Below, piece by piece: positions 1 through 64,000 of a stretch of 64,000 nucleotides of DNA (position 1 is its first letter; each line of letters begins with the position of its first letter). The notes beneath the pieces are model-generated. The model made no database searches, was not told the DNA's origin, and saw nothing but the letters and a program-made list of their open reading frames with translations. The stretch comes from an uncultured Pelagibacteraceae bacterium (GTDB taxonomy: Bacteria > Pseudomonadota > Alphaproteobacteria > Pelagibacterales > Pelagibacteraceae), in assembly GCA_902626575.1 (NCBI GenBank), contig CACOFY010000001.1, positions 248,001-312,000 of the forward strand, given 5' to 3'. The translations under genes and the position numbers were made by a program.

Positions 1-1441
1 CACTAGCTAAAAAAGTAAGAGCCTGATTTGCTTTATCCATTATTTGAGGTAACTCTGGCAATCTTTTGAGGACTTCAGTTGAGTCTTTCAAGGTCTCAGT
101 TAAATTTGAAATTGGATCCTTAGTTTCTTTGAGCCATTTTTCAAGCACAGGCTTTGAAGTTTCCCAAATATTTGTTTCAGGGTTTAATTTTCTTGCAACT
201 CCTTCAACAACAACCATTGTTTTTTGAAGTAATAATAATTGGGGTTGCGTTTGCATGTTAAATTTTTCAGTAATGTCAAATAACTGTTTAAGTAATTTTC
301 CTCCCGAAATATCTTTAACTGATTGGCCAAAAATCGGTTCTCCTATGGATCTAAGAGCTTGAGCGAGTTCATCTACGTTAACGTTTTTTGGTACTAGGCC
401 AGCAACTATATGAACATCTGCAACTTTTTTATAATCTCTTAAAATAAATCCGTATAAAATTTCTGCTAAAAATTTTCTATTAAGCTTATCTAATCGACCC
501 ATAATACCAAAGTCGATTGTTACAATTCTCCCACTATTATCAATAAGTAAATTTCCTTGATGCATATCGGCATGAAAAAAACCATCCCTAACAGCGTGTC
601 TTAAAAAGTGTTGAATAATATCTGTTGCAACATTTTTAACATTAATGCCTTTTTCAATTAAAATATCTTTTTCTCGAATTGATTGCCCCTCAACCCAGTC
701 TAAAGTTAAAACTTTTTCACTTGTAAAATTCCAATAAATTTTTGGTACAAAAAATCCAACATCATTTGTTGTATTTTCGGAAAATTCGTTTGCCGCGGCT
801 GCCTCAAACCTTAAATCCATCTCATGATTAGTAATTTCTTTTAATAAAAAAACTACCTCCATTAATTTTAATCTTCTAGTTTTAGTAGCTATATTTTCAA
901 TTAAGTAAGCTAGAAGCATTAAGGCATCTATTTCTTCGTTAAATTTCTTTTTAATATCTGGTCTTAGAATTTTAATCGCTATATCTTTTATTGTTCCATT
1001 ATCATTAAATTGCGCTTTGTGTACTTGCGCTATTGATGCTGCTGCGATTGGCTCACTAAAATTTAAAATTGAGTTATATACCTCTTCTCCAAGCTCATCT
1101 TTTAAAATATCTTTTGCTTCGTCATTAGAAAAAGGTGGGACTCTGTCCTGTAATTTTTCTAGTTGTCTTGATAGCTTTTCCCCAATTATATCCGGTCTGG
1201 TTGCTAGGAACTGACCTAATTTAATAAATGTTGTTCCCATTCCCTCTATGGACTTACATAGTTTTTCCTCATCGTTCAAATTTTTAAGCTCATAATCTTT
1301 TTTAGAAAGACTAATAGAAAAAATATTTACTAAAATTTGTATTACAACAGGAGGTTTATGAATTTTAGATATTACTTTAATAGCATCAGATAGTGCTAAT
1401 TTTCTTGCAATTTTAAATAGAATAAAAATCTTTTTTAACAT
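1..1441 (-). CDS. ubiB: UbiB-family ubiquinone biosynthesis kinase-like protein (3' end cut by window edge)
   Basis: This is an ABC1/UbiB atypical kinase-like ATPase, a membrane-associated accessory protein needed for aerobic ubiquinone biosynthesis. I translated the open minus-strand frame from the ATG at 1441. It shows the family KxGQ motif (IKLGQFLATRPD), an Ala-rich loop before the lysine (AAASIAQVHKA), the catalytic HADMHQGN and the metal-binding DFG (TIDFGIMG). The frame is still open at base 1, so the C-terminus, including any membrane anchor, lies outside the window. The start ATG shares one base with the ubiE stop codon (TAATG), so the two are probably translationally coupled. What is known of the family, ordered after ubiE, supports the assignment strongly. 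Confidence 0.93.
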   Translation of the reverse strand, partial: MLKKIFILFKIARKLALSDAIKVISKIHKPPVVIQILVNIFSISLSKKDYELKNLNDEEKLCKSIEGMGTTFIKLGQFLATRPDIIGEKLSRQLEKLQDRVPPFSNDEAKDILKDELGEEVYNSILNFSEPIAAASIAQVHKAQFNDNGTIKDIAIKILRPDIKKKFNEEIDALMLLAYLIENIATKTRRLKLMEVVFLLKEITNHEMDLRFEAAAANEFSENTTNDVGFFVPKIYWNFTSEKVLTLDWVEGQSIREKDILIEKGINVKNVATDIIQHFLRHAVRDGFFHADMHQGNLLIDNSGRIVTIDFGIMGRLDKLNRKFLAEILYGFILRDYKKVADVHIVAGLVPKNVNVDELAQALRSIGEPIFGQSVKDISGGKLLKQLFDITEKFNMQTQPQLLLLQKTMVVVEGVARKLNPETNIWETSKPVLEKWLKETKDPISNLTETLKDSTEVLKRLPELPQIMDKANQALTFLAS

Positions 1442-2145
1442 TAAACCTTCCAGCCTGAATGAATAGACACTATTCCACCACTTAAATCTCTATATTTACA
1501 ATTTTCAAAACCATTTTTATTCATTAACTCAACAAGCTGATTTTGATTTATGAATTTATCTATACTTTTTATAAGATATTCATAAGGCTCACTTTTGCCT
1601 ACTATAAACTTCCCAACTTTTGGAATTATTTTTGAATAATTCTTATACAAGAAATTTAAGTTAGAATTCGATATTTTTGAGAATTCCAAACATAAGAAAC
1701 GTCCCCCAGGCTTTAAAACTCTATATGCCTCTTTTAAGGATTTGCTAATATCTTTTGTATTTCTAAGGCCGAAACTTATTGTGTAATAATCAAAAAAATT
1801 GGACTTGAATTTTAAATTTTCAGCGTTTCCTATGTGCCAAGAAATATTATCTAAATTTTTAAATCTTTTCTTCCCTTGGTCTAACATTTTTTTGTTAGGG
1901 TCAACATTATAAACACTGCCCTTAAATTTAACTGTATTTAAAAATAATTTCCCGATATCACCAGTTCCACATCCTACATCAATCAATCTTTTATTATTAT
2001 AAGGTGACATCATCATAATTAAGTCCTTTTTCCAAAGTCTATGTATCCCTAATGACATAAAATCGTTCATGAGATCATATTTATCGTAAACATCATTAAA
2101 GACATTTTGGACTAGATTTTTTTGGTTTTGTAAAAATTGTTTCAT
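1441..2145 (-). CDS. ubiE: Ubiquinone/menaquinone C-methyltransferase UbiE
   Basis: SAM-dependent C-methyltransferase of ubiquinone synthesis, acting on the 2-polyprenyl-6-methoxybenzoquinol intermediate. The 234-residue protein has motif I (IDVGCGTGDIG, about residues 57-67), the UbiE signature FGLRNTKD (about 126-133) and VLKPGGRFLCLEF (about 143-155). Length is typical. It is the first gene of a minus-strand ubiE-ubiB pair and faces mutM across only 39 bases. Coq7, a further ubiquinone enzyme, is encoded at 11.7-12.2 kb. Cells with only ubiquinone use the same enzyme family, so a menaquinone role is not implied. Confidence 0.95.
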   Translation of the reverse strand: MKQFLQNQKNLVQNVFNDVYDKYDLMNDFMSLGIHRLWKKDLIMMMSPYNNKRLIDVGCGTGDIGKLFLNTVKFKGSVYNVDPNKKMLDQGKKRFKNLDNISWHIGNAENLKFKSNFFDYYTISFGLRNTKDISKSLKEAYRVLKPGGRFLCLEFSKISNSNLNFLYKNYSKIIPKVGKFIVGKSEPYEYLIKSIDKFINQNQLVELMNKNGFENCKYRDLSGGIVSIHSGWKV

Positions 2146-2184
2146 TGTATTTATTATTTTTTATAAATAATAATATAGTAATAA
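2146..2184. promoter_or_regulatory. Divergent promoter gap between ubiE and mutM
   Basis: This 39-base spacer of A and T, with only two non-A/T bases, separates two genes transcribed outward, so it must hold or overlap promoters for both. TATAAT-like strings are abundant and I cannot single out one -10 box. Neither start codon has a convincing Shine-Dalgarno sequence. Confidence 0.4.
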
Positions 2185-3051
2185 ATGCCAGAATTGCCAG
2201 AAGTAGAAATAGTCAAACAGTCCCTGTCAAAAAAGATCAAGAATAAAAGGGTTAAAAAAATAATTATTAAAAATAGAAATTTAAGATTTAAATTAGATCA
2301 CAAATTCTCAAATATAGTTCAAAATTCTATAGTAGAGAATATATATCGATTTTCAAAGTACTTAATCATTAAATTAGATAATAGTTATTATTGGTTAATT
2401 CATCTAGGCATGTCAGGAACTTTACATGTTGTTGATAAAAATAAGCAAAAATTTCTTACCAATCTAAGTTTTTATCAATCACCAAATTTGCCAGAAAAAC
2501 ATAATCATATTCATATTTCATTTGATAAATTTAAAATAATTTATAATGACCCAAGACGATTTGGTTATTTTTTATTACTTAAAAATAAGTATAAATTAGA
2601 TGAGTTCATATCAAATTATGGGCCTGAACCATTCAATAAAAAATTTAATCAAACATATTTTAAAAAGAAATTAAGCAATAAAAGTAAAAATATTAAAAAT
2701 TATCTTCTTGATCAAAAATTTGTTTCAGGAATTGGAAATATTTACGCTAGTGAAATTTTATTTTTGGCTAAAATAAATCCTGAGAGAAAATCTGCAAAAT
2801 TAAATCTGAGTGACTATAAAAAAATTATTTTTTTTTCCAAAAAAGTACTAAAAAAAGCGATTAAAAAAGGAGGATCTTCAATTCAAAATTTTAAAAATTC
2901 GAATGGAAAAACAGGATCATTTCAAAAGTATTTCCAAGTTTACGATAGAGAGGGAATGCATTGCCTTTCAAAAAAATGTGACGGAATTATAAAAAAAAAA
3001 GTGATTTCAAATAGATCAAGTTTTTATTGCAATATTTGTCAAAAAATTTGA
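2185..3051 (+). CDS. mutM: Formamidopyrimidine-DNA glycosylase (Fpg/MutM)
   Basis: Base-excision repair glycosylase/AP lyase that removes 8-oxoguanine and other oxidised purines. The 288-residue protein begins with the diagnostic MPELPEVE, which supplies the catalytic Pro2 (nucleophile) and Glu3. It contains the helix-two-turn-helix signature GIGNIYASEILF (about residues 183-194). It ends in a four-Cys zinc finger with HCLSKKC and FYCNICQKI. The Arg of the finger loop is kept in NRSS, where most relatives have GRS/T. The start is fixed by the need for Pro2. rpsT follows 48 bases downstream, the order usual in Alphaproteobacteria near dnaA. Confidence 0.96.
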   Translation: MPELPEVEIVKQSLSKKIKNKRVKKIIIKNRNLRFKLDHKFSNIVQNSIVENIYRFSKYLIIKLDNSYYWLIHLGMSGTLHVVDKNKQKFLTNLSFYQSPNLPEKHNHIHISFDKFKIIYNDPRRFGYFLLLKNKYKLDEFISNYGPEPFNKKFNQTYFKKKLSNKSKNIKNYLLDQKFVSGIGNIYASEILFLAKINPERKSAKLNLSDYKKIIFFSKKVLKKAIKKGGSSIQNFKNSNGKTGSFQKYFQVYDREGMHCLSKKCDGIIKKKVISNRSSFYCNICQKI

Positions 3052-3061
3052 AATTAATTGG

Positions 3062-3090
3062 TTGACCATAAACCTTTGAGAAGTTATATC
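3062..3090 (+). promoter_or_regulatory. Predicted sigma-70 promoter of rpsT
   Basis: TTGACC (3062-3067) and TATATC (3085-3090) are separated by exactly 17 bases. A start of transcription 7 bases after the -10 box would fall near 3097, only about 3 bases before the rpsT ATG at 3100, so the transcript would be nearly leaderless. No Shine-Dalgarno sequence precedes this ATG, in keeping with that reading. The promoter is predicted by eye only. Confidence 0.5.
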
Positions 3091-3099
3091 TCCTGCAAA

Positions 3100-3360
3100 A
3101 TGGCAAATACAAAATCTGCAATTAAAACTATAAGAAAAAATTCAAGAGAAACTCTTATTAATAAGTCGCGTAAGAGTAGATTTAAAAATGCGATAAAAAA
3201 AATGAATATTCTTATTGAGAAAAAAAATAAAAAAGATGCTCTATCTTATTTGCCTAAACTAAACTCAGAATTGATGAAAATTGCAAAGACAGGGGTAATT
3301 AAAAAAGGAAATGCCTCAAGAAACCTGTCAAGACTAACCAAAAAAATTAATTCCCTTTAA
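3100..3360 (+). CDS. rpsT: 30S ribosomal protein S20
   Basis: Small primary 16S rRNA-binding protein of the 30S subunit. The 86-residue, Lys-rich helical sequence starts MANTKSAIKTIRKN and ends with the SRLTKKINSL tail, both typical of S20. I chose the ATG at 3100 because family members begin MANxxSA. A TTG at 3058 in the same frame would add 14 residues not found in the family and would lie upstream of the predicted promoter. The gene sits between mutM and dnaA, as in many Alphaproteobacteria. Confidence 0.96.
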   Translation: MANTKSAIKTIRKNSRETLINKSRKSRFKNAIKKMNILIEKKNKKDALSYLPKLNSELMKIAKTGVIKKGNASRNLSRLTKKINSL

Positions 3361-3644
3361 TCAACTCGCGATTGTTATTTCGCTGCAACTTAAGATTTGC
3401 ACTAAATAAAAGATATCATTTTTTAAAATTAACTAGATCTTGTAATTTTTTTTAAACTTTCATTAATAAAAAAAAATATATAAAAAAGTTAACTTCGCCT
3501 AAGAGTTTAAATAAATTTATTCTATTTTTAATTTAATTTTAAAATTAAAAATACACTCGGAGATTTTATTTTTTTTTATAAAATTTAAAATATTTCTTGA
3601 TAAATTTTTTCAAAAGGTTTTTAGTAAATTTCACTTAACGTTTC
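3361..3644. other. AT-rich spacer upstream of dnaA
   Basis: One of the largest gaps in the window (284 bases). It holds long A/T runs and an 18-base A/T-only palindrome at 3532-3549. I find no coding frame with a plausible start and no good match to the DnaA box TTATNCACA on either strand. It must include the dnaA promoter: a TTGATA at about 3598 is followed 17 bases later by a weak TTTAGT. The position, before dnaA-dnaN, makes it one candidate for an origin or DNA-unwinding region, but nothing in the bases proves that. Confidence 0.45.
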
Positions 3645-5057
3645 ATGGAAAATAAAAATACTTTAAATAAAAACGAAATTCAAAAAATTGACTGGGAAAA
3701 GATCCAGCTCGAAATGAAAAACAAATTCGGGAAAGATATATTTGACAGTTGGTTAAGAAAAATAAACTTCTCAGGAGAGTTCAGTAATTATATTTTATTA
3801 AACGTTTCAACTCGATTTTTAAGAGATTGGATCACATCAAGATATCTTGATCAAATATTACAAATAGTAAAGTCGCATAAGAGAGAAATTGGGAGAATAG
3901 AAATTTCTGTGGTTGATAATAATACTGATGAAAAAAATTATGCAAATAAAAATGAAAAAAAAGTAGTTTCATCAAATAATAATGTATCTTTTATAAAAGA
4001 CTTCTTTTTTCAGTATAATAGAATAGATCCAAATAAAAATTTTGATAACTTCATAATAGGTTCAAGTAATAAAATTGCTTTTGAAGCCTCAAAAAAAGTT
4101 TCAGAAAAAACATCTCATTATAATCCGTTATACATTTATGGTGGGGTCGGAATGGGCAAAACGCATTTACTTAACTCTATTGGATTATCTCTTAAGGATA
4201 CTCAAAAAGTCATGTTTATTTCTGCAGAGAGATTTATGTATCAATTCGTAAAATCTATAAAATCAAATGATATGGTTAAATTTAAAGAATATTTTCGTAA
4301 TGCGGATGTTTTTTTAATTGATGATATTCAATTTATGAATGGAAAAGAAACCTTACAGGAGGAGTTTTTTCACACTTTTAACGCTTTATTGGAAAAAGGT
4401 TCTCAAATTATTATTTCTGGTGATAGACCTCCTAATAAACTTTATAAAATTCAAGAACGGATTAAATCCAGATTTTCTGGAGGTTTAGTAATAGATATTC
4501 AGCAGCCTGATTTTGAATTGAGATACAAGATTGTTAAGGTCAAGTCAGAAGAATTAAAAAAATATTACTCCGATCAGATAAATATTTCTGAAGAGATACA
4601 AAAATTTATTAGTTCAGAGATTAAAAATAGTATTAGGGAGTTAGTTGGAGCTTTAAATCGCGTAGTTTCATTTTCCAGAATTTATAACAAAACTCCTAAT
4701 CTATCTGAAACTAAAATTGTTCTTAAGGATCTATTAAATTTACCTGAAAATAAAGTATCAGTGAATATGATCCAATCACTAGTTTGTAAATTTTTTAAAA
4801 TATCAAAAAATGAAATGTTATCCTCTAGAAGATCAAGATATCTTGTAAGACCAAGACAAACAGCTATTTATTTAACAAAAATACTTACCTCAAAATCTCT
4901 ACCCGAAATTGGCAGAGAGTTTTCTAATAGAGATCATACAACTGTCATTCACTCAATTAAAACAATTGAAAATCTAAAAAAAAATGACACTGAGCTGTGT
5001 GCCAATATTGATACTTTGAAAAATCAAATATTATATAATAATTCAAATGAAGTTTAG
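3645..5057 (+). CDS. dnaA: Chromosomal replication initiator DnaA
   Basis: AAA+ ATPase that binds oriC and opens the duplex to start replication. The 470-residue protein shows all four domains. There is an N-terminal helical domain (about 15-85) and a short Asn/Lys-rich linker. The AAA+ core has Walker A GGVGMGKT (about 165-172) and Walker B FLIDDIQF (about 222-229). The C-terminal DNA-binding domain has the signature RDHTTVIHSIKTIE (about 429-442). Its 3' end overlaps dnaN by 11 bases, so the two are co-transcribed. Other dnaA start choices are unlikely because the ATG at 3645 precedes the conserved first helix. Confidence 0.97.
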   Translation: MENKNTLNKNEIQKIDWEKIQLEMKNKFGKDIFDSWLRKINFSGEFSNYILLNVSTRFLRDWITSRYLDQILQIVKSHKREIGRIEISVVDNNTDEKNYANKNEKKVVSSNNNVSFIKDFFFQYNRIDPNKNFDNFIIGSSNKIAFEASKKVSEKTSHYNPLYIYGGVGMGKTHLLNSIGLSLKDTQKVMFISAERFMYQFVKSIKSNDMVKFKEYFRNADVFLIDDIQFMNGKETLQEEFFHTFNALLEKGSQIIISGDRPPNKLYKIQERIKSRFSGGLVIDIQQPDFELRYKIVKVKSEELKKYYSDQINISEEIQKFISSEIKNSIRELVGALNRVVSFSRIYNKTPNLSETKIVLKDLLNLPENKVSVNMIQSLVCKFFKISKNEMLSSRRSRYLVRPRQTAIYLTKILTSKSLPEIGREFSNRDHTTVIHSIKTIENLKKNDTELCANIDTLKNQILYNNSNEV

Positions 5058-6159
5058 CGTTAACCAGAAAGACCTACAACAATCATTGGGTTTTTGCCAA
5101 GGAGTAATAGAAAAACGAAGCACACTACCAATATTATCTAACATTTTATTAGAGGCATATAATTCAAAACTTAAAATAACTGCCACAGATTTAGATTTAA
5201 TATTTATTAATGAAATTAACGATGTTGAGGTAATTGAGGAAGGTAAGACTACTACGACTTCATCAACTTTGTACGATATTATTAGAAAATTTTCCTCTGG
5301 AAAAAAAATCAATTTCAACCTCACAACTGAAAATAAAATTCAACTAGAATCCGAAAAATCAGTTTTCAACCTAAATTGTATGAGCGCAGATGAATTTCCA
5401 CTGATGGAAGAAAATTTCACCGAAAATGAGTTTGTACTTAAGTCCAAACAATTCCTTAAATTGTTGAGCAAATGTAAGTTCTCAATTTCAACGGATGAGA
5501 CAAGGCATTATTTAAGTGGGATTTATTTTCATCAAACCCAGGTAGATGATAAACACTATTTGACAGCCGCAGCCACAGATAGTCATAGGATGTCTATTTC
5601 AAAATTATTACTAAAAGATAAAATTACCTTTGAACCTATAATTATGCCAAAAAAAACAATTTTCCAACTTTGTGCATTGTTAGAGAATTATGACGGAGAT
5701 ATCAAAGTTAGTTGTCAAAAATCAAAGATAAAAATTCAGCTAGAAAATAGTCTCTTGATATCTAAGCTTATTGATGGAAAATTTCCAAACTATATTCAAG
5801 TCATCCCAAAAAATAATAAGAAAAAATTAGATATAGATTTGCAATTATTTTTAAGTTCAGTTGATAGAGTTGCATCAGTTTCTCTTGATAAAAAGGATGG
5901 AGTAAAATTTAGTCTTGAGAAAGATAAATTAAATTTATCAGTTAATAACGCAAGTAGTGGAGATGGAAAAGAAACGTTGAATGCAAAATTTGATCATGAG
6001 CTAGATATAAGTTTTAATTCAAGATATTTAATTGATATTGCTTCCCAGCTTGATGGTGAAAAAATAGAAATATTTTTAAACGACTCCGGATCTCCAGCTT
6101 TAATCAAAGACCCCTCGGATTTTGACAGTATCTATGTTGTAATGCCAATGAAGGGCTAA
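5047..6159 (+). CDS. dnaN: DNA polymerase III sliding clamp, beta subunit
   Basis: Ring-shaped processivity clamp that tethers DNA polymerase III to DNA. The 370-residue length and three repeats of the clamp fold fit the family. Recognisable segments are RSTLPILSNILLEA (about 23-36), TDETRHYLSGIYF (about 150-162), AATDSHRMS (about 176-184) and the C-terminal VMPMKG. The ATG lies inside the end of dnaA, with an 11-base overlap, giving the classic dnaA-dnaN pair. recF does not follow: the next gene is on the other strand and its stop overlaps the dnaN stop by 4 bases. Confidence 0.97.
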   Translation: MKFSVNQKDLQQSLGFCQGVIEKRSTLPILSNILLEAYNSKLKITATDLDLIFINEINDVEVIEEGKTTTTSSTLYDIIRKFSSGKKINFNLTTENKIQLESEKSVFNLNCMSADEFPLMEENFTENEFVLKSKQFLKLLSKCKFSISTDETRHYLSGIYFHQTQVDDKHYLTAAATDSHRMSISKLLLKDKITFEPIIMPKKTIFQLCALLENYDGDIKVSCQKSKIKIQLENSLLISKLIDGKFPNYIQVIPKNNKKKLDIDLQLFLSSVDRVASVSLDKKDGVKFSLEKDKLNLSVNNASSGDGKETLNAKFDHELDISFNSRYLIDIASQLDGEKIEIFLNDSGSPALIKDPSDFDSIYVVMPMKG

Positions 6160-6857
6160 TTTAAATTATCTAATTCCTCGTATATTCTTTTTTGAACTAA
6201 TTCGAGAAAGTTTTTCTCATCTAAATTTGGATTGATTGGTTCAAGAATTGATACAGTCAATTTTTTATTTGCTTTAAGTGGACCATTTTTGGGCCAAACT
6301 GAACCAGAATTAATTGCTACTGGTTGGCATTTTATTTTTAATTCTTTATAGATTCTTGATGCACCTTTTTTAAAATCACTCCTATCATCAGGATTTACTC
6401 TAGTTGCTTGTGGAAAAATTATAATAGGACGATTAGATTTTTGGTAAGAAAGCTTTATCTTTTCATAAAAATCTAAATTTTCTTTAGTAATTTTATTCCT
6501 ATCAATTGAAATTGATTTAATTTTTTTTAGATACCAACCAAAAATTGGAATATTCATTAATTCTTTTTTTAAAATAAAAACAGGTGAATTAAATATCGTT
6601 TGCAAAAAAAAAGTTTCAAACATTGATTGATGAGAACAAACAATAAAAAATTTTTCGTTATTAAGGATATTTTCTTTTCCCTTAATCACAACATTTGTAG
6701 ATAAAAATAAATTCAAACAAAATTTTGACCAGTGACCCATCAGTTTGCCACCTGTAAGAGTAATTTTGTGAGGAAGTAAAAATGTTGGTAAATAAAAAAT
6801 ACAAATTGAAATAATGCCAATATAAAAAAAAATTAAGAAAAGTATATTTCTAATCAT
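6156..6857 (-). CDS. 1-acyl-sn-glycerol-3-phosphate acyltransferase (PlsC-like)
   Basis: Likely transfers an acyl chain to lysophosphatidic acid to make phosphatidic acid in the inner membrane. The 233-residue protein starts with a strongly hydrophobic segment (about 4-28). It then has an HX4E catalytic block (SHQSMFET, about 75-82), where the classical family has HX4D, and a second block FPQATR (about 149-154) in place of FPEGTR. Both variants occur in alphaproteobacterial members as far as I recall. The gene lies downstream of lysA on the same strand (10-base gap) and its stop overlaps the dnaN stop. Substrate choice cannot be read from sequence. Confidence 0.85.
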   Translation of the reverse strand: MIRNILFLIFFYIGIISICIFYLPTFLLPHKITLTGGKLMGHWSKFCLNLFLSTNVVIKGKENILNNEKFFIVCSHQSMFETFFLQTIFNSPVFILKKELMNIPIFGWYLKKIKSISIDRNKITKENLDFYEKIKLSYQKSNRPIIIFPQATRVNPDDRSDFKKGASRIYKELKIKCQPVAINSGSVWPKNGPLKANKKLTVSILEPINPNLDEKNFLELVQKRIYEELDNLN

Positions 6858-6867
6858 TAATTAAAAT

Positions 6868-8082
6868 TTAGATTATTTTGTTTATATTTTCTCTTTTTGA
6901 AATTATTTTTAGACTTGAATTATTTATTAATACTTCAGCTGGCTTTGGTCTTAAATTATAATTTGATGCTAATACAATACCATATGCTCCAACATCACAT
7001 ATCGCCAAAGTATCATTTTCTTTTAATTGTTGATATTTTTTTAAAGTAAGAAAACGGTCAGTTGTTTCACATATGGGTCCCACGAAGTCATGTATTTTTT
7101 TTAAAATTTTATTATTTTTAACAGTTGGTATTATTCTGTGTGACGAACCATAAAGAGCTGGCCTCATAAAGTCATTCATTGCAGAATCAAGAATTATAAA
7201 ATTTTTTTTTGTTGAAGACTTAACATAAATAACTTTTGTTATTAGACACGCAGTATCTCCAATGATCGATCTACCTGGTTCAAAAATAAATTTTACTTTG
7301 TATTTTTTTAAAAGACTCTCTATTGAAGAACTGTATTTTTTATAGTTAAGTTTTTTTGAGTTTAAACCATAATCAATTCCCATTCCTCCACCTAAATCAA
7401 TATAGTCAAATTTATTTTTCGATTTTTTTATTATATTTTCAATAACTCTTATCATTCTTAGATATGGTTTATGATCTAAAATTTGACTCCCAATATGTAC
7501 ACTTAAGCACCTAATATTTATTGTAGAAGAGCTATTAAACTTTTTAATAATTTTAAGAAATATCTTTTCAGGAACCCCAAATTTGTCCTCATTTCTTCCT
7601 GTGGAAATTTTTTTTAAAGTTTTAGCGTCAATATTTGGGTTTAATCTTAAGCCCACATTTACCTTTTTTTTTTTCTTTATAGCAATTTTATTTATTACAT
7701 TTATCTCATCCTCTGATTCAGCATTGATGAGTAATATTTTTTTATCGATGGCAAAGTTGATCTCTTCTTTAGTTTTGCCAACACCAGAAAAAACTATTTT
7801 ATTTGGACTTATTCCAGCTTTAAGAGCTCTTAATAATTCTCCTTTTGAGACAACATCTGCCCCAAGACCAAATTTTTTAATTATTCTTAAAATATACAAA
7901 TTATTATTTGATTTTACAGAAAAACATATCAATGGATCAATTTTATTAAAATTTTTTTTAAAATTATTAATATTGGTTTTTAATTTATTAAAAGAATAAC
8001 AATAAAAAGGCGTATCAATCTTCTTAGCAATTGATTGAGCATTCACTTTTTCAATAAAAAGTCGATGTTTATTATATCTCAT
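6868..8082 (-). CDS. lysA: Diaminopimelate decarboxylase LysA
   Basis: PLP enzyme that decarboxylates meso-diaminopimelate to L-lysine, the last step of the pathway. The 404-residue protein has the PLP-lysine segment FSVKSNNN (about 54-61), a glycine loop GGGMGIDYG (about 232-240) and EPGRSIIGD (about 268-276). A CETTDRF stands in for the usual CESxD, and GAYGIVLASNYN (about 368-379) is typical. dapE and dapD at the right end of the window belong to the same pathway. The start ATG shares one base with the stop of the small lipoprotein gene upstream (TAATG), so it is probably coupled to argH and that lipoprotein. Confidence 0.95.
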   Translation of the reverse strand: MRYNKHRLFIEKVNAQSIAKKIDTPFYCYSFNKLKTNINNFKKNFNKIDPLICFSVKSNNNLYILRIIKKFGLGADVVSKGELLRALKAGISPNKIVFSGVGKTKEEINFAIDKKILLINAESEDEINVINKIAIKKKKKVNVGLRLNPNIDAKTLKKISTGRNEDKFGVPEKIFLKIIKKFNSSSTINIRCLSVHIGSQILDHKPYLRMIRVIENIIKKSKNKFDYIDLGGGMGIDYGLNSKKLNYKKYSSSIESLLKKYKVKFIFEPGRSIIGDTACLITKVIYVKSSTKKNFIILDSAMNDFMRPALYGSSHRIIPTVKNNKILKKIHDFVGPICETTDRFLTLKKYQQLKENDTLAICDVGAYGIVLASNYNLRPKPAEVLINNSSLKIISKRENINKII

Positions 8083-8198
8083 TAAGTTATTGATTGAGTT
8101 TCAATTCTTTTAGTCTCTTTATACTCTGGATCTCCTTTTTTCCCGCAAGAAAATATTAAAACTGAGCAAAATAATATTAATATAATTTTTTTAGTCAT
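8082..8198 (-). CDS. Small LptM/YifL-like lipoprotein
   Basis: A 38-residue frame I translated by hand between argH and lysA. It starts MTKKIILILFCSVL, a short signal peptide, reaches a lipobox-like LIFSC with Cys18, and continues GKKGDPEY, close to the C-G-x-K-G-P-x-Y pattern of LptM (YifL), an outer-membrane lipoprotein that assists LptD maturation. Genes of this type sit beside lysA in many Proteobacteria. Its ATG overlaps the argH stop by 8 bases and its TAA overlaps the lysA ATG by one base, so argH, this gene and lysA form a tight chain. The LptM function itself is inferred from motif and position. Confidence 0.8.
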   Translation of the reverse strand: MTKKIILILFCSVLIFSCGKKGDPEYKETKRIETQSIT

Positions 8199-9588
8199 TT
8201 ATTTGTTTTTTATACTTCTTTATCATTTTCTTTACATTGTCAAAAGAAGTTCCTCCATAAGAACTTTTAGATTTTACAGAATTATTAACTTTTATTACAT
8301 TAAGCACTTCTGTACCTATTTTTTTATCAATACTTCTTATTTCATCTAATGACATCTCACTAATTCTTTTCTTTTTTTTTTCAGCAAGATTAACTATCTT
8401 AGCTGTAATTGAATAGGCTTTTCGAAAAGGATATTTAAGATCTCTTACAATATAATCTGCAAGGTCTGTCGCTGTTGTATGTCCAACTTCCGAAAATTCT
8501 AACATTCTTTTTTTATTCGGACTAAAATTAATAAGAACATCCCTCAAAATTTTAAGACAATTCTTTAAATGATCAAAGGAGTCAAAAACTAGTTTTTTGT
8601 CATCCTGCAAATCTTTAAAATATGATAAAGGCAAACCTTTTAAAATAGTTTGCATAGATAGCAAGTTTCCTATTACACTCCCAGATTTGCCTCTTAAATA
8701 TTCAAGTGGATCTGGATTTCTTTTTTGAGGCATTATAGAGGATCCGGTAACTATTTTATCATTTAAACTGATCATATTAAAAGCATCAGAGTTCCAAATG
8801 ATAAATTCTTCTGAAAATCTTGATATGTGAATCGAGCATAATGAAACTGAATAAAGAAAGTCACAAACAAAATCTCTATCAGATACTGTATCAATTGAGT
8901 TTCCTGTAGGTTTATTAAATTTGAGTTTTTTTGTTGTATAAAATCTATCTATATTAAATGATGTACCTGAGAATGCAGCAACACCTAAAGGATTTTCATA
9001 TAGATTTTCTAGATTATTCTTAAATCTTTTTTTATCTCTTAAAAACATTTCTATATACGCTACTAGATAATGTCCAAAAGATATTGGTTGAGCATTTTTT
9101 AAATGAGTTAATCCAGGCATAATTGTATGAATATTTTTTTCTGCACATTTTAAAAAAATTTTCATTGTTTTGTTTAGGTCGTCGATAATTTCATAAGTAG
9201 ATTTTCTCAACCATATTTTTAAATCAGTAAGAACTTGGTCATTTCTAGATCTAGCGGTATGTATGAAACCTGCATCCTCACCTAAAATCTCGAAAAGCCT
9301 TTTTTCTACGCTCATATGAATATCTTCATTTCTTTCATCAAAAGAAAATTTTTTTTTTATGATTTCATTCAAAATTTTCTTTAAACCCCAAATAATTTTA
9401 TTTTTTACAGCTACTGTAATAATTTTTTGCTTTTCCAACATTTCAACATGAGCGATAGATGCGGTTATATCTTCTCTAAAAAGTCTTTTATCTACATTTA
9501 AAGATGAGCCTACTTTTTGAAATGTAGAGGCAGCCTTTTGATTTATTCTGGTGCTCCAAACTGGTTTATTGTTTTTATTTTTACTCAT
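8191..9588 (-). CDS. argH: Argininosuccinate lyase
   Basis: Cleaves argininosuccinate to arginine and fumarate, the final step of arginine synthesis. The 465-residue length is normal for the fumarase/aspartase superfamily. The signature GSSIMPQKRNPDPLE (about 281-295) carries the mobile catalytic Ser loop. HTARSRNDQV (about 110-119) and GLTHLKNAQP (about 159-168) are also present. The gene begins 23 bases from the divergently transcribed thioredoxin-like gene and heads the chain argH-lipoprotein-lysA-acyltransferase. argG is not in the window. Confidence 0.96.
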   Translation of the reverse strand: MSKNKNNKPVWSTRINQKAASTFQKVGSSLNVDKRLFREDITASIAHVEMLEKQKIITVAVKNKIIWGLKKILNEIIKKKFSFDERNEDIHMSVEKRLFEILGEDAGFIHTARSRNDQVLTDLKIWLRKSTYEIIDDLNKTMKIFLKCAEKNIHTIMPGLTHLKNAQPISFGHYLVAYIEMFLRDKKRFKNNLENLYENPLGVAAFSGTSFNIDRFYTTKKLKFNKPTGNSIDTVSDRDFVCDFLYSVSLCSIHISRFSEEFIIWNSDAFNMISLNDKIVTGSSIMPQKRNPDPLEYLRGKSGSVIGNLLSMQTILKGLPLSYFKDLQDDKKLVFDSFDHLKNCLKILRDVLINFSPNKKRMLEFSEVGHTTATDLADYIVRDLKYPFRKAYSITAKIVNLAEKKKKRISEMSLDEIRSIDKKIGTEVLNVIKVNNSVKSKSSYGGTSFDNVKKMIKKYKKQIND

Positions 9589-9611
9589 GATATGTAACTA
9601 TACATTTTAGA

Positions 9612-10139
9612 ATGAAATTATTAAGCTATAAATTTTTTTTAGTACTTATTTATTTAATATCAACAGTTATTTCATTTGCAGACGAAACAGATATTAAAAA
9701 TTTGTTAATTCATAAGCAGAATAAGAAACTTGAGAGTGTCACTTTTACGGATGTAAATGATAAAATAATAAATCTAAAAGATTTCAAAAATAAATTAGTT
9801 GTAATAAATTTTTGGGCAACTTGGTGTGCTCCATGTAGAGAAGAGATGCCATCGTTAGATAAACTTCAGAATTTAAAAATACTTAATAATTTAAAAGTGA
9901 TACCAATAAACGTGGGTCAAGAAAAAATAGAAAAATCAGTAGATTTTTTTTCTGAGCTAAACATCAAAAATTTAGAATTATATTTTGACAACACTATTAA
10001 ACTTGCAAAAACTTTTTCTTTAAGGGGGTTGCCAACCACTATAATAGTAAATAAGGAAGGTGAAGAGTTTGCAAGAATTGTTGGATCGATAGATTTTAGT
10101 GATGAGAAATTTATAAATTGGCTTTCTAAATATAATTAG
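9612..10139 (+). CDS. TlpA/ResA-like thiol:disulfide oxidoreductase
   Basis: Membrane-anchored or periplasmic thioredoxin-fold protein, probably a reductant for periplasmic disulfides such as those met in cytochrome c maturation. The 175-residue protein has an N-terminal signal or anchor (about residues 5-23), the active site WCAPC (Cys72 and Cys75) inside FWATWCAPCREEMP, and the cis-proline loop GLPTT (Pro141). It runs divergently from argH. Its last bases overlap the next gene tail to tail by 4. A specific role such as CcmG or TlpA cannot be chosen from this locus, since no ccm genes are near. Confidence 0.85.
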   Translation: MKLLSYKFFLVLIYLISTVISFADETDIKNLLIHKQNKKLESVTFTDVNDKIINLKDFKNKLVVINFWATWCAPCREEMPSLDKLQNLKILNNLKVIPINVGQEKIEKSVDFFSELNIKNLELYFDNTIKLAKTFSLRGLPTTIIVNKEGEEFARIVGSIDFSDEKFINWLSKYN

Positions 10140-10339
10140 TCTTTAAAAAAATAAGCTAGTCCGACCAAAACAATAATCGCGATAAATTGTAATAGAACCC
10201 TTAGTTGCATAAGTTTATTAGAGTATTTTTTACTTGTTGAGCCACCTTTGAACAATGTACCTATGCCAAGTATTAAGACAATCGCGACAGCGATTAAAAG
10301 TGCTACAGCAAAAACTTTTACTAATATTTCTGAAACCAT
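10136..10339 (-). CDS. HIG1-domain twin-transmembrane protein
   Basis: A 67-residue protein with two membrane helices (about 5-27 and 47-64) joined by a polar loop with KGGSTSKKYSNKLMQLRVLLQ. The S-N-K-L-M-x-x-R-V-L-x-Q pattern is that of the HIG1 (hypoxia-induced) family found in Alphaproteobacteria and mitochondria, where relatives help assemble or modulate cytochrome oxidase. I chose the ATG at 10339 because family members start just before the first helix. An in-frame ATG at 10372 would add 11 residues. Its stop overlaps that of the thioredoxin-like gene. Confidence 0.75.
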   Translation of the reverse strand: MVSEILVKVFAVALLIAVAIVLILGIGTLFKGGSTSKKYSNKLMQLRVLLQFIAIIVLVGLAYFFKD

Positions 10340-10389
10340 CGTTTGATATATATATATTTTTTTAATAAACAAAGATAATAATTAAATTT

Positions 10390-11049
10390 ATGACATTTTG
10401 CCTAGAAACAAAAATTATTGAGCCAGATAATAATGAAAAAATAGATAATGCTGTAATTTTGCTTCATGGCTATGGTGGAGACGGAACAGATATCAGCATG
10501 CTGACTTTAAATTGGAAAAGATTTTTAAATAATACAATATTTTTGTGCCCCAATGGTCATCAAAGATGTTCTATTAATCCCTCTGGATATCAATGGTTCG
10601 ATTTAAGTATAGATGACGAAAAATATATTACAGCTGAAGCGGTAAAAGCAGAGATTATTTTAAATAAATTTATAGAACAAGTAAAAAAAAATTATAATAT
10701 TTTATCATCAAAGATTGTTTTATGTGGTTTTAGTCAAGGATGCATGATGGCAATTAATATTGCTCTGACGAATAGAGAAAAATTTAATTGTGTGGTTGGT
10801 TTTTCTGGAAAAATAATTGATAAAGACGATCTAGAAGGAAGAAAAAAAAATGGTCCTGAGACTTTGCTTATCCATGGTGACGCAGATGAAGTTGTACCTG
10901 TGTCAAATATTCTTGAAGCTAAAGATTTTTTGATAAGAAATAATGTGAGCGTCAATACTAAAATTATTAAGAATTGTGGACATCATATTCCAATCGAGGC
11001 ATCAAGTTTAGCTTTACATTTTATTAAAAAAAATTTGGAAATAAAATAA
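10390..11049 (+). CDS. Phospholipase/carboxylesterase family alpha/beta hydrolase
   Basis: Cytosolic serine hydrolase of the carboxylesterase/lysophospholipase (YpfH/APT-like) family. In 219 residues it shows an oxyanion-loop LLHGYGGDG (about 24-32), the nucleophile elbow GFSQGCMM (Ser115), the acid in HGDADEVVP (Asp166) and the histidine in CGHHIP (His198), so the full triad is present. No signal peptide is seen. It is transcribed alone, between the HIG1 protein (divergent) and the HNH protein. The natural ester substrate is unknown. Confidence 0.87.
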   Translation: MTFCLETKIIEPDNNEKIDNAVILLHGYGGDGTDISMLTLNWKRFLNNTIFLCPNGHQRCSINPSGYQWFDLSIDDEKYITAEAVKAEIILNKFIEQVKKNYNILSSKIVLCGFSQGCMMAINIALTNREKFNCVVGFSGKIIDKDDLEGRKKNGPETLLIHGDADEVVPVSNILEAKDFLIRNNVSVNTKIIKNCGHHIPIEASSLALHFIKKNLEIK

Positions 11050-11107
11050 AACTTTAATTTTATTTCAAAATGTTGATTATTATTTTTTTTTACGCTAATC
11101 TATTATT

Positions 11108-11674
11108 ATGACAATAATTAATCAGAGTACTTCTCTTGAAAACTGCCCAGCTTTGGTCCTTAACGCTGACTACAGACCACTGAGTTATTATCCATTATCC
11201 TTATGGAGTTGGCAAGATTCTGTTAAATCAGTTTTTTTAGATAGAGTTTCAATAGTTAATTATTATGATCGAACTGTTCACAGTCCATCATTTAGCATGA
11301 AATTACCAAGTGTTATTGCATTAAAGAGTTATATAAAACCATTATCAAATCCAAATTTTACTAGATTTAATGTTTTTTTACGAGACAAGTTTAGTTGCCA
11401 GTACTGCGGTAGTAAAAAAGATTTAACATTTGATCATTTATTGCCACGATCTAAAGGTGGTAAAACAGATTGGGATAACGTTGTAACTGCTTGTTCGGGT
11501 TGTAATGTTAAAAAAGGAGGTAGACTTTTACAAAAATCTGGAATGACACTCAATCAAAAGCCTTATCAACCAACTACTGAGGATCTTCACAAGAACGGTA
11601 GAAATTTCCCACCAAACTTTTTACATAAAACCTGGATTGATTATTTATATTGGGACGTAGAACTTGAGCCTTAA
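11108..11674 (+). CDS. HNH endonuclease domain protein
   Basis: A 188-residue protein with a C-terminal HNH nuclease fold: a zinc-binding CQYC (97-100), the catalytic DH (109-110, in FDHLLPRSKGG), an Asn at 124 and a second zinc pair CSGC (129-132). The N-terminal 85 residues, starting from PALVLNADYRPL, form the domain that precedes HNH in a widespread stand-alone family. Such proteins are conserved in Alphaproteobacteria and cyanobacteria and are not tied to introns or phages. The cellular role is not established. Its stop abuts the stop of coq7 with no spacer. Confidence 0.85.
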   Translation: MTIINQSTSLENCPALVLNADYRPLSYYPLSLWSWQDSVKSVFLDRVSIVNYYDRTVHSPSFSMKLPSVIALKSYIKPLSNPNFTRFNVFLRDKFSCQYCGSKKDLTFDHLLPRSKGGKTDWDNVVTACSGCNVKKGGRLLQKSGMTLNQKPYQPTTEDLHKNGRNFPPNFLHKTWIDYLYWDVELEP

Positions 11675-12208
11675 TTAAATTTTTTCAGATATATTTATTG
11701 CTATTCTTGAGCCAGTTTTTATTATTTTATCAAATAAGGAGTAAAGTCCATCTTTTGTAGCTCCTTGTTCATACGCAATATCTTTATGATGTAATTCATC
11801 TTCTCTAAATTTAATAATTTTCTTTTTTAATTCTTTTTCATCGTTTTCAATTTGATCAATTTGATTTTGATAATGTTCGTCTATGACTTCTTCAACTGAG
11901 GCTGTACACAACATTGCAGCTTTCTTACCAAGTATAGTTGATCCAAAACCAAGCCCCACCCCAAGCAAATCCCACAAAGGTAAAAATTTGGTAGGCCTTA
12001 TTCCTCTTTTTTTTATTTCATTTTCAAAATAATTTGCATGCTCTCTCTCATGCTCTCTCATTTCCTCTATAGTTTTTTTCATCTCATCATCTTTTACTAA
12101 TGTATTTAAAGCTAAAAGCTGGCCCTCATAGATTTTAATTGCCCCTCTTTCGCCTGCGTGATCGACTCTAATAAATTCTTCAATTTTTTTTTTATTACTT
12201 TTTTTCAT
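11675..12208 (-). CDS. coq7: Demethoxyubiquinone hydroxylase, COQ7/UbiF-type diiron protein
   Basis: Non-haem diiron monooxygenase that hydroxylates demethoxyubiquinone in ubiquinone synthesis. The 177-residue protein has the four-helix ligand set: Glu20 in HAGERGA, an ExxH at 54-57 in HEREHANYF, a glutamate in VEEVIDEHY (about 105-113) and ExxH at 138-141 in EDELHHKD. It joins ubiB and ubiE at the left end of the window as part of an aerobic ubiquinone pathway. It overlaps dsbB upstream by 14 bases, so translation is probably coupled. Confidence 0.93.
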   Translation of the reverse strand: MKKSNKKKIEEFIRVDHAGERGAIKIYEGQLLALNTLVKDDEMKKTIEEMREHEREHANYFENEIKKRGIRPTKFLPLWDLLGVGLGFGSTILGKKAAMLCTASVEEVIDEHYQNQIDQIENDEKELKKKIIKFREDELHHKDIAYEQGATKDGLYSLFDKIIKTGSRIAINISEKI

Positions 12209-12677
12209 AAATATAAAATTTTCTCATTGTTATAAGTGAAAAAAATAAGGATACAAATGTATTTATTGTAGCAAGTGATAAACCCAATATTGTAAAAGTA
12301 ACGTTTTTGCAACTAATATTACTATTTTCTAATTCTTGTAATAATTGTTCTTTGTCTATGATGTTTAATCCTGACTGAGCCTTGCATAACGCTGACTCAC
12401 TAATTATACCCTGCTCAATACCCACATGGTAAATAGATAAAAAAGTAGCAAGTAAGAAAATAATTCCAAGCATTAAAAAGGATAATTTTTTTAAATTTTT
12501 AAAAATTGAAGATAAAATAATTATTAAAATTGCTAAGATGTAGGGAATTCTTTCTAAAAGACACAAGTTGCATGGTTTATGACCTAAAACAAATTCTACA
12601 TAATAAGCAAATAAAATCGCAAATAAGCTAAAAAATAAAATATAATGCTGTAAATTTTCTTTTAATTTAAAACTCAT
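12195..12677 (-). CDS. dsbB: Disulfide bond formation protein DsbB
   Basis: Inner-membrane quinone reductase that reoxidises DsbA. The 160-residue protein has four hydrophobic helices (about 10-31, 44-60, 66-83 and 127-151). It carries the first redox pair CNLC (Cys36 and Cys39) followed by the LLERIPY helix, and the second periplasmic pair Cys98 and Cys123 in the loop before the last helix. All four expected cysteines are therefore present. It overlaps coq7 by 14 bases and follows the DedA-like gene after one base. Electrons would pass to the ubiquinone pool, which fits its coq7 neighbour. Confidence 0.88.
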   Translation of the reverse strand: MSFKLKENLQHYILFFSLFAILFAYYVEFVLGHKPCNLCLLERIPYILAILIIILSSIFKNLKKLSFLMLGIIFLLATFLSIYHVGIEQGIISESALCKAQSGLNIIDKEQLLQELENSNISCKNVTFTILGLSLATINTFVSLFFSLITMRKFYIYEKK

Positions 12678-12678
12678 C

Positions 12679-13275
12679 TTATTTTATTATAAAATAAATT
12701 AGTATAAATAAAGGTATCAAAAGTAAGCCAACAACTGTGGACCATAATGCACCTTTCTTTTCTATAAAGTTAACAAAAGGTTCTCCAAACCTAAAAGTAA
12801 AATAAGAGACTATAAAAAACCGCAAACCCCTTGAAATCAAACAAATAATTATAAAAATAAAAATATTAAAACTTATTAAACCGCTTGTTATTGTAAAAAC
12901 TTTAAATGGAAGAGGTGTGAAACCTGCAAGAAAAAGAGTTATTAACCAAATATATAAACCACTTCCCTCAGATAATCTTGCTTTTAGATTATTTACTTTG
13001 TCTTCATAATTATAAAATTCAACAACTGACATTGCTACGTCTGAAAAGATAAATCCAATAAAGTATCCAAATATTCCCCCCAATACAGAAAAAATAGTTG
13101 CATTTAAAAAAATTCTAATAAATCTATCTTTTCTCGCCATCACCATAGGAACAATCATCACATCTGGAGGTATAGGAAAAAAAGAACTCTCTATAAAGGA
13201 TACTAAAGCTAAATAAATTTCAGAACTTTTGTGCGCAGCTAGTTCTAAAGATTTTACATAGAGTTTTTTGTACAT
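12679..13275 (-). CDS. YqaA/DedA-like (SNARE-associated/VTT domain) membrane protein
   Basis: A 198-residue integral membrane protein with about five hydrophobic segments and the VTT-type features IESSFFPIPPDVMIVPM (about 28-44) and FTPLPFKVFTITSGL (about 119-133). It belongs to the YqaA branch of DedA-related proteins, thought to act in lipid or ion transport across the membrane, though no substrate is assigned. It is the first gene of the minus-strand set YqaA-dsbB-coq7, and its promoter must lie between it and the tRNA-Leu gene. Confidence 0.82.
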   Translation of the reverse strand: MYKKLYVKSLELAAHKSSEIYLALVSFIESSFFPIPPDVMIVPMVMARKDRFIRIFLNATIFSVLGGIFGYFIGFIFSDVAMSVVEFYNYEDKVNNLKARLSEGSGLYIWLITLFLAGFTPLPFKVFTITSGLISFNIFIFIIICLISRGLRFFIVSYFTFRFGEPFVNFIEKKGALWSTVVGLLLIPLFILIYFIIK

Positions 13276-13344
13276 TTTTTCGTTTTATTACAATTTAGGT
13301 TCTTATACTATTTATTTTTAATATAATAACTTATGCAAACTAAA

Positions 13345-13429
13345 GGGCGAATGGCGGAACTGGTAGACGCGCACGACTCAAAATCGTGTTTCGCAAGAAG
13401 TGAGAGTTCGATTCTCTCTTCGCCCACCA
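13345..13429 (+). tRNA. tRNA-Leu (anticodon CAA)
   Basis: An 85-base gene with a perfect 7-bp acceptor stem (GGGCGAA at 13345-13351 with TTCGCCC at 13419-13425), discriminator A and encoded CCA (13427-13429). The anticodon stem CACGA/TCGTG encloses CTCAAAA, giving anticodon CAA. It has a class II variable arm and a T arm GAGAG-TTCGATT-CTCTC. The 3' end lies only 6 bases before the ATG of the acyl-CoA synthetase gene. Confidence 0.97.
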
Positions 13430-13435
13430 AGTTAA

Positions 13436-15139
13436 ATGGAATTAAAAAAAACAAATAATTTAGTTGAACTATTTTTTGAAAAATATAAATCTCAAAAAAA
13501 AGACGAGATACTCTTAACAAGTTTAAAAAATTTAGAAAAAACTTATTCTTGGGAACAAACAAAAAATGCAATAATCAATCTTTCCTCAGAAATATCAAAA
13601 TATATTAAAAAAGGTGATAGGTGCTTATTGATCTCAGAAAATAGGCCAGAGTGGTTTATATCTGACTTATCCATAATGTTATCAAATGGAATAACTGTGC
13701 CAGCGTACACAACATATATAGAAAAAGATTATGAATATATTATTGATGATTGTAGGCCTAGCATAATTTTATTTTCAAATAATGAACAATACCAAAAAAT
13801 AAGAAAAATTATTAGTCAGAAGGATTTTATAAAAAAAATTTTCTGTTTCGATAAATCCAAAGAAATTAATAATAAAGATTATTTATACTTAGATGATATT
13901 TTAGGAAAATCTAATTTGGATTATAATAGTTTACCAAGTTGTGAATTATTAAGGAAAGATCCAGCTTGTATAATTTATACATCAGGTACCCAAGGAAATC
14001 CCAAGGGTGTAATGTTAAGCCATGGAGGAATATTAAGTAATTGCTCAGGAGCTTTAAATTTACTCTCAACTTTAATTCTAGAAAAAACTCGTTTTCTGAC
14101 TTGGCTGCCTCTTTCACACTCATATGAGCATACAGTTCAATTTGTACAAATTTCACTAGGTGCTCAAATTTTTTATGCAGAAAGTATTGATAAATTAATA
14201 AAAAACATGAACGAATGTAAACCACATATAATGACAGCAGTGCCCAGATTTTATCAAAATCTTTTCCAAAAGATAAATTCTAATTTTAATAAAACAAAAG
14301 GTATAAAAAAAATTTTAATAAAAAAGACAATAGACTTAGGTTTGAAAAAAATAAAAAAAAATAAAATTGGGTTTATTGACAATATTTTTAATAAAATTTT
14401 AGATGTTTTGGTTAGAAAAAAAATTAAGAAACAATTTGGAGGATCTTTAAAAACTTTCGTTTCCGGCGGGGGTGCTTTAAATGTAGATATAGGATTATTT
14501 TTAAATTCCATAGGTTTACCAACTCTACAAGGTTATGGATTAACCGAAACCTCACCAGTTGTAAGTTGTAATCCTATAAATGATATAAGAGTAGAAACTG
14601 TAGGTCCGCCATTTAATGAAAATCAAGTAAAAATAGCCGAAGATGGTGAAATTTTAGTTAAAGGAGAAAATGTAATGTTGGGTTATTGGAACAATGAGAT
14701 CGAAACCAAAAAAATTTTAGTAGATGGCTGGTTGCATACAGGAGATATTGGCAAATTTGAAAACAATTATTTAATCATAACGGATAGAAAAAAAGATATT
14801 TTAATCACTCCTGGTGGTGACAATATTTCACCATCAAAAGTTGAAACAGAAATTACAAATTCAGATTTTGTAGATCAAGCTATTGTTTATGGAGATAATA
14901 AACCATTTTTAGTTGCATTAATTGTACCAACAGAAGAAAAAAAACACACATTTGATAAAGATTTTGAAAAAGAATTAGAGAAAATAAATAAAAACTTAAC
15001 AAAAATAGAAAAAATTAAAAAATATTTTGTTATTAATGAAAAATTTTCAATTGAAAATGGAATGTTAACACCAACATTAAAACTTAAAAGATATAAAATT
15101 GTTAACATGTACAAAAAAAAATTTGAAAATTTATATTAA
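13436..15139 (+). CDS. Long-chain acyl-CoA synthetase (AMP-forming)
   Basis: ANL-superfamily ligase that activates fatty acids to acyl-CoA through an acyl-adenylate. The 567-residue protein contains the P-loop-like YTSGTQGNPKGVMLSHGG (about 181-198), LTWLPLSHSYEH (about 222-233), the adenylation motif GYGLTETSPV (about 365-374), LHTGDIG (about 430-436) and TDRKKDILITPGGDNISP (about 446-463). It belongs to the FadD15/eukaryotic-like branch rather than E. coli FadD. The start ATG lies 6 bases after the CCA of tRNA-Leu, so the mRNA is probably released from a tRNA-mRNA transcript. Its 3' end is followed by the unit of the small basic peptide. Confidence 0.92.
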   Translation: MELKKTNNLVELFFEKYKSQKKDEILLTSLKNLEKTYSWEQTKNAIINLSSEISKYIKKGDRCLLISENRPEWFISDLSIMLSNGITVPAYTTYIEKDYEYIIDDCRPSIILFSNNEQYQKIRKIISQKDFIKKIFCFDKSKEINNKDYLYLDDILGKSNLDYNSLPSCELLRKDPACIIYTSGTQGNPKGVMLSHGGILSNCSGALNLLSTLILEKTRFLTWLPLSHSYEHTVQFVQISLGAQIFYAESIDKLIKNMNECKPHIMTAVPRFYQNLFQKINSNFNKTKGIKKILIKKTIDLGLKKIKKNKIGFIDNIFNKILDVLVRKKIKKQFGGSLKTFVSGGGALNVDIGLFLNSIGLPTLQGYGLTETSPVVSCNPINDIRVETVGPPFNENQVKIAEDGEILVKGENVMLGYWNNEIETKKILVDGWLHTGDIGKFENNYLIITDRKKDILITPGGDNISPSKVETEITNSDFVDQAIVYGDNKPFLVALIVPTEEKKHTFDKDFEKELEKINKNLTKIEKIKKYFVINEKFSIENGMLTPTLKLKRYKIVNMYKKKFENLY

Positions 15140-15230
15140 ATTCTAATTTAAAAACCGTTTATTAATCGCATAAACTCTTATTTATTTAACTAAACTAAAA
15201 AATTAATTAAAAATAATTTTTTACAAATTA

Positions 15231-15248
15231 AATTACAAATTTGTAATT
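15231..15248. repeat. Perfect 18-bp palindrome, possible operator
   Basis: AATTACAAATTTGTAATT reads the same on both strands. It ends 10 bases before the predicted -35 box of the basic-peptide promoter, a usual place for a regulator site. It is not purely A/T, having one C and one G. A binding protein is not known and chance in AT-rich DNA is possible. Confidence 0.45.
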
Positions 15249-15258
15249 CATTATATAT

Positions 15259-15287
15259 TTGACATATGTAGATAAAAAAAATAAAAA
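15259..15287 (+). promoter_or_regulatory. Predicted sigma-70 promoter of the basic-peptide gene
   Basis: A perfect -35 consensus TTGACA at 15259-15264 is followed 17 bases later by TAAAAA (15282-15287), a moderate -10 box. Transcription would begin near 15294, giving a leader of about 45 bases. The leader holds a small hairpin (stem GCGAA/TTCGC, 15299-15316) and then a good Shine-Dalgarno sequence at 15328-15333. Confidence 0.5.
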
Positions 15288-15339
15288 TAAAGTTAATAGC
15301 GAATCAATTGTTTCGCAAAACAAAAAAAGGGAGCTAAAG

Positions 15340-15408
15340 ATGGCTAAAAGAAGAAAAAAAGCTAAGAAAAAAGCTAAAAAGAAAGCTAAAAAAAGAAGAA
15401 GAAGATAG
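15340..15408 (+). CDS. Tiny Lys/Ala/Arg-only basic peptide, histone H1-like
   Basis: A 22-residue frame I found by eye. After the initial Met-Ala it contains only Lys, Arg and Ala: the opening is MAKRRKKAKKKA, an A-K-K-K/A-K-K repeat follows, and it ends in four Arg. It resembles the KA-rich tails of histone H1-like bacterial proteins, so nucleic-acid binding is the likely property. Support for a real gene: AGGGAG at 15328-15333 with 6-base spacing, a TTGACA-type promoter upstream, and a strong terminator 13 bases after the TAG. No function is known to me. It could instead be an sRNA of about 165 bases. Confidence 0.7.
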   Translation: MAKRRKKAKKKAKKKAKKRRRR

Positions 15409-15420
15409 TTTTCTTATATA

Positions 15421-15462
15421 AAAACGCTTCTCATAACTTTTGTGTGAGAAGCGTTTTTTTTT
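15421..15462. terminator. Strong bidirectional rho-independent terminator
   Basis: A perfect 13-bp stem (15421-15433 with 15445-15457, AAAACGCTTCTCA/TGAGAAGCGTTTT) and an 11-base loop run into nine T on the plus strand (15454-15462). On the minus strand the same stem is followed by a run of five T, so it can also end carD transcription. It is the clearest terminator in the window. Confidence 0.9.
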
Positions 15463-16345
15463 ATTCTTGTTCTTCCTCTACCACCGAAACATCATCACTA
15501 TCAGTACTTTCAGTTGGAACTGCTTGCTTAGTTTCAATTTTCGGCGTTTGACTTTCTAAATTTCTTTTAAGTGCTTTATTTAATTTTTTCTGCGTTTCTT
15601 CTGAAGAAATATTTAAAATGATTTGAAATTCAGATGACATTCTTTCATAAGCTTTTTCAAAAAGTTGTCTTTCACTGTATGATTGATCTACCATTATATC
15701 ATCACCCTTATTCAAATCTCTGACAACCTCAGCTAATTCATAAATTTTACCTGATGTAATCTTTTGTTCATATTCTTGTGCTCTTCTACTCCACATAGAT
15801 CTCTTTATTTTGGGCTTACTTTTTAAAATAGATATACATTTATTAACCTGGTTGATAGTAGACAGCGGCCGTAAAAATGATTGCTTATTTATTGGTAAAA
15901 GCCCAACAGCTTTATCCTTTTCAAATTTGATATCATAGCATTGTACCTCAATGCCACCGATAGTTTTTGCACTAATTGATAAAATCTGTCCAACTCCATG
16001 CTTAGGGTAAACAACATAATCTTTTGGTTTAAATACTTTTTTTTCTGTTTCTTGTTTTTTAATTTTTTTGATCTCTGGTTTTAACTCATTTTGTTTTGAA
16101 ATTCTTAAACTTACACTTTTCTCAGGTTCTTTAATCTTAGCTATATTTTTTTTTTTGAGATTTTTTAATTTTTTAACTTTTATGGAATTTTTAGTTTTTT
16201 TAACTAAGACTTTTTTTACTTTTTTTACTTTGATTGATTTCTTTTTGACTACTTTTTTTTTAAAGGTTTTCTTTAAAATATTTTTTAAATTTATCTTCTT
16301 CATTCTCGTACTTTTTGTGATCCGCGGGTGGATCTTTTTTTTCAC
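15461..16345 (-). CDS. CarD/CdnL-family transcription regulator with Lys-rich N-terminal tail
   Basis: CarD proteins bind the RNA polymerase beta subunit and stabilise open promoter complexes. The CarD domain starts near residue 105 with [17 protein letters not shown] and ends near 265. It includes the DNA-contacting [13 protein letters not shown] segment (about 197-209). Before it lies an unusual tail of roughly 100 residues made mostly of Lys with Val/Ile. The C-terminus is acidic (SVVEEEQE). The start is uncertain: ATG at 16345 overlaps fdxA by 86 bases, and ATG at 16303 (Met15) overlaps by 44. It is the last gene of helicase-TerB-fdxA-carD and ends in the shared terminator. Confidence 0.88.
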
Positions 16346-16586
16346 TTATGTTTGGCCAAATTTCCGAGTACTTTGTATTCATTTCCAGCCACTTTTCACT
16401 TCCTTCAGCAGTATCTGGAACAATAGCATCGACAGGACACTCTGGCTCACAAACGCCACAATCTATACACTCATCAGGCTTAATTACAAGCATATTTTTT
16501 CCCTCGTAAAAACAATCAACCGGACATACGTCAACACAGTCCATTAATTTACATTTTATACATTTCTCGTTAACTAAATACGTCAT
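16260..16586 (-). CDS. fdxA: 7Fe ferredoxin FdxA ([3Fe-4S][4Fe-4S])
   Basis: Small electron carrier of the cytoplasm. The 108-residue protein has Cys9, Cys17 and Cys50 placed for a 3Fe-4S cluster, and Cys21, Cys40, Cys43 and Cys46 for a 4Fe-4S cluster, in [10 protein letters not shown] and [16 protein letters not shown]. It also has the long C-terminal extension with [15 protein letters not shown] that marks the FdxA group. Its ATG overlaps the TerB-like stop by 4 bases (ATGA). The 3' end overlaps the CarD coding sequence by 44 to 86 bases in another frame. The FdxA-CarD pair is common in Alphaproteobacteria. Confidence 0.94.
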
Positions 16587-17008
16587 TTATTTTTATTTTT
16601 TGTTCTCTCTTTGATGTCTCCAACTATTTTTTTATCTAAATAGAGTAGACCTGTAAGTCTTCTCATAAAGTTATCTTCATACATATCAGACGAACCATCA
16701 GAATATATAATACTCCATAAAGACTCAGTAATTTTTACCTTAAATTCCTCGTCAAAATTTTTGATCTCTCTTGTAAAATCAAGAATTTGGTTTGAATTAT
16801 TTTCAATTTTCTCTGCTTCATTGTATATATTCTCTAATTCTTGTTCCTTTACACCTATTTCCAATAAAGTTTTCTTAATTATTGTTTTTTCTTTTTCGGT
16901 AAAATTTTGATCAATTTTTGCTGCGTGTATTAATAATGCTGCAGACATGATAAACTTGTTATCATTATTAGAAGTTTTTTTTTCTTTTTTTTTTAAAAAA
17001 TCGAACAT
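16583..17008 (-). CDS. TerB-like domain protein
   Basis: A 141-residue acidic, helical protein. It starts [11 protein letters not shown] and contains [19 protein letters not shown] (about 24-42), followed by a run of helices and [21 protein letters not shown] (about 103-123), a pattern like TerB/TerB-N helical domains with Asp/Glu-rich metal-binding helices. Despite the name, these occur widely without tellurite resistance genes. It overlaps the helicase stop by one base (TAATG) and fdxA by four (ATGA), so it is embedded in the helicase-fdxA-carD operon. Function unknown. Confidence 0.72.
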
Positions 17009-19476
17009 TATTTAAAGTTTATCTCACTTAATATACTAAAAGGATTATCTTTATTTTTTCTTGAAGGTACATTTGCATTTTTGCCTCTTTTAGGTAAATA
17101 TTTAAAAAAAGTCTCATTATTCTTATCAAAGGTCTTATAACCCATTTTGCTGATTAATTTAACGAAACTTTCTTTACTACATCCGAGGAGATTAAGCATT
17201 TCAGCAACCAATTTTATTTCTTTTTCATTATCAATAATCTTTAAAAAAAGTCTTTCTAAAATATCTATTCTAACAAAAAACTTATCAAATTTTTCAAATC
17301 CACAAATTAACATAAAGTTTCTGTCAATATTCTTGTCGCTTTCAAAAAAATTCAAGCCGAATTTAGGTGGATCTAGGTCAAAATTTTTTTGGTGAAAGTT
17401 TTTCCACAATAAAATTCTTAATGTTACAATGTTAGGTTTGAATAAGTTTTGAACAAAAACATGGTATCTTCCAAATTTTACACCTAACTTTCTTAATATT
17501 TTTCTTTCATCTTGCTTTAAAAATTTTAAAAAATTTCTAACATCACCTCTTTTTACAACACCATTATTTTCATAAATTTGATATGCTAATGCTCTGATAG
17601 AAGAATTTTTTTCGTTAATATTTTTTAGATCAAGTAAATTTTTTAATTCTTGATTAATTTTATTGTTTATCCAGGAGTTTAAGTATTCAAGTAGTTTTAT
17701 TTGATCTTCATTTTCTATCATATCATCTATGATTAAATTAATTTCAGGATTTAAATAATCTCTACCTTGAGATAGTTTTGCTATAGGAGAATTATTCCAG
17801 TAAATTTTAAAATCATTTCTTAAATCCAGTAATCCAGTCTTGATAATTTGATCTATTCTCTTTAAAATTTCTGGGCTAACGTTTTGTCTTGCAGCTTTCT
17901 TTAATGATTTTATATCAGTATCCAGTGCCCCAATTTTATAATCTAATTCAAGCTTCAATCCCCTCAATTGACCAATGTATTGATTATTAATCATTACCTT
18001 TTCGTCACTTAATATTTTTGTATCAAAAGAAATATCCTGTTTTAAACCTCTTGCCAAAACACTGGCCCTTTTATCTATAAAACTTTTTGTTAACTCTTCA
18101 TGCAGTCTATCCGATAATTTATCTTCTAAATTTTTTGTTCTCTCTATCCAGTAATCTTGATTATCTACCCAATTAATTTTATTTGAAATATATGACCAAG
18201 TTCTGACATTTGCTATTCTGTTAGATATTGAGTCAACATTGCCATCTAGTTTATCTAGATGATAAAGTTGCTGTTTCATGTAAAGATTTGAAATTCTACC
18301 TGGTTTTTCTCTCAAAAAATTAAAAACTTTTCCAACAACCTCTAAATGATTACCATAACTTTTTTTTGCAAAATCTGGTATTTGGCAGCATTCCCAAAGT
18401 AACTTTAGTTCATTTTCATCATTAAAAATTGTAAGATTTTCAGTATCTTTAAGTATTGTTTTAAGCACCTTCTCGTCTTCACATTCATAAATTCTTTTTA
18501 ACCAACTCTTATTTGGTCTTTCATCCAAAGACTTTATTAATTCGGTACCATTCTTGAAATTTAAATTTGGATTACGCCAGTATAATGTATGAATTTCATT
18601 ATACTTATGATTTTCAAGTAGCTCAACTTCCTCAGCACTAATTTCTCCACAATCACCAGTTATTCCAAACAATCCATCATTTAAGTACCGTCCTGCTCTA
18701 CCAGCGATTTGGCCAATTTCCGCAAGGTTTAACCTTCTCATTTTTCTTCCATCAAATTTTTTAAGATTAGAAAAATAAACATTATCTAAATCCATATTAA
18801 TACCCATACCTATTGCATCTGTTGCAACTAAAAAATCAACATCTCCAGATTGATAAAGTTCAACTTGCGAATTTCTCGTCTTTGGACTTAGAGATCCCAT
18901 AACAATAGCAGCTCCACCCTTTTGTCTTCTTATTAGCTCTGCGATTGCATAAACCTCTTCAGCAGAAAAAGCAATAATTGCACTCTTTCTTTCAATTCTT
19001 GAAATTTTTTTATGACCTGAAAAGGTTAATTTTGAAAGTCTCTTTCTATCAATAAATTCTACATCCTCATCTAATTTTTTTATGATATTTTTCATGGAAT
19101 ATGATCCCATAAACATAGTTGTTTTATCACCTCTAAGATTTAACAATCTATCAGTAAAAATATGACCTCTCTCATGATCGGTACACATTTGAATTTCATC
19201 AATCCCAACAAATTCTAAGTTTTTATCGATTGGCATCGACTCCACTGTGCATAAATAATATTTTGCATTAATTGGTATGATCTTTTCTTCACCTGTTATT
19301 AAAGCCACTTTACTAGGATCTACTTTTTTAATTACTTTGTCATATACCTCTCTAGCCAACAATCTTAATGGAAAACCAATCATCCCAGTTTCGAATGAGA
19401 GCATAGTTTCAATTGCAAGATAGGTTTTTCCTGTATTTGTAGGCCCAAGAACAGCAACTAATTTGTTTTTTTTCAT
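17008..19476 (-). CDS. SUV3-like DExH RNA/DNA helicase
   Basis: Superfamily 2 helicase related to mitochondrial SUV3, a degradosome RNA helicase. The 822-residue protein has Walker A GPTNTGKT (11-18), DExH-type motif II DEIQ (93-96), a motif V segment ATDAIGMGINMDLDNVYF (about 218-235) and motif VI QIAGRAGRYLNDG (about 256-268). A long helical C-terminal half follows. Alphaproteobacterial members are large single-copy proteins probably acting in RNA turnover. It opens a four-gene chain with the TerB-like gene, fdxA and carD. The 106 bases before it hold a weak hairpin (stem GACTA/TAGTC near 19540-19553) but no gene. Confidence 0.88.
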   Translation of the reverse strand: MKKNKLVAVLGPTNTGKTYLAIETMLSFETGMIGFPLRLLAREVYDKVIKKVDPSKVALITGEEKIIPINAKYYLCTVESMPIDKNLEFVGIDEIQMCTDHERGHIFTDRLLNLRGDKTTMFMGSYSMKNIIKKLDEDVEFIDRKRLSKLTFSGHKKISRIERKSAIIAFSAEEVYAIAELIRRQKGGAAIVMGSLSPKTRNSQVELYQSGDVDFLVATDAIGMGINMDLDNVYFSNLKKFDGRKMRRLNLAEIGQIAGRAGRYLNDGLFGITGDCGEISAEEVELLENHKYNEIHTLYWRNPNLNFKNGTELIKSLDERPNKSWLKRIYECEDEKVLKTILKDTENLTIFNDENELKLLWECCQIPDFAKKSYGNHLEVVGKVFNFLREKPGRISNLYMKQQLYHLDKLDGNVDSISNRIANVRTWSYISNKINWVDNQDYWIERTKNLEDKLSDRLHEELTKSFIDKRASVLARGLKQDISFDTKILSDEKVMINNQYIGQLRGLKLELDYKIGALDTDIKSLKKAARQNVSPEILKRIDQIIKTGLLDLRNDFKIYWNNSPIAKLSQGRDYLNPEINLIIDDMIENEDQIKLLEYLNSWINNKINQELKNLLDLKNINEKNSSIRALAYQIYENNGVVKRGDVRNFLKFLKQDERKILRKLGVKFGRYHVFVQNLFKPNIVTLRILLWKNFHQKNFDLDPPKFGLNFFESDKNIDRNFMLICGFEKFDKFFVRIDILERLFLKIIDNEKEIKLVAEMLNLLGCSKESFVKLISKMGYKTFDKNNETFFKYLPKRGKNANVPSRKNKDNPFSILSEINFK

Positions 19477-19582
19477 TTCTACTATTTGTGTCTTATTAAA
19501 ATTTAATACTATATATTGTTGTGTGTATAGAACAAAAATAGACTAAAACTAGTCCGAATCATTGATCTAAAAGTTCTCATTT

Positions 19583-19984
19583 CTATTTATTTTTATAAAT
19601 TTTCCAAACCCCCGAAGCATTAGCAATAATCTTATCATTACATTTTAAATCACATGTAAGAAAAACCATGGTCTTAGTTTTTTTTAAAATTTTTGTAAAG
19701 CCAATAATTTCGTCTCCCTCCTTTGATGGTGCAATATATTTTATGTCTAAAGATATTGTAACACATGGGACATTGCCCGCACATCTACTAGCTGCAGTCC
19801 CAAGTCCTGCATCTATTATTGAAGCTATATAACCTCCATGAGTTATTTTTACTCTATTCAGGTGATTTTCTGTCACGATTGTTTTAAATTCATATTGATC
19901 TTCTGAAATTGTTCTAAATAAAAGACCTCCGTTATGTTTCATAAAGCCTGAGGCAGAACTTAGTTGTTCAAATTTTATAGTCAT
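19583..19984 (-). CDS. PaaI-like hotdog-fold thioesterase
   Basis: Probable acyl-CoA thioesterase. The 133-residue protein has the single hotdog fold pattern of PaaI: NGGLLFRTISED (about 18-29), the helix HGGYIASIIDAGLGTAAS (about 50-67), where the acidic residue is Asp58, and VTISLDIKYIAPSKEGD (about 75-91). Substrate cannot be told. The small hydrophobic frame at 19993-20076 ends 9 bases upstream on the same strand, and tRNA-Arg lies beyond that, so all three might share a transcript. Confidence 0.85.
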   Translation of the reverse strand: MTIKFEQLSSASGFMKHNGGLLFRTISEDQYEFKTIVTENHLNRVKITHGGYIASIIDAGLGTAASRCAGNVPCVTISLDIKYIAPSKEGDEIIGFTKILKKTKTMVFLTCDLKCNDKIIANASGVWKIYKNK

Positions 19985-19992
19985 AATAAAAT

Positions 19993-20076
19993 TTATAGAA
20001 ATATTGTTAAAATGATTAATATTATAAACACAATTGAAAAGAAAAGAACTACAGATTTTTGTAAAGATACTTTCAT
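19993..20076 (-). CDS. Possible 27-residue single-helix membrane peptide
   Basis: A short frame that I found by hand. It starts MKVSLQKSVV and continues as an unbroken hydrophobic helix of Leu, Phe, Ile and Val to its end, a typical layout for a small membrane protein with a short basic N-terminus. AAGGAG stands just before the ATG (spacing about 3, short but clear). It begins 16 bases from the 3' end of tRNA-Arg and its TAA is 9 bases before the thioesterase ATG. AT-rich DNA makes hydrophobic frames by chance, so this is tentative. Confidence 0.35.
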   Translation of the reverse strand: MKVSLQKSVVLFFSIVFIILIILTIFL

Positions 20077-20091
20077 AATCTCCTTAATAAT

Positions 20092-20168
20092 TGGTGCGCC
20101 TGCTAGGAGTCGAACCCAGAACCTCCTGGTCCGTAGCCAAGCGCTCTATCCAGTTGAGCTACAGGCGC
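20092..20168 (-). tRNA. tRNA-Arg (anticodon ACG)
   Basis: A 77-base gene. The acceptor stem GCGCCTG/CAGGCGC is perfect, the discriminator is A and CCA is encoded (complement of TGG at 20092-20094). The anticodon stem CTTGG/CCAGG encloses CTACGGA, giving anticodon ACG, which after A-to-I editing reads CGN codons. The D arm and the T loop (TTCGACT) are normal. Confidence 0.97.
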
Positions 20169-20239
20169 ATATTTAAATTTTTTTACTATATATTTATAAT
20201 TTATTAATGTAATTTTAAATCAAATAATAATTGTTTCTT

Positions 20240-21361
20240 ATGCAGAAATCTTCCCAAGATGTTGTTATTGTAAATGCTACTAGAACAGCAATAGGAAAAT
20301 TTAACGGAATGTGGGGAAATAAAGCTGCCCATGATTTAGGAAAGATTGTTATCACAGATATTTTAAAGCAAACATCTATAAAGCCAGACGAGATTGACGA
20401 GGTTATTCTAGGTCAAGTTTTGACTAGTAATGTTGGACAGAATCCAGCAAGACAAGCAGCGATAGGAGCAAAGATTCCACATGATAAAATTTCCTATATA
20501 GTAAATCAGGTTTGTGGATCCGGTCTAAGAGCAATAGTCTTAGCCTACCAATCCTTATTACTAGATTCATCAAAAGTAATAATAGCTGGTGGCCAAGAAA
20601 GCATGTCTAGATGTAACAAGGAATTAATGATGAAAGACGGTTTAATTGATGCATTTAATAATTATCATATGGGAGTTACAGCTGAGAATGTTGCTGAAAA
20701 ATGGAATATCACAAGGGATGAGCAAGACAATTTTGCATTAAATTCTCAATCAAAAGTACAAGACGCTATTAAAAAAAAAAAGTTTGAAGATGAGATTATT
20801 AAAAATGAAAGTTATAAATCTTTTAAAGATGAACATCCTAGAGCGAATATAACTTTTCAAGATTTAACTAAGCTTAAACCAGTATTTAAGAAAGATGGAA
20901 CAGTAACCCCTGGTAATTCTTCAGGTGTAAATGATGGAGCGGCAGGAGTTTTAATTATGAAAAGAAACGAGTCTGAAAAAAGAGATCTAGAACCACTTGG
21001 TAAAATTGTTTCATGGGCATCCTGTGGTGTAGATCCAGCCCTCATGGGATCAGGTCCAATTCCTGCATCAAAAAAAGCTCTTGAGATTGCGAATTGGAAA
21101 ATCAACGATTTAGATTTAATTGAGTCAAACGAGGCATTTGCTGCGCAGAGTTTAGCCGTAATTAAAGAATTAAAAATACCTGAAAATATTGTTAACGTAA
21201 ATGGAGGTGCAATTGCATTAGGACATCCAATTGGAGCATCTGGCTGTAGAATAGTAGTAACCTTGCTTCATGAGATGAAAAGAAGAAGTTCAAAAAAAGG
21301 TTTAGCTACTCTTTGTATTGGAGGTGGAATGGGTATAGCTATGTGTCTTGAAAGAGATTAG
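20240..21361 (+). CDS. Acetyl-CoA C-acetyltransferase (thiolase)
   Basis: Condenses two acetyl-CoA to acetoacetyl-CoA or runs the thiolytic reverse. In 373 residues it has the nucleophile Cys92 in NQVCGSGLRA, GGQESMSRC (about 117-125), NEAFAAQ (about 297-303), the His of GHPIGASGCR (about 330-339) and the second catalytic Cys in TLCIGGGMG (about 360-368). Family members are usually about 390 residues. The shortfall lies after SMSRC, where about 15 residues of a surface loop are missing. I start at the ATG 20240 rather than a TTG three codons earlier. No phaB or phaC is adjacent. Confidence 0.92.
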   Translation: MQKSSQDVVIVNATRTAIGKFNGMWGNKAAHDLGKIVITDILKQTSIKPDEIDEVILGQVLTSNVGQNPARQAAIGAKIPHDKISYIVNQVCGSGLRAIVLAYQSLLLDSSKVIIAGGQESMSRCNKELMMKDGLIDAFNNYHMGVTAENVAEKWNITRDEQDNFALNSQSKVQDAIKKKKFEDEIIKNESYKSFKDEHPRANITFQDLTKLKPVFKKDGTVTPGNSSGVNDGAAGVLIMKRNESEKRDLEPLGKIVSWASCGVDPALMGSGPIPASKKALEIANWKINDLDLIESNEAFAAQSLAVIKELKIPENIVNVNGGAIALGHPIGASGCRIVVTLLHEMKRRSSKKGLATLCIGGGMGIAMCLERD

Positions 21362-21474
21362 TTTTTAGTTGATACGTAATTTTTGTTTAATAGTGCCATT
21401 TGTATCCAATACCTAGCATCTAAACCATCTTTATCGTTAATTTTTTTTAATTTTTTGATTAATAATTTAAACAT
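21358..21474 (-). CDS. Hypothetical 38-residue protein
   Basis: A small minus-strand frame in the gap between the thiolase and E1 genes. It starts MFKLLIKKLKKIND and contains GLDARYWIQMALLNKN, which looks more protein-like than random AT-rich translation. Its stop overlaps the thiolase stop by 4 bases, the arrangement seen at true convergent genes in this window. A longer version from 21540 would run into the E1 start. I do not recognise the family and cannot exclude chance. Confidence 0.35.
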   Translation of the reverse strand: MFKLLIKKLKKINDKDGLDARYWIQMALLNKNYVSTKN

Positions 21475-21533
21475 ACACAATTTATCTCGTTTAAGGTTGT
21501 CCAAAAAAAGATTAAAATGTGGTAAAATTAAAC

Positions 21534-24500
21534 ATGTCAATTCAGTTAAAAGTTCCAGATATAGGTGATTTTGAACAAGTAGAAATAATTGAAGTCATAG
21601 TAAAAGCTGGTGAGAGTATAAAGAAAAATGATCCAGTGGTCACACTTGAAAGTGATAAATCTAGTGTAGAAGTTCCGTCAACAGTTGAAGGTAAAATATC
21701 AAATATTAATGTTAAAGTAGGAGACAAGGTTTCTAAAGGAGATTTAATTTTAGAAGTTGAGGGAAATGGAAAGGTATCACCAGATGAAATTCCAAAAAGT
21801 ACAAAAAATTTAATCGAAGAGGCAGAAAAAACTAACCATAAAGAGATAAAACATCCTCAAGAAACCGAAATTCAAAAAGAGATAAAAGATATCCCACAAC
21901 CAAAAATACAAAAAGAAACTATAAAAATTGCTGAGGATCGAATTTCAAACGTTGTTAAAGATGGAGATATTGATCCAATCGAAACAAAAGAATGGATAGA
22001 TTCATTATCCTCCGTTTTAGAAACAGATGGAAGTAAAAGGGCTCAGTTTTTAATCAAACAACTAATTGAGCATTCATATAGACAAGGTTCAGATTTAGTA
22101 CTCTCAAGGAATACACCATATGTAAACACTATATCTCCAGATAAAGAGACTAAATCTCCTGGTGATCAAAATATTGAGAGAAGGATAAGATCTTTAATTA
22201 GATGGAATGCTGCTGCAATGGTCGTGAGAGCAAATAAAAAATTTCCTGAACTTGGTGGTCACATTGGAACTTTTGCATCTGCTGCAACTTTATATGACGT
22301 TGGTATGAATCATTTTTGGAGAGCAAAGAACAATAAGTTTGGAGGAGACTTAATATATTTTCAAGGCCACAGTGCTCCTGGTATGTATGCCAGAGCATTT
22401 TTAGAAGGAAGGTTGAGCGAAAAACAATTAGATAATTTTAGGCAAGAGGTAAACCCAGGTGGTTTATCTTCATATCCACATCCTTGGCTCATGCCAAATT
22501 TTTGGCAGTTCCCAACTGTCTCTATGGGAATAGGTCCTATGTTGGCAATCTACCAAGCTAGATTTATGAAATATTTAATTAATAGAGGACTTATAAAAGA
22601 TGAAGGTAGAAAAGTATGGGCATTTCTTGGTGACGGTGAAATGGATGAACCAGAGTCTATGGGAGCTATTGGATTAGCAGCAAGAGAAAACTTAGATAAT
22701 TTAATTTTCGTTGTTAATTGCAATCTTCAAAGATTAGACGGTCCAGTTAGAGGAAATGGAAAAATTATTCAAGAGCTAGAGGGTATTTTTAGAGGAGCAG
22801 GCTGGGATGTGATTAAAGTAATATGGGGTTCTTATTGGGATCCTTTATTAGCAAAAGATAAAACTGGACACCTGGTAAAAATAATGAATGAAACAGTCGA
22901 TGGTGAATATCAAGCTTTTAAAGCAAGAAATGGTTTATATGTTAGAGAGAAATTTTTTGGCAAATATCCTGAGACAAAGGAACTTGTATCCACTCTCTCT
23001 GATAAGGATATATGGAGATTAAACCGAGGGGGCCACGACCCACATAAAGTTTACGCAGCTTATGATCAAGCTTCAAAAAACAAAGGTAGACCTACTGTAA
23101 TCATTGCAAAAACTATTAAGGGATATGGAATGGGAAAAACAGGAGAAAGTGTTAATACCACTCACCAGCAAAAAAAAATGGGTGTTGAAGATTTAATGTA
23201 TTACAGAGATAGATTTGACGTTCCACTAACCAATAAGCAGGTAGAGGAAATTCAATATTTTAGACCTGATGAAAATTCTGAGGAAATTAAATATTTAAAA
23301 GATCGTAGAATCAAACTGGGTGGCTTCATTCCAGAAAGAACTACTTATGCCAAGCAAATAAAAGCTCCTCAAAAAGATATTTTTGATTTTTTAAAAGAGT
23401 CCACAGGAAAAAAAGAGATGTCAACAACAATGGCATTAGTAAGATTATTAACAAACCTTCTAAGAGATAAAAATGTTGCACCTAGACTTGTGCCAATTAT
23501 ACCTGACGAGGCTAGAACATTTGGTATGGAAGGTTTTTTTCAAAAAATTGGAATTTACGCTCATGAAGGACAAAAATATGAACCAGAGGACTCTGAGCAA
23601 TTAAGTTCATATAGAGAAGATAAAAAAGGTCAAGTTCTAGAAGAAGGAATCAACGAGGCAGGATCAATGGCATCTTGGATTGCTGCAGGAACATCTTATA
23701 CAAATCATGATATTGAAATGATACCAATATACTTGTTTTACTCTATGTTTGGTTTTCAAAGAGTTGGAGACTTTGCTTGGGCAGCAGGCGATAGTCAAGC
23801 TAGAGGTTTTTTAATTGGTGCCACCTCAGGTAGGACTACTTTGGCAGGTGAGGGATTACAACATCAGGATGGACATAGTCATCTTCTAGCCTCTACTATA
23901 CCAAATTGTATTTCTTATGATCCAACATTTGCTTACGAACTTGCTGTAATTTTTAGAGAAGGACTTAGACGTATGCATGAAAAAAAAGAGAATATATTTT
24001 ATTACATTACAACTATGAACGAAAATTACCCTCATCCTGCTATGCCAAAAAAAAAAGGATGTGAGGAGGGAATTTTAAAGGGCATGTATAAGTTTAAAGA
24101 ATTTAATAAAAATAAAAAAAACAAAATTCAGCTAATTGGATCTGGTGCAATTTTAAGAGAAATTATTAGTGGTGCTGAAATACTACAAAATGAATATGGA
24201 ATTGATAGTGAAATTTGGAGTGTAACTAGTTTTAATGAGCTTGCGAGAAATGGTATGGAAACTGAAAGATACAATCTTTTAAATCCAGATGAAAAAAATA
24301 AAGCCTCATATGTAGAACAATGTTTGGGCCAATCAAATAGCCCTGTCTTGGCAGCTTCCGATTATATGCGAAGTCATTCAGAGCAAATAAGACCTTTTGT
24401 AAAAAATAGTTTTTATTCACTAGGAACTGATGGTTTTGGAAGAAGCGATACCAGAAAAAATTTGAGAAAATTCTTTGAAGTTGATAAAGAACACATAGTT

Positions 24501-24614
24501 ACATATGCACTAAGTGTTCTGTCAAATGAGCAACTAATTTCATCTAAGCCAGTCAAAGATGCAATAAAAAAATATAATATTGATACAAAAAGATCCTTTC
24601 CAAGCAAATTATAA
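21534..24614 (+). CDS. aceE: Pyruvate dehydrogenase E1 (AceE-type) with N-terminal lipoyl domain
   Basis: Thiamine-diphosphate enzyme that decarboxylates pyruvate and acylates the lipoyl arm. The last about 890 residues match the homodimeric AceE type, with FQGHSAPGMYARAFLEGRL (about 280-298) and the TPP motif from GDGEMDEPES (about 367) to NCNLQRLDG. What is unusual is the first 80 residues: a complete lipoyl domain (MSIQLKVPDIGDFEQVEII...) with lipoyl-lysine Lys42 in ESDKSSVEVP, followed by a charged linker to about 140. This domain normally belongs to E2. I start at ATG 21534, where the domain begins; a GTG five codons upstream is in frame. The total is 1026 residues. Confidence 0.93.
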   Translation: MSIQLKVPDIGDFEQVEIIEVIVKAGESIKKNDPVVTLESDKSSVEVPSTVEGKISNINVKVGDKVSKGDLILEVEGNGKVSPDEIPKSTKNLIEEAEKTNHKEIKHPQETEIQKEIKDIPQPKIQKETIKIAEDRISNVVKDGDIDPIETKEWIDSLSSVLETDGSKRAQFLIKQLIEHSYRQGSDLVLSRNTPYVNTISPDKETKSPGDQNIERRIRSLIRWNAAAMVVRANKKFPELGGHIGTFASAATLYDVGMNHFWRAKNNKFGGDLIYFQGHSAPGMYARAFLEGRLSEKQLDNFRQEVNPGGLSSYPHPWLMPNFWQFPTVSMGIGPMLAIYQARFMKYLINRGLIKDEGRKVWAFLGDGEMDEPESMGAIGLAARENLDNLIFVVNCNLQRLDGPVRGNGKIIQELEGIFRGAGWDVIKVIWGSYWDPLLAKDKTGHLVKIMNETVDGEYQAFKARNGLYVREKFFGKYPETKELVSTLSDKDIWRLNRGGHDPHKVYAAYDQASKNKGRPTVIIAKTIKGYGMGKTGESVNTTHQQKKMGVEDLMYYRDRFDVPLTNKQVEEIQYFRPDENSEEIKYLKDRRIKLGGFIPERTTYAKQIKAPQKDIFDFLKESTGKKEMSTTMALVRLLTNLLRDKNVAPRLVPIIPDEARTFGMEGFFQKIGIYAHEGQKYEPEDSEQLSSYREDKKGQVLEEGINEAGSMASWIAAGTSYTNHDIEMIPIYLFYSMFGFQRVGDFAWAAGDSQARGFLIGATSGRTTLAGEGLQHQDGHSHLLASTIPNCISYDPTFAYELAVIFREGLRRMHEKKENIFYYITTMNENYPHPAMPKKKGCEEGILKGMYKFKEFNKNKKNKIQLIGSGAILREIISGAEILQNEYGIDSEIWSVTSFNELARNGMETERYNLLNPDEKNKASYVEQCLGQSNSPVLAASDYMRSHSEQIRPFVKNSFYSLGTDGFGRSDTRKNLRKFFEVDKEHIVTYALSVLSNEQLISSKPVKDAIKKYNIDTKRSFPSKL

Positions 24615-24617
24615 ATT

Positions 24618-25529
24618 ATGAATGAAAAAAAAAGAGTTCCAGCAAGTCCAAAAACCAGAAAGTTTGCTAGAGAATTAGGAGTCAATATCAACTTAGTATT
24701 AGGTTCACAAAGAGATGGTAGAGTAGTTGAGGAGGATATTAAAAAATTTGTTAAACAAGTTGGTCAAGAAAAAAATACACAAAATAAAAATGAGTTCAAA
24801 ACAGAATTTACCCATTCAGATTTTGGTGAGATAGAAATCAAAGATATTCCAAGAGTTAAAAAAATAGCTGCTGTACACCTTTCGCACGCATGGAATACAA
24901 TTCCTCATGTAACAAACCATGATGAAGCAGATGTTACAGATATGGAAAATTTTAGAAATTCACTTAAGGATTTGCATACTGGTGAAAAAAAGAAAATAAC
25001 ACCTCTTGCTTTTATAACCAAAGCTTTAGTTGCAACTTTGAAAAAGTTTCCTTCTTTTAATAGCTCAATTGATGACATAGAAAATGGAAAAATGACAATC
25101 AAAAAATATTTTCATATTGGTATAGCTGTTGATACTGAGCATGGTTTGATGGTGCCAAAGATAAGAAATGTGGATCAAAAAAATATTAATCAAATCGCAG
25201 AGGAACTCAAGACTACAAGTGATAAGTGTAGAAAACTTAAGATAGATAAAAAGGATTTTTACGGTGGCTCAATGACTATAACCAGCCTTGGCGGCATAGG
25301 AGGCTCTTTTTTTACTCCTATAATTAATTTTCCTGAGGTAGCCATTCTAGGGATCGGAAAGTTGAGAAAAGTTCATTCGCATTCAGGAGGAAAATCTAAC
25401 GAGAGAATTATGCTACCTTTATCTTTATCTTATGATCATAGGATTATTGATGGCGCTGAGGCAGCAAGATTTAATAATGAACTTAAAGAAAATTTGGGTA
25501 AAAATTTTGCATACAGGTTAGCAATCTAA
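24618..25529 (+). CDS. aceF: Dihydrolipoamide acetyltransferase (E2) lacking a lipoyl domain
   Basis: Core acyltransferase of the pyruvate dehydrogenase complex. The 303 residues start directly with a peripheral-subunit-binding domain (VPASPKTRKFARELGVNI..., about 6-45). After a short linker comes the catalytic domain, with TPLAFITKALVATLKKFPSF (about 121-140) and the active-site SYDHRIIDG (about 275-283). No lipoyl domain is present at the N-terminus, although the family normally has one to three. The gene follows the E1 stop by 3 bases, so the lipoyl domain of E1 presumably serves this E2. No E3 gene follows. Confidence 0.92.
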   Translation: MNEKKRVPASPKTRKFARELGVNINLVLGSQRDGRVVEEDIKKFVKQVGQEKNTQNKNEFKTEFTHSDFGEIEIKDIPRVKKIAAVHLSHAWNTIPHVTNHDEADVTDMENFRNSLKDLHTGEKKKITPLAFITKALVATLKKFPSFNSSIDDIENGKMTIKKYFHIGIAVDTEHGLMVPKIRNVDQKNINQIAEELKTTSDKCRKLKIDKKDFYGGSMTITSLGGIGGSFFTPIINFPEVAILGIGKLRKVHSHSGGKSNERIMLPLSLSYDHRIIDGAEAARFNNELKENLGKNFAYRLAI

Positions 25530-26423
25530 ATGACAAAACCTCAATCAATGATAGCTGCATTTTTCTGTACATTTATTTGGGGAACAACTTTTATAGCTCA
25601 AGATACAGGCATGGAGCTAATTGGACCTTATGTCTTTAATACTACTAGATTTTTTGTAGGATTTTTAGCTTTAATACCTTTCTATTTATTTTTAGAAAAA
25701 AAAACAACACGTGAAGTCTTATCAAAAAATAGAAACAGATTTATTTATTTATCTATCTCAATAGGTATTTTTTTATTTTTAGCTTCTTTACTTCAACAAG
25801 TAGCGCTTCTTTTTACCGATGTTGCTAATGCAGCATTCATCACAATATTTTACGTGCCAATGGTTCCAATTATTGTTTTTTTTTTATTTAAAAAAAAAAT
25901 TCACTGGAGTGTTTGGCCATCCATATTTTTATGTATTTTAGGCGCATACCTTCTGACAAATTTCCATGATTCAACTATACGCTTAGGAGATACTCTAGTA
26001 CTAATTTGTGCTCTTTTTTGGAGCTTGCATATTATTTTTATTGGTATTTTAGTTGAGGAGTTTGATGCTCCAATACTGGTTGGTTTAATCCAAACTTTTA
26101 TCGTTTCAATCTGTTCACTAGTTCCCGCACTTATGTTTGAGGAATTCATTTTAGCAAATATATTAGATCAAAAAATACAGATATTATATGCAGGGGTTTT
26201 ATCAGGTGGCATCGCATTTGTTTTACAAATTTATGCACAACAAAATATTTCACCAACGCCATCAGCTATAATATTTTCACTCGAAGGTGTTTTTGCTGCA
26301 GTCGCAGCTTGGATTATATTATCTCAGATATTAAATCTGAATAATATAATTGGCTGTTGTTTAATACTTGCCGGTGTATTGTTTTCTCAAATTATTCCTG
26401 AATTAAAAAAATCTCAGATATAA
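25530..26423 (+). CDS. EamA/DMT-family transporter
   Basis: A 297-residue integral membrane protein with about ten hydrophobic helices in two EamA repeats. The first opens with FFCTFIWGTTFIAQDTGM (about 11-28) and the second with LVLICALFWSLHIIFIGILV (about 156-175). DMT proteins of this type export amino acids or other metabolites; the substrate is not readable from sequence. The ATG follows the E2 stop with no spacer, so it shares the pyruvate dehydrogenase transcript. Its 3' end overlaps uppP tail to tail by 10 bases. Confidence 0.88.
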   Translation: MTKPQSMIAAFFCTFIWGTTFIAQDTGMELIGPYVFNTTRFFVGFLALIPFYLFLEKKTTREVLSKNRNRFIYLSISIGIFLFLASLLQQVALLFTDVANAAFITIFYVPMVPIIVFFLFKKKIHWSVWPSIFLCILGAYLLTNFHDSTIRLGDTLVLICALFWSLHIIFIGILVEEFDAPILVGLIQTFIVSICSLVPALMFEEFILANILDQKIQILYAGVLSGGIAFVLQIYAQQNISPTPSAIIFSLEGVFAAVAAWIILSQILNLNNIIGCCLILAGVLFSQIIPELKKSQI

Positions 26424-27181
26424 ATTATATAAAATAATATAAAAGATAAAATAACTCTATAAATTATGAATGCAAACAGAGTAAATTTTTTTATATAAAT
26501 TAAAAAATATTTAATCGTTAGATAGGAAAAAATAAATGAAAAGCATATTCCAAGTATAATTATTATATTATTATCAACAATTGACGAACCTAAATCTTTT
26601 AAAGTTAAAAAACTTGCACCCGCAATTGCAGGTATAGATAAATAGAACGAAATTTTTGTGGATTCAAATCTATCAAAATTTAAAAAACGACCAGCTGTGA
26701 TTACAATCCCTGATCTACTTACGCCTGGGATAAGTGATAACATTTGGAATAAGCCAATAAGCAAAATTGATATTATATTTAGATCACTGTCTATTTTTTT
26801 TTCAACTTTAAATTTGTCAGCAACCCATAGCAGGATAGCAAATATAAAAGTTGTCCATGCAATTATTTCTATACTTCTTAAGAGGTTAATTAATCCTGTA
26901 ATATATAAAATTGCACCTAAAAAAATTGTTGGCAAAGAACCAAATATCATTAAGCATAATAATTTTTTATTTTTAGTAATTTTTTTTAAATCATTCCTGA
27001 AATAAAAGATTACAGCTAGCAGAGAACCTAGGTGCATTCCGGTATCAAGATAAATTGATCCAATCCCTAGATTTGAAATATCATTAGCTAAAATTAAATG
27101 TGCAGATGAGCTTACTGGTAAAAATTCAGAAATTCCCTGAATTGCAGATAAAATAGTTAATTCGAAAAAGTTTGAAAACAT
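26414..27181 (-). CDS. uppP: Undecaprenyl-diphosphatase UppP (BacA)
   Basis: Inner-membrane phosphatase that recycles undecaprenyl diphosphate to the carrier lipid for peptidoglycan and surface polysaccharides. The 255-residue protein has about eight hydrophobic helices, the signature GISEFLPVSSSAHL (about 16-29) and the second catalytic block SLIPGVSRSG (about 150-159), with the expected Arg and Ser. The length is a little under the usual 265-275. It is divergent from gltD across 179 bases. The glycosyltransferase genes elsewhere in the window are potential users of its product. Confidence 0.93.
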   Translation of the reverse strand: MFSNFFELTILSAIQGISEFLPVSSSAHLILANDISNLGIGSIYLDTGMHLGSLLAVIFYFRNDLKKITKNKKLLCLMIFGSLPTIFLGAILYITGLINLLRSIEIIAWTTFIFAILLWVADKFKVEKKIDSDLNIISILLIGLFQMLSLIPGVSRSGIVITAGRFLNFDRFESTKISFYLSIPAIAGASFLTLKDLGSSIVDNNIIIILGICFSFIFSYLTIKYFLIYIKKFTLFAFIIYRVILSFILFYIIYI

Positions 27182-27360
27182 CTAACAATTCTTAAGTAGC
27201 TTATATAAATTTAAAATAAAGCGATAAGATGTTGGAATATGTGCTATGCAAAAAAAGAATTAGCTACATAAATACTGATTTTTTTGCTTAAAATAGGTAA
27301 TAAAAACTGTCCTAAATATTAGTTAAAATTCAATTTTCTTAGTATATACAAGTAAAAATT
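27182..27360. promoter_or_regulatory. Divergent intergenic region uppP/gltD
   Basis: This 179-base AT-rich gap must hold promoters for both uppP (minus) and the gltDB operon (plus). I find no clear sigma-70 pair and no recognisable riboswitch. A 20-codon frame (27229-27291) could be a chance event. The gltD ATG lacks an obvious Shine-Dalgarno sequence. Confidence 0.4.
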
Positions 27361-28800
27361 ATGTCAAAAAAGATGTTAAAGTTTACTGATATAGGTCAGC
27401 AAAATCCACCTAAGAGAGAGATTGATCTTAGAAAAGAGGATTTTAAAGAGATCTATGATGAATTTATAAACGAAAAAGCAACCCAACAATCAAGTAGGTG
27501 TTCTCAATGTGGAGTTCCTTTTTGTCAAGTCCATTGCCCTTTAAGTAACAATATTCCAGATTGGCTTAAATTAACCGCAGAAGGAAGGCTTAAAGAGGCC
27601 TATGAATTATCTCAAAGTACAAACAATATGCCAGAAGTTTGTGGTCGTATATGCCCTCAAGACAGGTTATGCGAAGGGAATTGTGTGATCGAACAATCAG
27701 GGCATGGAACCGTAACAATAGGCTCTGTTGAGAAATATATAACAGAAAATGCATGGGCGAATGGTTGGATTAAACCAATTAAAGTAAAAAATGAAATTAA
27801 TCAGAGTGTAGGAATAATCGGATCAGGTCCAGCAGGCTTAGCATGTGCAGAACAATTAAGAACCTCAGGATATAAAGTAACAATATATGATAGATACGAT
27901 AGACCTGGAGGACTTTTAATATATGGAATACCAAACTTTAAGCTTGAAAAATTTGTAGTTGAAAGAAGAACAAAACTTTTAAAGGAAAGTGGGATTAAAT
28001 TTGTACAAAATTTTGAAGTTGGAAAAGACTCAACTCTTGAGGAATTAAGAGAAAAACACGATGCAATTTTGATTGCAACTGGTGTCTATAAAGCTAGAGA
28101 GATTGATTTACCCGGAAACGATTTGGAGAATATTTTTCCTGCTATGGAATTTCTTACTGCATCCAATAAAAAAGGATTAGGTGATAAAGTTGAATTATTT
28201 GATAATGGCAAACTAAATGCAGAAGGAAAGAATATTGTAGTTATAGGTGGCGGTGATACCGCAATGGACTGTGTAAGGACCGCAATAAGACAGAATGCTA
28301 AATCAGTAAAATGCCTATACCGAAGAGATAAAGAAAATATGCCTGGATCAGCTAGAGAGGTGGCTAATGCTGAGGAGGAGGGAGTAGAGTTTGTATGGCT
28401 TACAGCACCTAAAGAATTTATAGGAAAAAATAAAATTGAAAGCTTAAAAGTAAATAAAATTAAACTTGGAGAACCAGATGAGACTGGTAGACGTAAACCC
28501 GAAATTCAAAAAGATTCAGAGTTTGAAATAAAGTCTGACATGGTGATCAAAGCATTGGGTTTCGATCCTGAAGATTTGCCAACACTTTTTGGAAGTAAAG
28601 AACTTCAAGTATCTAGATGGGGCACGATTAAAACAGATTTTGATACCATGGAAACAAATTTACCTGGTGTATTTGCTGCAGGAGATATCATTAGAGGAGC
28701 TTCTCTAGTTGTATGGGCCATTAAAGATGGACGTGATGCAGCTATAAATATTAAAAAATTTTTAAAGCAAAAAACTATTAATCAAGAAAAAGTAGCTTAA
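27361..28800 (+). CDS. gltD: Glutamate synthase (NADPH) small subunit
   Basis: Delivers electrons from NADPH through FAD and iron-sulfur centres to the large subunit, which makes glutamate from glutamine and 2-oxoglutarate. The 479-residue protein starts with two cysteine clusters, CSQCGVPFCQVHCP (about 47-60) and CGRICPQDRLCEGNC (about 94-108). The FAD fold GSGPAGLACAEQL (about 153-165), the NADPH fold VIGGGDTAMDC (about 295-305) and the C-terminal FAAGDIIRGASLVVWAI follow. Its stop shares one base with the gltB ATG (TAATGG), the reverse of the common gltB-gltD order. Confidence 0.96.
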   Translation: MSKKMLKFTDIGQQNPPKREIDLRKEDFKEIYDEFINEKATQQSSRCSQCGVPFCQVHCPLSNNIPDWLKLTAEGRLKEAYELSQSTNNMPEVCGRICPQDRLCEGNCVIEQSGHGTVTIGSVEKYITENAWANGWIKPIKVKNEINQSVGIIGSGPAGLACAEQLRTSGYKVTIYDRYDRPGGLLIYGIPNFKLEKFVVERRTKLLKESGIKFVQNFEVGKDSTLEELREKHDAILIATGVYKAREIDLPGNDLENIFPAMEFLTASNKKGLGDKVELFDNGKLNAEGKNIVVIGGGDTAMDCVRTAIRQNAKSVKCLYRRDKENMPGSAREVANAEEEGVEFVWLTAPKEFIGKNKIESLKVNKIKLGEPDETGRRKPEIQKDSEFEIKSDMVIKALGFDPEDLPTLFGSKELQVSRWGTIKTDFDTMETNLPGVFAAGDIIRGASLVVWAIKDGRDAAINIKKFLKQKTINQEKVA

Positions 28801-31800
28801 TGGAAAGATATAAAAAAAACTTAGATCTACTAAAAAAGAATAACGTTTATTCTAAAGATATGGAGCATGATGCTTGTGGAGTTGGTTTAGTTGCATCTAC
28901 GGAGGGAAAAAAATCAAGAGCAGTTGTTGATTATGGAATACAAGCTTTAAAGGCTGTTTGGCATAGAGGAGCTGTGGATGCAGATGGAAAAACAGGCGAT
29001 GGAGCAGGTATACATTTAGAAATTCCAAAAGATTTTTTCATAGAAAAAATTGAAATAACTGGACACAAATTTGATAACGCTGAAATTTGTGTTGGCATGA
29101 TCTTTCTGCCAAGAAATAATTTTGATGCGCAGGAAACATGCAGAACTATTGTTGAGAGTGAATTAACAAAAAGTAACTTTAGCATTTATGGATGGAGACA
29201 AGTACCTGTAAATCCAAAAGTTTTGGGAGAGAAAGCAGACAGAACAAGACCTGAAATTGCTCAGGTTCTATTTAAACATAACATTAAGGAATTAAGTGGC
29301 AAAAACCTAGAGAGAAAACTTTATGAGACAAGAAGAAAAATTGAAAACGAGGCAATTAAAAAGTCGTTAAGTGGATTTTATATTTGTTCTTTAAGCTCAA
29401 AATCAATTATTTACAAAGGTATGTTTTTGGCGGAGTCGATATCTGATTTTTATATTGATTTACAAGATGAACGTTTTGTCTCCAGATTTGCTATTTTTCA
29501 TCAAAGATTTTCGACCAATACCGCACCAAGTTGGGATTTAGCCCAACCTTTCCGTGCCATCGCACATAATGGTGAGATAAACACTTTTAGAGGAAACAAA
29601 AATTGGATGAAAGTCCATGAGCAAGAAATGGATAGTAATTTATTTGAGGATATAGAGAATTTGAAACCTGTTATTCAACCAGGAACATCGGATTCAGCAG
29701 CACTAGATAATGTATTTGAGTTGTTAAATATATCAGGACAACCCGCTCCACTTGCTAAACTTATGTTGGTCCCAGATGCTTGGTCAAAAAAAAGTAAAGT
29801 TTTATCAAAAGATCATCAACAACTATTTAATTTTTTAAACAGCACCATGGAACCATGGGATGGACCAGCAGCAATTGCAGGAACTGATAATGAGTGGGTA
29901 ATAGCAGCTAATGACAGAAATGGTTTGAGACCACTTAGATACACTATCACAAAAGATAAATTTTTGTTTGCAGGTTCTGAGACAGGAATGATTAAATTAA
30001 ATGAAAAAAAAATACTAGCTAAAGGGCGATTAGGACCAGGAGAAATAATTGGTGTAAGAATTGAAAAAGGAAAATTATTTACTAATGAGAAGATAAAAAA
30101 TTATCTCGCAAAAGAATATAAACATTTTAATAGTCAAATAATTGATCTAGATAAAAAAATTACAGTTTCAAATGAAAAAGCTTTATTTAAAGGGAGTGAT
30201 CTAAAGAAAAGACAACATGCTTTTGGTATAAGCTTAGAGGACTTAGAACTTATTTTGCATCCAATGGCTGAAGATGCTAAAGAAGCAACAGGTTCAATGG
30301 GTGATGATACACCCTTAGCTGTACTTTCAGATAAGTATCGACCCTTATATCACTTTTTTAGACAAAATTTTAGCCAAGTTACTAATCCACCCATCGACTC
30401 TTTGAGAGAAAATAAAGTTATGAGTTTAAAAACAAGATTTGGTAACTTAGGAAATATACTAAATTTTGATAATCTTACTAAGGATAATATCTATGTTTTA
30501 GACTCACCTATTTTATCTAATTCTCAACTCAAAAAATTTATAAATTATTTTGGCAAAAACTCTTATGAAATAGATTGTACATTTGAAAAAAGTGAAAATT
30601 TAGAAGTTGCATTAGAAAGAATACAAAAAGAAGCTGAAATTGAGGTTAGAAAAGGAGTTAAACAATTAATTTTGTCTGATAAAAATATCTCCGAAAAAAG
30701 ACTTCCTATTCCAATGCTATTGTCTGTTGGTGCTATTAATTCTTACCTAATAAATAATAAATTAAGAGGGTATGTGTCTATAAATGTACAAACAGGAGAA
30801 GCTTTAGATACACACTCTTTTGCAACCCTTTTAGGCGTAGGAGCAACAACAGTAAATCCATATTTGGCACTTGATTGTCTATATCAAAGATTTGAAAAAA
30901 AATTATTTGGTAACTTTGAGTATGAAGATTGTATCAAAAGATACATTAAATCAGTGAATAGTGGTTTGTTAAAAATAATGTCAAAAATGGGAATTTCTGT
31001 TCTAAGTTCCTATCGAGGAGGTTGTAACTTTGAAACTGTTGGCTTGAGTAGAACGATTGTTTCTGATTATTTTCCAGGAGTTGTATCTAAAATTTCTGGT
31101 ATCGGTCTGACTGGAATTGAAAAAAAAATAAGAGTAATTCATGATGAGGCATTTGAAAGCGAGGACAGTGTTTTACCGATTGGGGGAATTTATCGTTATC
31201 GAAAAAATGGTGAGTTACATCAGTACCAAGGTAAATTAATCCATATGCTTCAAAGTGCAGTTGGGAGTGGATCTTATACAGTTTACAAAAAATATGCTGA
31301 GGGTATTTATAATCTACCTCCAATTAACTTGAGAGATTTAATTGACTTTAGAAAAAGATATTTGAATAAATCAATAGATATATCTGAAGTAGAACCTATT
31401 GAAAATATCCTAAAAAGATTTGGAAGTGGAAGCATGTCTCATGGTGCATTATCAAAAGAGGCTCATGAAACTCTTGCAATTGGAATGAATAGGATAAGAG
31501 GTGCTTCTTGCAGTGGAGAAGGCGGTGAAGATGAAAAAAGGTTCACCAAAATGGAAAATGGGGATAGTGCAAATTCAAGAGTTAAACAAATAGCATCAGC
31601 GAGGTTTGGAGTAACGATTAATTATCTTAATAATTGTAATGAAATAGAAATTAAAATGGCACAAGGTGCAAAACCTGGAGAGGGTGGACAATTACCTGGT
31701 TTTAAAGTTTCAGCAGAAATTGCAAGATTAAGACACTCAACACCTGGAGTTACATTGATTTCTCCACCACCACATCACGACATTTACTCAATTGAGGATT

Positions 31801-33305
31801 TGGCACAATTAATTTATGATCTTAAACAAATAAATCCTAAAGCAAGAGTTGGCGTTAAATTGGTTGCATCATCAGGAATTGGAACAATTGCTGCGGGAGT
31901 AGCAAAAGCAAAAGCAGATATTATTTTAATTTCAGGACATAATGGTGGAACAGGCGCAAGTCCTCAAACAAGTGTTAAGTATGTTGGAGTGCCTTGGGAG
32001 ATGGGTTTGACTGAAGCTAATCAAGTTTTAACTTTAAATAATTTAAGGCATAGCGTTACTTTGAGAACTGATGGAGGGATAAAAACTGGGAGAGATGTTG
32101 TCATAGCAGCAATGATGGGCGCTGAAGAATTTGGAGTGGCGACAACTGCTCTAGTAGCTATGGGATGTATAATGGTAAGACAGTGTCACTCTAATACTTG
32201 TCCAGTAGGAGTTTGTACACAAGATGATAAACTTAGAGAAAAATTCACTGGAACTCCTGAAAAAGTTGTAAATTTGTTTACTTTTATTGCAACTGAAGTT
32301 CGTGAAATTCTAGCAGAATTAGGTTTTAAATCTTTAAATGATGTAATTGGCAGAACTGATCTATTAAGACAAGTAAGCAAAGCATCAGCTAATTTGGATG
32401 ATCTTGATCTTAACCCACTCTTTGTTCAAGCTGATCCAGGTGAAAATAAGAGATATTGTGAAAAACAAATTATTAATGATGTACCAAATACTCTTGATCA
32501 AAATATATGGCCTGAAATTGAAAATCATTTAGATAATCCTAAAAAAATAATTAAAGAATTTGAAATTGAAAATACGCATAGAGCTGTTGGAACAAGAATA
32601 TCACATAATTTATATAAAAAGTTTGGGCATGATAAGTTAGATGAGGGATTTTTAACTCTAAATTTCAAAGGTTCTGCGGGACAATCATTCGGAGCGTTTG
32701 CAATGAAAGGACTAAAATTAGTTTTGAAAGGTGATGCTAACGATTATGTAGCTAAAGGATTATCTGGAGCAACAATATCAATTAAATTAGCAGATGAAAG
32801 TAATCTAGTTTCATCTGAAAATACAATTATTGGAAATACAGTTTTATATGGAGCTACATCGGGAAAACTTTTTGCTGCAGGACAGGCAGGCGAACGATTT
32901 GCTGTAAGAAATTCAGGTGCAACTTCGGTTATTGAAGGATGTGACTCGAATGGATGTGAATATATGACAGGTGGATCAATTATTATACTAGGCGAGGTTG
33001 GTGATAACTTTGCTGCTGGTATGACTGGTGGTATGGCATTTATCTACGATAAAAGTAAACAATTTGAGAAAAAAGTTAATCCTGAAACAGTAGTTTGGCA
33101 AAATGTTGAAACTGAATACTGGAAAGAGTTTTTAAAAAATATTATTGAAGAGCATTCAAAAGAGACAAATTCAAAATTATCAAATGAAATTATCAAAAAT
33201 TTTGACAAGGAAATTTTAAATTTTGTACAGGTATGCCCTAAGGAAATGTTAGATAAATTAAAACATCCAATTACAACAAAATCTACAATTAAAAAAGTAA
33301 GTTAA
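28800..33305 (+). CDS. gltB: Glutamate synthase large subunit
   Basis: Ammonia-assimilating enzyme of 1501 residues. After a 25-residue propeptide comes the catalytic N-terminal Cys26 of the class II amidotransferase domain (DACGVGLVAS). The FMN-binding synthase domain has GGEDEKRF, GAKPGEGGQLPGFKV and PPPHHDIYSIEDL. The 3Fe-4S cysteines lie in CHSNTCPVGVCTQD. The C-terminal beta-helix GXGXG domain shows GNTVLYGATSGKLFAAG and GCEYMTGG. Length and domain order match bacterial GltB. It is coupled to gltD by a one-base overlap and followed after one base by the epimerase-like gene. Confidence 0.97.
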   Translation: MERYKKNLDLLKKNNVYSKDMEHDACGVGLVASTEGKKSRAVVDYGIQALKAVWHRGAVDADGKTGDGAGIHLEIPKDFFIEKIEITGHKFDNAEICVGMIFLPRNNFDAQETCRTIVESELTKSNFSIYGWRQVPVNPKVLGEKADRTRPEIAQVLFKHNIKELSGKNLERKLYETRRKIENEAIKKSLSGFYICSLSSKSIIYKGMFLAESISDFYIDLQDERFVSRFAIFHQRFSTNTAPSWDLAQPFRAIAHNGEINTFRGNKNWMKVHEQEMDSNLFEDIENLKPVIQPGTSDSAALDNVFELLNISGQPAPLAKLMLVPDAWSKKSKVLSKDHQQLFNFLNSTMEPWDGPAAIAGTDNEWVIAANDRNGLRPLRYTITKDKFLFAGSETGMIKLNEKKILAKGRLGPGEIIGVRIEKGKLFTNEKIKNYLAKEYKHFNSQIIDLDKKITVSNEKALFKGSDLKKRQHAFGISLEDLELILHPMAEDAKEATGSMGDDTPLAVLSDKYRPLYHFFRQNFSQVTNPPIDSLRENKVMSLKTRFGNLGNILNFDNLTKDNIYVLDSPILSNSQLKKFINYFGKNSYEIDCTFEKSENLEVALERIQKEAEIEVRKGVKQLILSDKNISEKRLPIPMLLSVGAINSYLINNKLRGYVSINVQTGEALDTHSFATLLGVGATTVNPYLALDCLYQRFEKKLFGNFEYEDCIKRYIKSVNSGLLKIMSKMGISVLSSYRGGCNFETVGLSRTIVSDYFPGVVSKISGIGLTGIEKKIRVIHDEAFESEDSVLPIGGIYRYRKNGELHQYQGKLIHMLQSAVGSGSYTVYKKYAEGIYNLPPINLRDLIDFRKRYLNKSIDISEVEPIENILKRFGSGSMSHGALSKEAHETLAIGMNRIRGASCSGEGGEDEKRFTKMENGDSANSRVKQIASARFGVTINYLNNCNEIEIKMAQGAKPGEGGQLPGFKVSAEIARLRHSTPGVTLISPPPHHDIYSIEDLAQLIYDLKQINPKARVGVKLVASSGIGTIAAGVAKAKADIILISGHNGGTGASPQTSVKYVGVPWEMGLTEANQVLTLNNLRHSVTLRTDGGIKTGRDVVIAAMMGAEEFGVATTALVAMGCIMVRQCHSNTCPVGVCTQDDKLREKFTGTPEKVVNLFTFIATEVREILAELGFKSLNDVIGRTDLLRQVSKASANLDDLDLNPLFVQADPGENKRYCEKQIINDVPNTLDQNIWPEIENHLDNPKKIIKEFEIENTHRAVGTRISHNLYKKFGHDKLDEGFLTLNFKGSAGQSFGAFAMKGLKLVLKGDANDYVAKGLSGATISIKLADESNLVSSENTIIGNTVLYGATSGKLFAAGQAGERFAVRNSGATSVIEGCDSNGCEYMTGGSIIILGEVGDNFAAGMTGGMAFIYDKSKQFEKKVNPETVVWQNVETEYWKEFLKNIIEEHSKETNSKLSNEIIKNFDKEILNFVQVCPKEMLDKLKHPITTKSTIKKVS

Positions 33306-33306
33306 A

Positions 33307-34161
33307 GTGGTAAATATTTTTTGCTTCGGTTTCGGACAAGTTGCAGGAAATTTTATAAATGAACTTTCCAAAAAAAATAAAATAAATCTTAGTTACACTT
33401 CCAGATCACCAAAAAACATAAATAATACTCATAATATTTTTGAATTAAATGAAAACTACTTTGACTCAAAAATAGTTGAAAAAATACATGAAGCAGATTT
33501 TATTTTAATATCAATTCCACCAATTAATGGAGAAGATATAGTCTTTAAACACTTTGAAAGTGAATTAAAAAAAATTAAAGCCAAGTGGATTACATATTTA
33601 TCTGCAACAAGTGTTTATGGAGACCACAAAGGGGACTGGGTAAATGAAAAAAGTTTAACAAAACCAACTTCTGAAAATGGAATAAGTCGATTGGCTGCTG
33701 AGAAAAAGTGGATTTCAATATTTAAGGAGACAAATCTTCCTATTCAAATTTTTAGACTTTCTGGCATCTATTCAAACTCTAATAATATTTTGAATAGACT
33801 TATAAATGGAAGTGCAAAAATAATTGATAAAAAAAATCATTTTTTTTCAAGAATACACCTAGACGATATTACTAATATTTTGGTCGAGTCGATGGTAAAC
33901 TTTAAGGGAGGTGAAATTTTTAATATATCTGATGACAGACCTGCATCCACTGAGGAAATTACTACTTTTGCAGCCGAGTTATTAAAAATTAAAATTCCTG
34001 AAAAAATCGCACCAGACAAACTACAAGACGGTATGCTTAAAAATTTTTATAGAGACTCAAAAAAAGTCAATAATGATAAAATGAAAAAATTCTTTAAATA
34101 CAAGCTTAAATTTCCTTCTTTTGTTGAAGGATTAAAATTTATTAAAGATAAGAATTTTTAA
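33307..34161 (+). CDS. NAD(P)-dependent epimerase/reductase-like protein (YeeZ/WcaG type)
   Basis: A 284-residue Rossmann protein beginning at GTG 33307. It has an FGFGQVAGNF nucleotide-binding loop (about 6-15), TYLSATSVYGDHKGDWVNE (about 96-114), in which the Tyr would be the catalytic residue, and RLSGIYS (about 154-160). The pattern fits the extended SDR group around YeeZ. The substrate is unknown. It starts one base after gltB, so it is at least partly expressed with gltDB. Its last 30 bases overlap the next gene in tail-to-tail orientation. Confidence 0.8.
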   Translation: MVNIFCFGFGQVAGNFINELSKKNKINLSYTSRSPKNINNTHNIFELNENYFDSKIVEKIHEADFILISIPPINGEDIVFKHFESELKKIKAKWITYLSATSVYGDHKGDWVNEKSLTKPTSENGISRLAAEKKWISIFKETNLPIQIFRLSGIYSNSNNILNRLINGSAKIIDKKNHFFSRIHLDDITNILVESMVNFKGGEIFNISDDRPASTEEITTFAAELLKIKIPEKIAPDKLQDGMLKNFYRDSKKVNNDKMKKFFKYKLKFPSFVEGLKFIKDKNF

Positions 34162-34887
34162 TTCATTAATTATTCTTTTTAGGTTTTTCTTGTCTGATAA
34201 ACTATGATCGCCATTCTTAATAATAACTAATTTTTTTTTAGCATTAGGAAAGAGTTTTAATACCTTTTTGGAATAAACCGTTGGAACTACTTCATCTTTG
34301 TTACCATGTATCATTGTCACTTTAATTTTTGATAAAATCCTTTTGTTTAGGACCTTATTTTTTTTTCCATCTCGTATTATTTGATAAGTAATTGGATACT
34401 CATAATTTCCACTTTTTAAATAATAAATTTTTTTTGTTTTAATTTCAGTTTTTATTTTTTTTGAAAATTTTTTCCACATTAAAAGTTCTAAAAATTCTGG
34501 AGCAGATCCTATTCCAATAAAACCGATTATTTGATTTGAAAAATATTTGAATTGTTTCAGTCCTATCCAAGATCCCATACTCGATCCAATCAAAATAATT
34601 TTTCTTTTTTTTACAAATTTTTTAATTATCTTTTTGGTATCATTAGACCAAGTGCTAATATTCCCTTTTGTAAATTTTCCTGATGACTTGCCGTGCCCAG
34701 AGTATTCAAGTGCTACAAAACCTAATTTGTTCGTTTTACAGAATTTCAATAGACTCTTTGGTTTTTTACCCTCAAGGTCAGACATAAAACCATGAAGAAA
34801 AACAATACAAATTTTTGATTGATTGTTTATTGATAAATATCTTAACTTTTTATATTTATTCAATCGTAAGTATTTGTATTTAATCAT
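34132..34887 (-). CDS. Alpha/beta hydrolase (ABHD10/BPHL-like)
   Basis: A 251-residue cytosolic serine hydrolase with VFLHGFMSDLEGKKP (about 29-43), LEYSGHGKSSG (about 60-70), the nucleophile elbow GSSMGSW (Ser103), the acid in HGNKDEVVP and the histidine in NGDHSLS. The HGFxSDxEGxK and YSGHGxSxG blocks are those of a family that includes mitochondrial ABHD10, a thioesterase/esterase. The substrate here is not known. It is divergent from the GT4 gene (43-base gap) and its end overlaps the epimerase-like gene by 30 bases. Confidence 0.85.
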   Translation of the reverse strand: MIKYKYLRLNKYKKLRYLSINNQSKICIVFLHGFMSDLEGKKPKSLLKFCKTNKLGFVALEYSGHGKSSGKFTKGNISTWSNDTKKIIKKFVKKRKIILIGSSMGSWIGLKQFKYFSNQIIGFIGIGSAPEFLELLMWKKFSKKIKTEIKTKKIYYLKSGNYEYPITYQIIRDGKKNKVLNKRILSKIKVTMIHGNKDEVVPTVYSKKVLKLFPNAKKKLVIIKNGDHSLSDKKNLKRIINELKILIFNKF

Positions 34888-34930
34888 ATAAAGTTTATTT
34901 ACATCAATTGATAATGTATATTTTAATTCA

Positions 34931-36088
34931 ATGGCATCAAAATTAAAAGTCTTACAAGTTATACCTAGATTAGGCTACGGAGGAGCAGAAACAGGATGTT
35001 ATGATTTAGCACACTATTTACATGAACAGGATTGTAAGTCTTATATAGTAACTAGTGGTGGTGAGCTCATTAAATATATTGATAAAAAGAAAGTGAAGCT
35101 TATAAAGCTACCTGTTCAAAGTAAAAATCCTTTAATAATTCTCATTAATAGTATTGCCTTAACTCTTTTGATTTTATTTTTAAATATTTCCATTGTTCAC
35201 GCTAGAAGCAGGGCACCAGCATGGTCATGTTATATAGCAACGAAAATTACAAGACGGAAATTTGTTACAACATTTCATGGTACTTACAATTTTAAAAATT
35301 CAATAAAAAAGTTTTATAACTCAATAATGGTCAAGTCGGATGTATTAATTGCAGGTTCAAATTTTATCTTCTCTCATATTTCGGAAAATTATCAAAAATT
35401 TTTAAATTCAAAAAAAAAGTTTTTAGTTATCTTTAGAGGAATTAATACTGAATATTTTGACTCTGACACAATCAAAAAAAAAGACATAGATAAACTCAAA
35501 GCCACTTGGAAAATCGAGTATAATAAGAAAATTATACTATTACCTGGAAGATTAACCGCTTGGAAAGGACAAGAGATGTTCATAGAGGGAATAAATTTAT
35601 TTAAACAAAGTAATCCTGAATTAGATTTTGTTGCTGTTATTCTTGGTGATGATCAAGGTAGGACCGTTTTCAGAAAAAAACTTGAGAGACTTGTCGAGCA
35701 ATTTAACCTTACACAAAATATTAAATTTGTTGATAATTGTAACGTGATGCCAGTTGCCTATTATATTTCTGATGTAATTGTATCATCATCTATAGAACCC
35801 GAAGCTTTTGGTAGAGTTTCTGTAGAAGCCCAAGCAATGAAAAAACCTATTATTGCTAGTAACATTGGAGGGTCAAAAGAAACTGTAATTGATAATAAAA
35901 CTGGACTTTTATTTGAAAGTGGAAATCCTAAATCTTTATGCGACAAACTTAACGAAATTATAAAATTAGATACTTTAACTTTAGATTTAATGGGTAGAGA
36001 AGGAAGAAAAAACGTTATAAATAGATTTAATATTGAAAAAATGTGCTTAAATACGTATTCAGAATATAAAAAATTAGTAAACCAATGA
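34931..36088 (+). CDS. Family 4 glycosyltransferase
   Basis: A 385-residue GT-B glycosyltransferase that probably adds a sugar to a lipid or surface glycan. The N-terminal domain starts KVLQVIPRLGYGGAETGCYD (about 5-24), with the donor loop GGAE. The C-terminal domain has LLPGRLTAWKGQEMFIEG (about 201-218) and the nucleotide-sugar motif SSIEPEAFGRVSVEAQA (about 283-299), an EX7E-type block. Acceptor and sugar are unknown. It overlaps thrS by 4 bases (ATGA), so this sugar transferase is coupled to the threonyl-tRNA synthetase operon. Confidence 0.88.
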   Translation: MASKLKVLQVIPRLGYGGAETGCYDLAHYLHEQDCKSYIVTSGGELIKYIDKKKVKLIKLPVQSKNPLIILINSIALTLLILFLNISIVHARSRAPAWSCYIATKITRRKFVTTFHGTYNFKNSIKKFYNSIMVKSDVLIAGSNFIFSHISENYQKFLNSKKKFLVIFRGINTEYFDSDTIKKKDIDKLKATWKIEYNKKIILLPGRLTAWKGQEMFIEGINLFKQSNPELDFVAVILGDDQGRTVFRKKLERLVEQFNLTQNIKFVDNCNVMPVAYYISDVIVSSSIEPEAFGRVSVEAQAMKKPIIASNIGGSKETVIDNKTGLLFESGNPKSLCDKLNEIIKLDTLTLDLMGREGRKNVINRFNIEKMCLNTYSEYKKLVNQ

Positions 36089-38004
36089 CAAACATCACAC
36101 TTCCTGATGGAAAAATAATAAAGTTTGAGAAACCTGTAAATGGCTCTGAGGTTGCAGAAAAAATAAGCAAGTCTCTAGCCAAGCAAGCTTTAGTCATGAG
36201 TGTAAATGGAGAATTGAAAGATTTATATCATATAATTAAAGAAGATAGCTCTGTAAAAATTTTTACAGCGCAAGATCCTGAGGGATTAGAAGTAATTAGA
36301 CATGACGCTGCTCATATAATGGCTATGGCTGTTCAAGAATTATATCCAGGAACGCAAGTGACTATTGGTCCAGTTATTGAAAATGGTTTTTATTATGATT
36401 TTGCAAGAAAAGAACCATTCACTAGCGAGGATTTAAATAAAATTGAAAAAAGAATGTCAGAAATAGTTGATAAAGATGTGAAAGTGAGAAGAGAAGTTTG
36501 GGAAAGAGAAAAAGCTATAAGTCATTTTAAAAAAATTGGAGAAAAATATAAGGCTGAAATAATTGAAAGTATCCCAAAAAATGAGGAACTTACAATTTAT
36601 CATCACGGTGATACTTGGTATGATTTATGTAGAGGACCGCATTTACTATCATCCGGCAAAATTGGTAAAGCTTTTAAATTGATGAAAGTCTCAGGAGCAT
36701 ACTGGCGTGGAGACTCTAATAATGAGATGCTTCAAAGAATTTATGGGACTGGTTGGGCTAATAAAAAAGACCTAGATAAATATCTCGAAAGATTGGAAGA
36801 GGCTGAGAAAAGAGATCATAGAAAGCTTGGAAAAGAAATGGATCTTTTTCACTTTAGAGAGGAAAGTCCAGGATCTGTATTTTGGCATGAGAGAGGATGG
36901 AGTCTTTTTCAAAAATTAATTGATTATATGAGACTAAGACAAAGAAAGGCTGGCTATAAAGAAATAAATACACCTGAAATTTTAGATAGAAGCTTGTGGG
37001 AAAAATCAGGCCACTGGGAAAAGTTTGGCGAACATATGTACACCTCAACCACTCCTGATGAGAAAATATTTGCTATCAAACCGATGAATTGTCCTGGTTG
37101 TGTTCAAGTTTTTAATCAAGGTTTAAAAAGTTATAGAGACCTTCCTTTAAAAATGTCTGAGTTTGGAAAGGTACATAGGTACGAGCCATCCGGAGCATTA
37201 CATGGTTTAATGAGAGTAAGAGCTTTCACTCAAGATGATGCACATATTTTTTGTACCGAAGATCAAATCACAAGCGAGTCTTTAAGCGTTACAAATCTAA
37301 TTTTAGATATTTACAAAAATTTAGGGTTTAGTGATGTAATATTGAAATATTCAGACAGACCTGAAGTTAGAGTTGGTGATGATAAAGTTTGGGATAAGTC
37401 TGAGGCTGCTCTGCTTGAAGCAGTTAAAGCTACGAAATTAGAGTACAGTATCAATAAAGGTGAAGGAGCTTTTTATGGTCCAAAAATTGAATTTGTATTA
37501 AGAGATGCAATTGGAAGAGATTGGCAATGTGGAACATTGCAAGTAGATCTTAATTTACCAGAAAGATTAGGTGCATCTTATGTTGATAAAGATGGATCAA
37601 AAAAAGTTCCAGTAATGCTTCACAGAGCATTATTTGGATCGTTAGAAAGATTTATTGGAATCCTAATTGAAAATTACGCTGGTAAGTTACCTTTTTGGAT
37701 AAGTCCTTTGCAAGTTGTTGTAATTCCAGTATCAGATGATTTTGATGATTATGCTAAAAAAGTTTCTAATGAGATAAATGATAAGGGAATAAATTGTATA
37801 GTAGATTTAAAAAACCATAATTTAAATTACAAAATAAGGGAACATTCACTTTCCAAGATACCAGTTCTATTAATTTGTGGTAAAAAAGAAGTTGACAGTA
37901 ATAGTGTAACTATTAGAAAGTTAGATAATAATAAACAAGAAAATATGAAGCTAGATAAATTTTTAGAACAATATACTGCTTTAAGTCAAGCACCTTCAAA
38001 CTAA
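36085..38004 (+). CDS. thrS: Threonyl-tRNA synthetase
   Basis: Class II synthetase that charges tRNA-Thr. The 639-residue protein has an N-terminal TGS domain (about 1-62) and the editing domain with RHDAAHIMAMAV (about 71-82). The catalytic core has the zinc Cys in MNCPGC (about 333-338), motif 2 (FGKVHRYEPSGALHGLMRVR) and motif 3 (LHRALFGSLERFIGIL). The anticodon-binding domain starts near 540 (LQVVVIPVSD). It opens the conserved run thrS-infC-rpmI-rplT-pheS-pheT. The leader is missing because the ATG sits inside the GT4 stop. Confidence 0.97.
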   Translation: MTNITLPDGKIIKFEKPVNGSEVAEKISKSLAKQALVMSVNGELKDLYHIIKEDSSVKIFTAQDPEGLEVIRHDAAHIMAMAVQELYPGTQVTIGPVIENGFYYDFARKEPFTSEDLNKIEKRMSEIVDKDVKVRREVWEREKAISHFKKIGEKYKAEIIESIPKNEELTIYHHGDTWYDLCRGPHLLSSGKIGKAFKLMKVSGAYWRGDSNNEMLQRIYGTGWANKKDLDKYLERLEEAEKRDHRKLGKEMDLFHFREESPGSVFWHERGWSLFQKLIDYMRLRQRKAGYKEINTPEILDRSLWEKSGHWEKFGEHMYTSTTPDEKIFAIKPMNCPGCVQVFNQGLKSYRDLPLKMSEFGKVHRYEPSGALHGLMRVRAFTQDDAHIFCTEDQITSESLSVTNLILDIYKNLGFSDVILKYSDRPEVRVGDDKVWDKSEAALLEAVKATKLEYSINKGEGAFYGPKIEFVLRDAIGRDWQCGTLQVDLNLPERLGASYVDKDGSKKVPVMLHRALFGSLERFIGILIENYAGKLPFWISPLQVVVIPVSDDFDDYAKKVSNEINDKGINCIVDLKNHNLNYKIREHSLSKIPVLLICGKKEVDSNSVTIRKLDNNKQENMKLDKFLEQYTALSQAPSN

Positions 38005-38547
38005 GTGGCAGATCAAAAAAATTACTTTCAGAGAAGAACTAAAGATAGAGGACCGAGATCTAACAATAGAATTTATTCACCTGAGGTTCAGGTTATTTCA
38101 AGTAATGGAGAAAATCTTGGTGTGTTAAATACTATTGAAGCAATATCTATGGCAAAAAATGAGGGATTAGATTTAATAGAAATTTCACCGAATGCAAAGC
38201 CACCGGTCTGTAAAATAATGGACATGGGAAAATATAAATATGATGCTCAAAAAAAAGCTAATAAAGCAAAAAAGAAACAAAAGAAAATAGACTTAAAAGA
38301 GATTAAACTTAGACCTGTAACAGAAGTGCATGATTACACTTTCAAAATAAAAAACGCTCAAAAATTCTTGTCAAAGGGTGATAAAGTAAAGTTTACAATT
38401 CGATTTAAAGGAAGAGAATTACAGCATACACATCTCGGTAACGAATTAATGGAAAAAATCAAAGCTGATATGTCTTCAATTGGAAAAATAGAACTTCATC
38501 CAAAGTTTGATGGAAAACAAATGATAATGGTAATTCAGCCTTTGTAG
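38005..38547 (+). CDS. infC: Translation initiation factor IF-3
   Basis: Binds the 30S subunit and checks start-codon selection. The 180-residue protein has the N domain with NNRIYSPEVQVI and ISPNAKPPVCKIMDMGKYKYD. A Lys-rich linker (about 82-98) leads to the C domain IKLRPVTEVHDYTFK...VKFTIRFKGRE. The start is GTG directly after the thrS stop, with no spacer, whereas E. coli and many others use AUU for self-regulation. GTG would be less discriminated against, so that loop may be weak here. Confidence 0.96.
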   Translation: MADQKNYFQRRTKDRGPRSNNRIYSPEVQVISSNGENLGVLNTIEAISMAKNEGLDLIEISPNAKPPVCKIMDMGKYKYDAQKKANKAKKKQKKIDLKEIKLRPVTEVHDYTFKIKNAQKFLSKGDKVKFTIRFKGRELQHTHLGNELMEKIKADMSSIGKIELHPKFDGKQMIMVIQPL

Positions 38548-38564
38548 CAAGCACTAAATTAGGG

Positions 38565-38593
38565 TTGTAAATCTAAAATTATATTTGTATAAG
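38565..38593 (+). promoter_or_regulatory. Predicted internal promoter before rpmI
   Basis: TTGTAA (38565-38570) and TATAAG (38588-38593) lie 17 bases apart in the infC-rpmI gap. The expected start of transcription, near 38600, falls at the rpmI ATG (38601), so the transcript would be leaderless or nearly so. No Shine-Dalgarno sequence precedes rpmI. Confidence 0.4.
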
Positions 38594-38600
38594 TTCGCCC

Positions 38601-38807
38601 ATGCCAAAATTGAAAACAAAAAGTTCAGCAAAAAAAAGGTTCAAAATTTCTGCAAAGGGTAAAGTAATAATGGCTCAGGCAGGAAAGAGGCATGGAATGA
38701 TAAAAAGAACTAATTCACAGATAAGAAAGCAAAGAGGCACAACAACAATGTCCAAACAAGACGGAAAAATTGTAAAATCTTACATGCCTTACAGTCTACG
38801 AGGATAA
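38601..38807 (+). CDS. rpmI: 50S ribosomal protein L35
   Basis: A 68-residue basic protein of the large subunit with the typical [14 protein letters not shown] start, [14 protein letters not shown] and a short Arg-Gly end. It is in the conserved order infC-rpmI-rplT. The gap of 53 bases after infC contains a possible promoter, and rplT follows after one base. Confidence 0.97.
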
Positions 38808-38808
38808 T

Positions 38809-39165
38809 ATGGCCCGAGTAAAAAGAGGTGTAACAAGTAGAGCAAAACACAAAAAAGTCCTTAAAGCTGTAAAAGGCCATTGGGGAAGACGAAAAAATAC
38901 TATTAGAGTTGCGAGACAAGCAATGGAGAAATCCATGCAGTATGCTTACAGAGATCGAAGAAATAAAAAAAGAGAATTTAAATCATTATGGATACAAAGA
39001 ATAAATGCAGGCGTAAGAGCTGAGGGATTGACATATTCAAAATTTATTCATGGTTTAAATAAGTCTGGTATTAAATTAGATAGGAAAATTCTAGCAGAAA
39101 TAGCATATGATAACCCAGAGGCATTTAAAACAATAGTTAAAAAGGCTCAAGCCGCTTTAAACTAA
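38809..39165 (+). CDS. rplT: 50S ribosomal protein L20
   Basis: A 118-residue 23S rRNA-binding protein required early in 50S assembly. It starts [19 protein letters not shown] and contains [36 protein letters not shown] and [16 protein letters not shown], all family signatures. In many bacteria L20 represses this operon by binding its leader. No such pseudoknot leader can be identified here in the 53-base infC-rpmI gap. Confidence 0.98.
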
Positions 39166-39208
39166 TTTTCTTTATTGTTTTTCCTAAGTTAAGAAATATT
39201 CTACTGAA

Positions 39209-40276
39209 ATGTCTGATATTATAAAAATTAAAGAGGAATATCTTTTAAAATTAAAAGATGATTTAGATTTAAATAATATTAATCAAATCAAGTCAGAACT
39301 ATTTGGCAAAACTGGAAAAATTTCAAATGAGTTTAAAAAAATGGGCTCTATGTCACCAGATAGTAGAAAAAAGTTTGCATCTGATCTTAATGCAATTAAA
39401 GATGAACTTCAGGAAATTATTGAGAAAAAAATTAAAGACATTGAAATAAAAGAAATTAATCTAAAACTTCAAAACGAAAAAGTAGATATTACTTTGCCAG
39501 AAAGAAGTTTTAAAAGAGGAAAAATACATCCTGTGTCACAAGTAATTGATGAAATATCTTCTATATTTTCTGAAATAGGTTTTAGTGTTGCAGAAGGGCC
39601 CGATGTCGAAAACGAATATAATAATTTCACTGCACTTAATACGCCAGACAATCATCCCGCAAGAGATATGCATGATACTTTTTATCTGGATGATAATAAA
39701 GAATATTTATTAAGAACTCATACTTCACCAGTCCAAGTGAGAACAATGTTAGGAGGAAAACCACCTTTTAAGATTATTGCTCCTGGAAGAACTTATAGAT
39801 CTGATAGTGATCAAACCCATGCACCTATGTTTCATCAGGTAGAGGGCCTTCATATAGATAAAAATATAAACATGGGGCACCTAAAGGGATGTTTAAACTA
39901 TTTTATTAAAGAATTTTTTGAAATAGATAAAATTAAAATGAGGTTTAGACCAAGCCACTTTCCTTTTACTGAACCTTCGGCTGAGGTTGATATTGGTTAT
40001 AGATTAAAAGACGGGAAAATAATAATTGGAGAAGGTGACAAATGGTTAGAAATTCTTGGATGTGGAATGGTACATCCAAATGTTTTAAAAAATGTTAAAG
40101 TAGATCCACAAAAGTTCCAAGGTTATGCTTTTGGCATGGGGATAGATAGGCTTGCAATGTTAAAATACGGTATTAACGACTTAAGAGCTTTTTTTGAAAC
40201 TGATTACAGATGGTTAAATCATTTTGGATTTGATCCTTTAGATGTTCCCTCAAACTACAGAGGCCTTAGTAGATGA
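39209..40276 (+). CDS. pheS: Phenylalanyl-tRNA synthetase alpha chain
   Basis: Catalytic subunit of the alpha2-beta2 class II enzyme. The 355-residue protein has an N-terminal coiled coil (about 1-85), then [19 protein letters not shown] (about 108-126), [13 protein letters not shown] (about 168-180), [10 protein letters not shown] (about 211-220), and motif 3 [15 protein letters not shown] (about 311-325). The 43 bases after rplT hold no clear signal. The stop overlaps the pheT ATG by 4 bases (ATGA). Confidence 0.97.
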
Positions 40277-42681
40277 AATTTACAATTAATTGGCTTAAAG
40301 AACATTTAGATACAAAACACGACGATCAAAAAATTATTGATAAATTAACGAGTATAGGATTGGAGGTTGAAAGCTTTGAAAGTCAATCCTCAGAATTAGA
40401 TAAATTTATAGTTGCCAAAATCATCAAGGTAGAAAGACATCCTAATGCAGATAGATTAAAGTTATGCGATGTAGATATTGGACAAAACGAAAAAGTGAAA
40501 GTAGTGTGTGGAGCTCCAAATGCCAAAAATGATCTTTTAACTGTTTATGCTCCTCCTGGGGCAACTATTCCTAAAAGTCAAACAAAGCTCTCTGTTAGTA
40601 AAATTAGAGGTGCAACATCTTACGGCATGCTTTGCTCCGAGTCAGAACTAAAATTATCAAATGAAAGCGAGGGAATTATTACTCTTTCCCCAACAAAATA
40701 CAGCAAACAAGTTGGAAAAAAATATTTCGTTAACAAAAATCAAAAAGTTGTAGATCTTTCAATTACACCAAATAGAGCAGATTGCCTTGGTGTTAGAGGA
40801 ATTGCAAGAGATCTCGCAGCGGCCGGGGCTGGCAAATTAAAAAACAATAATAAAATTAAAATAAATTTTTCAGGCTTAAACAAAATAAAAGTCAAAATAA
40901 CTAATGATAAAAATCAAGGATGTACGAAGTTTGGTAGTTTACTCATCAAAGGAATTAAAAATATTGAAAGTCCAAAATGGTTGAAAGAAAAAATATTATC
41001 ATTAGGACAAAAACCAATCTCTGCAGTAGTGGATGTAACAAATTATGTTATGATTGATCTTAACAGGCCACTTCATGCTTATGATGCAGATAAAATTGAT
41101 AAAGGTATTATTGTTAGAAATTCCAAAAAAGGAGAAAGCTTTGAAGCATTGGACAATAAAAAATATGTGCTTGGCGATAATATGTGTGTTATATCTGATG
41201 CATCAGGTGTTTTGGGCTTAGGTGGCATTATAGGAGGCGTTAAGTCAGGTACAGAACTAAATACAAAGAATATTCTTTTGGAGTCAGCCTATTTTAAGCC
41301 AAAATCCATTAGATCTACATCAAAAATCTTAAATCTAGATACGGATGCAAAATATAGATTTGAAAGAGGTATAGACCCAAATTCAATTGAAGAAGGGTTA
41401 ATTAAGGCAGCCGAATTAATACAAAATATATGTGGTGGAACAATTAGTAAAATAAATATTACAAAAAAAGAAAAATCAAAGGACAGAGCTATTAAGTTTC
41501 CAATTGATTTATTTAATACTACAACTGGTTTTAAAGTTGAGGTAAGGGAAATGACTAAGATTTTATCAGATCTTGGTTTTTTAGTAAAAAAAAATAAAAA
41601 GGAACTAAATCTAAAAGTGCCTTCCTGGAGACCAGATATTCTACAACCAATTGATATAGTTGAGGAAATAGTGAGAATTAAAGGATACGATAGAATTAAA
41701 ACTGAATTACCAGAAAAAACCAGAAATAAACAAACACTAAATGTACATCAAAAACTATTCCATTTCTTACAAAGATCAGTTGCATCAAAGGGTTACTACG
41801 AAACTGTGACGTGGTCATTTACAGACTCAAAAATAAATGATTTATTTAAAGAAGATAAAACTGAAGTTAAAATAGTAAATCCAATCAGCTCAGACTTAAA
41901 TGTTTTAAGAAGCTCAATTTTTTCAAACTTAATTTTTTATTTAAAAAAAAATTTAGATAGAGATGTAAAAGATATTTCTTTATTTGAGATTGGACCAATT
42001 TTTAGTGGAAAAAAACCAGGACAACAAGAAATAGTTATTTCAGCAATTAAGTCTGGGATGATTTCCAGACTTAATTGGATTGAGAAAGAGAGAAAAGTTG
42101 ATGTTTTTGATGCAAAAAGAGATGTAATACAAACTTTAATTGAGACAGGGTTAGATGACAAAAAATTTCACATCAACTCAAATGCACCAAATTACTATCA
42201 TCCAGGAAAATCTGGAGCCATTTATCAAGACTCAAAATCTAATAAACCAATTGCCTTTTTTGGTGAAATTCATCCAAATATAAATCAAAAATTACAGATT
42301 AAAACTGAAGCACTAATATTGTTTGAAATTTTTTTAGATAAAATCGAGCTTCATAAAAATAAACTTAAGGATCAAAAAAATAAATATGAATATTCAGATT
42401 TTCAAAAGTCTGAAAGAGACTTCGCATTCATAATAGATAAAAATTTAAATGTTCAAGAATTAGTAAAAATTATTTATAAGATCGATATTAACTTAATTAA
42501 AAGTGTAAAGGTTTTTGATTTATATGAAGGAGAAAATATTCCAAGCGATAAAAAGTCAATTGCTTTGAATGTAACAATTCAATCATCACAAAAATCTTTG
42601 AATGATAAAGATCTAGAAAAAATAAATAATTTGATTATTTCAACTGTTGAGTCTAATACAGGCGCAAAAATTAGATCTTAA
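40273..42681 (+). CDS. pheT: Phenylalanyl-tRNA synthetase beta chain
   Basis: An 802-residue partner of PheS with editing and tRNA-binding domains. Visible are the N-terminal B1 segment [13 protein letters not shown] and the EMAP-type tRNA-binding domain with [18 protein letters not shown] (about 53-70). The B3/B4 editing domain has [19 protein letters not shown]. The B5 domain and synthetase-like core end with the FDX-ACB domain ([13 protein letters not shown], from about 711). It is complete at the usual length of about 800 and coupled to pheS. lepA starts one base after its stop. Confidence 0.97.
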
Positions 42682-42682
42682 A

Positions 42683-44488
42683 ATGTCTACAATTGATAAT
42701 ATAAGAAACTTTGCAATTATTGCACATATAGATCATGGTAAATCTACAATAGCTGATAGAATTATTCATAAATGTGGTGGCCTAACAGAAAGAGAGATGA
42801 AAGCCCAAGTCTTAGACTCTATGGATATTGAAAGAGAAAGAGGTATTACTATCAAGGCACAAACTGTAAAGTTAAACTATAAATCAAAGGATGGTAAAGA
42901 TTACATACTAAATATTATTGATACTCCAGGTCACGTAGATTTTAGTTATGAAGTAAGCAGATCTTTATATGCATGCGAAGGATCAATTTTGATTGTTGAT
43001 AGTACTCAAGGCGTTGAAGCTCAAACTCTTGCAAATGTTTATCAGGCCATGGATACAAATCATGAAATCATTCCAATTTTAAATAAAATAGACCTACCAG
43101 CCTCTGAGATTGAAAAAACAAAAAATCAAATTGAGGAAGTTATAGGTATTGATACCTCAAATTCAGTACCATGCTCTGGAAAAACTGGCGAAGGTATTGA
43201 TGAGATATTAGAGAAGATTATTCAAACTTTGCCACCACCAACAGGTAATAAAAATGATATTTTAAAATGTCTTCTCGTTGACAGTTGGTACGACTCTTAT
43301 CTTGGAGTTGTAATTTTAATAAGAGTAATTGACGGAAAAATTAAAAAAAATATGAAAATCAAAATGATGTCTACTGATCAAGAACATATTGTTGAAAAAG
43401 TCGGTGTTTTTACACCTAAGCCAAAAGATATTGATGAGCTTAATTCAGGAGAAATAGGTTTTATAATAACAGGAATTAAAAATCTTTCTGATACTAAGGT
43501 TGGGGATACAATATGTGAAGCCAACAAACCTTTAAAAGAGGCATTACCTGGATTTAAACCAAGTAAACCAGTAGTATTTTGTGGGCTTTTCCCTGTTGAT
43601 AGTTCAGAGTACCAAAAACTTAAAGATGGACTTGCTAAATTAAAATTGAATGACTCTAGTTTTTCTTATGAACCAGAGTCTTCCTCAGCATTGGGGCTTG
43701 GTTTTAGATGTGGTTTTTTAGGATTACTGCATTTGGAAATTATTACAGAGAGGCTTGAAAGAGAATTTGATATTAATTTATTAACAACAACTCCTGGAGT
43801 TGTGTACAAGGTTCATTTAAATAATAACAAAGTTTTAGACCTGCAAAATCCATCAAACTTACCTGATCCAACTATTATAGAGCATATTGAAGAACCATGG
43901 ATAAAAGCTACAATTATAACACCTGATCAATATTTAGGATCAATAATAAAAATTTGTCAGAATAAAAGAGGCATTCAAACAAATTTAAATTACTCAGGAA
44001 ATAGAGCAGTAATAAATTATGAAATACCACTTAACGAGGTAGTATTTGATTTTAACGACAGGCTAAAGTCTATAACCAGCGGTTATGCAAGTTTTGACTA
44101 TGAAATAATCGGGAATAGAGAAGGTGACTTGGTTAAATTATCAATTTTAGTTAATAGTGAGCCAGTTGATGCTTTAGCCATGATGGTTCATAAAGACTTT
44201 GCACAAACAATTGGAAGAGAGGTCTGTGAAAAACTTAAGGATTTAATACCAAGACATAATTTTATGATACCAGTACAAGCTGCAATTGGAGGAAAAATCA
44301 TAGCGAGAGAAACAATCAAAGGATTTAAGAAAGATGTGCTCACTAAGATCCATGGCGGTGGGGCTAGAGATAGAAAAAGAAAATTATTAGATAAGCAAAA
44401 AAAAGGAAAAGCTAGATCAAAACAGTTTGGTAGAGTTGAAATACCACAAGAAGCATTTATCGGCGTTTTAAAAATAAATAAAGACTAG
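42683..44488 (+). CDS. lepA: Elongation factor 4 (LepA), ribosome back-translocase GTPase
   Basis: Translational GTPase that binds stalled or misassembled ribosomes. The 601-residue protein has P-loop AHIDHGKST (about 12-20), DTPGHVDF (about 84-91) and NKID (about 138-141). It also has the LepA-specific C-terminal domain, including [22 protein letters not shown]-like residues (about 563 onwards). I choose the ATG at 42683 because the family starts a few residues before [12 protein letters not shown]; an upstream in-frame ATG lies inside pheT. It closes the translation gene run. Confidence 0.96.
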
Positions 44489-44495
44489 TTGTATT

Positions 44496-45512
44496 ATGAA
44501 AATTAAATGGGGAATAATTGGGCTAGGTAATATTGCTAATAATTTTGCATACGCATTTAATTCTTGTAAATATGCACAGCTTAAAGGAATATCCAGCAGA
44601 GATAAAGGTAAACTACAAAAATTTAAAAATATATTCAAAATTAGAAATGAATTTTGTTTCAACAATTATCAAGACCTAATTTCCTCAAAAGAGATAGAGG
44701 TTATATATATAGCTTTACCAAATACATTTCATTTTAATTGGATTGCGAAATGTATTGAACAAAATAAAAAAGTATTAGTGGAAAAACCTGCTTTAAATAA
44801 TATACAAGAGTCAGAAAAGTTACAAAGAATGCTCAAGAATCGAAATTACTTCTTAGCAGAAGCTTTTATGTACAGATTTCATCCTCAAATAGACATGGTT
44901 ATTAATCTTATAAAAAATAATGAAATCGGGGATTTAACATCGATGGCTTCAAATTTTGGGAGTGACATCCTTACAAAAAAGAAATTTTGGGTATTTAAAT
45001 CAAAAAAAAAACCTGATGAAAAAAAAAGAATTTTTAATAAAAAACTTGGAGGTGGAGCAATAATGGATTTAGGATGTTACACGACATCTTTTAGCAGTTT
45101 GATCGCAGCTCTAAAGTCAAAATTTGATAAATTTGAAGTTAAAAGCAAAACTAAAGAAATATGTTCTACGGGTGTAGATATAGATTCATATTGTGAAATT
45201 CACTTCGATAATAATTTTGTTGCCAAGGTTGGCGCATCCTTTTCCAAAAATATAGGAAGACGAACAAAAATCTTTGGTGACAAAGGTTATATAATTATTG
45301 ATGATACGTGGTTTGGATCAAGTGAAGTCATAATAAAAAGAAATAATAATTTAGAAAAAATTAAAATTAATAAAATTGAAAACATTTATTCAGAGGAAAT
45401 TGATTATATAAGTAAAAATTTAATAGAGAAAAAAAAAGAAATTGATATTACGGGTATTAGTTTAAATGATATTATTTTAAACACTAAAATCTTAAATAAT
45501 TGGTTAACTTAA
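44496..45512 (+). CDS. Gfo/Idh/MocA-family oxidoreductase
   Basis: A 338-residue NAD(P)-dependent sugar or polyol dehydrogenase-like protein. The Rossmann N-terminus has IIGLGNIANNFA (about 7-18), VIYIALPNTFHFNW (about 69-82) and the catalytic-type EKPALNN (about 98-104). The C-terminal domain carries GGGAIMDLGCYTTSF (about 187-201). It is close to the dihydrodiol/1,5-anhydrofructose dehydrogenase group. It begins 7 bases after lepA and overlaps the GT17 gene by one base, so it leads a small glycan-type cluster. The substrate is unknown. Confidence 0.85.
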   Translation: MKIKWGIIGLGNIANNFAYAFNSCKYAQLKGISSRDKGKLQKFKNIFKIRNEFCFNNYQDLISSKEIEVIYIALPNTFHFNWIAKCIEQNKKVLVEKPALNNIQESEKLQRMLKNRNYFLAEAFMYRFHPQIDMVINLIKNNEIGDLTSMASNFGSDILTKKKFWVFKSKKKPDEKKRIFNKKLGGGAIMDLGCYTTSFSSLIAALKSKFDKFEVKSKTKEICSTGVDIDSYCEIHFDNNFVAKVGASFSKNIGRRTKIFGDKGYIIIDDTWFGSSEVIIKRNNNLEKIKINKIENIYSEEIDYISKNLIEKKKEIDITGISLNDIILNTKILNNWLT

Positions 45513-46318
45513 TGAGTTTTAAAATATTCGATTGTATAACATTTTTTGACAATAATTATATGTTTGATCTTAGGTATAATATTTTAAACAAATATGTGGA
45601 TTATTTTGTAGTATGTGAATCTATTTTTGACCATCGTGGAAATCCTAAGAATAAAAACTTTATTTATAAATCCGAGTATGATCAAGATAAAGTGAAATAT
45701 TTTTTGATGGAAAAACCATTTCCAAAAAATAATAATATTTGGAAAAATCAAGCATTGCAAAGGGAATATTTATTAGGCTGCTTAAATTTTGCAGATCCTG
45801 AGGATTATATTTTTTTTTCTGATCCAGACGAAATTCCAAAACCTGAGATTTTAAAAAATTTCGAACTAAAAAAAAAATACGGAATATTTTTACAGAGATG
45901 CTTTAATTATAAATTTAATTTGTACAACAAATACGAGTCTCCATGGGAAGGCTCAAGGGTATGTAAAAAAAAAAATTTAGACTCAATTGATTTCATGAGA
46001 CAAAAAATTAAATCAAAAAATTTAAATTATAGTTTTTTTAGATTTGATAAAGAACGAAGTATAGAACTTTTTAAAGATGCGGGTTGGCATTTTAACAATA
46101 TTCTTAGCGCTAAAGAGATTTCTTTAAAATTGAAAACCTTTGCACATTCAGAATTTGCTGATGAAAAATATTCATCAATCAAAACAATTGAAAATAAAAT
46201 TCAAAATAAAATAGATCTATTTGGTAGAAATCATACTTATGAAAAAATTGATTTAGATGAAACTTTCCCTGAATATTTGAAAAATAATATTAAAAAATTT
46301 GATAAATTTATTTTATGA
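45512..46318 (+). CDS. Family 17 glycosyltransferase (GlcNAc-transferase III-like)
   Basis: A 268-residue protein with the GT17 pattern: FDCITFFDNNYMFDLRYNIL (about 5-24), VDYFVVCESIFDHRGNPK (about 29-46) and a DPDEIPKP nucleotide-sugar/metal site (about 107-114). The family includes eukaryotic bisecting GlcNAc transferase; bacterial members sit in surface-polysaccharide loci. The start is ATG 45512 (MSFKIF), sharing a base with the preceding stop. The 3' end overlaps the methyltransferase ATG by 4 bases. Donor and acceptor are unknown. Confidence 0.82.
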   Translation: MSFKIFDCITFFDNNYMFDLRYNILNKYVDYFVVCESIFDHRGNPKNKNFIYKSEYDQDKVKYFLMEKPFPKNNNIWKNQALQREYLLGCLNFADPEDYIFFSDPDEIPKPEILKNFELKKKYGIFLQRCFNYKFNLYNKYESPWEGSRVCKKKNLDSIDFMRQKIKSKNLNYSFFRFDKERSIELFKDAGWHFNNILSAKEISLKLKTFAHSEFADEKYSSIKTIENKIQNKIDLFGRNHTYEKIDLDETFPEYLKNNIKKFDKFIL

Positions 46319-47163
46319 AACTAAAAACATTTTATAAAATTTATTATAAACATAGAATTTTAAAGGCAAATCTTTTTTTAAAAATTTATTTAATTATAAT
46401 TGTACCAATTAGATATTTATTAAATATTCCTTTTCTACCAAAAAAAATCAATCTCGACGATCATTCAAAAAAAAATGCTTATTTATTTGATAAAGAATTA
46501 GATTTTTTATTTGAAAAATTTAATAGCGATAAAGGTAATTTTTATATTAATCAATACTCTCAGCCCATGAAAAAAAAAAATATTAGGATAAATGCTCATG
46601 GATATTCTGACATTTATGAAAAATATTTTTTTTCAAAAAAACAAAAAAAAAATAATATTTTGGAAATAGGATCATTCTACGGGAATGCAGCGGCTGCTTT
46701 TTTTTATTATTTTAAAAATTCAAAAATTTATTCTGGAGATATTTTCCCTGACCTATTTAGATATAATTCTGAAAGACTTGAGAATTTCTATATAAACTCT
46801 TCTAGGGAAGATTCTTTAAATAGAGACCTTTTAAGCAAAAATATTAATTTTGATATAATAATTGAGGATGCTTCTCACTCACTTAAAGATCAAATTATAA
46901 GTCTTTTTATGTTATTCAAGAAATTATCTTCAGAAGGTCTATTTATTGTTGAGGAATTAGATTTTCCAGAAACAAGAAAAGACATGAACTTAAAAAATGA
47001 GTATCCTGATCTCAAACAAATTTTAATATCAATCAAATCAAATAAAGATTTTAATTCAAAGTATATTAATAATTTAGATAAAAAGTATTTTTTAGAAAAT
47101 TTCAAAACAATAGAAATTTTTAAAAGCAAATTTAATGAAGTAGCCGTTATACAAAAAAAATGA
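46315..47163 (+). CDS. Class I SAM-dependent methyltransferase-like protein
   Basis: A 282-residue protein whose C-terminal two thirds contain NILEIGSFYGNAAAAFFYYF (about 119-138, motif I) and IIIEDASHSLKDQIISLFML (about 182-201), resembling the O-methyltransferases that act on sugars in macrolide or glycan pathways (D-x-S/G-H motif). The first 55 residues are basic and hydrophobic and may associate with the membrane. It overlaps GT17 by 4 bases, and its stop is 3 bases before the tRNA-Ser gene. It probably methylates a sugar made by this cluster, which is inference. Confidence 0.72.
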   Translation: MKLKTFYKIYYKHRILKANLFLKIYLIIIVPIRYLLNIPFLPKKINLDDHSKKNAYLFDKELDFLFEKFNSDKGNFYINQYSQPMKKKNIRINAHGYSDIYEKYFFSKKQKKNNILEIGSFYGNAAAAFFYYFKNSKIYSGDIFPDLFRYNSERLENFYINSSREDSLNRDLLSKNINFDIIIEDASHSLKDQIISLFMLFKKLSSEGLFIVEELDFPETRKDMNLKNEYPDLKQILISIKSNKDFNSKYINNLDKKYFLENFKTIEIFKSKFNEVAVIQKK

Positions 47164-47166
47164 AAA

Positions 47167-47256
47167 GGAGAGATGGCCGAGCGGTTTAAGGCGCACGCTT
47201 GGAAAGCGTGTTAAGGGGTAACTCTTTCGTGGGTTCGAATCCCACTCTCTCCGCCA
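47167..47256 (+). tRNA. tRNA-Ser (anticodon GGA)
   Basis: A 90-base class II tRNA. The acceptor stem is GGAGAGA (47167-47173) with TCTCTCC (47246-47252), followed by G and encoded CCA (47254-47256). The anticodon stem CACGC/GCGTG encloses TTGGAAA, giving GGA. A long variable arm follows. The T arm is GTGGG-TTCGAAT-CCCAC. It starts 3 bases after the methyltransferase stop. Confidence 0.97.
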
Positions 47257-47297
47257 CAAATTTTTTGATATATAACTTTTATAAGTTAAAATGAAAT

Positions 47298-48113
47298 ATG
47301 AAATATAATGATATATCTATAGTAATACTACTTTATAAAACACCAAACGAAACTTTACCAAATCTTGATGACTACAAAGATTTTAACATATACATTCTCG
47401 ATCAAAGCAACGATATAAAATTACAAAAAAGAATTAAAAAAAAATTCTCTAAAATTAAATATTATGGACTTACCACCAAAAATAGAGGTTTTGCAAAAGG
47501 GATAAATTTTTTAGTAAAAAAAGTAAAAACTAGATATTTCCTTTGCACGCAGCCAGATACAATAATTTCAAAAAGGTCAATATTGGAGTTAAAAAAAACG
47601 TTTAAAAATAAAAATGATGCAATTATTACAGTTCCTAAAATCAAACAACTCAAAAACTATATAATTTCAAAAAAATTTAAAAAAATAATTCCTGTTAAAA
47701 CCATTATAGGAGCAATTTTTCTTGCAGACACTAAAAAATTTATAGATATCGGAATGTTTGATGAAAGCTTCTTTTTTTATTGGGAGGATATGGATTTATC
47801 TAAACGAATTGAAAATAATTGCTTAAAAATTTATTTAAATCTAAATGCCAAAGCAGATCATGTAGGCGAAAGATCTGTCAAAGAAAATATTAAAAGTTTT
47901 ATAATTAGAAAAGTAAACTTTAAGTATGGTGAACAAATTTTTCAGTTTAAATACAAAAAATTAAGATCAATAAAGCTTTTACGAGAACCAATAAAATTTT
48001 TTATATTAACATTTTTTAATATTTTAATATTTCGATTTAAAAAAGCACTAGAATATTTATGTTTTATTTATGCAATTTTTAAATTTGTATTTTTCTTCAA
48101 AAAAAAACAATAA
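47298..48113 (+). CDS. Family 2 glycosyltransferase (rhamnosyltransferase-like)
   Basis: A 271-residue GT-A protein with IVILLYKTPNETL (about 8-20), NRGFAKGINFLVKKV (about 63-77), a Q-P-D-T metal site at about 87-90 in place of the usual DxD, and MFDESFFFYWEDMDLSKRI (about 153-171). The C-terminal end is basic and hydrophobic and probably touches the membrane. It ends the small glycan-type cluster and is followed by a possible terminator and the gyrB promoter. The sugar transferred is not known. Confidence 0.83.
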   Translation: MKYNDISIVILLYKTPNETLPNLDDYKDFNIYILDQSNDIKLQKRIKKKFSKIKYYGLTTKNRGFAKGINFLVKKVKTRYFLCTQPDTIISKRSILELKKTFKNKNDAIITVPKIKQLKNYIISKKFKKIIPVKTIIGAIFLADTKKFIDIGMFDESFFFYWEDMDLSKRIENNCLKIYLNLNAKADHVGERSVKENIKSFIIRKVNFKYGEQIFQFKYKKLRSIKLLREPIKFFILTFFNILIFRFKKALEYLCFIYAIFKFVFFFKKKQ

Positions 48114-48186
48114 AAATCACAAATATTGCTTATTTTTAAAAACTTAGAAAAAAAAAAAATAAATATCTAAAAAACGTTAATCAACA

Positions 48187-48209
48187 AGGCTTTTTAAGCC
48201 TCTTTTGTC
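48187..48209 (+). terminator. Weak terminator hairpin before gyrB
   Basis: A 6-bp stem AGGCTT/AAGCCT with a TTT loop (48187-48201) is followed by CTTTTGTC. It lies 73 bases after the GT2 stop and upstream of the gyrB promoter, the place where a terminator is expected. The stem is short and the T run is poor. Confidence 0.35.
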
Positions 48210-48237
48210 AAAGTGATTTTATTTAAATTTTAAAAAA

Positions 48238-48246
48238 TGGTATAAT
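48238..48246 (+). promoter_or_regulatory. Extended -10 promoter of gyrB
   Basis: TGG followed by the consensus TATAAT (48241-48246) forms an extended -10 element. No good -35 box lies 17 bases upstream, which extended -10 promoters can tolerate. Transcription would start near 48253, leaving a leader of about 15 bases before the gyrB ATG at 48268. Confidence 0.55.
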
Positions 48247-48267
48247 TTTTTTTTCCAAAAAAAATAA

Positions 48268-50325
<2,058 letters not shown>

Positions 50326-50328
50326 TTT

Positions 50329-51600
50329 ATGAGGTTTTTTGAAACTTCAAAAATCTATTCTCTAAACAGAATACAATATATTAGACTTAGATGGATAGCT
50401 ATAATTGGACAGTTAATAACAATAAATTTTGTTAAATATGGACTTGGTTTTGAATTTAATCACATACTATCAAATTTTATAATTTATCTTGGGGCAATAA
50501 GTAACTTAGTTTTAATATATTATTACAAAAAAAATCAAGTTTCTGATAGATCCTCTTTTATTTTTTTATGTTTTGATATTTTCCAACTAGGTTTTTTACT
50601 TTATTTAACAGGTGGAATAGTAAATCCTTTTTTTATTTTTATTATAATTCCAAGCATATTTTCATCTATATACTTAGGAAAAAAATCCAGTATTTTCTTA
50701 GTTTTAATAACAATTTTATCTGTTATCTTTCTAACTTTTTTTAATAAAGGTTTACCAGCGCCATTGAATGAACATTTTCATATTAGCGATTATTATTATT
50801 ATGCTATTCCAATATCATTAATAATTGCACTTATTTTTTTAAGCTTTTTTTCAATATCTTTTGGGGCTGAAAGAAAGATTAGAGAGGATGCATTAAATAA
50901 AATGGAAGCTATAATGGCAAAAGAACACGAGCTGGTTTCTCTTGGAGGACAAGCAGCAGCAGCAGCCCACTCACTTGGTACTCCACTCTCGACAATTAAA
51001 ATCGTATTGTCAGACTTAGAAAAAGAATTTAAAAATAATAAAGATATAGGTTTACTATCCAGTCAAGTGGATAGATGTATAAAAATATTACAAAAACTTA
51101 GCATGAATCCGGTTACAGATGATGAGTTTTTAGATCAAAATATTTCTTTAAAAGATTATTTGGTTCAAATTATAAGGTCTTTTCAAGAAATTAGCAAAAA
51201 GGAATTTATTTTAATTACTGATCAGAATAATAATCCAATTGTAATTCCTAAAATAATTGAGATTGTTTATGGGCTCAGAAATTTTATAGGAAATGCAAAT
51301 AAATTTTCAAAAAAAAAAATATTTATCAATCTTAAAAGTGATAATGACGAAACTGTTATTAAAATAGAAGATGATGGGAAAGGTTTTTCCAAAGATATAA
51401 TCTATAAATTGGGAGAGCCTTATTTAAAAGATTCCAAGCTGAGCAATAAAACTGGATTAGGTTTAGGAATTTTTATTGGTAAAACATTACTAGAAAAAAA
51501 TTTTGCTACTGTAACTTGTAAAAATTCAAGAACAAGATCGGGAGCTGAGATAATGATTTTGTGGAAAAATAAAAATCTTAAATCTTTAAATTTTAATTGA
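50329..51600 (+). CDS. RegB/PrrB/ActS-type redox sensor histidine kinase
   Basis: Membrane sensor of the RegB family, which controls redox- and energy-related genes in Alphaproteobacteria. The 423-residue protein has six hydrophobic helices (to about 178). It has the quinone-binding heptapeptide GGIVNPF (95-101), an H-box [11 protein letters not shown] with His214, and the redox Cys250 in VDRCIKIL. The ATPase part has an N-box near [10 protein letters not shown] and GLGLGIFIG. All RegB hallmarks are therefore present. The partner response regulator RegA is not next to it. It starts 3 bases after gyrB and overlaps cobT tail to tail by 8 bases. Confidence 0.87.
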
Positions 51601-53392
51601 GTTTTTTTCTTTCACTAAATAAATTACTTAATTGATTTATCATAACATCCCCAAGTTCTTGAACATCAGTAATTTTAATAGCTTTGGAATAGTATCTAGA
51701 GACATCGTGACCTATCCCAATAGCTAGAATTTCTACATTACTTTTATTTTCAATAAATTTCACAGTTTTTTTTAAATGTTTCTCTAAATAATCACCAAAA
51801 TTAACACTTAAAGTACTGTCATCAACCGGCGCTCCATCTGAAATAACCATCAAGATTTTTCTTTCTTCCTTTCGCTTTTGTAGTCTGCTAAAAGCCCAAT
51901 TAATTGCCTCACCATCAATATTTTCTTTTAATAATCCTTCCTTAAGCATAAGTCCTAAATTATTTTTAGATATCCTCCATTGAGTATCTGCACTTTTATA
52001 AATTATGTGACGTAGATCATTAAGACGTCCGGGATTTTTTGGTTTATTTCTCTTATTCCAATCTTCCCTTGACTGACCACCTTTCCAATTTTTTGTTGTG
52101 AAGCCTAAAATTTCTACTTTAACCGCACATCTCTCGAGTGTTCTCGACAAAATATCAGCACAAATTGCTGCGATTGTTATTGGACGTCCTCGCATAGATC
52201 CAGAGTTATCAATTAATAAAGTAACAACTGTATCTTTAAATTCATAGTCCTTTTCTTTTTTAAATGATAAAGAACTATAAGGATCCATAATAACCCTTGT
52301 TAATTTTGAAGTATCCAATAATCCTTCTTCCAAATCAAATTCCCAAGCTCTTTTTTGACTTGCTAATAGCTGTCTTTGAAGTTTATTTGCTAGCTTTGTT
52401 ATCAAATCTTGAAAAGCAATTAATTGTTGATCCAAGTTTTTTCTTAATTTTGTTATTTCCTCTAAGCTTTCTAAATTTTCAGCTTTTGAAATTTCATCAA
52501 ATTCTTTTGTGAAAATCTTATAATCCTTATCGCTAAATTCCCCTCCACCTTTTTGAATAATAGTCTCACTACTTTGCTTTTCCGAGTCTGTATCAACAAT
52601 CTGTTCATCAATTTTGTGCTCGCTAAAATCATATTCGGAGTCAAAACTTTCTTCGCTTTCTTCTCGTTGTTTATTTTCTTCATTATTATCACTATCAGTA
52701 TCAGTATTACTTTGATCTGTATCAGCCTCATTATTATCATTTTGTTGATCTTCTTGGTTTTTACTTTCATTTGTATCATCAAATATATCCAAATTTTGTA
52801 ATATCTCTGATACTTTCGAATTATATATGTCTTGATTTTCTAAATTTTCTAATAGAAAATTTATATGTTTTTTTAAGGATTTATCAAAATCATTTTCCCA
52901 ATAACTTAAAATTTTTTCATTAAGGCTATTTAAATTTATTTTATAGAAATTCTTAAGCATATATAATTCAAATGCCTCTATTACACTTACATCTTCCTTA
53001 GAAAATAATTGATCTTTTTTTTTTGTTAAAATTTCATTTGTGTAGTTTTCTTTAAGATTTGAACCAACACCTTTAAGTATTTTTGAACCTAATATTTCGC
53101 ATCTTATTTTTTCAGATAATTCATAAAGCTGTTTATATGATGAATTTTGTGGAAAATTATTCCTAAATATTTCTGTATTTGAAAATTTTTTTTTTAAAGC
53201 ACCCGAGTCAATCTCCGCTCTATATTTAACAAAATCACTTCTACTCTCTAATTTTTCTAATTCAAAAAGATCTATTTTTGACTTTTTTTTATTTTTTTTG
53301 TCATTATTAGTAGAATAATCATCCGCAATAGCGTTAGCAGTTGATAAAAGGGCTAATTTAAATTTTTCTTTAAAATTATCTTCTTTGCTCAT
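51593..53392 (-). CDS. cobT: CobT-like VWA-domain protein (cobaltochelatase subunit family)
   Basis: A 599-residue member of the CobT family, the VWA partner of the AAA+ protein CobS in aerobic cobaltochelatase. It has a helical N-terminal half and an acidic, low-complexity stretch rich in Asp, Glu, Asn and Gln (about 205-285). A VWA domain carries the MIDAS motif DNSGSM (about 394-399). The CobT tail includes [23 protein letters not shown] and [11 protein letters not shown]. It abuts cobS without a gap. CobN, the large subunit, is not in the window, so the true partner or substrate is open. Confidence 0.88.
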
Positions 53393-54367
53393 TTAACTTT
53401 GAATATTTAACATAGACTCTGGCAATTCTTCACCAAAACATCTTTGGTAATATTCGGCGATTATATTCTTTTCAATCTCATCGCATTTATTTAAAAAAGT
53501 CACTCTAAAACCATAACCAATATCTTTGAAAATTTCTGAATTCTCTACCCAATGTAAAACGGTCCTAGGACTCATAACTGTAGAAATGTCGCCAGCTATG
53601 AAACCTTTCCTAGTTAAAGTTGCAACTTTAATCATATTTGCAACTTTTTCCTTCCCTTTAGCATTATTTAAACTTTTATTCTTGGCTAAAATTATTTCCA
53701 TCTCTTTCTCTAGACTTAAGTAATTTAAAGAAGTTACAATATTCCACCTATCCATTTGACCCTGGTTTATCTGTTGAGTACCATGATATAAACCCGTTGT
53801 ATCGCCTAGCCCTACCGTATTTGATGTAGCGAACAATCTGAAATATTTATTTTGTTTTATTACTTTATTTTTATCAAGAAGTGTAAAACTTCCATCAGCC
53901 TCTAAAACTCTTTGGATTACAAACATCACGTCAGGTCTACCAGCATCATACTCGTCAAAGACTAAAGCAACAGGATTTTGAATTGACCAAGGTAGAATCC
54001 CTTCTTTAAATTCTGTTATTTGTTTACCATCTTTAATTGTTATTGCATCTTTACCAATTAAATCAATTCTACTTACGTGACTGTCTAGATTTATTCGAAT
54101 GCAAGGCCAATTTAATCTTGCAGCTACCTGTTCTATATGTGTAGATTTACCTGTACCATGATAACCTTGAACAAGGACTCTTTTATTAAATGAGAATCCC
54201 GAAAGTATCGCTAGTGTTGTATCTCTATCAAATATATAATTTTTATCAATTTCAGGAACATAATCGTTTTTTTTCGAAAAAGCCTCGATCTCAATCTCAG
54301 AGTCAATCCCAAAAGTTTGTTTAACAGATAATTTTATGTCAGGTTTGATGTTTAAATTATTTATCAA
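53393..54367 (-). CDS. cobS: CobS-like AAA+ ATPase (cobaltochelatase subunit family)
   Basis: A 324-residue MoxR-type AAA+ ATPase. It has Walker A GYHGTGKSTHIEQ (about 69-81), Walker B-like LVFDEYDAGRPDVM (about 134-147), the sensor/arginine region LFATSNTVGLGDTTGLYHG (about 173-191) and MSPRTVLHWVEN (about 264-275). It forms a two-protein unit with the adjacent CobT, as in aerobic cobalt insertion. It overlaps the J-domain gene by 11 bases. The cobS-cobT-J-domain-bolA block is common in Alphaproteobacteria, even in some lacking cobalamin synthesis. Confidence 0.9.
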   Translation of the reverse strand: MINNLNIKPDIKLSVKQTFGIDSEIEIEAFSKKNDYVPEIDKNYIFDRDTTLAILSGFSFNKRVLVQGYHGTGKSTHIEQVAARLNWPCIRINLDSHVSRIDLIGKDAITIKDGKQITEFKEGILPWSIQNPVALVFDEYDAGRPDVMFVIQRVLEADGSFTLLDKNKVIKQNKYFRLFATSNTVGLGDTTGLYHGTQQINQGQMDRWNIVTSLNYLSLEKEMEIILAKNKSLNNAKGKEKVANMIKVATLTRKGFIAGDISTVMSPRTVLHWVENSEIFKDIGYGFRVTFLNKCDEIEKNIIAEYYQRCFGEELPESMLNIQS

Positions 54368-54884
54368 TGTTTTTCCTATAAGTATTTTTTAATTGTGTGT
54401 ATGCTAAAGTAATCACTTTAAGCTTTTCTTCATAATTTTTATCTCCAGAATTAATATCAGGGTGAAATTTTTTAACAAGTTTTTTAAACTTCTGCTGTAT
54501 TTTGTCCCATTTTAAACCAACTGAAATACCCAAGACAGCAAAGGCTTTTATATCATTGTTAGTAAATTTCAAATTTCCTTTAGTATTAAATTGATTTTTA
54601 AATTTTAAATCATCGAAACCATCATTTAATGCGTTATTCCATAATACCTTAAAAAAGTTATCCGATGAGCTAAAACCTTGTGTTGGCTTATGCCATGTTG
54701 CGTCACTTTTAAGAAACTGTATCACCTCCCTATCGCTCATACCCGAAAAATAATTCCAGTTTTTATTAAATTCTTTAACATGCTTTAAGCATAATAGTCT
54801 AAAGTTCTTGCTATTATCCTTCTCTATCGGCGCTTTGTATTCTCCAATTTCAAAGCAATTATTCCAATCACAAATTGTTTTCAT
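54357..54884 (-). CDS. J-domain (DnaJ-like) protein
   Basis: A 175-residue protein with a C-terminal J domain: FAVLGISVGLKWDKIQQKFK (about 114-133), the HPD tripeptide in KFHPDINSGDKNYEEKL (about 138-154) and AYTQLKNTYR. Such domains stimulate Hsp70 ATPase. The N-terminal part has an unusual CDWNNCFEIGEYKAP (about 4-18) with two Cys, plus C31 and H34 nearby, and may bind zinc. It is the first gene of the J-domain-cobS-cobT transcript and faces bolA across 22 bases. Confidence 0.87.
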   Translation of the reverse strand: MKTICDWNNCFEIGEYKAPIEKDNSKNFRLLCLKHVKEFNKNWNYFSGMSDREVIQFLKSDATWHKPTQGFSSSDNFFKVLWNNALNDGFDDLKFKNQFNTKGNLKFTNNDIKAFAVLGISVGLKWDKIQQKFKKLVKKFHPDINSGDKNYEEKLKVITLAYTQLKNTYRKNIDK

Positions 54885-54906
54885 GCTATATAATAATATA
54901 ATTTTT

Positions 54907-55167
54907 ATGGATATAAAAACATTAATTTTAGAAATTAAAAAAAAAATTCAAGAAAAAATTTCTTGCGAAAAAATATCAATTGAGGATAAAACATTTCTAC
55001 ATGTTAATCATAAAAGTCATAACAAAAATAAGTATCACATTAAATTGACTATTAAATCAAATGAGCTCAAGTTATTAAGTAAAATAGACTCAAATAAAAA
55101 AATTTATAATATTCTATCTAATGAAATTCAAAATTATATTCATTCAATCCAGATTCACATATTATAA
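54907..55167 (+). CDS. BolA-family protein
   Basis: An 86-residue protein beginning MDIKTLILEIKKKIQ. It keeps the BolA/IbaG layout of a first helix, a beta turn (EDKTFLHVNH), then KYHIKLTIKSNEL and a helix with KKIYNILSNEIQNYIHSIQIHIL. BolA proteins pair with monothiol glutaredoxins in iron handling. The usual His residues are partly kept. A 33-codon extension upstream is open but antisense to the J-domain gene, so I start at 54907. bolA beside the cobS block is a typical alphaproteobacterial order. Similarity is modest, hence the moderate score. Confidence 0.72.
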   Translation: MDIKTLILEIKKKIQEKISCEKISIEDKTFLHVNHKSHNKNKYHIKLTIKSNELKLLSKIDSNKKIYNILSNEIQNYIHSIQIHIL

Positions 55168-56261
55168 AATTGAAGCCTTATAAATTTAGAGATCTTATTT
55201 AAATCAAAAAAATTATTATATGTTACATTTCCAATTTTTTTAATTAAAATTAAATTTATTTTATTACTATTATTTTTTTTATCGTTCTTCATAAACTTTA
55301 AAAGTTTACTTAAATCTTTTTTACTAAAATAATTTTTTAAATTTAGTGATTTATCAATATCGTGAATATGTTTTATAATTAAATTATGTTCTTTAAGATT
55401 TAAAAATTTCTCTTTTAAACTAAATTCGGAGGCACTATTAATTCCAAGCAAAACTGCCTCACCATGATTTAGCTTTTTCGAGTATTTGTATGCAGCTTCG
55501 TAAGAATGTGCAAAAGTATGTCCAAGGTTAAGAGTCTTTCTTAAGTTTTTTTCCTTTTCATCTTTTTCAACTATTCTTTTTTTGATCAAACAACTTTTAT
55601 AAATAGCTTTATTAATGAATGGTTGTTTAAGTCTAATTATTTTATCAAAATTTTTAAGCAAAAAAATGAAGAACTTTTTGTCAGAAATAATAGAGTGTTT
55701 AAAAATTTCTGCATATCCACAAATGATTTCTCTTTTTGGAAGAGACCTTAAGAACTCAATGTCAGCTATAACTAAATTTGGTTGATAAAAAGATCCAATT
55801 AAATTTTTACCAAAGTCAGTGTTAATACCAGTTTTTCCACCTATACTACTATCAACTTGCGCTAATAAAGTTGTTGGTATGTTAATAAATTTTAGACCCC
55901 TTTTAAAAATACTTGCAGCAAATCCTGAAATATCACCAACAACTCCGCCTCCAACTGCAATTAAAGAATCATTTCTATTAAAGTTATATTTTAGCATTAC
56001 AGTTATTAATTTATTTACATTATGCTGGTCTTTATTTTTTTCACTTGAGGAAAATTTATACAAAATCACTTTTTTTTTAATTTTTTGCTTTAATTTTTTG
56101 ATCATCTTAAATGGGACTTTGCTATCAAACACGATCAAATATTTTTCAGACTTAGGTAATTTAGATTTTAAAATTTTATCAAGTTTATTAATTAGATTTG
56201 ACCCAATTAAAATCTCATATTTAGAATTTGCTGTGCTGATTATAATTTTATTATTTTTCAT
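55155..56261 (-). CDS. aroB: 3-dehydroquinate synthase
   Basis: NAD-dependent enzyme making 3-dehydroquinate from DAHP in the shikimate pathway. The 368-residue protein shows AVGGGVVGDISGFAASIFKRG (NAD/metal loop, about 102-122), the PTTLLAQVDSSIGGKTGIN block (about 129-147), FGKNLIGSFYQP, and the zinc His in LGHTFAHSYE (about 246-255). It overlaps aroK by 11 bases and bolA tail to tail by 13. The aroK-aroB order is the usual one. Confidence 0.95.
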   Translation of the reverse strand: MKNNKIIISTANSKYEILIGSNLINKLDKILKSKLPKSEKYLIVFDSKVPFKMIKKLKQKIKKKVILYKFSSSEKNKDQHNVNKLITVMLKYNFNRNDSLIAVGGGVVGDISGFAASIFKRGLKFINIPTTLLAQVDSSIGGKTGINTDFGKNLIGSFYQPNLVIADIEFLRSLPKREIICGYAEIFKHSIISDKKFFIFLLKNFDKIIRLKQPFINKAIYKSCLIKKRIVEKDEKEKNLRKTLNLGHTFAHSYEAAYKYSKKLNHGEAVLLGINSASEFSLKEKFLNLKEHNLIIKHIHDIDKSLNLKNYFSKKDLSKLLKFMKNDKKNNSNKINLILIKKIGNVTYNNFFDLNKISKFIRLQFYNM

Positions 56262-56754
56262 ATATTTCTAAAATTTTTTTAGCAATTTCTTGTTTTGATA
56301 GTTTATCACAATTAATTTTAAATTTTGCTAAAGAATATATTTTAGCTCTTTTTTCAATCAATTTGATTAAATCATTCTTTTTTAAACTATAAGTAATAGG
56401 TCTTTTTTTACTCTTTGTTAATCTAGAAGTTAATGTTTCTTTATCCCATTTAAGCCATATTGAATAATCATTTTTAAGTATTTTTGATCTAATTTTTTCA
56501 TTTAGAAATGCTCCTCCTCCTAATGCAATAATATTGTTTGATTTTTTTAGAATTTCTAAAGTTTTTTTTTCCTCAATTTTTCTAAAAAACTCTTCACCTT
56601 TTGTTTGAAAAATTTCTGCAATTTCCAAACCAATTTCTTCGATAATTAATTTATCAATATCATAAAGTTTTAGACCAGTAATTTTAGCTAACAATTTACC
56701 CAAACTACTTTTTCCAGATCCAGGCATCCCTAATAAAACAAGGTTTTTTTTCAT
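56251..56754 (-). CDS. aroK: Shikimate kinase
   Basis: Phosphorylates shikimate with ATP. The 167-residue P-loop kinase has Walker A LLGMPGSGKSSLGK (about 7-20), the DIDKLIIEE motif (about 36-44), the shikimate-binding FFRKIEEKKTLE (about 60-71), GGGAF (about 79-83) and the lid Arg region SKKRPITYSL (about 116-125). It is translationally coupled to aroB by an 11-base overlap and divergent from an unknown membrane-protein gene across 66 bases. Confidence 0.95.
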   Translation of the reverse strand: MKKNLVLLGMPGSGKSSLGKLLAKITGLKLYDIDKLIIEEIGLEIAEIFQTKGEEFFRKIEEKKTLEILKKSNNIIALGGGAFLNEKIRSKILKNDYSIWLKWDKETLTSRLTKSKKRPITYSLKKNDLIKLIEKRAKIYSLAKFKINCDKLSKQEIAKKILEIYEK

Positions 56755-56820
56755 ATAACTAAATATCTCTATTGAAAAAACATAATATTGTCTTAATTTG
56801 ATTTAATATAAAAACGTTAT

Positions 56821-57006
56821 ATGTATTTTCAAAAAAAGCAAGCAATTGGTAAATCAAACTATTTAATAAAGTTAATTATTAAAATTGCAGTAGTATTTTT
56901 TTTATTTTTTATAATACTCCTTTTAGTAGATCAAATTAATTTTCCCTCTCCAAATAAAAAGATTGAAAAAATAATCCCTAATGAAAATCTTAAAGTTATT
57001 AAATAA
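56821..57006 (+). CDS. Small single-pass membrane protein, unknown function
   Basis: A 61-residue frame with a basic start (MYFQKKQAIGKSNYLIK), one clear membrane helix (about 19-41) and a charged C-terminal tail that is probably periplasmic (DQINFPSPNKKIEKIIPNEN). It overlaps the next gene by 26 bases. I do not recognise the family. The start at the end of the aroK promoter gap and the hydrophobic pattern make it plausible, but not certain, as a real gene. Confidence 0.6.
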   Translation: MYFQKKQAIGKSNYLIKLIIKIAVVFFLFFIILLLVDQINFPSPNKKIEKIIPNENLKVIK

Positions 57007-58735
57007 AATTTTATTATTAAAAATTTTATTTTCTTTCTTATTATTCACAAACCTCTTTTCGAATGAGCCAGTAGATATATGGAGTATCAATAATAACTCA
57101 AATAATGAGAATAGTATTGAGCAAAATAATTTATATGAACCAGAAGATAACTCATTAATTATACAAACACTTAATAAGCAATTAACCACAACAATCGAAT
57201 TAGATAATAAAATAAATGTAGAAGAAAAAAACCATCTTGTAGGTTTATTTGATCCTGCAGAGCATGATTTAACTTTAAACATGTGGCAGTTATCTGATGG
57301 CGAAAAAATACTAAATATTGTTGGGAAACTAAATAAACTTAATTTGTCAAATGATGCAAAAGATTTATACAATAAATTAATTTTAACCAATGCTCTTCCA
57401 CCAAAAAATAATTTAACTATGGATGAATTTCTTAAACTTAAGACTAATTGGCTTATAAGAGTAAACGATTTAAATCTGATAAGGGAATTTATATTAAAAA
57501 ATTCTGAAAAAATTGACCAAGATTTAATTAAGTATTATTTGGAACAAAATTTATCAAACAATAATTTAAATGATGCTTGTCAAATTCTTTCAAATTTAGA
57601 GTCTTTTGATGAGGATAAATATTTGGCCAAATTTAAAGTTTATTGTTTAATTTACAAAGATCAAAATGAAATTGCTCAAATGCAATTTGATCTTTTAAAG
57701 GAAAATGGTTTCAAAGACAAATTTTTTGAAAAAAAATTTCAATATTTAATGGGTTATTCAGATGAAATTGATGCTACAATCTCGGAAAAAAATATTTTAG
57801 ATTTCCATTTATCTCACAAAACAAATCCAAACTTTTCGTATATACCAAAAGATAGTACAAATCAGATTATTTGGAATTATCTTAGAAACAATAATTTATT
57901 GATTAGTGTAGATGAAGTTGCAATTGAGGATGATGCAAAGGTAATTTCAATAGAAAAAGAAACTCATAAGGGCAACTACTCAGAAAGTGATTTGTTAAAT
58001 TTATACACTAGGTATAAATTTAATATTAATCAGCTCATTTCGATTGAAGAGTCTTACAAACTGCTTCCCGAAAATCAGTCAAGAGCATTGTTATATCAGG
58101 GTTATTTGATTTCAAAAGATGACGCAAACAAAATCAAAATTTTAGAAATTTTAAAAAACAGTTTTGATCAAAGTGAAATTGGTAATGCATTAGATAAAAA
58201 ATTAGTTGAAATGTTAGAGGAAATAGATGAAAAAAATATTCCATCAGAATATTTGGAATTTTACAATTACCATCTAGCTGAAAAAAAAAACCAAAATAAA
58301 AAAATAAAAATAAATAATAAAATAATTCATCAATCGAAATTAGTTAGATATTTTGAGAATAATATGGAAGTTGTAAAAGCGGAAAAAGAACTTAATAAAA
58401 TGTTAAAGAAAATAAAAAAAAATCAAAAATATTATTTTTCTACTAAAGACTTAATTGTAATTGAGGCTCTTATATCTGACGGTGTTCAAATTTCAGAAAA
58501 AAATAAAGAGTATCTCGAATTAGATAGTGCAAATATACCAACTGATATTCAAGTCATGATTAATGATGGTGAAATAGCAATGATATTACTTAGATTGGTT
58601 GAGATTATAGGCGAGGATAATTTAAAAGATTTAGGCACAGAAAGCCTTTATTTTATAATATCTACATTAAATAAACTAGGTATAGATAAAATTAGAAACG
58701 ATATGATTTTAAAAACTATACCTTTAAAAGCATAA
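56981..58735 (+). CDS. Unknown exported helical protein
   Basis: A 584-residue protein with a signal peptide or anchor (LLNKILLLKILFSFLLFTNLFS, in part about residues 6-27). An acidic, Asn-rich linker follows, then an all-helical body: DACQILSNLESFDEDKYLAKF and similar segments look like helical hairpin repeats of the TPR/SEL1 kind. Two Cys are in the body (about residues 198-225). The family resembles long helical exported proteins seen next to aroK-aroB in other Alphaproteobacteria, but I cannot name it. It lies between the small membrane protein and def, and function is unknown. Confidence 0.72.
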   Translation: MKILKLLNKILLLKILFSFLLFTNLFSNEPVDIWSINNNSNNENSIEQNNLYEPEDNSLIIQTLNKQLTTTIELDNKINVEEKNHLVGLFDPAEHDLTLNMWQLSDGEKILNIVGKLNKLNLSNDAKDLYNKLILTNALPPKNNLTMDEFLKLKTNWLIRVNDLNLIREFILKNSEKIDQDLIKYYLEQNLSNNNLNDACQILSNLESFDEDKYLAKFKVYCLIYKDQNEIAQMQFDLLKENGFKDKFFEKKFQYLMGYSDEIDATISEKNILDFHLSHKTNPNFSYIPKDSTNQIIWNYLRNNNLLISVDEVAIEDDAKVISIEKETHKGNYSESDLLNLYTRYKFNINQLISIEESYKLLPENQSRALLYQGYLISKDDANKIKILEILKNSFDQSEIGNALDKKLVEMLEEIDEKNIPSEYLEFYNYHLAEKKNQNKKIKINNKIIHQSKLVRYFENNMEVVKAEKELNKMLKKIKKNQKYYFSTKDLIVIEALISDGVQISEKNKEYLELDSANIPTDIQVMINDGEIAMILLRLVEIIGEDNLKDLGTESLYFIISTLNKLGIDKIRNDMILKTIPLKA

Positions 58736-58756
58736 ATTTAATAATACAATATATTT

Positions 58757-59281
58757 ATGCCCCTAAAAAAAATAATTACTGTTCCTAGTGAAACTTTAAG
58801 AAAAATATCTCAACCATTAGAAAACGTTGGTAAAGAGGAAAAAAAACTCATCAAGGATTTATTTGAAACTATGTACCACAATAAAGGAATTGGTCTTGCA
58901 GCAATCCAAGTAGGTATACCAAAAAGAATAATAGTTTTAGATGTATCTAAAGATGAGAAAAAAAAAGACCCCTTATGTTTTATAAATCCTGTAATTAAAA
59001 AACAAAGCGATGAAAAATCGGTTTATGAAGAGGGCTGTCTTAGTTTGCCAGATACTTTTATAGAAATTGAAAGACCGAAACTTTGCTGGATTGAATATAT
59101 TGATATAGATGGAAAAAAAAAAGAAATTAAATGTGATGATTTATTATCAACCTGTATTCAACATGAAATAAACCATTTAGATGGTCGTTTGATAATTGAT
59201 TATTTATCGAAACTTAAAAGAGATATAATAATTAAAAAACTCTCAAAAACTAAACAAGACCCTGATAGAATAGTTGTTTAA
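58757..59281 (+). CDS. def: Peptide deformylase
   Basis: Metal hydrolase that removes the formyl group from new proteins. The 174-residue protein has all three motifs: GIGLAAIQVG (about 46-55), EGCLSLPD (about 94-101), where the Cys binds metal, and QHEINHLDG (about 135-143), with the HExxH-type His pair and catalytic Glu. It starts 21 bases after the unknown gene and is followed after 2 bases by fmt, giving the classic def-fmt pair. Confidence 0.97.
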   Translation: MPLKKIITVPSETLRKISQPLENVGKEEKKLIKDLFETMYHNKGIGLAAIQVGIPKRIIVLDVSKDEKKKDPLCFINPVIKKQSDEKSVYEEGCLSLPDTFIEIERPKLCWIEYIDIDGKKKEIKCDDLLSTCIQHEINHLDGRLIIDYLSKLKRDIIIKKLSKTKQDPDRIVV

Positions 59282-59283
59282 AA

Positions 59284-60204
59284 ATGCTTAAAAAAATTGT
59301 TTTTATGGGTACGTCTGTTTTTGCTGTAAAAATATTAAAATCTCTTTATCAGAATGGATATCCCATAGCTACTGTTTATACACAAGCTCCAAAAAAATCT
59401 AATAGAGGTATGAGATTAACCAAATCTCCTGTTCATTCAATTTCTGAAACTTTGAGTTTAGAAGTTAGAACACCAGTCACTTTAAAGAATAATCAAGAAG
59501 AGTATGAGTATTTAAAAGATATAGATGCTGATATGTGCCTAGTGATAGCATATGGTCAAATCATTCCTGAAAGTTTTTTAAATTTAACAAAAAAAGGATT
59601 TATAAATATTCATGCGTCTTTACTCCCTAAATATAGAGGAGCTGCTCCAATTCAAAGAGCCATAATGAATTTAGAAAAAAAAACTGGAATAAGTATTATG
59701 AAAATTAATTCTCAATTAGATGAAGGACCAGTATGTAAGTCTTATGAAATTGATATCAATGAAAAGGATAGCTCAGATGATTTATCAGATAAATTATCTG
59801 ATTTAGCAGTTGAAAAAATATTAGATGATATCGATGACATATTAGATGATAAAGCTAAATTTAAAGATCAAGACCACAGCAAGGCTACTTATGCAAAAAA
59901 AATTAATAAAAAAGAGAGTAGTATTGATTGGAACACACCAGCAAAGAGTGTTATCGCAAAAATAAATGGATTGAATGGTGCTCATTTTATCTTCCAAGGA
60001 GCTAGATACAAAATTCTTAAAGCTGAATTAAATAATTTGAGTGGAAAGCCTGGTGAAATTATTGGAGATAGCTTAGAGATTGCTTGTAAAGAAAAGTCTA
60101 TTAAAGTCATGATGATACAGAGAGAGGGAAAAAAGCCTCAAAAAACAGCAGAATTCTTATTAGGCTCTCAAATTAAAAAAGGTCTTTTTTTAAGCAATGT
60201 ATAG
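59284..60204 (+). CDS. fmt: Methionyl-tRNA formyltransferase
   Basis: Formylates initiator Met-tRNA with 10-formyl-tetrahydrofolate. The 306-residue protein has VFMGTSVFAVKILKSL (about 5-20), the folate/active block NIHASLLPKYRGAAPIQRAI (about 109-128, with Asn109 and His111) and the C-terminal OB-like tRNA-binding domain with INGLNGAHFIF (about 230-240). It pairs functionally with def, just upstream. Its end overlaps truA by 8 bases. Confidence 0.96.
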   Translation: MLKKIVFMGTSVFAVKILKSLYQNGYPIATVYTQAPKKSNRGMRLTKSPVHSISETLSLEVRTPVTLKNNQEEYEYLKDIDADMCLVIAYGQIIPESFLNLTKKGFINIHASLLPKYRGAAPIQRAIMNLEKKTGISIMKINSQLDEGPVCKSYEIDINEKDSSDDLSDKLSDLAVEKILDDIDDILDDKAKFKDQDHSKATYAKKINKKESSIDWNTPAKSVIAKINGLNGAHFIFQGARYKILKAELNNLSGKPGEIIGDSLEIACKEKSIKVMMIQREGKKPQKTAEFLLGSQIKKGLFLSNV

Positions 60205-60937
60205 ATACCAAATATTGATAGAGTATGAGGGCACAAAATTTATTGGATGGCAAACACAAAAAAAAGGAAATTCTGTTCAAAAAACTATTGAAATTATACT
60301 ATCTAGGTTACTTAAAACACAAGTTAAATTGATAGGAGCTGGGCGAACTGATGCTGGGGTGCATGCATTAGAGCAGTCAGCACATTTTGAAACTACAAAA
60401 ATTATTAATAATAAAAAAAAATTATTAAATTCTCTGAATTACTTTTTAAAAAAAAAGTTAATTTCAATTATTTCAATAATAAAAAAAAAAAATGATTTTC
60501 ACGCAAGATATTCGGCTAAATTTAGGATTTATAAATACATAATATTTAATAGAGAGAGTAATCCATCAATCTTCATGAATAGAGGATGGCACATTAAAAA
60601 TAAAATAGATATTCAAACAATGAAAAAAGGAGCAAAGTTATTAGAGGGAAAAAAAGACTTCTCTACTTTCAGAGCCTCTACATGCTCTGCAAAAAGTCCA
60701 ATTAAAACCATGAGTTATGTCAAAGTAAAAAAAAGTAAAAATTTGATCGTGATAAAATTCAAATCTAAGTCTTTTTTACAACAACAGGTAAGATCTATGG
60801 TTGGATGTTTGAAAGTTTTAGGAGAAAAAAAGTGGAATATAAAAAAATTTAAAGCTGTTTTAGTTTCAAAGAAAAGAAAATTGTGTGCTCCACCAGCACC
60901 ACCTTATGGATTATTTCTGGAAAAGGTTATCTACTAA
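60197..60937 (+). CDS. truA: tRNA pseudouridine(38-40) synthase TruA
   Basis: Makes pseudouridine at positions 38-40 of the anticodon arm. The 246-residue protein has the catalytic GAGRTDAGVHALEQ (about 48-61, Asp53), DFHARYSAKFRIYKYII (about 101-117), KDFSTFRAS and the C-terminal QQVRSMVGCLKVLG. It overlaps fmt by 8 bases and its 3' end overlaps the SET-domain gene tail to tail by 11 bases. Confidence 0.96.
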   Translation: MYRYQILIEYEGTKFIGWQTQKKGNSVQKTIEIILSRLLKTQVKLIGAGRTDAGVHALEQSAHFETTKIINNKKKLLNSLNYFLKKKLISIISIIKKKNDFHARYSAKFRIYKYIIFNRESNPSIFMNRGWHIKNKIDIQTMKKGAKLLEGKKDFSTFRASTCSAKSPIKTMSYVKVKKSKNLIVIKFKSKSFLQQQVRSMVGCLKVLGEKKWNIKKFKAVLVSKKRKLCAPPAPPYGLFLEKVIY

Positions 60938-61397
60938 TTTGTAAGCTCTTCTTATATTTTTTGTTTATTCTCCATCGACTTTCTTCTCGAACTATATATC
61001 CACAACAATTTTTAGATCTGCATTTACAAGGAAATTGTTTATAATCAGAGTCATAGCTAAATCCATAGTCATACGTAAGTTCCTCATTTTTTTTTATATC
61101 ACGAATTGCTGTTACCCAAATCTTAAATCCAGTGCCCTCAACTTCACAATTTGGACTACACGAATGATTAATAAGTCTTGCTGTGTTCCAAGAAAAATCT
61201 CCATCTAAAGAAAATCTTTTATTTAAATCGAACAAATAAATGTCTTTAGAGTTGTCAAATTTTGGATTTTCTTCAACTTGTTTATTTGAAATTATTTTAC
61301 CTTTATATCGAATTATTCTAGTTCCAGATTTAATATTTTTAGCTGCAACTAATCCCTTTTTATCTATATTTGATTTTATAACTTTATATAGCTTCAT
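60927..61397 (-). CDS. SET-domain protein (putative lysine methyltransferase)
   Basis: A 156-residue stand-alone SET protein. It contains GLVAAKNIKSGTRIIRYKG (about 15-33), the pseudoknot core ARLINHSCSPNC (about 73-84, with the SAM-binding NHS), EELTYDY (about 105-111, with the catalytic Tyr), and a post-SET zinc motif CKCRSKNCCGYI (Cys124, 126, 131 and 132). All key residues for a protein-lysine methyltransferase are present. SET domains are mainly eukaryotic but occur in scattered bacteria. It lies 30 bases after the HDAC-like gene on the same strand. The target protein is unknown. Confidence 0.9.
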   Translation of the reverse strand: MKLYKVIKSNIDKKGLVAAKNIKSGTRIIRYKGKIISNKQVEENPKFDNSKDIYLFDLNKRFSLDGDFSWNTARLINHSCSPNCEVEGTGFKIWVTAIRDIKKNEELTYDYGFSYDSDYKQFPCKCRSKNCCGYIVREESRWRINKKYKKSLQISR

Positions 61398-61427
61398 GTG
61401 TCTTATCTATTAAGAATATTTATTTAA

Positions 61428-62351
61428 TCAACAAAATTCTAAAAGTGCGTTAACATGCTCGTTAGCACTTTCAGCAAGTGCGTTTAAGTCATATCCTCCC
61501 TCTAAAATAGAAACGACTTTTCCATTAGTAAATTTGTTAGTTGCAATTAATGTTCTTTTCGTTATTTCATAAAAATCTTTTGAGCTTAACTCAAACTGTG
61601 CCAAAGGATCGTCTTTATGTGCATCAAAGCCTGCAGAAAACAAAAGAAAGTCGGGTTTGTATCTTACCAACCTTTCTAAAACTCTATCAAAAGCATTAAA
61701 GTATTCCTCAGAGTTAGTACCAGCAGGCAAAGGGATATTTAAAGAGTTGTTAAAGTCTCCCTTATCTTTATCTGTTCCGCCTCCTGGGTAAAAAGGATAT
61801 TGGTGAGTAGAAATATATAAAGAATTTTTATTACCTCGCATAACATCGTAATTTCCATTGCCCCAGTGAACATCAAAATCAACACAAGCAATTTTTTTGT
61901 ATTTGTATTTATTTATTAAATAGTTTGTTGCGACACCCGCATTTGAAATACAACAAAATCCCATAGCTTTATTTTTTTCAGCATGATGTCCAGGTGGTCT
62001 CGCTAAACAAAACGCATTTTTGAATTGATTATTTTCTATTCCATCTATTGCTCTAATTGTTGAACCTGCTGCATCAAAAACAGCATCTTTGCTATCAGGT
62101 GATACAACTGTATCCCCATCTAAGAATTTAAGACCTTTTTGTGGGAAGGAATTTTTTAAATTTTCAATGTAGTCCTTTGAATGAGTCATTGATAAAATTT
62201 CTTCTGGCACTTTGTCTGGTTTTTCCCATATTAGATCCTTTCTCTTATTTAATTTTTCTTTAATTGCAATCACCCTTTTTGGTTGTTCAGGGTGACCATC
62301 TCCTGTGATATGTTTTTCATAAGAGTCAGAGTTAATGATTGCAGTCTTCAC
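61428..62351 (-). CDS. Histone deacetylase family hydrolase (AcuC/HDAH-like)
   Basis: A 307-residue zinc amidohydrolase of the arginase/deacetylase fold, class II HDAC-like. It has RPPGHHAEKNKAMGFC (118-133) with the tandem catalytic His, the zinc ligands in DFDVHWGNG (Asp160, His162) and in SAGFDAHKDDPLA (about 243-255), and EGGYDL near the C-terminus. Bacterial members deacetylate acetylated lysines, acetylpolyamines or small amides. It overlaps dapE by 4 bases (ATGA), so it may be co-expressed with the lysine pathway. The substrate is not known. Confidence 0.9.
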   Translation of the reverse strand: MKTAIINSDSYEKHITGDGHPEQPKRVIAIKEKLNKRKDLIWEKPDKVPEEILSMTHSKDYIENLKNSFPQKGLKFLDGDTVVSPDSKDAVFDAAGSTIRAIDGIENNQFKNAFCLARPPGHHAEKNKAMGFCCISNAGVATNYLINKYKYKKIACVDFDVHWGNGNYDVMRGNKNSLYISTHQYPFYPGGGTDKDKGDFNNSLNIPLPAGTNSEEYFNAFDRVLERLVRYKPDFLLFSAGFDAHKDDPLAQFELSSKDFYEITKRTLIATNKFTNGKVVSILEGGYDLNALAESANEHVNALLEFC

Positions 62352-63505
62352 TTAAAGTAATTTTGTAAAATATTTAAATAAATCTTGGTCAGTTTTTTTA
62401 AATCTTTTAAAGATACTGCTTCGTCTACTTTGTGCATCGTTTTACCAACCAAACCAAATTCAAGACCAGGACATATAGCTTTTATAAAACGTAGGTCCGA
62501 AGTTCCACCTGTGGTGGATAATTTTGGCTTAATTTTAGTAATTTTTTTTATAACATTTTGAACCATAAATGTTGTCTTGTTAGGCTTAGTCAAAAAAGCT
62601 TCACCTGAAACCCTATACTCAATTTTAAATTTAGATTTATGTTTTTTACTAATTTTTTTGAAAATTATATTAAGTCTTTTTTTTAAAGATTTAGAAGAAT
62701 GCTTATTGTTAAATCTTATATTAAATGTTGCCTCAGCTTCTGCTGGTATAACATTGTCAGTAGTATTATTTATATTTATTTTAGTCACTTCTAGATTTGT
62801 AGGTTGAAAATTTTTTGTACCTTTATCAAATCTTATCTCTTTTAATTCCTTTAAAATTTTAACTATTATTGTTGAAGGGTTATTTGCTCTATGTGGATAC
62901 GCTACGTGACCTTGTAGACCCAATATTGTTAATTTACCAGTCAAACTGCCTCTACGACCAATTTTTATCATCTCACCTAATACATTTGGATTTGTTGGTT
63001 CCCCAACTAAACAAAAATTAATTTTCTCTCTTTTTTTTTTTAAATATTCAACTACTTTTCTCGTACCATTGATTGCATCACCTTCTTCGTCGCCTGTAAT
63101 TAGCAAACTAATTGATCCATTAAATTTATTATTTTTTGATAAAAAAATACTTACAGCAGAAACAAACGCTGCTATAGAGCCTTTCATATCGTTTGCACCT
63201 CTTCCAATCAAATAGCCTTTTTTTACTGATGGGCTAAATGGTTTTATTGTCCAATCTTTTATATTTCCTGGAGGCACTACATCCAAGTGACCTGCATAAC
63301 ATAAATTTGGTTTTTTAGTACCTAATTTTGCATATAAATTTTTAACAGGCTGAAAACCTTTTTCTTTAAATTCTATTATTTTTGTTTTGAAACCAAGTTT
63401 TTTCAAATTTTTTTCTAAAAACTTCATTACACCTGCATCAACCGGAGTAATTGAAGGAAATTTAATTAGCTCTTTTGCTAATTGTAACTCATTTAAAATT
63501 TTCAT
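62348..63505 (-). CDS. dapE: Succinyl-diaminopimelate desuccinylase
   Basis: Zinc M20 hydrolase releasing LL-diaminopimelate from its N-succinyl form. The 385-residue protein has YAGHLDVVPPG (about 70-80, first metal ligand), GRGANDMKGSIAAF (about 97-110), the catalytic Glu pair in TGDEEGDA (about 131-138), GEPT (about 163-166) and a late His in GKTMHKVDEAV. It lies 2 bases after dapD and overlaps the HDAC-like gene by 4. dapD, dapE and lysA form the succinylase branch of lysine synthesis. Confidence 0.95.
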   Translation of the reverse strand: MKILNELQLAKELIKFPSITPVDAGVMKFLEKNLKKLGFKTKIIEFKEKGFQPVKNLYAKLGTKKPNLCYAGHLDVVPPGNIKDWTIKPFSPSVKKGYLIGRGANDMKGSIAAFVSAVSIFLSKNNKFNGSISLLITGDEEGDAINGTRKVVEYLKKKREKINFCLVGEPTNPNVLGEMIKIGRRGSLTGKLTILGLQGHVAYPHRANNPSTIIVKILKELKEIRFDKGTKNFQPTNLEVTKININNTTDNVIPAEAEATFNIRFNNKHSSKSLKKRLNIIFKKISKKHKSKFKIEYRVSGEAFLTKPNKTTFMVQNVIKKITKIKPKLSTTGGTSDLRFIKAICPGLEFGLVGKTMHKVDEAVSLKDLKKLTKIYLNILQNYFK

Positions 63506-63507
63506 TT

Positions 63508-64000
63508 TTAATCTCTTAATAGATCATTAATAGATGTTTTCGATCTAGTTTTCTCATCAACCTGTTTAATTATTACAGCACAATATAAAGATGGAGCAGA
63601 TGGATTATTTTTATCAGGCAATGAACCTGGAACAACTACCGAGTAAGGTGGTATTTTTCCATAAGTAATTTTTCCTGTTTTTCGATCTACAATCTTGGTT
63701 GATTGACCAATATACATACCCATACTTAAAACTGAACCCTCTCCAACAATAACTCCTTCAACTACTTCTGACATAGCTCCAAGAAAAACATTGTCCTCGA
63801 TTATTGTAGGCAAAGCTTGTGCTGGTTCTAAAACTCCACCAACTCCTGATCCAGCTGAGATATGACAATTTTTTCCAATTTGACAGCAGCTACCCGCTCT
63901 TGCAAATGTGTCTATCATTGTTCCCTGATCAATATATGCTCCAATATTTACATAACATGGCATTAACACAGCATTTTTACCAACAAACGATCCTTTCCTA
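63508..64000 (-). CDS. dapD: Tetrahydrodipicolinate N-succinyltransferase (5' part outside window)
   Basis: Transfers succinyl from succinyl-CoA to tetrahydrodipicolinate in lysine and peptidoglycan synthesis. The visible 163 residues read from the right edge [20 protein letters not shown] and continue with left-handed beta-helix hexapeptide repeats: [40 protein letters not shown]. They end with a DapD-type tail. The frame is open at base 64000, so about 110-120 N-terminal residues are missing. It is upstream of dapE by 2 bases on the same strand. Confidence 0.93.

Follow-up and report, generated by a model that had tools for sequence, protein, structure and literature searches.

Bacterial proteins that resemble the tail of histone H1 are the closest described counterparts of the gene that we report here. 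One report, in the part consulted, likens the KPAA-rich C-terminal region of AlgP to an H1 tail and describes it as DNA-binding (PMC9239181); another, likewise in the part consulted, describes Hc2 as binding DNA and as varying in length by Lys-rich repeats (PMC2848022). For SAR11 bacteria, an intergenic survey of strain HIMB5 includes, in the portion available to us, at least three small open reading frames of unknown function (Stav et al. 2019; PMC6429828). Our gene may be among them, in which case it has been noticed before; carD, fadD and arginine have no occurrence in the main text of that survey, as far as this portion goes. Likewise, carD and small protein do not occur in the main text that we could consult of two Pelagibacter papers (PMC2704228, PMC5069961), and the titles and abstract openings listed by searches of the SAR11 literature, mostly non-subscription, held no account of this gene.

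The window, a 64,000-nucleotide stretch of DNA from an uncultured Pelagibacteraceae bacterium, carries on its forward strand a 22-residue frame, MAKRRKKAKKKAKKKAKKRRRR (15340–15408), which comparative evidence indicates is a real, conserved gene. As the first-pass annotation had stated, the peptide consists solely of Lys, Arg and Ala after its Met; it is the one frame of at least 21 codons in the window with only these residues, against none in 60 first-order Markov controls. A Shine–Dalgarno sequence, GGGAG (15329–15333, +), lies 6 nt 5' of the ATG, and a leader hairpin, GCGAATCAATTGTTTCGC (15299–15316, +), lies further upstream, both as that annotation had claimed. Its promoter is borne out in part: the −35 box TTGACA is present at 15259–15264 (+; scan match 10/12), and the putative −10-like hexamer AAAAAT (15283–15288, +; spacer 18), a call of the promoter scan alone, is weak. 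Similarly, an intrinsic terminator is present at 15420–15458 (+), with an A tract 5' and a T tract 3' of the stem, and the scan gives it 16 pairs rather than the 13 originally proposed. A 16-pair stem followed by a T run is expected 0.0 times in shuffles, its stem is kept with different letters among the aligned relatives listed, and it probably serves both this gene and the convergent gene downstream. The latter is carD (15461–16345, −; PF21095 and PF02559), which has a Lys-rich N-terminal extension, and the gene upstream, outside the unit, is a fadD-like AMP-binding acyl-CoA ligase (13436–15139, +; PF00501), so that Pfam domain matches agree with the flanking genes named at first pass. A tRNA-Leu gene (CAA; 13345–13429, +) ends 6 bp 5' of the fadD-like gene.

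The perfect 18-bp palindrome that had also been counted as part of the unit, AATTACAAATTTGTAATT, is indeed found at 15231–15248, and the role suggested by its position is not supported. Among 193 distinct leaders, one has its letters and four have any perfect palindrome of at least 18 bp; the near-identical unit of genome G034 shares the letters with the window. The window holds four palindrome centres of that size, compared with a mean of 1.0 and a maximum of 4 in Markov controls. We therefore ruled out the palindrome as an operator, because it is not conserved and its size is not very rare here.

A search at the same junction of other SAR11 genomes, of the kind proposed in the first-pass annotation, revealed that carD, where complete, has a convergent Lys/Arg-rich neighbour frame at 229 of 233 loci of the order. 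These are loci rather than genomes (208 distinct CarD sequences, 204 of them with the frame) and a non-random sample, most having been fetched because they match the unit and 45 of the 229 through a leader model. The family and order names used for relatives (Pelagibacterales) are our assignment, drawn from named records that carry the unit, which also agree with a SAR11 origin of the window. The stop codons of unit and carD lie 35–191 bp apart (median 60; 229 loci). By contrast, no Lys/Arg-rich frame was found opposite carD at 28 loci from elsewhere in the Alphaproteobacteria, two of them with less than 150 bp of flank; these loci scored best among 125 such genomes that match CarD. When loci of the order were fetched through carD itself, with carD complete, 10 of 12 had the unit; in the other two (L163 and L173), the contig ends 134 and 66 nt past carD. 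The two further loci of the 233 that have no unit are L289, which has different DNA there, and L103, in which a longer A run breaks the frame (L103:1501–1606, −), through either assembly error or real loss. Where at least 1 kb of flank is available (201 loci), the next gene upstream is fadD-like in 192; because eight of the nine exceptions belong to the sister family described below, carD and not fadD is the lasting partner. In the order, the N-terminal extension of CarD is Lys-rich: K and R make up a median fraction of 0.40 of residues 1–90 of the open frame (233 loci), compared with 0.10–0.39 at the 28 loci of other Alphaproteobacteria.

Other searches gave a similar distribution. Looking for the start pattern of the peptide in named genomes returned at least 118 stretches; among the matches listed, carD was present in 105 of 118 fetched stretches and convergent in 104 of those 105, and 73 of 80 titles named Pelagibacteraceae, Pelagibacterales, SAR11 or Pelagibacter. 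Four viral contigs matched the start pattern and none carries this gene. On a 43.6-kb IMG/VR contig, L295:816–926 (+) encodes a 36-aa peptide, MAKKRKKAKAKAKKKVKKAKAKARKIKRKSKRKSRR, of like composition and with a different leader. In genomes of the order drawn regardless of the unit, the leader RNA model matched 307 of 397 at E values up to 1, some weakly and with just three sister-family genomes among the 307 (E 0.3 to 0.9); of genomes at least 90% complete, it matched 127 of 151. Nine genomes of the same family had no match or a poor one: seven of these also have no CarD match at E 1e-6, in G004 a contig edge leaves the 3' part of the unit, in G342 carD runs off the contig, and missing assembly is the likely cause. 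The 22-aa peptide as query (E up to 10) matched 46 of 197 genomes and the unit DNA matched 90 of 101, many of these peptide and DNA matches being short and A-rich; at E 1e-19 or better, the unit DNA matched 48 of 61 genomes of the same genus.

At the DNA level the 229 units fall into 127 distinct frames, which encode 85 distinct peptides. Pairwise comparison of distinct frames of equal length shorter than 115 nt (724 pairs), with start and stop codons left out, gave a pN/pS of 0.35 in the coding frame and of 0.96 and 0.88 in the other frames (0.31, 0.95 and 0.91 with the stop codon counted). A low pN/pS confined to the coding frame shows that the reading frame is under selection. All distinct frames start with ATG except one of the 127, which starts with GTG, and each of 191 distinct leaders has GGAG, GGGG or AGGA at most 16 nt from the start codon. 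The first-pass view of a stand-alone unit for a Lys/Arg/Ala peptide, kept by selection, is thus upheld by both its presence in 229 of 233 loci and its in-frame pN/pS of 0.35. One outcome that it had named as its refutation was an RNA structure kept while frame or Shine–Dalgarno sequence was lost; we found frame, Shine–Dalgarno sequence and leader all conserved. Distinct peptides of up to 40 aa contain 1,064 Lys, 466 Arg and 358 Ala among 1,999 residues, of which K, R, A, T, P, S and G account for 1,993 and acidic residues for 2, and their net charge is at least +16. Of the 85 distinct peptides, 77 start with M-[AP]-K-[RK]-[RK]-K, and six of the remaining eight come from the sister family; in every peptide, Lys or Arg fills at least three of the last four positions, and the Lys/Ala middle between these ends varies in length. 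Given such fixed basic ends and a variable middle, charge and spacing, rather than fold, seem to be under selection in these sequences.

Peptide length differs by clade. Most of the window's family has 21–35 aa (up to 35 aa in other named SAR11 records), and one clade of it has 31–58 aa. A tree of CarD (99 rows; quick method without bootstrap; long branches to the outgroup) separates a sister family from the window's family, and within the latter it shows a clade of 13 rows with 31–58 aa and two other branches with 21–32 aa, without fixing the order of the three. Forms that contain Pro occur in one clade; the window peptide has none. In the sister family, eight of nine loci carry a Lys-rich frame in this position, each preceded by TTGACA, CGAATCA with its inverted repeat, and a Shine–Dalgarno sequence (8/8); a stem followed by a T run comes after six of the eight, and L168 and L170 have a stem without a long T run. 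The product has 76–91 aa, with one of 40 aa, and starts with MEELKVIFAKARKKAKKKAAPKKK (or MEDLK..) before running into KKAAPKKK-type repeats. The N-termini of the two families differ, MEELK or MEDLK in one and MAKRRK in the other, and CGAATCA lies at an equal distance from TTGACA in both. On the basis of the convergent place and the shared leader, and not of an alignment, we regard the sister-family gene as a probable orthologue of the window gene. No outgroup has the gene, so the tree cannot tell lengthening from shortening; we infer that the long form was reduced to the small one. Composition alone is no proof of descent from an H1-like protein, Lys/Ala-rich sequences arising repeatedly. Longer MAKKRKKAAKKK..APK products also occur in marine metagenome-assembled genomes, at L193:4436–4642 (−; 68 aa), L192:736–837 (+; cut off) and L243:7345–7512 (−; 55 aa), these loci including two contigs of one assembly labelled Pelagibacteraceae. 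CGAATCA is absent from the 110–130 nt upstream of these products, and L243 also has no carD match.

The most uniform part of the unit is its leader. Among 191 distinct 95-nt leaders, all contain CGAATC and 190 contain CGAATCA (15300–15306, +, within the hairpin in the window); dropping the loci found through the leader model leaves CGAATC in 160 of 160. TTGAC[AT] is found in 182 of the 191, and in 181 of these 182 it lies 39–42 bp upstream of CGAATC, which would place CGAATC near base 5 of the transcript if transcription starts at the usual distance. In 178 of the 191 leaders, the predicted fold pairs five or more bases of CGAATCA. In examples from genera g10, g12 and g15, the predicted stem shifts to other arms, such as CACTTAAA..TTTAAGTG and CACATAAT..ATTATGTG, and CGAATCA stays; because the arms move while the motif does not, the evidence for the sequence element is stronger than that for the stem. 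In 52 sequences, leader-stem covariation was 0.103 against 0.098 in shuffles, the observed score being reached by 117 of 500 shuffles, and this lack of covariation above shuffles follows from a leader sequence that is nearly invariant; two of the 52 show a two-sided A–U to G–C change and 16 a G–C to G–U change. The exact CGAATCA..TGATTCG is present in 18 of 61 relatives, in each at one place, this unit.

The element contains GANTC, the CcrM methylation site (15301–15305, +, in the window), which is half as frequent in the window as expected from dinucleotide shuffles (94 against 185). GANTC methylation has been measured in Pelagibacter and linked to the cell cycle, according to the part of the source consulted (PMC9516812). 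Among 31 relatives, 28 have a GcrA family match, in a search that also matched the unrelated control genome of Sulfolobus acidocaldarius, and 29 have a match to the RAMA domain, which is found on CcrM. The C and A that flank GAATC are conserved as well, and CcrM alone would not need them. These observations allow, as a possible addition, expression that is timed to the cell cycle through the leader GANTC; more generally, the leader could stabilize the mRNA as a hairpin near its 5' end, be a target of the peptide or bear a methylation mark.

Searching the class for the leader pattern gave matches in 9 of 240 genomes. Three of them have a Lys-rich gene (G000, G103 and G109) and were rejected as instances of the unit outside the order, as they belong to the window's genus or family. 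Two others, from one genus, lie before an S13-like frame, presumably ribosomal protein S13 (rpsM), one lies before a 354-aa frame and three have no start codon within 25 nt. In L300 and L301 (1501–1580, +), from another alphaproteobacterial genus, a promoter-like TTGACT..TATAAT..CGCGAATCA precedes the rpsM-like gene, at a spacing imposed by the pattern. With the sister-family protein as query, 2 of 240 class genomes gave matches (E 0.001 and 0.007; frames of 107 and 918 aa), which were not counted because neither has a stretch of at least 60 aa with more than 20% Lys.

We reasoned that the window peptide is a miniature, histone-H1-tail-like polycation that binds nucleic acid, most likely the nucleoid, a reading by analogy to which we give a probability of about 0.6. 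Nucleoid or RNA binding, one of the roles suggested at first pass, would thus remain the best reading, and it gains support from the H1-tail-like composition of the 76–91-aa sister-family product. According to this proposal, a stand-alone translated gene of the order would encode a polycation that, in the window's family, has mostly 21–35 Lys, Arg and Ala residues, with a basic N-terminus and a C-terminal Lys/Arg cluster. Having almost no acidic or hydrophobic residues, it would be expected not to fold alone and to bind phosphate backbones without sequence preference, thereby neutralizing and compacting the nucleoid. We infer this target, as we do the level of expression. Peptides of such composition can bind RNA as well as DNA, and RNA would be the second-best target; the nucleoid is favoured because the relatives are H1-tail-like. 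The CGAATCA hairpin near the 5' end would act as a cis-element for expression of the peptide, perhaps by stabilizing the mRNA or by carrying a GANTC mark for CcrM/GcrA timing. A more elaborate version is doubtful in our estimation: a minimal SAR11 chromatin peptide, the 21–35-residue remnant of an H1-like tail, timed to the cell cycle by a GANTC about five bases into its transcript and feeding back through its own near-5'-end hairpin.

Several other functions were weighed against nucleoid binding. The peptide could be a very small basic protein associated with RNA or the ribosome, sitting in rRNA or shielding mRNA or tRNA in the manner of bTHX, bS22 and eL41, which resemble it in size, charge and Lys/Arg richness. 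The exact leader hairpin, which in each of its 18 carriers among the relatives was found at no other gene, also recalls the autoregulated leaders of ribosomal proteins. Unlike those proteins, however, the peptide consists of K/R/A repeats of variable length and matches no profile, and a protein that docks in a fixed rRNA pocket would not usually range from 21 to 91 aa. Together with the H1-tail repeats of the longer relatives and the absence of a Pfam or NCBIfam match for the 22-aa peptide (a short query, which limits sensitivity), these differences make a ribosomal role unlikely. We think it still less probable that the polycation serves other phosphate polymers, as an organizer of polyphosphate granules or as a general, polyamine-like counter-ion. 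AlgP, which is H1-like with a Lys/Ala/Pro-rich tail, is described in the consulted part of its report as associating with polyphosphate granules (PMC9239181), but the neighbours seen here are carD and, in the window's family, the fadD-like gene.

The unit might instead produce mainly a structured small RNA, with the frame incidental; the first-pass annotation had allowed that it could also act as a small RNA. The leader element and the terminator are conserved, and the RNA fold z-score of 15291–15462 is −4.4; the terminator alone, however, accounts for −20.5 of the −41.6 kcal/mol of folding energy, about half, and no Rfam family reaches its gathering score in 14800–15900 (18 matches at E up to 10). 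With selection at the codon level confined to one frame and a Shine–Dalgarno match in 191 of 191 distinct leaders, an RNA as the main product is not supported, and we regard it as very improbable. A leader peptide or attenuator for a neighbouring gene, which a short frame behind a promoter-like site might suggest, has the smallest chance of all, as the gene order contradicts it: the frame is followed by a terminator and then by carD in convergent orientation (229/233 loci). Polycation binding to the nucleoid is the reading that we retain.

What is new here is the conservation across the order, the longer H1-tail-like counterpart in the sister family and the invariant leader with its GANTC. The gene is widely kept in very abundant ocean bacteria and no Pfam, NCBIfam or Rfam family was found for it; 22 codons would be too short for usual gene callers, and the tryptic peptides too short for standard proteomics. 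If the proposed function is true, few genetically encoded nucleoid proteins would be smaller than this product, which belongs to one of Earth's most abundant cell types. A series from a 91-aa H1-tail-like product down to 21 residues would bear on how short a chromatin protein can become under genome streamlining, and the invariant leader GANTC may offer a direct handle on cell-cycle control in SAR11.

Searches at E up to 10 matched the 22-aa peptide to no Pfam or NCBIfam family, and the longer relatives (five against Pfam, four against NCBIfam) to no H1-like model. With no curated profile match, we do not file the peptide as a member of an H1-like family and propose only that it works alike. 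Compared with the bacterial H1-like proteins of the Hc1/Hc2 and AlgP-tail type, it shares a Lys/Ala-rich, low-complexity polycationic composition (with Pro in longer members), a length that varies between relatives by basic repeats (21–91 aa in the order) and, by analogy, an expected binding to nucleic acids; the 76–91-aa sister-family product is akin in composition to the AlgP tail. It differs from them in having mostly 21–35 aa in the window's family, with no extra domain and no Pfam match, and in being encoded by a gene that has its own conserved leader and sits opposite carD.
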